Below, piece by piece: positions 1 to 38,111 of a stretch of 38,111 nucleotides of DNA. Both the position numbers and the translations under genes were made by a program. Source of the stretch: Prevotellaceae bacterium. Its GTDB lineage: Bacteria > Bacteroidota > Bacteroidia > Bacteroidales > UBA932. Each line of letters starts with the position of its first letter. Within the stretch, counting starts at the first letter, position 1. The stretch is from assembly GCA_031278545.1 (NCBI GenBank), contig JAITKF010000106.1, positions 1 to 38,111 on the forward strand, written 5' to 3'. Under the pieces are notes generated by a model. The model made no database searches. It was not told the origin of the DNA and saw nothing but the letters and a program-made list of their open reading frames with translations.

Positions 1-454
1 TTTACCAGCGCTACCAGCGTAGCGGCGGCGTTGCCTGAAAAGTCCGATAACGTTACAACGGCCGAATCGGGCGTAAAGGTTAAACTAAACGCTGAATCCG
101 CCCCCTGCAAAAGCGTCCATGAAGAGGCGCTCATATTGTCGGGCAAGGTATACACTGCGCCGGACGCGCAGACTGTGTCCTGACCGGAAATAGCGACATT
201 GCGCGTAACAATATCCTTGCGTATTGCCACCCCGCCGAGTATTGCTACCAGTGTAGCAGTATCGCCCGACAGGGCGGAGACCCTTACTGTCCTCGATGTA
301 GAATTAATAGGACACCCTATACCTAATACCTATAATATTACCATCGCGCCCAATGAGAGGTGGACGGTAATAACTAAACGTTGTGTCCGATTGCTCAATA
401 TTCCATGTAGCTATAGCCATAGCGATTAGCGATCCTGTTATAGCTGATTCGTGT
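1..454 (-). pseudogene. Fragment of a repeat-rich secreted/surface protein, frameshifted
   Basis: Read on the minus strand, bases 1-329 are open and encode a Thr/Ser/Ala-rich, beta-sandwich-like sequence with pieces such as GQDTVCASGAVYTLPDN and WTLLQGADSAF. This resembles the Ig/PKD-like repeats of Bacteroidetes secreted proteins. The frame meets a stop near 330, while the upstream stretch (about 306-454, including WNIEQSDTTFSYYR) is open in another frame that stops at 304. A frameshift around 306-332 would join the two. The 5' side abuts the IS30 remnant and no start is visible. The 3' end runs off the window, so a longer gene may continue to the left. Family assignment is by composition only. 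Confidence 0.45.
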
Positions 455-987
455 ATTCCAGATAAAGTATCCATTGATCTGCGTCCGGAGATCATTAACA
501 AAAGGGAACTGGTGGGTGATTGGGAAATTGATACCATCGTCAGAAAAGAAAACAAAGAAGCTATTTTAATAGCTACAGAACGAAAAACAGGCTTCCTGTT
601 GATTAAAAAATTACCAAAGGGAAAAAATGCGAAAGAATTAGCCATGGAATTATTCTACTTACTCTTGCCTTATAAGAAAATGGTATTGTCCATCACGTCC
701 GATAATGGAAGTGAATTTTATGAATACAAAAAAATGGCTAAATTGTTAGATACAGCATTTTATTTTGCACATTCCTATTCCTCATGGAAAAGGGGATTAA
801 ATGAATACATTAACAAACTCGCCAGACAGTATATTCCTAAAAGACACCTTTTAATGCTTTTTCTGACGACGAAATATTAAAACTTCAATATAAGATTAAC
901 CGTAGACCAAGAAAATTACTTAACCTCGACTCGCTGTGGAAGGTATTTTCCTCCGCCTTGAATAATACAGTTGCATTTACCATTTGA
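455..987 (+). mobile_element. IS30-family transposase remnant (truncated and frameshifted)
   Basis: The reading frame from about 455 matches the DDE catalytic core of IS30-family transposases: GDWEIDTI (first Asp), SDNGSEF (second Asp), then WKRGLNEYINKLARQYIPK (the region of the catalytic Glu). At about 845 the frame breaks. The continuation, DDEILKLQYKINRRPRKLL and ending ALNNTVAFTI-stop at 985-987, is in another frame. The N-terminal helix-turn-helix half expected of a protein of roughly 320 residues is missing. The copy is therefore dead. It lies next to the decayed surface-protein fragment, and a second copy of its 3' end is found near 18.7 kb. Confidence 0.8.
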
Positions 988-1017
988 ACTTACCTCTGTG
1001 TTCCCCTTTAACTATTT

Positions 1018-1048
1018 TTTGTCAGATTAAGAAAAAAACGTATCTTTG
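1018..1048 (+). promoter_or_regulatory. Bacteroidetes promoter for rpsU
   Basis: TTTG at 1018-1021 and TATCTTTG at 1041-1048 are separated by 19 bases, matching the -33/-7 consensus of the Bacteroidetes primary sigma factor. Transcription would start near 1055, just ahead of the AGGAGG at 1063-1068. Confidence 0.7.
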
Positions 1049-1081
1049 CCCACCAAAATAAAAGGAGGTATACATGACTTT

Positions 1082-1273
1082 ATGATTATCGTACAATTAA
1101 AAGAAGGCGAGAATATCGAGCGAGCGCTGAAGAAATTTAAACGCAAATTCGAGAAAACGGGTATCGTCCGGGAATTGCGTGCACGGAAGACGTTTGAAAA
1201 ACCGTCAGTGAAACGTCGCGATGTGGTTAAACGCGCCATATACAGGCAATATCTGCAAAACGAGGAAGAGTAA
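1082..1273 (+). CDS. rpsU: 30S ribosomal protein S21
   Basis: A 63-residue basic protein starting MIIVQLKEGENIERALKKF. It has the S21 signature of a conserved N-terminal strand, a KKFKRKFEKTG helix and an Arg-rich second helix (RELRARKTFEKPSVKRRD). S21 is a small-subunit protein near the anti-Shine-Dalgarno end of 16S rRNA and acts in translation initiation. The start at 1082 aligns with the family, but the good Shine-Dalgarno (AGGAGG, 1063-1068) is 13 bases away. It is ideally placed for an ATG at 1074, which opens a three-codon ORF (M-T-L-stop) whose TGA overlaps the rpsU ATG. The gene leads the xerC-hpf cluster and is followed by a strong terminator. Confidence 0.93.
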   Translation: MIIVQLKEGENIERALKKFKRKFEKTGIVRELRARKTFEKPSVKRRDVVKRAIYRQYLQNEEE

Positions 1274-1297
1274 CTCTCCTCTCAACAGCCACGCAAG

Positions 1298-1334
1298 ATA
1301 ACGTAAGAAAAATTGCTCTTACGTTATTTTTTTT
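1298..1334 (+). terminator. Rho-independent terminator after rpsU
   Basis: Perfect 11-bp stem (ATAACGTAAGA at 1298-1308, its complement at 1317-1327) with an 8-base loop, followed by an uninterrupted T run to 1334. It should separate rpsU from the recombinase gene or attenuate read-through. Confidence 0.85.
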
Positions 1335-1388
1335 GTAACTTAGCGCCATAATTTGAATCCCAAGGAAGAGAAAGAAGGAAATTTTTAC

Positions 1389-2309
1389 ATGGTAACACAA
1401 TTTATACATTACTTACGCTACGAAAAACGTTACTCCGAACGCACCATCAGCATTTATTCCGGTGCTATCCGGCAATTTATGACGACCATGCAGGACGAAA
1501 ACGGACAGCAAGACTGGACAGACGTTACGGCGCAGCAAATCCGCTCATGGATGGCCGACATGCTGAAATACGGACACACGTCGCGTACCATTGCCGTCAA
1601 ACTAGCAGCGCTCAACCGCCTCTTCAAATTCATGATGCAACAGGGATACCTCCGAAAGAATCCGGCGCAAAACATCCAGCGCCCGAAAATAACCCAACGC
1701 CTGCCTGTCTTTTTTGAAGGTACGGCGCTCAACGAATTTTTTGATACACGCGAAGAATCGGACGAATACATCCCCGCGCGGGACAGCCTGATTATAGAAT
1801 TACTCTATGTAACCGGCATCCGGCGCGCCGAGCTGCTGGCGCTACGCCCCTGCGACATTTATTCCGAAGAACATGTCTTGCGCGTAACAGGCAAGGGAGA
1901 TAAACAACGCGAAGTACCTCTGACCGACGGGGTCGTCCAACGTCTGGGAACCTATGTAACGATACGACAAACGACCTTCCCCGACTTATCCGCAAACGAT
2001 TCTTTATTTGTCAGTGCGAAGGGAAAACCCCTATACCCATGTGTGATAAACCACGTGGTACGCGACCAGCTGACCGGTCAAAAAGGATTTACCGGAAAAA
2101 AAACGCCGCATGTCCTGCGACATTCCTTAGCGACCCATTTACTCAATAATGGCGCCGATATAATGAGCATCAAAGAAACACTGGGGCATACGAGCCTTGC
2201 CGCCACGCAAGTATATACGCATAATTCGTTTAAAAAACTAAAAACTACTTATCAACAGGCACATCCAAGATATAGCCTGAAAGACGAACAGGAAAATCAA
2301 CTCAAATAG
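1389..2309 (+). CDS. xerC: Tyrosine recombinase, XerC/XerD type
   Basis: A 306-residue tyrosine recombinase with an N-terminal SAM-like DNA-binding domain (about 1-90) and a catalytic domain. The catalytic set is complete: R145 (GIRRAEL), K169 (GKGDKQR), H241 and R244 (HVLRH), H267 (LGHTS) and nucleophile Y276 (VYTH). Length and motifs fit chromosomal Xer recombinases, which resolve chromosome dimers at dif, better than integrative-element integrases. The ATG at 1389 follows AAGGAA and is preferred over an upstream TTG at 1353. hpf starts 25 bases downstream, so the two are probably co-transcribed. In Bacteroides the Xer gene beside rpsU and hpf is a conserved neighbour. Whether it is XerC, XerD or another paralogue cannot be told from sequence alone. 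Confidence 0.88.
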   Translation: MVTQFIHYLRYEKRYSERTISIYSGAIRQFMTTMQDENGQQDWTDVTAQQIRSWMADMLKYGHTSRTIAVKLAALNRLFKFMMQQGYLRKNPAQNIQRPKITQRLPVFFEGTALNEFFDTREESDEYIPARDSLIIELLYVTGIRRAELLALRPCDIYSEEHVLRVTGKGDKQREVPLTDGVVQRLGTYVTIRQTTFPDLSANDSLFVSAKGKPLYPCVINHVVRDQLTGQKGFTGKKTPHVLRHSLATHLLNNGADIMSIKETLGHTSLAATQVYTHNSFKKLKTTYQQAHPRYSLKDEQENQLK

Positions 2310-2334
2310 TCATTTTAATTAAGGAGAACTCACA

Positions 2335-2628
2335 ATGGATATTCGTGTACAAACTGTAAAATTCGACGCTGACAAGAAACTGGAAGCGTTCATCACAAAA
2401 AAAGTAAGTAAATTAGACCGTTTTTTTGACGGCATCATTGCCGCTGAAGTGTCGCTCAGCTTAACCGCCGATCACGACAACAAAAAAGTGTCGATCCGTC
2501 TGGAACTGCCTGGACATGACCTGATAGTGGAACGCCAGCGCAAAACATTCGAAGGGGGCATCAACCAATGCGTGGACGCCCTGAAAGTACAAATCAAAAA
2601 AACGAAGGAAAAAATGCGGGGGCAATAG
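2335..2628 (+). CDS. hpf: Ribosome hibernation-promoting factor, short form
   Basis: 97 residues starting MDIRVQTVKFDADKKLEAF, with the beta-alpha-beta-beta-beta-alpha pattern of the HPF/RaiA (YfiA) family. It has basic surfaces in both helices (KKVSKLDRFF and QIKKTKEKMRG) and lacks the C-terminal domain of long HPF. The family binds the 30S decoding region and inactivates ribosomes in stationary phase. AAGGAG sits about 8 bases before the ATG. The gene follows the recombinase gene by 25 bases in an apparent operon. In Bacteroides I would expect tRNA genes and tuf to follow; here the strand changes instead. Confidence 0.9.
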   Translation: MDIRVQTVKFDADKKLEAFITKKVSKLDRFFDGIIAAEVSLSLTADHDNKKVSIRLELPGHDLIVERQRKTFEGGINQCVDALKVQIKKTKEKMRGQ

Positions 2629-2697
2629 CCAATTATCGACTATTGACACAGCCTGTGTAACGACCCCTGTACCCTGCCTCGCAGGCGCGCTTTACGT

Positions 2698-2717
2698 CGC
2701 AGGCTTTACGGCCTGCG
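2698..2717. terminator. Hairpin between convergent hpf and T9SS cargo gene
   Basis: CGCAGGC at 2698-2704 pairs with GCCTGCG at 2711-2717 around a 6-base loop. An extra copy of GCAGGC lies just upstream at 2691 and before. There is no T tract on either strand, so a bidirectional terminator is only probable. It could also be a degenerate palindromic intergenic repeat. Confidence 0.4.
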
Positions 2718-2740
2718 CTATGGTTTGCGTATTACGCTCA

Positions 2741-5700
2741 TCACCGTATTACAGTGATAAATCCGGTGGCGTGTATTTCGTTTGCGTTTTCGTCCTGATA
2801 GTACAATATATGATAATATGTATCTTCTGGAACGTCGTGTCCGTTGTGTGTGCCGTCCCATCCGTCGTTGCCCTCGAAGAGCTTCCGGCCTAAACGGTCA
2901 AAGATAATTACCCGTAGCCCTTTCATAAAATAGTCGTTGATGCCGTCGCTGTTGGGCGAGAAGACTTCAGGGATGAAAAAGCCGCCGCGCAGTTTATATT
3001 GCTTGAACGCAGAGCAACCATACTGGTCGGTTACCTGAATGCGGAACTCATAACCTACATCATTATATTCAATCTGAAATGGCAATCCCTCCAGTATGCC
3101 GTCAGGCATCAGTAGGATGCCGGCAGGAAGTTGCCCTTCGATGAGGGAATATACGGGAAGGATCGCATTAGTCGTGAGTGGCTGTGCGTAGGGAATACGC
3201 CGTTTGTAGGGCGGCAACGCATCGGGCAGGACATAAAGCTCGTCGTTGACGGTTATCGTTACCGTATCGTGCACATCGGGGCAGGGATGGCGGCTAGCGG
3301 TTACTACGTAGGATTGTGTCGCGGTCAGGCTCGCCGTTAGTTCAGGCGTATTCCATGTAATATCGCCGTCGGCGTATTGGAGCGACAAGGTGATTTCGTC
3401 GCCGTAGCAAATGCGCCGGTCGTCCATCGCGATTACTTGGGGTGGCGCAGTAACGGCCACGCTTATCGCGCTCCACGTCCGACATCCGCCCTGTGTGCCG
3501 GAGGCTTCGATGTAATACATTGCATCGGTCGTTAATGGCGGCGTGGTATATGTCGGGGACTGCGCAAGGAGTGTCGAATAGCCGGCGTCGCCGTACCAGC
3601 GCAGGGTGTCGGCGGGGTTGGCGGTTGTGGCGGCGATGGTGGCGGTAACGCCGGCGCATACAGTCGTGTCGTACACGGTGATGACCGGTTGCGGGTAAAG
3701 CGTTAGGATGGCCGATGCTTCGGCGGTGCAGTGGTGTTCCGACGTTGCACGGACGTAATACGTCGCGCCGGCGGTGGCGGCAAGGCTGAATGTGCCGGAA
3801 GGCGAGATTTGGTTTGTATATTGGGCGTCGCTGTACCAGTGCAGGGTGTCGGTGGGATTGGCGGTCGTGGCGACGATGGTGACAGTAGCGCCGGCACAGG
3901 CGCTCGTATTATTCACGGTGATGACTGGTTGCGGGTAGAGCGTCAGAATGGCCGATGCTTCGGCGGTGCAGCGGTGTTCCGATGTTGCGCGGACGTAGTA
4001 CGTCGCGCCGGCGGTAGCGGTAACGCTGAATGTGCCGGAAGGCGAGATTTGGTTCGCATACCGGGCATCGCTGTACCAGCGCAGGGTATCGTGGGGATTG
4101 GCGGTTGTGGCGGCGATGACGGCGGTAGCGCCGGGGCATACAACTACATCGCCGGTTGTCAGTATGGGCGACGGATGGAGGGATACCCGCACCGAATCGT
4201 AGTTGTCGCAACTGTTATTCGATACGGATTTGACATAAAAGAGGGTGTCGGTCGTCGCTATCGTAGTGAACGATGCCCCCGACGCCACCGGTTGGGTACA
4301 GGCGGCGTCGCTGTACCACGTAAGTGTGGCGGTCGTATCCTGACTGCCGACGGAGATGACCGTCGGCGCATTTCGGCAGGCGAACACATCAGTTGTCGTC
4401 AGGGCGTTCGGCACGCCGAACAGTAGTGTGATAGTGGTGGCGGCGACGGTATCGAGCGTTACAAATACTTTATCAGCGCCGGCGAGGGTTATATGGAGCA
4501 TGGCATTATTTTGTGCGCCGGGCAATGATTGTACGGCCACGCGGATACTATTACTATCGGCAGGGAATAGCACGGTGGCGGGCAATGTGCCGAAGGAGGT
4601 AAGATCCCCCGTGTACGACAAGTTTACGTGAAAGTCGAAGGCCGACGATACGCCGGGCGGAAATGCGATGACAAAGCTGAGGCTGTCATCTTGACACAGG
4701 TCGTTCGATAAGGGGGCAAGATGAATGGGCGCGACGACGGTCAACGTGGCTTGTGCGCCTAAGGGCAATGTACGCGACATGTTCGAGATGGCGTCGGCGC
4801 CAATGATCCACTGTCCGCATTGCATAATGACGACAGGCACGGACATCATCGCCGAGTCGTACGCATATATCGACGCGCCCGATACGCCATAGGCCGAACT
4901 TCCCATCGTGCAGGCATACGTGCCGGTCAAAAAGCCGGACTGCGTGCACGCGGCGTCTATCTCCAGCCCCCGAAGGTCGACGTCAAAGCCGATGTCGGTA
5001 ATCGTTAAAGAATTATAGCTGCGATACGTCAGGTCGAGGTTCACATGGTCGCCGATATTTGCTGTCATGTCTTTACTGCCGTTCCACGTATAATCCAGTT
5101 CGCCGTCCATATCGGAGGTAAACGTCAGGCCGGTGCGTATCGTCGTCGTTTCCCCCGCCGGAATGTCGTCGTAAGCCACCCCAACGCCGTTGTCCCATGT
5201 GCTTCCGCCGGAGCAGCTAGGTACAGCGTACGGCCCGAACAGGAAGGTGTTTTGATAGTTGGATATCATATTACTTCCATTTGTAGACAAGAATGTATAA
5301 TGGGCTGATACCGCCCTGTCGAACGACCGCCCCAGCGTAAAGAACCCGATTAACGAGCCGTTGCCGCGGCTATTAATACCTCCTACCAGACGTAACCCGC
5401 GCACTTGCGCCTGCGTTAAATCCCGAGTTTGCGCCGATGAGTTCAATTGATTGTTATACCCCAAATCGGGAACAGTGATAGCCGCCCCGCCGTCGCACCC
5501 GTTTACGTATGCGTCGAAGCCGTAGGCCAGCGAAATGGGCGTACCGTGAGGGATGTTAGAGGCGTCGATAGTGGTCGACAGGATAAAATAGTCGGGATTG
5601 GAGGTATTGTAATTAATCGTGTGGATAATCGTAAACGAATTACCCTGATACGTGCCTAAGAATTGTTTGGTTATATGCTGCTGTGTGCCTGTGGTCGTAG

Positions 5701-5974
5701 CAGAGATGTCATTGATGACCAGGTTGTAGCTATGGTACACCGTCGATCCTATTTTCACGGAAAACAGGACAGTCGTGGTATAAAACTGATGAGTCCAGCT
5801 ACCGTCATACCGATATACTTGATAGCCGCCGTTGGACAGTACCTCTATCCGTAATTGATTGGTCGTGTCGCCACCAAGCGTAAAAAAATTATCCGATGCT
5901 TTGATTTCCGGAATTTGCATAACGATGCCGCATATAAAAAAGGCAACGGTATAGAGGTATTTTAATCGGAGCAT
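2741..5974 (-). CDS. Large secreted protein with Ig-like repeats and CHU_C-type T9SS C-terminal domain
   Basis: 1077 residues. An N-terminal hydrophobic signal peptide (about residues 1-26, probably cleaved after KAS) is followed by a long beta-rich region. Residues about 530-860 hold four Ig-like repeats of 80 residues, each with a Cys near its start and a TLRWYSDA-like core. A putative cadherin/Ig segment (LPAGILLMPDGILEG) lies near 945-960. The last ~80 residues (FIPEVFSPNSDGINDYF, IFDRLGRKLFEG, GWDGTHNG) are the gliding-motility-associated/CHU_C domain that directs type B cargo to the type IX secretion system. It is inferred to be secreted and surface attached. No enzymatic motif was recognised, so adhesin or matrix protein is an inference. 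T9SS genes porG and plug lie elsewhere in the window. Confidence 0.85.
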   Translation of the reverse strand: MLRLKYLYTVAFFICGIVMQIPEIKASDNFFTLGGDTTNQLRIEVLSNGGYQVYRYDGSWTHQFYTTTVLFSVKIGSTVYHSYNLVINDISATTTGTQQHITKQFLGTYQGNSFTIIHTINYNTSNPDYFILSTTIDASNIPHGTPISLAYGFDAYVNGCDGGAAITVPDLGYNNQLNSSAQTRDLTQAQVRGLRLVGGINSRGNGSLIGFFTLGRSFDRAVSAHYTFLSTNGSNMISNYQNTFLFGPYAVPSCSGGSTWDNGVGVAYDDIPAGETTTIRTGLTFTSDMDGELDYTWNGSKDMTANIGDHVNLDLTYRSYNSLTITDIGFDVDLRGLEIDAACTQSGFLTGTYACTMGSSAYGVSGASIYAYDSAMMSVPVVIMQCGQWIIGADAISNMSRTLPLGAQATLTVVAPIHLAPLSNDLCQDDSLSFVIAFPPGVSSAFDFHVNLSYTGDLTSFGTLPATVLFPADSNSIRVAVQSLPGAQNNAMLHITLAGADKVFVTLDTVAATTITLLFGVPNALTTTDVFACRNAPTVISVGSQDTTATLTWYSDAACTQPVASGASFTTIATTDTLFYVKSVSNNSCDNYDSVRVSLHPSPILTTGDVVVCPGATAVIAATTANPHDTLRWYSDARYANQISPSGTFSVTATAGATYYVRATSEHRCTAEASAILTLYPQPVITVNNTSACAGATVTIVATTANPTDTLHWYSDAQYTNQISPSGTFSLAATAGATYYVRATSEHHCTAEASAILTLYPQPVITVYDTTVCAGVTATIAATTANPADTLRWYGDAGYSTLLAQSPTYTTPPLTTDAMYYIEASGTQGGCRTWSAISVAVTAPPQVIAMDDRRICYGDEITLSLQYADGDITWNTPELTASLTATQSYVVTASRHPCPDVHDTVTITVNDELYVLPDALPPYKRRIPYAQPLTTNAILPVYSLIEGQLPAGILLMPDGILEGLPFQIEYNDVGYEFRIQVTDQYGCSAFKQYKLRGGFFIPEVFSPNSDGINDYFMKGLRVIIFDRLGRKLFEGNDGWDGTHNGHDVPEDTYYHILYYQDENANEIHATGFITVIR
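3480..4420 (-). repeat. Tandem 240-bp coding repeats in the T9SS cargo gene
   Basis: The conserved core CYGTACCA recurs at 3591, 3831, 4071 and 4311, exactly 240 bp (80 codons) apart. The middle units are the closest, sharing long near-identical stretches such as GGATGGCCGATGCTTCGGCG near 3710 and 3950. This indicates recent duplication or gene conversion. The outer units have diverged at protein level but keep their length. Confidence 0.85.
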
Positions 5975-6031
5975 AGTATGTAAGTTTCGAGGTTGTACTG
6001 TAATTCTTATATATTATTTAATAATGGGAAA

Positions 6032-6039
6032 CAAATGTA
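6032..6039 (-). promoter_or_regulatory. Possible -7 box for the T9SS cargo gene
   Basis: Read on the minus strand this is TACATTTG, matching TAnnTTTG, about 58 bases before the ATG of the 1077-residue protein. No good -33 TTTG was found at the right spacing. Confidence 0.35.
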
Positions 6040-6059
6040 CGGAAAATATTTTAATCTTA

Positions 6060-6117
6060 GGGTCAATTCCGAACTTTTAGACTCTAAAAGTTCAGCATCG
6101 GGGTCAACTCCGAACTT
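6060..6117. repeat. Direct repeat plus perfect palindrome upstream of queD
   Basis: GGGTCAATTCCGAACTT (6060-6076) recurs as GGGTCAACTCCGAACTT (6101-6117) with 16 of 17 bases identical and a 41-base period. Inside lies a perfect 11-bp inverted repeat around one base (6071-6093, GAACTTTTAGA and its complement). It lies 27-84 bases before the queD -7 box. Operator, terminator stem and mobile repeat are all possible. Confidence 0.7.
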
Positions 6118-6143
6118 CGACTCCTAATTCGTAATTAAAACCG

Positions 6144-6151
6144 TATCTTTG
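6144..6151 (+). promoter_or_regulatory. -7 box for queD-polA
   Basis: TATCTTTG lies 11 bases before the ATG at 6163 and matches TAnnTTTG. The -33 region is weak. The transcript would have almost no leader. Confidence 0.5.
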
Positions 6152-6162
6152 TACCTTACAAA

Positions 6163-6603
6163 ATGGCTATGGGTACAATTCGATTAACTAAACAATTCAT
6201 ATTTGAGATGGCGCACGCCCTGTCGGGCTACGACGGCCAGTGCGCGCATATTCATGGACACACTTATATATTATATGTAACGGTACAGGGTCGTCCGGAA
6301 ACCGACCCTGCCAGCCCTAAGTACGGCATGGTGCTGGATTTTTCGGAACTCAAACAGACCGTTCACCGGCTCATTATCGACCGGCTCGATCATGCGCTGC
6401 TGTTGCGCTACGATGCTCCGCTGGCAAAGGAACTGCAAGCGGCGTATAAGAAAATCGTACAAACGCCCTATCAGCCGACATGCGAAAATATGGTACTCGA
6501 CTTTGCCGCTATCCTCCAGTCCGCCCTCCCCGGCCATGTCGTCCTCCACAGTATCCGCCTCCACGAAACGGCTACGTCGTATGCCGAATGGGTCAACGAA
6601 TAA
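6163..6603 (+). CDS. queD: 6-carboxy-5,6,7,8-tetrahydropterin synthase / 6-pyruvoyl tetrahydropterin synthase family
   Basis: 146 residues with the QueD/PTPS fold signatures. Zinc ligands are H18 (FEMAH) and H31, H33 (HIHGH). The catalytic Cys is C27, and the D76-H77 pair (RLDHALL) and E135 (LHETATSY) bind substrate. In bacteria this family usually converts dihydroneopterin triphosphate to 6-carboxy-tetrahydropterin, the first committed step of queuosine and other 7-deazaguanine biosynthesis, in the cytosol. The Cys four residues before the HxH motif is typical. An alternative start lies two codons downstream (M3). polA begins 25 bases after the stop, so co-transcription is likely. No other queuosine gene is in the window. 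Confidence 0.88.
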   Translation: MAMGTIRLTKQFIFEMAHALSGYDGQCAHIHGHTYILYVTVQGRPETDPASPKYGMVLDFSELKQTVHRLIIDRLDHALLLRYDAPLAKELQAAYKKIVQTPYQPTCENMVLDFAAILQSALPGHVVLHSIRLHETATSYAEWVNE

Positions 6604-6628
6604 TAGTTAATAAATTAATCATTCAATA

Positions 6629-9484
6629 ATGAAAACGCTCTACTTAATCGACGGTCATGCGATGGTTTACCGCGCGTATTATGCCTTTATCAAGCGGCCA
6701 ATTATGAACACGAAAGGGGTGGACACATCGGCCATCTTCGGGTTTACGCGGTTATTGATGGACTTGCTGCGTCGGGAACGTCCGACGCATCTGACCATTG
6801 CCTTCGACCCCGGCGGACCGACATTCCGCCACAAAAAGTACCCGCCCTATAAGGCTACACGGTCGGCAACGCCCGAAGTCATACAGGCCTCGTTGCCGGT
6901 GGTCAAGGAAATCGCCGCCGCCTTCCGTATCCCTGTGCTGTCGATGGACGGTTACGAGGCCGACGACCTTATCGGGACAATTGCCAAACAGGCCGAACAA
7001 AAAGGCTTTTCGGTGTACATGATAACTCCCGACAAGGATTACGGGCAGTTGGTATCCGACCACGTCGTCATCTGCAAGCCGCAATATGCGGGATGGGGGC
7101 TGGAAACCGTCGGCGTGCAAGAGATACGGGAGAAATATGCGGTTGAACGTCCCGAACAGATTATCGACATACTGGCCCTGTGGGGCGATGCATCGGACAA
7201 TGTCCCCGGCGTGGCGGGTATTGGCGAGGTACGCGCCAAAAAGCTGATAGCCGAATTTGGCAGCGTCGAGAACATCCTGCGCAGGCTGGATGAACTGCCC
7301 GAAAAGCAACGGGAGAAAATCATCGCCTCACGCGACCTGCTGCTGTTGTCGAAGGAATTGGTAACGATCGACACGCATGTGCCGCTGACGTGGGACGAAG
7401 CCGCCGCCGCCTGCCGCCGGCCTGATGTAGAGCGCCTGCGACAGCTATTCGGCGAATATGAATTTGCGTCCCTGATGGCGGGTTTAACGGAACTGGCCGC
7501 CAAACAATACGCCGGACATTCTCCCGCACAACCGGTCGCTCCCGCGCAGCCAGCCCCACAACAGTTAAACCTCTTCGGCGAACCCGTCGCCCCCGCGCAG
7601 CCAGCCCCACAACAGTTAAATCTCTTCGATGAACCCGTCGCCCCGCCGGCTTCATCCCCCCTGTCCCAACTGTCCACCATCGCCACCACTCCCCACCGCT
7701 ACCACCTCGTGCAAAGCGACGACGAACTCCACGCACTGCTACAAGTATTACAGACGAGCGACTTGTTTTGCTTCGACACGGAGACGACCGGCGTCGAGCC
7801 GATGCGTAGCGAGCTGGTTGGGATGTCATTTGCGGTGGCGGCGCATGAAGCGTGGTATATGCCCGCGCCCGCAGGCAGGGAGGCGACGCAGACGTTGCTG
7901 CAGCGCTTCAAACCGCTGTTTGAAGACCCGATGAAGCCGAAGGTCGGGCAGAATGTGAAATATGATATACTCATGTTGAAGCAGTATGGCGTCGAGGTCG
8001 AAGGTTTTTTGTACGACACGATGCTGATGCACTACCTGCTCGACCCCGAAAAACGGCACAACATGACCGCCCTGAGTAATACCTACCTGCATTACCAGCC
8101 GGTAGAAATCGAGAGTCTGATTGGTCAAAAGGGCGCACAACAGCGGTCGATGGCGCAGGCGCCGCTGGAGAAAATCGCCGAGTATGCCGCCGAAGACGCC
8201 GATATTACATGGCAACTGAAAAGTATTCTCGAAGAGGAACTACGGCGGAACAACCTCTTCGACCTCTACCGAACCATCGAAGCGCCGCTCATCCGCGTGT
8301 TAGCTGACATGGAATTTGAAGGCGTCAAAATCGACGTGCAAGCCTTAAAGGACTGCGGGCAGGAACTACAGGCGCAACTCGTCGCCCTCGACGGCGATAT
8401 TAAACAAATGGCGGGCGACCCGTCGCTCAATATCTCGTCGCCGAAGCAGTTAGGCGTAGCCTTGTTTGAAAAACTGCAATTGAACAGTACGAAGAAGACG
8501 CGTACCAAACAGTACTCGACCGATGAAGAAACCTTGCAGGCATTAGCCGATAGGCATCCTATCATCCCAAAGATTTTAGCTTTTCGCTCGCTACGCAAAT
8601 TGCTTTCCGGCTATATCGAATCCTTGCCGGAGTTAGTCAACCGACGCACCGGCAAAATCCATACGACCTTCAATCAGGCCGCCACGTCGACAGGTCGCCT
8701 GAGTTCCCATAACCCAAATCTTCAAAACATCCCGATACGCGACGAGAACGGGCGCGAAATCCGCAAGGCCTTTATCGCTGGCGACGCGCAACGGCTCCTG
8801 CTGTCGGTTGATTACTCGCAAATCGAATTGCGACTAATGGCGCACCTGAGTGAAGACCCGAACATGCTCGAAGCCTTCCGTCGCAACGAAGACATCCATG
8901 CCGCCACCGCCGCGAAGATATTCCATCAACCTCTCGACTGCGTTACGCGCGAGCAGCGTCGGCAGGCCAAAACCGCCAACTTCGGCATCATCTACGGTAT
9001 CTCGTCCTTCGGGTTAGCGCAACGGCTGCAAATACCGCGCGAAGAATCGCGGCGGCTGATAGAAGGCTATTTTGCCACCTATCCCGGCGTCAAACGCTAC
9101 ATGGAGCGCATCATCGAATCGGCGCACGAGCACGGCTATGTGTCGACGATTTGCGGACGCATCCGTACCCTGCGCGACATCAACTCCCGAAACGCCGCCG
9201 TGCGCAGCGCCGCCGAACGATTTGCCATCAACGCCCCCATTCAGGGATCGGCCGCCGACATTATCAAAATCGCTATGATTCGCGTACACGGCGAACTGTG
9301 CCGCCGATGCCTGCTTTCGCGTATGATCCTTCAGGTGCACGACGAACTGGTATTCGATGTCTACCGTCCGGAAATGGACGAGGTGAAGGAACTTGTACAG
9401 CGTGAAATGGAGCAGGCATTCCCCTTAAAAGCGCCACTGCTGGCCGAAATGGGCATCGGACGAAATTGGCTCGACGCTCATTAA
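6629..9484 (+). CDS. polA: DNA polymerase I
   Basis: 951 residues, slightly longer than E. coli Pol I. The 5' nuclease domain (about 1-290) has FDPGGPTFRHKKYPPYKATR, YEADDLIG, TPDKDYGQLV and GDASDNVPGVAGIGE. A Pro/Ala/Gln-rich linker (about 300-355) carries a duplicated 17-residue unit. The 3'-5' proofreading domain keeps its acidic residues: D383 and E385 (DTETTG), NVKYD, and YAAEDAD. The polymerase domain has motif A (SVDYSQIELR), motif B (RRQAKTANFGIIYG) and motif C (QVHDELVFD). All three activities therefore look intact, with roles in Okazaki fragment processing and repair. There is no Shine-Dalgarno, as is common in this phylum. It follows queD by 25 bases. Confidence 0.97.
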   Translation: MKTLYLIDGHAMVYRAYYAFIKRPIMNTKGVDTSAIFGFTRLLMDLLRRERPTHLTIAFDPGGPTFRHKKYPPYKATRSATPEVIQASLPVVKEIAAAFRIPVLSMDGYEADDLIGTIAKQAEQKGFSVYMITPDKDYGQLVSDHVVICKPQYAGWGLETVGVQEIREKYAVERPEQIIDILALWGDASDNVPGVAGIGEVRAKKLIAEFGSVENILRRLDELPEKQREKIIASRDLLLLSKELVTIDTHVPLTWDEAAAACRRPDVERLRQLFGEYEFASLMAGLTELAAKQYAGHSPAQPVAPAQPAPQQLNLFGEPVAPAQPAPQQLNLFDEPVAPPASSPLSQLSTIATTPHRYHLVQSDDELHALLQVLQTSDLFCFDTETTGVEPMRSELVGMSFAVAAHEAWYMPAPAGREATQTLLQRFKPLFEDPMKPKVGQNVKYDILMLKQYGVEVEGFLYDTMLMHYLLDPEKRHNMTALSNTYLHYQPVEIESLIGQKGAQQRSMAQAPLEKIAEYAAEDADITWQLKSILEEELRRNNLFDLYRTIEAPLIRVLADMEFEGVKIDVQALKDCGQELQAQLVALDGDIKQMAGDPSLNISSPKQLGVALFEKLQLNSTKKTRTKQYSTDEETLQALADRHPIIPKILAFRSLRKLLSGYIESLPELVNRRTGKIHTTFNQAATSTGRLSSHNPNLQNIPIRDENGREIRKAFIAGDAQRLLLSVDYSQIELRLMAHLSEDPNMLEAFRRNEDIHAATAAKIFHQPLDCVTREQRRQAKTANFGIIYGISSFGLAQRLQIPREESRRLIEGYFATYPGVKRYMERIIESAHEHGYVSTICGRIRTLRDINSRNAAVRSAAERFAINAPIQGSAADIIKIAMIRVHGELCRRCLLSRMILQVHDELVFDVYRPEMDEVKELVQREMEQAFPLKAPLLAEMGIGRNWLDAH
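7535..7636 (+). repeat. Duplicated 51-bp linker unit in polA encoding QLNLF twice
   Basis: Two adjacent 51-bp units (7535-7585 and 7586-7636) differ at only a few bases. Each encodes VAPAQPAPQQLNLF followed by two acidic or neutral residues and Pro. A third partial unit (VAPP) follows at 7637. The pentapeptide QLNLF lies at residues 312-316 and 329-333. Confidence 0.95.
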
Positions 9485-9632
9485 CCCGCGCTTTCCCCGA
9501 TAAAAGAAAATGTATGCAAACTGAAAATCATGGCCGGCTACCTCGTGCCGTTACTGGCCGGAGAGTTTATCGTCCGGTACACCTTTGCCTGCATCGCATC
9601 CCTCGTCACGTATCGCGCTTTTTTAAATTTAT

Positions 9633-9663
9633 TTTGTACATATTAAAAAAAGTTATACCTTTG
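9633..9663 (+). promoter_or_regulatory. Promoter for tRNA-Val
   Basis: TTTG at 9633-9636 and TACCTTTG at 9656-9663 with a 19-base spacer, a full consensus match. Transcription would start close to 9670, about 15 bases before the mature tRNA. Confidence 0.8.
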
Positions 9664-9686
9664 CACTCCCGAACGAAAAATAAAGG

Positions 9687-9761
9687 GGGAGCTTAGCTCA
9701 GCTGGTTTAGAGCATCTGCCTTACAAGCAGAGGGTCATAGGTTCGAATCCTATAGCTCCCA
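9687..9761 (+). tRNA. tRNA-Val (anticodon TAC)
   Basis: A 75-base cloverleaf: 7-bp acceptor stem (GGGAGCT with AGCTCCC), D arm (GCTCAGCTGGTTTAGAGC), anticodon stem TCTGC/GCAGA around CTTACAA with anticodon TAC, and T arm ATAGG-TTCGAAT-CCTAT. CCA is not encoded. It has its own promoter and terminator. Confidence 0.97.
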
Positions 9762-9762
9762 C

Positions 9763-9789
9763 AAAGGCCATCGAAAGATGGCTTTTTTT
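9763..9789 (+). terminator. Rho-independent terminator of tRNA-Val
   Basis: GCCATC (9767-9772), GAAA tetraloop, GATGGC (9777-9782), then seven T. It begins directly after the discriminator base region. Confidence 0.9.
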
Positions 9790-9884
9790 CTTGGTACAGG
9801 GTGGATAGATGCGGGATATACAAAATCTACATAACCTGCGGACAATTTTCACCTTTTCACCCCTGCGCCCCACACCCCGCACCC

Positions 9885-10733
9885 TCAATTTCCTAATAAT
9901 CCAAAGTACCCGTCGGTCAATACGCGGGGCGGGGCGAACCATTTGCACATGGCAGCCGGTCGGACGAGGCCGTGTCCGCTCCATAAGGGACTGTGGGAAG
10001 GCAGGTAGAAAATGATAGTCTTGCAGTCGGCGTAGCGTTGTCGCAAGAAGGCCGGCAGACGTGGCGCAAGGGTAGGGGAGACGGCTGTTTCCTGTACCGT
10101 GACGGTGTCGCCTTCGCATTTGACGATGATATAACCTTCGTCGTCGCGTTCGGCAAAGCAGAAGGCGTCGCCACCCGCTATCCGGCATTCGCGGATGGCG
10201 TAGGACAGGAGGCCGGCATCCCAACGCACAAAACTGCCGGCGGTCGAAAAAAACTGTTCACGCCATGTGACGATCTTTTGTATCCCGCTTCCCGTATCAC
10301 CCGACGGGACGCCTTCCGGCGGCACGAAGCCATCCGGATGGTCAGTGCGAAAAGATACCGTCCGTCGGAAGAACGCGGGCGCAAACCCCTGCCGGCGATA
10401 AAACCCAACCAATGCCTCCGATGCCGGCACGACGATGGCCAGCTCACAGCCCTCGGCGCGCATCCGCACATCGGCCTGTGTCGCCAGTTGCTGCGAAAAA
10501 CCTTGCTCGCGGAATGCCGGCAGCGTGGCCACTGCATATACATAGCGCGCCTTCCGTTCGCCGGCAGGCGTAACAAGCGTGGCCGGCAGTAGCGACAGCA
10601 TGGCTACGGCGCGACCGCCGACGGTATGCACCAATGTGTTTTCGGGCGAATAAGCGTGCGAAAAATATAGGTCGCTGTACGCTTCGCCGTCGTCAAAGCA
10701 AACATTCCAGATATGTTTCAGTTCCTCGATCAC
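9885..10733 (-). CDS. GNAT family N-acetyltransferase
   Basis: 282 residues. The N-terminal half (about 1-140) has the GNAT core: a beta4 strand VYAVATLPAFREQGFSQQL containing the acetyl-CoA pyrophosphate-binding R/QxxGxG-like turn, and a C-terminal GFYRRQGF motif. The rest resembles a second, less conserved half, as in two-domain GNAT proteins. The substrate cannot be predicted. The ATG overlaps the stop of the upstream DUF2156 gene in an ATGA arrangement (10730-10733), so the two are translationally coupled and probably work together. Confidence 0.8.
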   Translation of the reverse strand: MIEELKHIWNVCFDDGEAYSDLYFSHAYSPENTLVHTVGGRAVAMLSLLPATLVTPAGERKARYVYAVATLPAFREQGFSQQLATQADVRMRAEGCELAIVVPASEALVGFYRRQGFAPAFFRRTVSFRTDHPDGFVPPEGVPSGDTGSGIQKIVTWREQFFSTAGSFVRWDAGLLSYAIRECRIAGGDAFCFAERDDEGYIIVKCEGDTVTVQETAVSPTLAPRLPAFLRQRYADCKTIIFYLPSHSPLWSGHGLVRPAAMCKWFAPPRVLTDGYFGLLGN

Positions 10734-11620
10734 GGTAGGGGTTCGGCCAGGTATTTTTCGAGTAGGAAAACCGGATGGTATGATAATTTTGCTTTCCGCA
10801 GGCCGGCGTCGCCGGTGTCGTCCTCACGATTAACGTAGGGTAGGCCGGCGGCATGGCGCTGTACAAATTCTTGGTTAATCACCTGATAAGCGCCCGGAAA
10901 GGATTCGCTAAACGCCTTTTCGATATGCACAATCAACGTATCGGAGTTAAGCCGCTCGCCCACCGTATAGGCAATCACCCGGCCATCGACGCGCAGGAGA
11001 CCGCCGAGCAACTCCTCTTCAAAAAAATAAAGCAATGCCCGCTGCACCGCACAAGTTTCGGCTTTCAGCGACAGGTTGTCATTGCATCCGTACAGGCGAC
11101 ACCATTCCTTATTCATCGCTACACATTCCGACAAGTTGGCGCCGGTAATGGGTTCGTATAACCAGTCGAACGTCTTCCTGAATCGTGCGGCATGATTGCG
11201 CTTCGCCTGATACTTCTTCCCCGCTAACCGTATCAGGTCTTCACTATGGTAAATATAATCAAAACTGTGGCGTTGCGGCGTAAACCGGAAACGGTAGGGA
11301 AACCGTTGTTCCATCTCCGCCTTTTGTTCCGGCAGTATGGCGCGAATACAGGCTGTGTAGCCGCCTTCGGCCGCGTCGTCGAGGATGGCCTGTATCGCCG
11401 TCTCTACATCGCCTGCACCGGACGGATAGAGATAATATTTTGGGTTGTCGCCGGAGCGCAGGAGCAGGAGGCGGTCGAAATAAGCGATTTCTATCCCAAA
11501 CGCCAATCCCCAGTTAAATGAATTGGCAAAAGAATATTCGGCGGCACGAAAATCGGATAACGCAAGCCGGCGGTTGATTTCATCGCGGTCGTCGATGGAT
11601 ATTTTGTGAAATGAAAGCAT
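10730..11620 (-). CDS. DUF2156 / phosphatidylglycerol lysyltransferase C-terminal-like protein
   Basis: 296 residues resembling the soluble GNAT-fold C-terminal domain of bacterial aminoacyl-phosphatidylglycerol synthases (DUF2156, LPG_synthase_C). Segments such as KKYQAKRNHAARFRK, EELLGGLLRVDGRVIAYTVG and PYVNREDDTGDAGLRKAK fit that family. It has no membrane flippase domain, so it is not a full MprF. A role in aminoacyl or acyl transfer to a lipid or small molecule is inference. First gene of a two-gene operon with the GNAT protein, divergent from the response regulator. Confidence 0.75.
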   Translation of the reverse strand: MLSFHKISIDDRDEINRRLALSDFRAAEYSFANSFNWGLAFGIEIAYFDRLLLLRSGDNPKYYLYPSGAGDVETAIQAILDDAAEGGYTACIRAILPEQKAEMEQRFPYRFRFTPQRHSFDYIYHSEDLIRLAGKKYQAKRNHAARFRKTFDWLYEPITGANLSECVAMNKEWCRLYGCNDNLSLKAETCAVQRALLYFFEEELLGGLLRVDGRVIAYTVGERLNSDTLIVHIEKAFSESFPGAYQVINQEFVQRHAAGLPYVNREDDTGDAGLRKAKLSYHPVFLLEKYLAEPLP

Positions 11621-11647
11621 AAAATTACACGTATTTTCAATTTAAAG

Positions 11648-11677
11648 TTTGTACATCACAAAAATTTTGTACCTTTG
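11648..11677 (+). promoter_or_regulatory. Promoter for the response regulator
   Basis: TTTG at 11648-11651 and TACCTTTG at 11670-11677, spacer 18. This leaves an A/T-rich 5' untranslated region of about 65 bases before the ATG at 11749. Confidence 0.7.
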
Positions 11678-11748
11678 ACCGACAAAGTTAAAAAAAGTAA
11701 ACTATAAAAACAACGTAAACATAGTGTATAACTTAATAATGTAAGAAA

Positions 11749-12432
11749 ATGGCAGAGTACAAAATTCTTTTAGTCGATGATGAAAATGACATTCTGGAAT
11801 TCCTCTCGTACACGTTACGCAAAGAAAAATTCGACGTGTATACGGCGTCCGATGGCCGGCAAGGAGTAGAAAAAGCATTAGAGGTATGTCCTCATTTAAT
11901 TTTGCTAGATGTCATGATGCCCGAAATGGATGGCATCGCAGTGTGTGAAGAACTGCGGAAGCACGAATCGTTACGCAACACGGTGATTGCGTTTCTGACG
12001 GCGCGCGGGGAAGATTATTCACAGATCGCCGGATTCGATGCCGGCGGCGATGATTACATCACCAAACCTATTCGCCCGAAAGTGCTGGTTTCGCGTATTC
12101 ACGCGCTGTTGAAACGCCACCATGCGATAGCTGCGCAGGAAGATAACGAACCGCCTGTTATTTCGTCGGTGGTTATCGATCGCGAGCGCTTTATGGTTTT
12201 TAAGGAAGGTCAGCCGGTAGTGATGCCTAAAAAGGAATTTGAACTATTGGCGCTTCTGTATTCCCGACCGGAAAAAGTATTCCTGCGTGAAGAAATTTAT
12301 TCCTCCGTATGGGGAACGGATATCGTCGTAGGCGAACGTACGATTGACGTGCATATCCGTAAACTGCGCGAAAAATTAGGCGACCAGCATATCAAGACCG
12401 TCAAAGGTGTGGGATATAAATTTATGCCTTAA
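11749..12432 (+). CDS. OmpR/PhoB-family response regulator (orphan)
   Basis: 227 residues. The receiver domain (1-120) has acidic residues D10, D11 and E12, phospho-acceptor D54 (ILLDVMMPEMDG), T84 and K106 (YITKPIR). A winged-helix DNA-binding domain (about 135-227) has KKEFELLALL, WGTDIVVGERTIDVHIRKLREKLG and a C-terminal VKGVGYKF hairpin. It is expected to be activated by a sensor kinase and bind promoter DNA, but no kinase gene is adjacent. It converges on the T9SS plug gene, with only five bases between the stop codons. A link to T9SS regulation is speculative. Confidence 0.92.
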   Translation: MAEYKILLVDDENDILEFLSYTLRKEKFDVYTASDGRQGVEKALEVCPHLILLDVMMPEMDGIAVCEELRKHESLRNTVIAFLTARGEDYSQIAGFDAGGDDYITKPIRPKVLVSRIHALLKRHHAIAAQEDNEPPVISSVVIDRERFMVFKEGQPVVMPKKEFELLALLYSRPEKVFLREEIYSSVWGTDIVVGERTIDVHIRKLREKLGDQHIKTVKGVGYKFMP

Positions 12433-12436
12433 ACCA

Positions 12437-12461
12437 TTTACCGTTCGGGATGAACGGTAAA
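12437..12461. terminator. Hairpin between convergent response regulator and plug genes
   Basis: TTTACCGTTC (12437-12446) pairs perfectly with GAACGGTAAA (12452-12461) around GGGAT. It overlaps the last codons of the plug gene on the minus strand. No T run follows on either side, so it is a possible bidirectional terminator or a 3'-end stabilising stem. Confidence 0.45.
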
Positions 12462-13715
12462 TAAACCGACAAGGCGATCATAACGATCGCGTACACCACG
12501 GAAAAACACGTACACATGGTACGTGTTTTCTGTTTCTGCAAAACACCCTTCTATCGCGTTCCAGTCCACCGTCTCGTCGTGACGAAGGACTACATACCGA
12601 TAATTATAAAGCCCCTGCTTGACCAGCGTGTTCAACTCATACGCTTGGCGCTGTGCGTTGTATTCCATACGGAATGCCGGATGTAGCGTATGATTGCTTA
12701 ATGCGCCGAAGACATATACCTCGCCGTCGAAAGGAGTGTCGCGCAGTAACGTAAAAATAACGGTTACATAATCGGCCTCCGTATGCCGGTCGACAGTGCG
12801 GGCGGCGTCAATACGAAACCGTCCGTTGAGGTCGCGCTCGTAAAAATATTTCTTATCGCGTGGCCGGTCGGGTTGTAGCAGGGCATAGATAAAACCCTGC
12901 TCGTCGGTACGTATTTGTACAACGCCCTTCCCATTGAAATCGGTATTGCGCGTGTCGAAAAACCGGAACTCATTGCCGCCGGCATACCAATTACGGTTGA
13001 TTTGCGAAAAATCCGTCCGCCCGTTATCGACAAAAGCGGGCGACGGCTGTTCGGCGCCGGGCATGCGGCAGTCATTCTGCTCGACGCGCACTTTCAACTC
13101 GCGGAATGCATTGCGCACTTCCAATTGCGGGTGCGCCACGGCAATCTCCAACTGCTGCAAACACGGCTCGCCGGTAACTACCGGCCCGCGCAGACGCAAG
13201 GTCGTCGCCGCCGCTCTCGGATCGACCACCGAAAAACCACGTACAAAAACCGGCTTCGACGCACTTTCTTCGTACACTTTCAACAAATAATTGCCTGACG
13301 CCTTCAGTTGTACATCGCGGTTGGGTATTTGCAGGGTGTAATGCACATAGCCGATACGCGTGATATGCGAATGAGCGTAATCGTAGAACCAGTTTTCAGG
13401 ATAGCCCTCCAGATAATCGGTTAAAAACAGCTGATCCTCTTCCCAATCGGCCGTGCAATGGACAATCGTGTAGCGCAACGGCAAACGGTCGGTCGACAAA
13501 TCGTCGAACCATAGCGTCAGATACTCGTCCATGCCCAACGTCAGCGCCGGCAACGACAGTTCGTTATCGCCCTTGAAAAGCTGGATACTGCGAATATTCG
13601 GATCATAGCATGCATCCTTCCACTGCAACTGCCGGTTGAGCAGCGGCTCAATCGTTTGCCCGCCAACAGGTAAAGACAACCACACGAATGCGGCAAAATA
13701 AAGGAGTTTGTTCAT
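12438..13715 (-). CDS. Type IX secretion system plug protein (DUF5103)
   Basis: 425 residues from the ATG at 13715, preferred because it opens a clear signal peptide (MNKLLYFAAFVWLSLPVGGQ). Further in-frame codons upstream lack one. The mature protein is beta-rich with segments typical of the DUF5103 / T9SS_plug family, such as IRSIQLFKGDNELSLPAL, YTIVHCTADWEEDQLFLTDYLEGY and HYTLQIPN. The Plug protein of Flavobacterium binds the periplasmic face of the SprA translocon and closes its pore, so a periplasmic T9SS role is expected. It is divergent from the beta-galactosidase gene. A consensus -7 box lies 18 bases before the start. Confidence 0.82.
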   Translation of the reverse strand: MNKLLYFAAFVWLSLPVGGQTIEPLLNRQLQWKDACYDPNIRSIQLFKGDNELSLPALTLGMDEYLTLWFDDLSTDRLPLRYTIVHCTADWEEDQLFLTDYLEGYPENWFYDYAHSHITRIGYVHYTLQIPNRDVQLKASGNYLLKVYEESASKPVFVRGFSVVDPRAAATTLRLRGPVVTGEPCLQQLEIAVAHPQLEVRNAFRELKVRVEQNDCRMPGAEQPSPAFVDNGRTDFSQINRNWYAGGNEFRFFDTRNTDFNGKGVVQIRTDEQGFIYALLQPDRPRDKKYFYERDLNGRFRIDAARTVDRHTEADYVTVIFTLLRDTPFDGEVYVFGALSNHTLHPAFRMEYNAQRQAYELNTLVKQGLYNYRYVVLRHDETVDWNAIEGCFAETENTYHVYVFFRGVRDRYDRLVGLFTVHPER

Positions 13716-13732
13716 AATAATAAATTGAAATG

Positions 13733-13740
13733 CAAAGATA
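13733..13740 (-). promoter_or_regulatory. -7 box for the plug gene
   Basis: Minus-strand TATCTTTG, 18 bases upstream of the ATG at 13715. It supports the short start. The -33 box is not obvious. Confidence 0.5.
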
Positions 13741-13840
13741 GGGAAAAAGCGTGAAGCGTACCTGCGGCGCAACCCTTCCTTAGTTCGAGGCGGAATCACA
13801 TCAATCACAAAAATCATAGTTTAGACAGTTTTCCTACTCC

Positions 13841-17072
<3,232 letters not shown>

Positions 17073-17189
17073 ATAAAATAATATGAAACATCCATCCCAT
17101 CGGCTTCAGCCGACGGCAATTATTCACTGTTTATTGTTCAGTCTACCTCCACTGGCGGGGATGGACTGGCTCGTAATACATCATACATC

Positions 17190-18215
17190 ATGAATATTTT
17201 ATTTATCGGTGGTACGGGCGTTATCAGCGCGGCTATTTCGACAGCGCTACTGGCGGCGGGGCATAACTTATACCTGATCAATCGCGGAAACCGGAACTAC
17301 CGGATTCCCGCAGGTGCGACATCGCTCGTGGCCGACATCAATGACGAACAACGGGTGGCCGCCCTGATAGACGGCATGAAATTCGACGTCGTCGCCGACT
17401 TCATAGCCTTCACGCCGGCGCATCTCGAACGCGACTACCGGCTATTTCGGAATCGTACGCAGCAATTTATCTTCATCAGTTCGGCGGCGGCCTACCGGAA
17501 GCCGCCGGTCGACTACCGCATATCGGAAGCCACGTCGCTGGCTAATCCCTACTGGCAGTATGCGCGAGACAAACTGGCCGGCGAAGAATACCTGCTATCG
17601 TTATACCGTCGCGGGCTATTCCCCACGACAATTGTCCGCCCGAGCCATACATATTGCGAAACGTCCGCGCCGGTAGCCGTCCGTGGGGACAAAGGCAGTT
17701 GGCAGGTACTTCAGCGGATACTCGACGGCAAGCCGGTGATCATTCACGGCGACGGTACATCGCTCTGGACACTCACCCACAGCCGCGATTTTGCCCGGGG
17801 TTTCATCGGCCTGCTCGGCAACATCCACGCTATCGGCGAAGCGGTACAAATCACCTCGGACGAAACACTGACGTGGAATCAGATATACGAATGTATCGCA
17901 CAAGCGCTCCATGCGCCCTTGCATGCCGTCCACATATCGTCGGAAATGCTGGCCGCTTGCAGCCCCTACGATTACACCGGCAATCTACTGGGCGACAAAG
18001 CCCACTCCGTCGTATTCGACAACACGAAACTAAAACGCCTCGTACCCGGCTTCACCCCCACCATTCGCTTCGACCAGGGAATAAAGGAAACCGTCGACTA
18101 TATACTGTCGCACCCCGAATGCCGTATCGCCGACGATACCTTCGATAATTGGTGCGACCGACTCATCGACGCCCTACGGGAATTTAAAAACACCTTGCGG
18201 CATTTCGGCGCCTAA
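17190..18215 (+). CDS. NAD-dependent epimerase/dehydratase (extended SDR)
   Basis: 341 residues with an N-terminal Rossmann motif (LFIGGTGVISAAIS; the usual third Gly is replaced), an acidic residue after beta2, a FISSAAAYR strand and the catalytic YARDK (YxxxK). The C-terminal half carries substrate-domain features (HSRDFARGFIGLLGN, EAVQITSDETLTWNQIY). It is a sugar-nucleotide or related carbonyl oxidoreductase of the extended SDR superfamily; the substrate is unknown. It lies 117 bases after the GH2 gene on the same strand, with a palindromic intergenic stretch (TCGGCTTCAGCCGA, 17100-17113) between. Its final codons overlap a truncated ORF on the other strand. Confidence 0.82.
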   Translation: MNILFIGGTGVISAAISTALLAAGHNLYLINRGNRNYRIPAGATSLVADINDEQRVAALIDGMKFDVVADFIAFTPAHLERDYRLFRNRTQQFIFISSAAAYRKPPVDYRISEATSLANPYWQYARDKLAGEEYLLSLYRRGLFPTTIVRPSHTYCETSAPVAVRGDKGSWQVLQRILDGKPVIIHGDGTSLWTLTHSRDFARGFIGLLGNIHAIGEAVQITSDETLTWNQIYECIAQALHAPLHAVHISSEMLAACSPYDYTGNLLGDKAHSVVFDNTKLKRLVPGFTPTIRFDQGIKETVDYILSHPECRIADDTFDNWCDRLIDALREFKNTLRHFGA

Positions 18216-18320
18216 GCCCATCCGTTCGCGATTGGAGGCACTCATATAACTCACCGTTTCAGTTACCTTATCAAATAAGGCTTCATGATTACGGTGCAAC
18301 CAGTCATCAGTTCTGTTCAT
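18174..18320 (-). pseudogene. Truncated N-terminus of a small Bacteroidetes hypothetical protein
   Basis: A 48-codon ORF starting MNRTDDWLHRNHEALFDKV and reaching SASNRERMGLGA before running antisense into the last codons of the epimerase gene, where the match to anything protein-like ends. From memory, the opening resembles a family of Bacteroidetes hypothetical proteins that begin with an N-x-DxWLPxNHEALYD motif and are considerably longer. The join near 18210-18216 suggests a deletion or rearrangement that removed the rest. Assignment is inference. Confidence 0.4.
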
Positions 18321-18370
18321 ATTTTTAATTTTTTGTTATTCATTATGAATATTTCGCGCTGTGCGGCAGA

Positions 18371-18613
18371 TTACGATATAGCCAAACAATCGCCGGACTG
18401 CAAAGTAGCGTTGGGCGAGCAGTCGGAAGTATGGACGCAGGCGTTGAATTTGGTATTGACGGGGGCGGCTAAAGTAACGGTAACGGTGGCGGCGAACACA
18501 CCCGAAGGGTTGCCCGACAGGTAAAAGCCGCGATAGGGTAGGGCTATGGGGTACAATAGCGTGCCGGCGGTCGTCGTCGCTCCGGTTGTGCCGTTGGGGT
18601 TTACCGTGCGGTA
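18371..18613 (-). pseudogene. Fragment of a secreted/surface protein
   Basis: An 81-codon open stretch without a proper ATG, reading from YRTVNPNGTTGATTTAG through YRGFYLSGNPSGVFAATVTVT to CVHTSDCSPNATLQSGD, ending at a stop at 18371. The composition (Thr, Ala, Gly, aromatic) matches Bacteroidetes cell-surface proteins. Upstream it meets a TGA at 18614. A copy of the promoter-like module (see 18651) lies just upstream in the correct orientation, which fits this being the 5' part of a decayed gene. Confidence 0.35.
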
Positions 18614-18650
18614 TCAAGAATGGAATGGGAGGAAAAAATATGTTTGAACC

Positions 18651-18972
18651 GGCGGTAAAGGTATGACTTTTTTTTTAAAATCAGCCAAAAAAGAGTTTAA
18701 AAATTGGTAGGGGGTAAGTTCAAATAGTAAATGCAACTGGATTATTCAAAGCCGCCGCCGCAGGCATTCCCATCGGGGAATATTATCAATAGAAAATGAT
18801 AGCCATTCGGCCATAGTTCAAAGTTTTTAGTTCATCGTGGAGTCCACCCCTATCTTTTGTCTACCCCCGTAGGGAGGGGGTGGAATAGTTCACAGTTCAT
18901 AGTTCAAAAAATTTTCCTCTTTTTTTAACTTTTTTTGGCTGATTTTAAAAAAAAAGTCATACCTTTGCCGCC
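18651..18972. repeat. 52-bp inverted repeat pair carrying a promoter-like sequence
   Basis: 18651-18702 and 18921-18972 are near-perfect inverted copies (about 48 of 52 bases), 218 bp apart. Each contains GGCTGATTTTA, a run of A and GTCATACCTTT, the -7 box of the Bacteroidetes promoter. The right copy has the full TACCTTTG (18960-18967) reading rightward. The left copy has TACCTTTA reading leftward toward the surface-protein fragment. Between them lie an IS30 3' remnant and heptanucleotide repeats. Confidence 0.8.
18714..18755 (-). mobile_element. 3' end remnant of an IS30-family element
   Basis: On the minus strand this reads GCTTTGAATAATCCAGTTGC followed by ATTTACTATTTGAACTTA, nearly identical to bases 957-993 of the IS30 remnant at the start of the window. 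It encodes the same C-terminus, ALNNPVAFTI-stop. Only about the last 12-17 codons are recognisable. Confidence 0.75.
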
Positions 18973-19391
18973 GGTACCGTTTTTTTTGTTTAAATTTCTT
19001 GTTTTATCAAAGACCGCTGCAACTCGCTGATTATAGGAATAAATGAAGAGTACCCTTCCTCCCAAAAAACGAATTGGGGGAAGAATCGAGGGGCAAATGG
19101 GCTTGTTTAGGCTGCCATAATAGACTTGAAAACAGCGCGTTGAAGAGTGAAAATCGGGGGACGAATTAGGGGATGAATCGACGTCCTGTTTAGTGCATAG
19201 AGAAAAAAAAAGCCTGCGATTATCAGGCCATTGAAAATAGAGAATAACAAAATGAGAAAAATGAAAGCCAAAGGCAAAAAGACAATAGAAGTACTTAGAG
19301 ATAAAGAAAAAAGGGAAGGAGGAAATGGGTTTTGATTAAACAAGAAATTTAATCAAAAAAAACGGTATCGGCGGCAAAGGGATGACTTTTT
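18951..19391. repeat. 441-bp element with ~54-bp terminal inverted repeats
   Basis: Left arm 18951-19004 and right arm 19338-19391 are inverted copies. Over the inner 44 bases only about three mismatches are seen (CCTTTGCCGCCGGTACCG, eight T, then TTTAAATTTCTTG). The arms enclose a 333-bp core. Both arms point a promoter -7-like box inward: TACCTTTG at 18960 on the plus strand, TCCCTTTG on the minus strand of the right arm. The core holds a minus-strand terminator (19203-19228), a related pair of G-rich blocks (about 19072-19109 and 19151-19191), and two tiny plus-strand ORFs: 25 codons at 19043-19120 and a Lys/Arg-rich 27 codons at 19252-19335, ending two bases before the right arm. No transposase is present. 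It looks MITE-like or like two facing duplicated promoters. Confidence 0.7.
19203..19228 (-). terminator. Minus-strand rho-independent terminator in the inverted-repeat element
   Basis: Read on the minus strand: GCCTG, 7-base loop, CAGGC, then nine consecutive T (19203-19211). With the right-arm promoter-like box it would delimit a minus-strand transcript of roughly 150 bases. Confidence 0.6.
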
Positions 19392-19394
19392 TTT

Positions 19395-19422
19395 GAACTA
19401 TGAACTGTGAACTGTGAACTAT
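19395..19422. repeat. Heptanucleotide repeat GAACTRT x4
   Basis: Four perfect 7-bp units (GAACTAT, GAACTGT, GAACTGT, GAACTAT). The inverted counterpart with three units (ATAGTTC, ACAGTTC, ATAGTTC) is at 18885-18905, and both are flanked by CCCGTAGGG/TGGAATAG-type sequence in inverted orientation (18866-18905 against 19395-19441). The remainder to 19510 holds short palindromic G/C-rich pieces and no gene that I can see. Confidence 0.85.
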
Positions 19423-19510
19423 TCCACCCTCGCCCTACGGGCGCTCCCGCCAGCGAGGGAGAGCTACGCAGGCCAGTCCCGCAGGGACGATACTCTATTA
19501 ACCGTAAGCT

Positions 19511-20287
19511 TTAGTTTATGGTTGTTTGTCGCATTATCCTTGCTGCCATTTCCCGTACCGCATGCAGGTTGCCGCTGGAGAAAAATGCGTGGCGGGCGGT
19601 GTCGCCGGAGGTATTTAAGAGGTTGTGTTGTATCAGGAGTGATTTTATTCGTTGGGCTACTGCGGGGGCCGGGTCAATGATGGTCATGCGTTGGCCGGCG
19701 ATGCGGGCGATGGCCGGGATGAAAAAGGGGTAGTGCGTGCAGCCTAATACTAAATGATCTGCGCCGGCATCGAGCATTGGTTGGATGTATTGTTGCAGGA
19801 GGGCGCGGGCTTCGTCGCTGTTGGTTTGGCCTGCTTCGGCCAGTTCGACTAACCCGTCGCCGGGTTGTTCGATGATTTGTACGTCTGTGGCAAATTGCGA
19901 CAGTATTTCGTGGTATAGTCGTCCTTTGAGGGTTCCCTGTGTAGCCAGCACGCCTACTACGCCCGACAGGGAATGTTGCACCGCCGGCTTCACTGCCGGC
20001 CCCATCCCGACAAAAGGAACGGGGTAGTGCGTCCGCAGGTAATCGATGGCTGCCGCAGTCGCTGTGTTGCATGCGACGACGATTAGTTTACAGGCGTGTG
20101 TTAGTAGAAAATCGACGATGTGAATGCTGCGGGCAATGATTTCGTCGGGCTCTTTGGCGCCGTAGGGACAATGGGCGTTGTCGGCGTAGTAGATGGTGTG
20201 TTCGCCGGGCAGTAGCTTAATTCCTTCGCGCCACACTGATAGTCCGCCGACGCCTGAGTCGAAAAAGCCTATGGGTGCATCCATCAA
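19511..20287 (-). CDS. murI: Glutamate racemase
   Basis: 258 residues with all family hallmarks: GFFDSGVGGL (D10, S11), first catalytic Cys C73 in VACNTATA, second catalytic Cys C183 with H185 in LGCTHYPF. It interconverts L- and D-glutamate in the cytosol, supplying D-Glu for peptidoglycan stem peptides. M1 and M2 are adjacent, so the exact start is uncertain by one codon. It is the last gene of the minus-strand envelope cluster. It is separated from the ompH gene by 127 bases containing a 14-bp perfect inverted repeat, so it may be expressed partly on its own. Confidence 0.95.
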   Translation of the reverse strand: MMDAPIGFFDSGVGGLSVWREGIKLLPGEHTIYYADNAHCPYGAKEPDEIIARSIHIVDFLLTHACKLIVVACNTATAAAIDYLRTHYPVPFVGMGPAVKPAVQHSLSGVVGVLATQGTLKGRLYHEILSQFATDVQIIEQPGDGLVELAEAGQTNSDEARALLQQYIQPMLDAGADHLVLGCTHYPFFIPAIARIAGQRMTIIDPAPAVAQRIKSLLIQHNLLNTSGDTARHAFFSSGNLHAVREMAARIMRQTTIN

Positions 20288-20320
20288 GTAGAAGTTAGGA
20301 GGGTTATGGGGTAGAAAATC

Positions 20321-20364
20321 AATTAGGAATTATTCGGTTGTTTCCAATCAAATAATTCCTAATT
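20321..20364 (-). terminator. 14-bp perfect inverted repeat between ompH and murI
   Basis: AATTAGGAATTATT (20321-20334) and its exact complement (20351-20364) around a 16-base loop. On the minus strand only a short T run follows (GATTTTC), so it may act as a partial terminator, attenuator or RNA-processing site. The A/T content is high. Confidence 0.4.
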
Positions 20365-20414
20365 TTTAATTTCTGTTTCTAATTCAATGGCAAATTGTAG
20401 ATGCCATTTGTAAA

Positions 20415-20972
20415 TTACCGGCTGGTAGTTGTTGACGTGGTGGGCGCTACTTTGTCGGCCGGGATATTTAGTTCGGTTTTTACGAGCGGCAGGACGTCTA
20501 TGCTTTGTTCGAGGTTGAAATAAGGTACTACGCCCATGCTGACGTCAAAGATGTAGGTAAATTCGTTGTCTTTTCCTACTTTGCTGATGGCGGCATTGGC
20601 TTTTTCTGTTACCGGTCGGATGACGATTTGCTGCATCTGCGCCAGTTCTTCCTGTGCGTTGCGTTGGTATTCTTCAATGTTTTGACTTAATTGCTGCAAT
20701 TCTTTTTGTTTTGTTTCGAGGGTTGCCGCCGTCCATGTACTTTGCTTGTTTTGGTAGTCTGTTAATTTTTTATTGAACTCTACTTGTAAAGTTTCAATTT
20801 GCTCGGTTAATTCCTTTCGGTAATTTTCCAGTTTTACCAGCGCCGAATCGCGTTCCGGCATGAGCAGGAAGAGTTCCTGGCTGTTGATGTGCCCGAATTT
20901 AAAAGGTTGCTGTGCGGTGGCCGATAGCGTTACGCCGGCTACTAATGCAAGAGTTAAAATTATTTGCTTCAT
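20415..20972 (-). CDS. OmpH/Skp family periplasmic chaperone (paralogue 1)
   Basis: 185 residues from the ATG at 20972. An upstream in-frame ATG would add 15 residues ahead of the signal peptide and is less likely. Signal peptide MKQIILTLALVAGVTLSATAQ, then a short strand (KFGHINSQEL), a long charged Gln/Glu/Lys-rich coiled coil (about 45-130) forming the Skp tentacle, and a C-terminal strand region (FTYIFDVSMGVVPYF). Skp trimers hold unfolded outer-membrane proteins for BamA. The tail ends with a Thr/Ser-rich stretch. It lies 54 bases after its paralogue; both follow bamA. Confidence 0.85.
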   Translation of the reverse strand: MKQIILTLALVAGVTLSATAQQPFKFGHINSQELFLLMPERDSALVKLENYRKELTEQIETLQVEFNKKLTDYQNKQSTWTAATLETKQKELQQLSQNIEEYQRNAQEELAQMQQIVIRPVTEKANAAISKVGKDNEFTYIFDVSMGVVPYFNLEQSIDVLPLVKTELNIPADKVAPTTSTTTSR

Positions 20973-21026
20973 AAATGGTAATTTAATGGTATAATGTAAA
21001 TATTTATTTTTGTGCAAAGGTACGTT

Positions 21027-21542
21027 TTAATTTCTGTATCCCAATTTTTCGAGGACTTTGTCGCTTAAATCGTATCGTGGGGCGACAAAAAGAATCGACG
21101 GGTTGGACGCCGAGTCGAAAATCATGGCATAGCCGTCCTGTGTGGCGATTTCGTTAATGGCCGAGGCGATTTTTTCCTGAATAGGTTTAATTAGTTCTTC
21201 TTTTTTCTTTTCCAGCGTGCCGCCCTGTCCGAAATATTGTCGTTGCAGGTCTTTGGCTTCTTTTTCTTTGGTGATGATTTCGTTTTCGCGACGTTGTTTC
21301 ATGTCGTCGGTCAGCAGTACTTTTTCGGCCTGATAGCTTTTATACAGTTCTTCCAATTTCTGGTAACGGCTTTCGATTTCTTTTTCGTACTGTTGTGAAA
21401 GTTTGTCTAATTGGTCTTGCGCGGTTTTGTATGCCGGAATTTTTTTCAGAATGTATTCCGTGTTGACATATGCTATTTTTTGCGCCGACGCCGAGAATGT
21501 GATTCCGGCGATTAATGCTAATGTGAGTAGAATTCGTTTCAT
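21027..21542 (-). CDS. OmpH/Skp family periplasmic chaperone (paralogue 2)
   Basis: 171 residues with signal peptide MKRILLTLALIAGITFSASAQ, then KIAYVNTEYILKKIPAYK, the typical Skp opening (V-N/D-x-x-x-I-x-x-x-P), a coiled-coil segment rich in Glu, Lys and Gln (about 40-125) and a C-terminal GYAMIFDSASNPSILFVAPRYDLS segment that matches the family. Its signal sequence is almost the same as that of the downstream paralogue, consistent with tandem duplication. It starts 24 bases after bamA, so it is co-transcribed with it. Confidence 0.9.
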   Translation of the reverse strand: MKRILLTLALIAGITFSASAQKIAYVNTEYILKKIPAYKTAQDQLDKLSQQYEKEIESRYQKLEELYKSYQAEKVLLTDDMKQRRENEIITKEKEAKDLQRQYFGQGGTLEKKKEELIKPIQEKIASAINEIATQDGYAMIFDSASNPSILFVAPRYDLSDKVLEKLGYRN

Positions 21543-21566
21543 AAAATATTTTTTAAAATTGTTTTT

Positions 21567-24119
21567 TTAAAATTGCATTCCGAAGGTAAAGGCGAAGTTT
21601 CCGCCGTTGGCGTTCGGGTAGTCTTTGACTGTGTCGAAGCCATAGCCCCAGTCGATGCCCAAAATGCCGACAATCGGTAACATGATTTTGACGCCTACGC
21701 CGGCTGCGCGCTTAATGGCAAATGGGTTGAACCGGGCTATGTCCGACCATGCATTGCCGCCTTCCAAAAAGAGACAGGCATAGATTGAGGCTTGCTGTTC
21801 CATGATTACCGGATGCCGTAGTTCCAGTGTGAATTTGTCGTAGATGTGTCCGGCGTATGCGCCGTCGACTAAGGGGGTGATTGATGAGTTGGCATATCCG
21901 CGCAGGGCGATATTTTCTTGTCCGTACCGGTTGAAGCCGGCCATGCCGTCGCCGCCAAGTACAAATCCTTCAAAGGGTGAATAGCCTAATTGTTTGTTGA
22001 AGTACCCCAAATAGCCGAACTGCGCCCGCGTAACTATGACCAGGTCGCCGACGATTTGCGTAAACAATGCTCCCTTGAACGTCCATTTATGAAATTCAAT
22101 CCATTTATAGCGTTCGGCGGCGGTCATTGATTGGTAGTCGGTTGATGCGGGACGGAAGAGCGAGTAGGGCGGCGTTACCTGCAATCCGATGGAGAAGTCA
22201 GAACCCCGACGCGGGTAGAACGGCTGGTCGGTCGAGTTGCGCGACAGCATAATTCGCCAGTTCAGGTTATTCGACGTGCCGTCGGAAAAGCCGTAATAGC
22301 TGGCCGGCCAGTCGTGCAAGTCGTATCGTTGGAGGTTGATTTCGTTGTAGAGTTGGAAATAGTTGTCAGGCCATTTCAGGTAGCGTCCGATGCCGACCGA
22401 GAGGCCGAAGGTGTTCATCCATTTGTCGACGGTTTGGAGGGTATAGTAGGAGGCATTGGTTTCACGCGTGAAGTAAGCGGTTAGCGATAGCGAATTGCGT
22501 TTTTTTCCGCCCAGCCACGGTTCTACGAAATTAAAAGAGAAGGCTTGGTAGTAGTCGCCTTGCATCTGGAAGCGCAGGGCTAGTGTTTGGCCGTCGCCCG
22601 ACGGTACCGGTCGCCATGCGCGGCTGTCGAACAGGCGGCGCAATGAGAAGTTTGTGAATCGCAAGCCGACTGTTCCAACAAAAGTATTGCCGCCCCATCC
22701 GCCGGAGAGTTCCAGCTGGTCGTTGGCTTTTTCCGTCAGGTTATAGGTCATGTCTACTGTGCCGTCTTGCGGGTTGGGGGTTATCCGAAAGCCCGAGCCG
22801 TCGGGCGAGAGCAGGCGTTCGGGGTCGAAGTTGCCGTTAGTGGCCAGTTCGCGTAATGATCGTTCCCATCCTGACGCGCGGCTATACAGGTATCCGGGCT
22901 TTGTCCATAGTTCGCGACGGATTACTCGTTCGTTGGTTTTTGTGTTGCCGTTGATGATAATTCGGTTCCAGCGCGCCTGATCGCCTTCCTGCATGCGTAT
23001 TTCTATGTCGATGGAGTCGCCGACGACATTGGTTTCGACCGGCATGGCATTGAAGAATAAATATCCGTTATCGTTGTACCATGTGCTGATGGTCAGTTTT
23101 TTTTCGTCGGTGCCGCCCAGCATAGTGTTCAGCAGGATATTGTCGTAGATGTCGCCTTTTTTGATACCCAGTATGTCGTTCAGGGCTTGTGTGGATAGTT
23201 TGGAATTACCGACCCATGAAATGTTTCGGAAATAGTATTGTTTTCCTTCGTCGACGACTAATTTGATGCCTAATCGTTTTTCGTTGATGACATAAATCGA
23301 GTCGCTGACGATGCGGGCATCGCGATAGCCACGTTCGTTGTATTTGGTGATGATGTTCTGCTTGTCGTTTTCAAATTCATCTTCTTTGAATTTTTTACTG
23401 CTGAAAAGGTTCCAGATGGTATTTGCTTTGGTTTTTTTCATTGCCCGCGCCAATTTACGGTTCGACAGTTCTTTGTTGCCGTCGAAGGAGATTTCTTTAA
23501 TCAGTACCTTCTTTTTGCGGTCGATGTCGAATGTAATCTGTATGGCATTATTTACAATTGTGTCGTTGGTTTGTATGATATTGACTTCGGCGTTGAGGTA
23601 GCCTTTTTCCGCATAGTATTTTTTGATGTTGTCAATGGCCGTGTTGATTACAAATTCCGAGTACTCGCTACCGCGCCGGAGGTTGAGGCGTCCGGTCAAA
23701 TCTTCCTGCGCTCCTTTTTTGATGCCGGAAAATTTCCACAGCGATACACGTGGCCGTTCGGCGAGATAGATATTCAAATAAATTTTATTGTCTACTACTT
23801 TTGTGGCGGAGATGGAAATATCGGAAAAGTAGCGTATCCCCCACAGTTTCCGCGCGGCTTTTGAGAGTTCTTCGCCCGGGATCATAATGGTGTCGCCGAC
23901 CGACAAGTTGGTTAACGACAGGATTTGTTCGGAGGTATAGTGTTTTACGCCGGAGACTGTAATGTCGCCGATGATATATTGTTTTGGGTTCGAGTAGTCG
24001 AACGTAATGTTTATCTGTGTGCTGTCGGAAGATTGTGCTGTTGCATAAAAAGCACAAAGGAAGAGCGCCGAGAATATACCGGTGCGCAGTAGCTGTATTT
24101 TTTTGAGTAATAATTTCAT
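21567..24119 (-). CDS. bamA: Outer membrane protein assembly factor BamA (Omp85)
   Basis: 850 residues. Signal peptide (ending CAFYATAQ), five POTRA domains between about residues 35 and 440 (segments such as GDITVSGVKHYTSEQILSL and KVLIKEISFDGNKELSNRKL), and an Omp85 beta-barrel in the C-terminal ~380 residues. The last residue is Phe (FAFTFGMQF), the beta-signal expected of outer-membrane proteins. It is the essential insertase for outer-membrane beta-barrels, working with the Skp homologues encoded next. A -7 box at 24154-24161 suggests an additional promoter inside the end of the upstream repeat ORF. Confidence 0.95.
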   Translation of the reverse strand: MKLLLKKIQLLRTGIFSALFLCAFYATAQSSDSTQINITFDYSNPKQYIIGDITVSGVKHYTSEQILSLTNLSVGDTIMIPGEELSKAARKLWGIRYFSDISISATKVVDNKIYLNIYLAERPRVSLWKFSGIKKGAQEDLTGRLNLRRGSEYSEFVINTAIDNIKKYYAEKGYLNAEVNIIQTNDTIVNNAIQITFDIDRKKKVLIKEISFDGNKELSNRKLARAMKKTKANTIWNLFSSKKFKEDEFENDKQNIITKYNERGYRDARIVSDSIYVINEKRLGIKLVVDEGKQYYFRNISWVGNSKLSTQALNDILGIKKGDIYDNILLNTMLGGTDEKKLTISTWYNDNGYLFFNAMPVETNVVGDSIDIEIRMQEGDQARWNRIIINGNTKTNERVIRRELWTKPGYLYSRASGWERSLRELATNGNFDPERLLSPDGSGFRITPNPQDGTVDMTYNLTEKANDQLELSGGWGGNTFVGTVGLRFTNFSLRRLFDSRAWRPVPSGDGQTLALRFQMQGDYYQAFSFNFVEPWLGGKKRNSLSLTAYFTRETNASYYTLQTVDKWMNTFGLSVGIGRYLKWPDNYFQLYNEINLQRYDLHDWPASYYGFSDGTSNNLNWRIMLSRNSTDQPFYPRRGSDFSIGLQVTPPYSLFRPASTDYQSMTAAERYKWIEFHKWTFKGALFTQIVGDLVIVTRAQFGYLGYFNKQLGYSPFEGFVLGGDGMAGFNRYGQENIALRGYANSSITPLVDGAYAGHIYDKFTLELRHPVIMEQQASIYACLFLEGGNAWSDIARFNPFAIKRAAGVGVKIMLPIVGILGIDWGYGFDTVKDYPNANGGNFAFTFGMQF

Positions 24120-24124
24120 GCAAC

Positions 24125-24427
24125 TTAATTCAATGGTTTGTCAAAATAGCGTGCAAATATAGTAAAAAAAACATAAACGGGCAGCCCGGATGGAAAAGGC
24201 CGGAGAAAATACGCGCGTAGTTGGGCAAAATATGCGTGCATTCGGGCAAAATACGTGCGTAGTTGGGCAGAATACGCGCGCATTCGGAGAAAATACGCAC
24301 GTAGTTTCTGCAAGCATGCCGGAGGTCGACGAAAAGGCGTCGAACGTCGACGAAAAGATGCCAGAGGTCGGGGTAAGCGCGCCTCTGCGAAGCCGGTGGG
24401 GGCGGTTTTATCGGTCGGGCGCGTCAT
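24125..24427 (-). CDS. Heptad-repeat ORF between uppS and bamA, function unknown
   Basis: 100 codons. Its ATG overlaps the uppS stop in an ATGA arrangement (24424-24427) and its stop lies five bases before the bamA ATG. The N-terminal third is Arg/Pro-rich and basic. The middle has five heptads, LRAYFLR, MRAYSAQ, LRTYFAR, MHAYFAQ, LRAYFLR, with Tyr-Phe or Tyr-Ser at a fixed position. The C-terminus ends in an aromatic stretch (PVYVFFTIFARYF). A signal peptide was not recognised. The exact fit in the operon argues for translation. Against it, 21-bp repeats without stops are also open on the opposite strand (24190-24429), and no family is known to me. It could be a repeat expansion without function. 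Confidence 0.4.
   Translation of the reverse strand: MTRPTDKTAPTGFAEARLPRPLASFRRRSTPFRRPPACLQKLRAYFLRMRAYSAQLRTYFARMHAYFAQLRAYFLRPFPSGLPVYVFFTIFARYFDKPLN
24154..24161 (-). promoter_or_regulatory. -7 box for bamA
   Basis: Minus-strand TATATTTG, matching TAnnTTTG, 34 bases before the bamA ATG. No clear -33 box. Confidence 0.4.
24202..24378. repeat. Two arrays of 21-bp tandem repeats
   Basis: Array 1: five 21-bp units at 24202-24306, alternating two types that end TAGTT or CATTC, so there is also a 42-bp period. Array 2: three 21-bp units at 24316-24378 with a different consensus (ATGCCGGAGGTCGACGAAAAG). A 9-bp spacer separates them. The units are whole numbers of codons, and no stop occurs in one frame on either strand. 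Confidence 0.92.
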
Positions 24428-25164
24428 AGCTGTTGTTTGATTTGTTCGCCTGTTTTGCCGTAGCGACGTTCGCGGTGGCTGTATTCCTGTAAAGCTTCAC
24501 GGAAGTGCGGTTTGCGGAAATCAGGCCACAGGATGTCCGTAAAGTAAAGTTCTGTGTAGGCCAGTTGCCACAACATAAAATTGCTGATGCGCTGTTCGCC
24601 GCCGGTGCGAATCAGCAGGTCGGGCACGGGTATGCCAGCGGTAACCAAGTAGTTGTCTATCATTCCGGCGTTGCATTCCGACAGGCGGCATTTGCCTTGC
24701 ACGACGTCGGCGGCATAGCGTTTAAAAGCTTCTGTGATGTCCCACTTTCCGCTATAACTCAATGCCAGAATTAAGGTCATCGTGCGACCGGCGGCGGTGC
24801 GGTCGACGCATTCCTGCAGTTTGGCATGTACGTCGGCGGGCAGCATGTCGCGACAACCGATGTATTGCAGGCGGATGCCGTTTTTGAGCAATGTCGGCGT
24901 TTCGTTGCGGATGGCATCGGCCAGCAGCCCCATCAGCCCGTTGACTTCCATTGCCGGCCGTTGCCAGTTTTCTTCGGAAAACGTGTAAAGCGTCAAATAT
25001 TGCACGCCTGTTTCGGCCGCGCATTCGACGATATCACGCACCGCCGTAATGGCATTCCGGTGGCCGAAAATACGGTTTTGCATCCGCCGTTTGGCCCACC
25101 GGCCATTGCCGTCCATGATGACCGCCACGTGAGTCGGGATTTTTTCCGGGACTTTTTCAGGCAT
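24424..25164 (-). CDS. uppS: Undecaprenyl diphosphate synthase
   Basis: 246 residues from the ATG at 25164, which matches the family length (an in-frame upstream extension overlaps porG and is rejected). Conserved motifs: HVAVIMDGNGRWA with catalytic D18, GHRNA, TLYTFSEENWQRP and RTGGEQRISNFMLWQLAYTE. The enzyme condenses eight isopentenyl diphosphates onto farnesyl diphosphate to make the C55 carrier lipid for peptidoglycan and surface glycans, at the inner face of the cytoplasmic membrane. It starts 17 bases after porG, and its stop overlaps the heptad-repeat ORF. Confidence 0.95.
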   Translation of the reverse strand: MPEKVPEKIPTHVAVIMDGNGRWAKRRMQNRIFGHRNAITAVRDIVECAAETGVQYLTLYTFSEENWQRPAMEVNGLMGLLADAIRNETPTLLKNGIRLQYIGCRDMLPADVHAKLQECVDRTAAGRTMTLILALSYSGKWDITEAFKRYAADVVQGKCRLSECNAGMIDNYLVTAGIPVPDLLIRTGGEQRISNFMLWQLAYTELYFTDILWPDFRKPHFREALQEYSHRERRYGKTGEQIKQQL

Positions 25165-25181
25165 ACTGTTGTCAGATTTAT

Positions 25182-25937
25182 TTATGGATTTACTCTCCCT
25201 TTTAGCGTACGGGTCGCCGGCGTGCGTTGCGAATAGGCCGGGCACAGGCGGTCTTCGGACAGACGGTAGGTAACGACCACGCCCACCGTGCCTATCCAAT
25301 CATTATTTATAAGTATGGAACCGGGCGGGCTGACGACATAGTCGATTTTATCGGTAAACGTTTTACGCATGCTCCATTCTACGCCTACCGTGATGCGTTT
25401 CCAAACAGCCCATTTTACGCCGACGCCTACTTGCAGGTATAAGCTTGATGGCACATCGTCGTTCTCGACGTTGGACGATAGCGCATGGTCGGCTGTTAAA
25501 GCGGCGATGCCAATGCCGCCCAATAAATAGGGAGATATCCGGTTGTTTTTCCGCAGCCGGACGACATCGAACGGTAAGAAACCGACTTCGCCGCTTACCT
25601 CCGCCAATAATATCGGGCGCACGAAATGCCACGGCAATCCCCCGTTGGTCTGCGGCAAGTCGGAACGAGTGCGGTCGCCCTCCAGCCGCCCGTAGGCCGC
25701 CTGTCCACGCAATGCGTAATATTCATTGAAATTATACCGGTACAATACCCCTGCATAATAGGATGGAGTACGGAAAAAGGAATAGTTGTCGCCCAAATCG
25801 CCCATATAAAAAGTAATGCCGCCGGCGACGCCCACATCGTGACTCTCGCGGTACGGACAGTCGTCCTGTGCGCTTAATGTAAGCGGGGAAACGAGTACTA
25901 CTATGCAGAGTAACGCCTTTTTGATTAGAAACGCCAT
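25182..25937 (-). CDS. porG: PorG-like DUF6089 outer membrane protein (T9SS)
   Basis: 251 residues with a signal peptide (MAFLIKKALLCIVVLVSPLTLSAQ). Alternating strands follow, typical of a small outer-membrane barrel: VGVAGGITFYMGDLGDNY, YYAGVLYRYNF, YYALRGQAAYGRLEGDR, SPYLLGGIGIAAL, WKRITVGVEWSMRKTFTDKIDYV. The GGxxxYxGDL motif and position between nadK and uppS match the DUF6089 family. Its Porphyromonas gingivalis member PorG is a T9SS outer-membrane component associated with the PorK/PorN ring. The C-terminus extends beyond the last strand with a Thr/Arg-rich tail, so the barrel end is uncertain. Confidence 0.8.
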   Translation of the reverse strand: MAFLIKKALLCIVVLVSPLTLSAQDDCPYRESHDVGVAGGITFYMGDLGDNYSFFRTPSYYAGVLYRYNFNEYYALRGQAAYGRLEGDRTRSDLPQTNGGLPWHFVRPILLAEVSGEVGFLPFDVVRLRKNNRISPYLLGGIGIAALTADHALSSNVENDDVPSSLYLQVGVGVKWAVWKRITVGVEWSMRKTFTDKIDYVVSPPGSILINNDWIGTVGVVVTYRLSEDRLCPAYSQRTPATRTLKGRVNP

Positions 25938-25991
25938 TGGATATTATAATACAAATGCAGAGCAGTTTTGACCATTTCGGCGGAGTAAGGT

Positions 25992-26870
25992 TTAATATGG
26001 ATTCCGATAGTCTTTCCCCCACGAAAGCTTTTCGCGAATGGTATCGAAAAACTTCGCGCCGTGAAAGCGGACAATCCGTACCGTAAACGCCGCCTTGCGA
26101 ATGATGAACCGGGCGCCCGAAGGGATTTCGACTAATTGGTTGTCGATAGTCAGGAAAGCTGTCGTATGACGGGTTTCGACCATCAGCGTTACGACCGTAT
26201 CGTCCGTAATGACCAGCGAACGGATAGACAGGTTGTGCGGCGAAATGGGCGAGAGGACAAAACTTTTCGACTGCGGCACGAGAATCGGCCCACCGACGCT
26301 CATCGAATAAGCCGTCGAACCGGTCGGCGTGGCTACCAGCAGCCCGTCGGCCCAGTACGCCGGCAACAGGTCGTCGTTCAGCCGGATGTGGATATTAATC
26401 ATGGCCGGTGTATGACGCTGTACGCCTATTTCATTGAGGGCATAAGGATAAATAGTATCGGGCAGGTCGTCGCACTGGACTTCCAACAGGGTACGGTCTT
26501 CTATCGTATATTTTTCTTGTACCAACGCTTCGATAGCTTCGGGTAATTCGTCGAACGAGGCGGCCGACAGGAAGCCCAGACGTCCGCAGTTGATACCCGC
26601 CACCGGAATACCACTATGGCGGACATGCTGCAAGCTGCCTAAAAACGTACCATCGCCGCCAATACTCAGGAGACAGTCGGTCGCCTTGGGCGGCAACTCG
26701 GTAAACAGCGGCACACGGGGAATCCTCATCGCATACGACCGGCACAAAAAATCGTAGAACGGCGCGAACATCGAAAAATCAATCCGTCGCTCCCGCAACA
26801 ACGCAATCAGCGCATTGACCTGCTCCGAACAATCGGCAGTAAAAGCCCTTCCATAAATAGCAAAATTCAT
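25992..26870 (-). CDS. nadK: NAD kinase
   Basis: 292 residues from the ATG at 26870 (MNFAIYGRAF), which aligns with the family; a longer upstream reading is not needed. Diagnostic motifs are GGDGTFLGS (residues 71-79, D73 catalytic), a NEIGVQR segment and DGLLVATPTGSTAYSMSVGGP. The enzyme phosphorylates NAD to NADP in the cytosol. It is the first gene of the minus-strand envelope cluster, 54 bases before porG, and divergent from the adenosine kinase-like gene. A near-consensus TACCTTGC on the minus strand (about 26885-26892) could be its -7 box. Confidence 0.95.
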   Translation of the reverse strand: MNFAIYGRAFTADCSEQVNALIALLRERRIDFSMFAPFYDFLCRSYAMRIPRVPLFTELPPKATDCLLSIGGDGTFLGSLQHVRHSGIPVAGINCGRLGFLSAASFDELPEAIEALVQEKYTIEDRTLLEVQCDDLPDTIYPYALNEIGVQRHTPAMINIHIRLNDDLLPAYWADGLLVATPTGSTAYSMSVGGPILVPQSKSFVLSPISPHNLSIRSLVITDDTVVTLMVETRHTTAFLTIDNQLVEIPSGARFIIRKAAFTVRIVRFHGAKFFDTIREKLSWGKDYRNPY

Positions 26871-26935
26871 ACTCCTATTTTTGCGCAAGGTACGAATTAA
26901 ATATGAATTTCCCCTGACCCCGACGCCCCACGCCC

Positions 26936-26966
26936 TTTCAACTATCAAAAATGTTTTTTACTTTTG
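26936..26966 (+). promoter_or_regulatory. Promoter for the PfkB-family kinase
   Basis: TTTC (26936-26939, one base off TTTG), 19-base spacer, TACTTTTG (26959-26966). Its -7 box lies 17 bases before the ATG. Confidence 0.55.
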
Positions 26967-26983
26967 TAGAAAATTAAAAAGTA

Positions 26984-27958
26984 ATGAAATCCATTTTAGG
27001 TATAGGCAATGCGCTGGTTGATATTTTAGCCACGCTAGACAACGATAAATTATTACAACAATTTAACCTTCCAAAAGGCAGTATGCAGCACGTAGACGAG
27101 GCTGTCAGCAGCCACATCTGGAATGAAATACGAACGCGCGATGTGCAAATTGTGGCCGGCGGTTCTACATCCAACACGCTGAACGGGACTGCGGGACTTG
27201 GTATGCCAAGCACGTTTATTGGAAAAACAGGGAAAGATGAGCTGGGACGGCTTTTTGCCGACGACCAGCAAGCGCACGGCCTGCAATCACACCTACTACA
27301 CAGCCCGCAGGCGACAGGCCATTGCACGGTATTCATCACCCCCGATGCGGAACGCACGATGGCGACCTATTTAGGCGCCGCCATTGACCTTGTGCCGGAC
27401 GACCTGCAACCCGACATGTTCGACGGGTACGATTACTTTCACATCGAAGGCTATTTAGTACAAAACCCCGATCTGGTACGGCGGGCGGTAACGCTGGCAA
27501 AATCCAAAGGACTGCTTATCTCGCTCGACTTGGCGAGCTACAACGTAGTAGAAGCGCACAAGACTTTTCTGGCAGACATCATACAACACTACGTAGATAT
27601 CGTATTTGCCAACGAAGCCGAAGCGGCGGTTTTCACCGGCCATCCTCCCCTGTCGGCCGTAGAAAAGCTAAGCCATCACTGCCAAATTGCGGTAGTCAAA
27701 ATCGGCGACCAAGGTTCGTTGATACAGCGCGGCACAGAACAACATATTGTACCGGCCTGCCCCGCCCGCGCCATCGACGCCACCGGCGCCGGTGATTTAT
27801 ATGCCTCCGGCTTTTTATATGCGCACGCCATCGGGTTACCTTTAGCACAATGTGGCGTTATGGCGTCGACCGTAGCGGCAAAAGTAGTAGAAATAATCGG
27901 TTGCCGCATCGATAAAAGCACATGGAAAAGCCTGCGGGAATTGACCATTGAACATTGA
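26984..27958 (+). CDS. PfkB-family carbohydrate/adenosine kinase
   Basis: 324 residues of the ribokinase/PfkB superfamily: GIGNALVDILA at the N-terminus, AGGSTSNTLNGTAGLG (first PfkB signature region), FIGKTGKDELG, and the anion-hole/catalytic motif DATGAGD (residues 265-271, D271 the base). The annotation common for Bacteroidetes homologues of this length and start (MKxILGIGNALVDI) is adenosine kinase, but the sugar or nucleoside substrate cannot be fixed from sequence. It is monocistronic with its own promoter and divergent from nadK. Confidence 0.88.
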   Translation: MKSILGIGNALVDILATLDNDKLLQQFNLPKGSMQHVDEAVSSHIWNEIRTRDVQIVAGGSTSNTLNGTAGLGMPSTFIGKTGKDELGRLFADDQQAHGLQSHLLHSPQATGHCTVFITPDAERTMATYLGAAIDLVPDDLQPDMFDGYDYFHIEGYLVQNPDLVRRAVTLAKSKGLLISLDLASYNVVEAHKTFLADIIQHYVDIVFANEAEAAVFTGHPPLSAVEKLSHHCQIAVVKIGDQGSLIQRGTEQHIVPACPARAIDATGAGDLYASGFLYAHAIGLPLAQCGVMASTVAAKVVEIIGCRIDKSTWKSLRELTIEH

Positions 27959-28040
27959 ATACTCCCCTGACGGGGAAATTCGGTTTTCCGCGGTGCTTCG
28001 CGTAACAATGAATAAAAGCGCATCAATCAAAAAAAATGCA

Positions 28041-28098
28041 CCCCTCTAACTAAAAATAATTGGATATTAAAAATGTATACCTTTGCCCCTCTAACTAA
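28041..28098 (+). promoter_or_regulatory. Promoter flanked by 13-bp direct repeats, ahead of a decayed gene
   Basis: TACCTTTG at 28078-28085 lies between two exact copies of CCCCTCTAACTAA (28041-28053 and 28086-28098, 45-bp period). A TTGG at about 28060 is the nearest -33 candidate. The second copy would be in the 5' end of the transcript. Confidence 0.5.
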
Positions 28099-28108
28099 CT
28101 AGAAGACG

Positions 28109-28337
28109 ATGAATATTTCAAAACAACCTGCCTTGCTTGCGTCACATCTTTCCATTTGATGACAATCAGTTAATTACAGCGTCATGCTCTCCACAGGCCT
28201 TATCCTGCAAGCCATACAACAACGCAATATATACGCATAAGGCGGCTCTTTCCACGCCGGTTTTGTACACCTATGTACATAATGCATCCTTATTCACCAC
28301 ACTTTTCGGCGTCCCCGCCGAGACCTTCGGATTATAA
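28109..28337 (+). pseudogene. Short decayed or frameshifted gene
   Basis: An ATG at 28109 follows the promoter and opens MNISKQPALLASHLSI-stop. The next frame is then open from about 28137 to 28337 (HIFPFDDNQLITASCSPQAL ... VLYTYVHNASLFTTLFGVPAE). A single shift near 28137-28145 would give one protein of about 75 residues. No family was recognised. It could also be a spurious ORF after a real promoter. Confidence 0.3.
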
Positions 28338-28405
28338 TACGAGGCATGAGGTATTGCCGTCGACTTTAGCTGACGGATGAATAAATAACTACTTGAATGA
28401 CTACC

Positions 28406-28819
28406 ATGAAAACGGGGTTCACCTTGATGATTGCAGCGACGTTGCTTAATATAGCCGGCTGCGAAAAAGAACGGAAAAGCGCCGCTTGCGACAGTCTAAA
28501 CGGTAAACGGCGAAGCGCAAAATTCCTTTACCGGTGCGGCCTGATAGTAGACGAGTGGAATTTTACGCCCCCGCCCGGCAACTCGTGGTGGACTGGGGCG
28601 ATGGCTCCTAACAGGGAATCTATACCGGCATCTCCGACACTATAGTAGAAATAACCGTTAAAAACAAAAGATATAAAAGAACAGGCCACGATATTGAAAG
28701 AAATTTGGGAACAGGGCTATATGAACGGCCTGCCCGGTTAAGTGCGGGAACGCGGCTATCGCTATCCCGAAAACACCGCAGCCAAAGAGTTACTCATAAC
28801 GGGCATGGGTGAAAAATGA
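28406..28819 (+). pseudogene. Decayed lipoprotein gene with several frameshifts and stops
   Basis: MKTGFTLMIAATLLNIAGC is a good lipoprotein signal peptide with a lipobox ending in Cys. The frame then breaks. A later frame carries RQLVVDWGDGS-stop-QGIYTGISDTIVEITVKN, reminiscent of the VDWGDGS motif in PKD-like or BspA-like surface proteins. A third stretch, LKEIWEQGYMNGLPG-stop-VRERGYRYPENTAAKELL, ends at TGA 28817-28819. At least two in-frame stops and two shifts are needed, so the region is a dead gene or more than one. Confidence 0.5.
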
Positions 28820-28857
28820 AACAGCGCCGCCCGCGCAGGTTTGCGGGCAGCGCTGTT
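28820..28857 (+). terminator. Terminator-like hairpin after the decayed genes
   Basis: AACAGCGC-C-GCCCGC pairs with GCGGGC-A-GCGCTGTT (one mismatch) around an 8-base loop. Only TTTATT follows, so the T tract is weak. Confidence 0.6.
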
Positions 28858-28935
28858 TATTATGCAGAGGCGAACACACAGGCTCACCCTAACGTCTTAC
28901 GCCTCACTCATCACGCCGATAGTCAAAAATTTTAG

Positions 28936-28943
28936 TACCTTTG
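28936..28943 (+). promoter_or_regulatory. -7 box for the membrane-anchored protein operon
   Basis: TACCTTTG, 15 bases before the ATG at 28959. No clear -33 TTTG at the expected distance. Confidence 0.5.
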
Positions 28944-28958
28944 TACGTTATTACTAAC

Positions 28959-31307
28959 ATGAAAGGAAAACGTTGGATTATATATATCGTGTTAAGTTGC
29001 GCCGTGTTGTTCGGGGCATTCTGGTTATTGCGGTCGCAGTGGCAGCAGCATACCCGGCGTTTGGATATCATGCAGGCCGTGCCGCTCGATGTGCTTTACT
29101 TATGTTATTTTGAGCAGGCCGGTATTCTAAACGATGTCTTTACTAATACCGCTTCGGGGTGGCAACGCTTTGTGTCACCCAATTCTCTTTTTTTATACTG
29201 GCTGCAGGAGCTTAAGACAGTGGCCAAAACCAACAGTATCGCAGGTGAAGTGTTGCAGTCCGACCTAATTTATTCGGCGCATCCGAAGGGGAAAAATACG
29301 ATTTCGTCGTTGTATGCTTTTGCCATGCCGCCGGTAGGTACAGATGACAAGTGGGAGGTGTTGCTGCAAATCGGCGGACGTCCGGTACACGAGCAGTCGT
29401 ACCACGGTACATTTATTAAAACCATTGGGAGCGGCGATACGTTAATGTACGCGGCGCTGGTCGACCGGCTGGCGTTGTTTAGCGATTCACAATTGCTGCT
29501 GCAAAATGCGGTGCGCCATGTACGCAGTAATACGTCGTTGCACGATAACGAGCAATTTCAGGAAATCCTGAGAACGTCGGGCGCGTATACCGATATTCGA
29601 TTTTTTATCAACCATCGTGCAATAAATGCTTTCTTCACGGCTGCGGGGAGCGAGAAATGGCGCAAGTACATGTCTATCATTCCCTATATGGCCGACTGGA
29701 CAGCGCTCGACGGCGTCATTTCGCCGCAGGTCATTCACCTGAACGGATTCGTTTTTCCATCGTTTACCGACAATAATTATTTGGCGTTGCTACCAGCGCA
29801 GGATGGCGGCGAAAATACCCTGTGGGCGCTGCTGCCCGAAACCGTCGCCATTGCCCTCAATATCGGATTCTCCGACGTAGACCGATTCCTTAACGGCTAT
29901 AAGTATTTTTTAGACCGGCATAAAATATTGACGCCTTACCGGAATAATCTGGTAACGCTCGGCGAGGAATATAACCAGAATGTGAACGATTTGTTTTCGG
30001 CATTATTCGTAAAGGAAATCGGGCTGGCCTACATCCCCGACAAGCCTGCCGGATGGGTGAGCATGATTAAAACCGCAAATCCGAAATTTGTCATCGAACA
30101 ACTGAAAGGCATTGCCGACGACCGTCAGCGACTATGGAAAATCGACCCGAAAAGTTCCGTCGGACTATATCATAATCCGGCGCGCGGGCTACTGGCCGGC
30201 CTGTTCGGCGAAGCGTTTAATCGGGACGACAGCTATTTTACGATCAAAGATAATTGGGTTATTTTCGGCGGCAACCGCGAGTTGCTGGCCGCGTTCCATC
30301 AGCCACGCACGCCGTTTAAGAAGTATTTGCAAGGCACGCAAGCATCGTCGTATTGCAGCGGCAACAGTCTGTTGTCCCTGTTCGTGCAGCCCGATGCAAC
30401 AAACAACGCCGAAATCCTTTCTTACCTGCATCCGGCATGGCAGGGGCTGTGGGCAAAAGCCCTGCAAAATGACCGATTTAAAATCGCCGGTGTACAAATG
30501 CGTCCGTCGGGCGATAAACTGTACACAACCTTCTTCTCGGTGTACGATATGACAGGTAAACCGAAACCGCCGGCGTCCGTAGCGACTCCTGCCGAACCTG
30601 TCGCACGGACGTCCTCCGCACCCGAACCGACGGCCACGACCGACCGCACGGCGCAACGGTCGTTCCCCGTTATAAATCACAATACCAAAGCAACCGAATA
30701 TTTAACGCAGGACAGCGACCATATCATTACGCTGGTCGACGGGAAGAACAAAAAAACGTTATGGTCGCAGAAAATCGACGGGGCGATTCAGGATTCGGTC
30801 TACCAAATCGACTTTTATAAGAACGGGAAACTGCAAATGCTGTTTATTACCGCTAGCAAAGTGTACCTTATCGACCGCAACGGCAATCCGGTGGCGTTAT
30901 ATCCGCTGACGCTGCCCTCCCCGGCGCGTTATTTGTCGGTATTCGATTATAATAAAGACTACGACTACCGTGTGTTTATTGGCTTCGCCAACCGTACCGT
31001 CCGTGCCTACGACAAGAAGGGGCTGGCCGTCGAAGGCTGGAAAACATATACGGCGCCGGCAACGCTAACCCGCGCACCGGCATTTTTCCGCATCAATGGC
31101 CGTGATTATATTATGATGTGCGACGAAACCGCCACCTGCTTCCTCGACCGTCGGGGAAACATTCGCCTGACGCCAAAACCGTCGGTCGTCGTGAAACCCC
31201 ATACGCCCGTCAAAGAACAGCAGCAACCGCCGACATTGCAGGTAACGACTTCCGCCGGTAAAACAGTAGCCATAAATATGAATACCGGCGAGGTAAATGG
31301 AGGATGA
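28959..31307 (+). CDS. Membrane-anchored protein with extracytoplasmic domain, function unknown
   Basis: 782 residues from the ATG at 28959. An N-terminal transmembrane helix (about 5-26, WIIYIVLSCAVLFGAFWLL) is followed by a long extracytoplasmic part. Residues ~35-540 look like a DUF3352-type Bacteroidetes protein (VPLDVLYLCYFEQAG, RLALFSDSQLLLQNAV). After a Pro/Thr/Ala-rich linker (~545-580), the C-terminal ~200 residues contain blade-like strands (HIITLVDGKNKKTLWSQKID, KVYLIDRNGNPVALYPL, RTVRAYDKKGLAVEGW) suggesting a WD/PQQ-like beta-propeller fragment. No catalytic motif was seen. It is the first gene of a run with DUF4834, two glycosyltransferases and an ABC exporter, so a role in envelope assembly is possible. 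Confidence 0.7.
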   Translation: MKGKRWIIYIVLSCAVLFGAFWLLRSQWQQHTRRLDIMQAVPLDVLYLCYFEQAGILNDVFTNTASGWQRFVSPNSLFLYWLQELKTVAKTNSIAGEVLQSDLIYSAHPKGKNTISSLYAFAMPPVGTDDKWEVLLQIGGRPVHEQSYHGTFIKTIGSGDTLMYAALVDRLALFSDSQLLLQNAVRHVRSNTSLHDNEQFQEILRTSGAYTDIRFFINHRAINAFFTAAGSEKWRKYMSIIPYMADWTALDGVISPQVIHLNGFVFPSFTDNNYLALLPAQDGGENTLWALLPETVAIALNIGFSDVDRFLNGYKYFLDRHKILTPYRNNLVTLGEEYNQNVNDLFSALFVKEIGLAYIPDKPAGWVSMIKTANPKFVIEQLKGIADDRQRLWKIDPKSSVGLYHNPARGLLAGLFGEAFNRDDSYFTIKDNWVIFGGNRELLAAFHQPRTPFKKYLQGTQASSYCSGNSLLSLFVQPDATNNAEILSYLHPAWQGLWAKALQNDRFKIAGVQMRPSGDKLYTTFFSVYDMTGKPKPPASVATPAEPVARTSSAPEPTATTDRTAQRSFPVINHNTKATEYLTQDSDHIITLVDGKNKKTLWSQKIDGAIQDSVYQIDFYKNGKLQMLFITASKVYLIDRNGNPVALYPLTLPSPARYLSVFDYNKDYDYRVFIGFANRTVRAYDKKGLAVEGWKTYTAPATLTRAPAFFRINGRDYIMMCDETATCFLDRRGNIRLTPKPSVVVKPHTPVKEQQQPPTLQVTTSAGKTVAINMNTGEVNGG

Positions 31308-31308
31308 T

Positions 31309-31545
31309 ATGGAATTAGTAGTCGTACTTATAATCATGATTGCACTATGGCTGATGCCGAACTTTATGCGGCTTATACTCGGCCTGCTTGCCCGCTACGC
31401 CGGCAAACGAATAGAAAACCTCTTCAACGACGACAGCCAGGACGGTGCGGCCAACCGTCCGCAACAACCGCCACGCTCCCATAAGAAAGTCGACGAGTCG
31501 ATAGGAGAGTACGTCGATTATGAAGAAATCAAAACCAACAATTGA
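31309..31545 (+). CDS. DUF4834 small membrane protein
   Basis: 78 residues from the ATG at 31309, chosen because GGAGG (31299-31303) is five bases upstream. An ATG at 31297 would overlap the previous gene and has no such site. One N-terminal hydrophobic helix (LVVVLIIMIALWLMPNFMRLIL) is followed by a polar, charged tail ending YVDYEEIK, the pattern of the Bacteroidetes DUF4834 family. Function unknown. It sits tightly between the membrane-anchored protein and the glycosyltransferase, so it is co-transcribed. Confidence 0.75.
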   Translation: MELVVVLIIMIALWLMPNFMRLILGLLARYAGKRIENLFNDDSQDGAANRPQQPPRSHKKVDESIGEYVDYEEIKTNN

Positions 31546-31549
31546 CAGT

Positions 31550-32536
31550 ATGCATATCCTTATCGTACACGACGGTATTATTCCCGTATCGCGCTATGGC
31601 GGTACGGAACGCGTCATCTGGTATCTTGGAAAAGAATTGGCGCGGCGAGGACATCGGGTATCGTATCTGGTGCGTAAAGGCTCGGCCTGCGATTTCGGAA
31701 CAGTTACGTTCATCAACCCTGCGCGACCCCTGTCCATGCAATTACCCGCCGGAGCGGATGTCGTGCACTTCCAGAACGTCCCACCGGAAACGCCCATCCG
31801 GTCGCCCTATATTATAACCATGCACGGCAACGCAAACAGCGAAACCGTATTCGACCCGAATACGGTATTCGTATCGCGAAATCATGCAGCGCGACACGGC
31901 AGCCGTTCGTATGTGTACAATGGGCTGGATTGGGACGATTACGGCAGTCCCGACCTGAACGCCCCGCGCCGGTATGCGCATTTTCTGGGCGATGCCGCAT
32001 GGCAAGTGAAAAACCTGCGAGGCGCTATACACGTTGTGGCCTCCGTGCCGGACGAACACTTATTCGTTCTGGGCGGGTATCGTGTGAATTTCCGAATGGG
32101 CTTCCGCGTAACACTTCACCCCCGCATCCGTTTCTGTGGCATGGTCGGAGGGGAACAAAAAGCGGCGCTGCTGCGGTATTCCAAAGCGCTGCTGTTCCCT
32201 GTCCGTTGGCATGAGCCATTCGGTTTGGCGTTGACCGAAAGCCTGTATTTCGGTTGTCCGGTATTAGGCACACCCTATGGCTCGCTACCTGAAATTGTGC
32301 TCCCGGAGGTGGGTTATCTATCGGCTAAATCGAGCGAGCTGGCGCAGGCGTTGAAGGACGTCAGGCAGTACTCATCCCGACGTTGCCACGAGTATGCACG
32401 CGACTGTTTCAACGCCCGCATTATGGCAACGGCCTACTTAGAAAAATATCACACGGCGATGGACGGGCAACCGCTCAACGAAACGCCACCGAAACTGTTG
32501 GAACAACCGGCGGAAAAATTTCTTAATTGGGAGTAA
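31550..32536 (+). CDS. Glycosyltransferase, GT-B fold, family 4-like
   Basis: 328 residues from M at 31550 (MHILIVHDGIIPVSRYGG), four bases after the DUF4834 stop; an ATG at 31520 would overlap it by 26 bases. The N-terminal GGTERVIWYLGKELARRGH is the typical GT4 acceptor-domain opening. The C-terminal domain has EPFGLALTESLYFGCPVLG, the E-x7-E motif that contacts the sugar nucleotide, then SLPEIV. It is a cytosolic enzyme that transfers a sugar from a nucleotide donor. With the neighbouring GT2 and the ABC exporter it probably builds a lipid-linked glycan or lipopolysaccharide core, but the sugar is unknown. Confidence 0.85.
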   Translation: MHILIVHDGIIPVSRYGGTERVIWYLGKELARRGHRVSYLVRKGSACDFGTVTFINPARPLSMQLPAGADVVHFQNVPPETPIRSPYIITMHGNANSETVFDPNTVFVSRNHAARHGSRSYVYNGLDWDDYGSPDLNAPRRYAHFLGDAAWQVKNLRGAIHVVASVPDEHLFVLGGYRVNFRMGFRVTLHPRIRFCGMVGGEQKAALLRYSKALLFPVRWHEPFGLALTESLYFGCPVLGTPYGSLPEIVLPEVGYLSAKSSELAQALKDVRQYSSRRCHEYARDCFNARIMATAYLEKYHTAMDGQPLNETPPKLLEQPAEKFLNWE

Positions 32537-32540
32537 AACA

Positions 32541-33359
32541 ATGAGACCAATCTGTTCACTTATCATTAGCACTTACAACACTCCCGACCGCTTGCGGCGC
32601 TGCCTGCAGTCGGTCGCGGAGCAACGGGTGCTTCCGGCGGAAATCATCATTGCCGACGACGGGTCGAGCGCGGACACCAAAGCAGTGGTCGACGAGATGT
32701 CCGGCATGTCAATCGTGCCGATTGTCCACGTATGGCAGCCCGACGATGGATTCCGTCTGGCGCGGATACGCAATAAAGCCATCCTGCGGGCATCGAACGG
32801 ATATATCATCAATATCGACGGCGATATGCTGCTGGACAGGTATTTTGTGCACGACCACCTATACTTTGCACGGCGCGGGCGGTTTCTTTCCGGCGACCGC
32901 GCCTTCCTAACGACGCGGTCAACGCAAAAATACATGGACGAACGAAACGGATTCCCATCATTCTATACCGCGTCGTTGAAGAAGCGGGCGCATGCCATCC
33001 GCTGGCGCAAAATATCCGAAATATATGCAGCCATTCATCGTCCGCCGGAGCCGTGGCGCTATGTCGTCGGATGTAACATGTCGTTTTGGCGGAAGGATTT
33101 GTTCAACATAAATGGCTACAACGAAGCCTTTAAAGGATGGGGCGGCGAGGACTTCGATATTGCCGTACGGTTAGCGAACGCCGGCATTCGGCAGTATTTC
33201 CTGCGTTTCTACGCAGTGGCCTACCATCTCGACCATCCGGAAAGCGATCGGTCGGCGGCGGCGGCCAACGACGTCCTTTTCCGGCAATCGGTCGAGCATC
33301 GCATTACGCGCATCGAACACGGGATAAACAATCATTTATATAGTTTATACGACGAATGA
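32541..33359 (+). CDS. Glycosyltransferase family 2 with GT7-like C-terminal segment
   Basis: 272 residues. GT-A signatures are SLIISTYNTPDRLRRCLQS at the start, IIADDGSS, and the metal-binding DGD in INIDGDMLLD. The C-terminal GCNMSFWRKDLFNINGYNEAFKGWGGEDFDI matches the galactosyltransferase-like (GT7 C-terminal) segment often fused to bacterial GT2 enzymes. It is cytosolic or membrane associated. It starts four bases after the GT4 stop, and its own stop overlaps the ABC transporter start (ATGA, 33356-33359), so the three proteins are produced together. Confidence 0.88.
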   Translation: MRPICSLIISTYNTPDRLRRCLQSVAEQRVLPAEIIIADDGSSADTKAVVDEMSGMSIVPIVHVWQPDDGFRLARIRNKAILRASNGYIINIDGDMLLDRYFVHDHLYFARRGRFLSGDRAFLTTRSTQKYMDERNGFPSFYTASLKKRAHAIRWRKISEIYAAIHRPPEPWRYVVGCNMSFWRKDLFNINGYNEAFKGWGGEDFDIAVRLANAGIRQYFLRFYAVAYHLDHPESDRSAAAANDVLFRQSVEHRITRIEHGINNHLYSLYDE

Positions 33360-35194
33360 AAGTACTCTTCCGACTCTTTACGTATGCCCCCCCGCTGGCG
33401 CCCGTAACGATACGCTACTTGGCGCTCGTGCTGTTCGGCGTCGTATTCAGCATCCTCAATTTCTCGTTGCTGCTGCCTGTGCTCGATTTGCTGTTTAATA
33501 CCGGCGGCGTTGACGCCGCGTCAACCGTGCAACCCACTTTTTCGTTCAGCGTAGACTATGCTAAAGATGCTTTCTATTACTACTGCCACCAATTGCAGCA
33601 GGAGCACGGGCCGATGGGCGCATTGCGGTTTACCTGCATCGTAATACTGGTGTCGGTAACACTGGCTAACGTGTTCAAATACGCGGCGCAGCGGACGATT
33701 ACACGAATGCAGAGCCTGCTGATTCGCAACCTGCGGCAGGCGATGTTCGAGAAATTAATGGCGCTACACGTCGGTTTTTTTCGGACGACGAAGAAAGGAC
33801 ATCTGCTGTCGGTGTCGACGAACGATATTAACGAAATACAAAGCGTGGCCGGTAGTGCGCTGCAGGTGCTGTTCCGCGAACCGTTATTTATTATTGCTTA
33901 TGCAGCGGTACTCTTCTACCAGTCGCCGCAGCTGACGTTCTTTACGCTGCTGGTACTGCCGATAGCCGGACTACTCATCGCAGGCATCACCAACCTGCTG
34001 CGGCGGAACGCCAAGCAGTCGCAAACACTGCTGAGCCATCTGCTCGGTTTGATGGAAGAAGCCGTATCGGGCATCCGAATTATTAAAATATTCAGCGCCG
34101 AGCATTTTATTAACCGGAAATTCGACGAATTCAACAACGCCCAACGATTAGTGTTTAAACGAATGTGGAATCGTATCGACATCGCCTCCCCGCTGTCAGA
34201 GGTGTTGGGCATTGTAGCCGTCGCATTTATCGTGCTCTACGGCGGACATCTTATCTTCAACAGTGCGGCGAGCGCACTGACGGGAAGCGAATTTATCGTC
34301 TATATCGTTATTTTCTCGCAAATCCTGACGCCGGCCAAATCGCTGGCGCAGGCGACAGCTAACTTCCAGCGCGGATTAGCTTCCGCCGAACGGGTATTTA
34401 CGATTCTCGATACGGCGCCGGACATCCGAGAACGTCCCGACGCGATTACGGTGCGGTCGTTTGAACACTCGATAGACCTGCATCAGGTGCAATTTGCCTA
34501 TACAACAGAACCTGTGTTGAAGAACATCACACTGCATATCGCGAAAGGCACGACAGTAGCGCTCGTCGGGCAATCGGGATCGGGGAAGACAACGCTGGTG
34601 AACCTCATCCCCCGCCTGTACGACGTTACCGGCGGCGCGATTACGATCGACGGGGTCGATGTGCGCGACTGCAACCTGCATTCGCTCTATAACCAAATCA
34701 GCATGGTGGCACAGGAGCAAATCTTGTTTAATGACACGGTGTATAATAATATTGTATTCGGCATGACCAACGTAACAGACGCCGATGTAGTGAATGCCGC
34801 AAAGATTGCGAATGCTCATGAGTTTATCATTGCCATGGAAAATGGCTACCAAACCAATATCGGCGACCAGGGCAACAGGCTCTCCGGCGGCCAGCAACAA
34901 CGGATTTCGATAGCCCGCGCCATCCTGAAAAACCCGCCAATACTCATCCTAGATGAAGCCACCTCAGCGCTCGACACCGAAAGCGAACGACTCGTACAAG
35001 ACGCCCTCGCCAAACTGATGCGCAACCGGACATCAATAGTCATTGCGCACCGTCTCTCAACCATCCAACATGCCGATACAATCGTCGTTCTCCACAAAGG
35101 TGAAATCGTCGAACAAGGCACCCACACCGAACTCATCGCCCGACAAGGAATCTATAAACGGCTATGCGAGATGCAGACGTTTGAGAGCAATTGA
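33356..35194 (+). CDS. MsbA-like ABC transporter, fused membrane and ATPase domains
   Basis: 612 residues. The N-terminal membrane domain (about 1-340) has six predicted helices. The ATPase domain has Walker A GQSGSGKTT (405-413), Q-loop MVAQEQ, signature LSGGQ (509-513), Walker B ILILDEAT with D533 and E534, and the H-loop IVIAHRLS. This is the layout of homodimeric lipid exporters such as MsbA, which flip lipid A-core or other lipid-linked glycans across the inner membrane. Overlap with the GT2 gene supports transport of the product made by the two glycosyltransferases. The actual substrate is not determined by the sequence. Confidence 0.88.
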   Translation: MKVLFRLFTYAPPLAPVTIRYLALVLFGVVFSILNFSLLLPVLDLLFNTGGVDAASTVQPTFSFSVDYAKDAFYYYCHQLQQEHGPMGALRFTCIVILVSVTLANVFKYAAQRTITRMQSLLIRNLRQAMFEKLMALHVGFFRTTKKGHLLSVSTNDINEIQSVAGSALQVLFREPLFIIAYAAVLFYQSPQLTFFTLLVLPIAGLLIAGITNLLRRNAKQSQTLLSHLLGLMEEAVSGIRIIKIFSAEHFINRKFDEFNNAQRLVFKRMWNRIDIASPLSEVLGIVAVAFIVLYGGHLIFNSAASALTGSEFIVYIVIFSQILTPAKSLAQATANFQRGLASAERVFTILDTAPDIRERPDAITVRSFEHSIDLHQVQFAYTTEPVLKNITLHIAKGTTVALVGQSGSGKTTLVNLIPRLYDVTGGAITIDGVDVRDCNLHSLYNQISMVAQEQILFNDTVYNNIVFGMTNVTDADVVNAAKIANAHEFIIAMENGYQTNIGDQGNRLSGGQQQRISIARAILKNPPILILDEATSALDTESERLVQDALAKLMRNRTSIVIAHRLSTIQHADTIVVLHKGEIVEQGTHTELIARQGIYKRLCEMQTFESN

Positions 35195-35384
35195 ATATTT
35201 TGTTATTATCTGAAGAGTGATTTATGATTGATATGATTCTTACAGAGGGCTTAGCAATTCTTTTCTATTAGGGCCTTCACCGCAGAGAGCAAGCATCTTT
35301 TTCATTTTCTCTATCTTCTCATAAAATTTTTCACGTCATAGACAGTAACTTAACCAGTATAATTCAAAAAAAACGCAAAAAAGA

Positions 35385-35415
35385 TTTGACAGAATAAAAA
35401 AAGATTGTACCTTTG
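35385..35415 (+). promoter_or_regulatory. Strong promoter ahead of 23S rRNA
   Basis: TTTG (35385-35388), 19-base spacer, TACCTTTG (35408-35415), in an A-rich context: a perfect match to the consensus. The stretch 35195-35384 between the ABC transporter stop and this promoter holds no gene or clear structure that I can see. Confidence 0.85.
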
Positions 35416-35643
35416 CACCCCGTTTCCGAAAAAGGACACGCGGAAAAGAAGTTCATTGACGTATTGAAGAGAGATATAAGAGGTAAGTAAAGGTTGTTTT
35501 CTCAGCGAGTGCTCCCCTCCGGCTTCGGAAGGAAGGACACGCGAAAGAAGACACAAACCAAACAAAAGAGCAGTTTCTGCATTGCGAAATGCGGGAACTT
35601 GAGCGAAAGCAAGACAAACAGAAAAAAACAATTTCGAAGAAGA
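35416..35643 (+). other. rRNA leader with boxA-like sequence and a direct repeat
   Basis: The leader contains GTTCATTGACGTATTG at 35451-35466, resembling the boxA-type antitermination sequence seen in Bacteroidetes rRNA leaders and spacers. AAGGACACGCGGAAAAGAAG near 35432-35451 is repeated as AAGGACACGCGAAAGAAG near 35533-35550. No 16S rRNA or spacer tRNA gene lies between the promoter and the 23S 5' end. Confidence 0.6.

Positions 35644-38111
<2,468 letters not shown>

Follow-up and report, generated by a model that had tools for sequence, protein, structure and literature searches.

The open reading frame that separates uppS from bamA is almost certainly a by-product of a decayed 21-bp minisatellite

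Does the 100-codon open reading frame P0001, which occupies the space between uppS and bamA in the window (the whole 38,111-nucleotide stretch of DNA analysed here), encode a protein, or is it repetitive DNA that happens to lack stop codons? Both answers were offered by the original prediction, which proposed either a newly expanded, translated peptide or a non-coding minisatellite that stays open by chance. The genome containing the window (G000; a 2.08-Mb draft, 79% complete) was compared with those of eight congeners (G001–G008). On the basis of these comparisons P0001 is almost certainly a spurious open reading frame and a by-product of a decayed minisatellite; a 21-bp unit without stops stays open in each of its copies, which makes P0001 incidental. 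We further conclude, with a probability of about 0.88, that the uppS-bamA array is a non-coding and partly decayed member of a genus-specific class of ~21-bp, palindrome-centred tandem arrays; the array at this locus is itself weak (71% matches, palindrome p ~0.04), so that its assignment depends on its form and on related units at other loci. The prediction of a peptide at bamA is ordinary once examined, while the array class behind P0001 is unusual; a false gene is removed and replaced by a more general observation on the genus.

Anatomy and evolution of the uppS-bamA interval

P0001 lies on the minus strand, which the prediction had not specified, and its borders are as described there. The ATG shares the four bases ATGA with the TGA of uppS, and five bases, GTTGC, separate the TAA at 24127-24125 from the ATG of bamA. 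Five heptads (LRAYFLR, MRAYSAQ, LRTYFAR, MHAYFAQ and LRAYFLR) are encoded by array 1, again as predicted, and TRF describes this array with a period of 21 bp x 4.8 and 71% matches or, better, as 42 bp x 2.5 with 84%. The second 21-bp repeat (array 2) is present as well; it had been placed after the heptads but precedes them when read in the direction of P0001. Head-to-tail copies of a unit of 10-60 bp (21 x 4.8 and 21 x 2.6 by TRF) are the mark of a minisatellite, and no tandem array of comparable strength was obtained from shuffled windows or from 300 shuffles of the 303 bp. The units are contiguous and their spacers alike between units, which sets the locus apart from a CRISPR. Elsewhere in the window, a long minus-strand open reading frame (2741-5974) contains a tandem repeat of 240 bp at 3584-4134 (2.3 copies, 85%).

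Table 1. Features of the uppS-bamA interval and its neighbours, with coordinates in the window.
Feature	Coordinates	Strand	Basis or remark
P0001, open reading frame of 100 codons, ATG start	24125..24427	minus (24427->24125)	judged spurious: frame not kept in G008, no third-position excess
Array 1, ~five units of 21 bp (higher-order repeat of 42 bp) centred on palindrome TACGCGCGTA / TACGYRCGTA	24201..24306		TRF
Array 2, a different 21-bp repeat (~2.6 units) centred on TCGTCGAC	24316..24370		TRF
uppS (undecaprenyl diphosphate synthase), upstream neighbour	24424..25299	minus	PF01255, E 3e-80; true start probably near 25164
bamA (outer-membrane assembly, five POTRA stretches), downstream neighbour	21567..24119	minus	PF07244; orthologues in 40 of the 41 genomes searched
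TAnnTTTG box of bamA (TATATTTG), presumed -7-type promoter, within the P0001 3' end	24154..24161	minus	conserved in the genus

The two flanking genes had been described as usually adjacent and they are: in most of the family's other genera the distance from uppS to bamA is about -8 to 60 bp, with no open reading frame like P0001 between them. In five congeners (G001, G002, G004, G006 and G007), no uppS was found immediately ahead of bamA, the available flank being short in some of these. All nine species of the genus, the five just named among them, have a TAnnTTTG box ahead of bamA, which we take from general knowledge of Bacteroidota to be a -7-type promoter. At the equivalent site, G003 has a different two-copy repeat with the core GACGTACGAC and G005 has a gap of 80 bp without an array, and an equivalent of P0001 is absent from both.

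The closest species to G000 is G008, in which BamA is 95% identical. Its uppS-bamA intergenic region is homologous to that of G000, but array 1 has three units (63 bp) fewer and 2+2 nucleotides are added close to the 5' end, so that the copy number differs by three units in this species-level comparison. TTTTCGTCGAC is kept in both units of array 2 in G008, with spacers that differ. Owing to the indels, the shared ATG leads into an unrelated frame of 79 residues, and the frame homologous to P0001 contains both a TGA and a TAA. The differences between the two species are distributed over the codon positions of the P0001 region as 12/19/11 (of 80 each), compared to 33/12/169 (of 851) in the bamA control. 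Across the array region five of the six frames are without stops, including all of those on the minus strand, and the open frame at the array therefore carries no coding signal. A search with the 100-residue product returned neither a protein family nor a solved structure. Frame changes and stops in relatives had been named beforehand as evidence that would count against a peptide, and both were found; changes in repeat number other than multiples of three had been named too, and here the difference of 63 bp (3 x 21) is a multiple of three, which is uninformative because it is automatic for a 21-bp unit.

A small basic/aromatic amphipathic protein, ATGA-coupled to uppS and acting at the membrane, is suggested by the overlap with uppS and by 100 open codons of heptad character, but is highly improbable given the broken frame and the stops in the nearest species, the absence of a third-position excess, the openness of all minus-strand frames across the array, the lack of any family or structure match and the overlap of the P0001 end with the conserved bamA promoter box. 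The translated peptide was rejected by the frame, codon-position and openness tests, and it is the second possibility in the original prediction, a non-coding minisatellite, that these tests support. The array at bamA probably adds little or nothing beyond a longer uppS-bamA spacer. As to the proposal that its copy number might tune bamA expression, the array does stop ~40 bp short of the promoter box, on the upstream side.

Distribution of 21-bp arrays in the genus

In genome samples from the genus, the periods of intergenic tandem arrays cluster at 21 bp and at 42 bp (2 x 21), and in G000 also at 23 bp. G003 contains 40 arrays with periods of 20-22, 42 or 63 bp in 311 kb, which corresponds to 129/Mb and 2.45% of bases, a count that includes two 63-bp-period arrays which are possibly coding repeats. 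Counted over the same periods, G000 is poor in such arrays, with 6 in 412 kb (~15/Mb). For G001, G002 and G004-G008 only 9-51 kb each was sampled; 5 arrays were counted in 38 kb of G001, 3 in 35 kb of G005 and 2 in 16 kb of G008, and none of the class in the small samples of G002, G006 and G007. Other genera of the family together with four other families yielded 3 arrays in ~830 kb, and diverse Bacteroidota (79 loci, 502 kb) yielded none. Some loci were picked for their resemblance to the heptad open reading frame and are biased to period 21, and the densities are accordingly drawn from unselected samples only. In G003, a sequence end is no more than 60 bp away from 9 of the 40 arrays, a sign that arrays contribute to the breaking of metagenome assemblies; the genomes are incomplete MAGs with arrays often at contig ends, and copy numbers are therefore lower bounds.

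The bamA unit has both features of the class, a period of 21 bp and a palindromic core, although its palindrome (p ~0.04) is weak compared to the G003 arrays. Units related to it are present at other loci in G000 and G008. Arrays of this class are gained and lost at the same sites: an array present in one species is absent from the orthologous site of another (G005 versus G003, G003 versus G000 and G004 versus G006), and at one site unrelated arrays replace each other, with a 23-bp period in G000 and a 21-bp period in G003. The turnover at the bamA locus matches that at the other sites compared between species. What emerges is a genus with up to ~2.5% of sampled DNA (G003) in 21-bp tandem arrays, most of them palindromic, in a near-fixed register and with different sequences, and also a warning that 21-bp arrays yield spurious heptad-repeat open reading frames.

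Four intergenic 23-bp arrays were also observed in G000 (L071:9845-9955, L066:15166-15378, L067:12354-12488 and L059:16385-16497), three of which are palindromic.

Palindromic units, their growth and their possible roles

The units contain a perfect or nearly perfect palindrome, for example AAACGGACGTCCGTTT, TCCGAGAGCTCTCGGA, AAACGTGCGCACGTTT, AGTTACGTAACT or TTTCCGACGTCGGAAA, and a short spacer then completes the ~21 bp. Among the G003 arrays that are short enough to test, 21 are palindromic at p<=0.05 relative to shuffles of their own unit. The ratio of arm to spacer variability is 0.44, compared to 0.99 +- 0.15 for column permutations (0/100 of which reach 0.44), and the palindrome cores are ~2.3 times more conserved than the spacers. 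Among units there is no covariation between the arms (1964 Watson-Crick cells observed vs 1965 expected) and no wobble strand bias (55 G-T, 49 A-C). Judged from these alignments of units, the arms are conserved as sequence, and selection for pairing finds no support. Units are mostly unrelated between loci, with 47 of 60 being singletons at 17/21 matches, and similar unit pairs exceed those in shuffles (44 vs 6 at >=14 matches). Five separate loci of G003 share the 16-bp core AAACGGACGTCCGTTT, which forms an array in 21-bp steps at four of them, and the 5-bp spacers at these loci mostly differ (C5 and C100 have CAGTA in common).

We infer that the arrays would grow by tandem duplication of a short palindromic sequence, through slippage or template switching at hairpins, and give this mechanism roughly even odds. 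An apparent absence of the SbcD exonuclease from the family possibly lets palindromes be tolerated: the cut-off for SbcD (TIGR00619) was reached in no genome of the family that was searched, compared to 7/12 genomes from other families of the order. Loss of SbcD as the sole cause is excluded, since it is also missing in related genera without arrays, and loss of mismatch repair does not apply, MutS being present in 9/9 genomes of the genus. The palindromic cores would then be kept either by the duplication mechanism itself or as helically phased sites for a dimeric DNA-binding protein, 21 bp being equivalent to two helical turns. The choice between a mutation mechanism and a selected form as the origin of bacterial minisatellites is one that can be tested by comparing close species.

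The arrays could alternatively be phased operators, with palindromes spaced by 21 bp so that dimeric regulators or nucleoid proteins would bind along the same side of the helix; the operators at this locus would tune the bamA promoter. Such a role is in keeping with the 21-bp register, with the stronger conservation of cores relative to spacers, with the recurrence of one core beside different spacers at several loci, and with the position of the bamA array, which ends ~40 bp upstream of the promoter box. However, with most arrays having a palindrome of their own many proteins would be needed, the gap between palindrome arms is variable (0 to 9 bp), divergent or promoter-side intergenic regions are not clearly preferred, and arrays are gained and lost between close species. 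We therefore regard operators as unlikely. Also doubtful is a specific process that would write or maintain phased 21-bp tandem palindromes in intergenic DNA, at as many as a few hundred sites in each genome, and be guided by form more than by sequence. Its agent would be either a generator enzyme or a family of operator-binding proteins, and the array at bamA would be one of its products in decay.

A further idea is that the arrays act as RNA, with transcribed hairpins stabilising or terminating transcripts. The folding of array transcripts from G003 and G008 is indeed much stronger than that of shuffled sequence (z -7 to -15 for six arrays), and the bamA array has a z of -3.05 on the coding strand and -0.99 on the non-coding strand. 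However, palindromic DNA gives strong folding on either strand, no Rfam match was found, and the units show neither the G-T/A-C asymmetry nor the covariation expected at the RNA level, on which grounds RNA-level hairpin selection was rejected. A terminator role was rejected as well, there being no enrichment of arrays between convergent genes (4/34 compared to 61/287 in the background). A function in RNA is accordingly improbable, and duplication of palindromic DNA remains our preferred account of how the arrays grow.

Relation to known repeat systems

The nearest known kind to the present arrays is BrickBuilt of Porphyromonas gingivalis, which consists of intergenic 23-nt tandem arrays within one MITE family, and whose 19 copies make up 0.44% of the genome and have a leader, a tail and IS5-like terminal repeats (PMC4596501). 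Both kinds are found in Bacteroidales as species-restricted, intergenic tandem units of about two helical turns (23 nt in BrickBuilt) without spacers between them, both have conserved and variable parts within the unit, and both are sometimes mis-annotated as hypothetical genes. The present arrays differ in that they are mainly 21 bp, palindromic and mostly unrelated between loci, occupy 2.45% of the sampled G003 DNA, and are without shared ends (flanks inspected by eye), which places them outside BrickBuilt itself. That they might nevertheless all stem from a single non-autonomous mobile element with a minisatellite inside it is suggested by the dispersal of some cores and units and by the arrays missing at orthologous sites; against this, most units are unrelated in sequence, and inspection by eye of the flanks of 18 arrays revealed no leader, tail or terminal inverted repeats in common, which leaves a single mobile element with a low probability.

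REP and BIME elements resemble the arrays in being short intergenic palindromes that are sometimes clustered, but the arrays consist of contiguous units in a fixed 21-bp register and involve many unrelated palindromes. The RAYT protein (PF01797, Y1_Tnp) was found only in G002 and G004 and not in G000, G001, G003 or G005-G008 (these genomes being incomplete), and REP elements driven by RAYT were rejected given its absence from 7/9 genomes of the genus. Our literature search, with most subscription journals outside its reach, found no report of palindromic arrays of 21 bp from Bacteroidales or from bacteria of termite guts, nor any genus described as having many such arrays of unrelated sequence.

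Heptanucleotide STRR repeats are known from cyanobacteria. Heptamer arrays (AATTACG and others) are common in the genus too, near the 21-bp arrays, but the palindromic 21-bp arrays are another form; 21 is three times seven, yet most units are not three heptamers. In the G003 samples (L201-L220), heptamer arrays including AATTACG and TTCATAC are frequent, and a heptamer array lies within 300 bp of 11/37 21-bp arrays, compared to 3.6 expected at random positions, an excess that arises partly because both are intergenic. Neighbouring heptamer arrays in G003 are usually inverted pairs (of those within 600 bp of each other, 10 are inverted and 1 has the same orientation), and one such pair (L205:2643-2844) encloses another long dyad.
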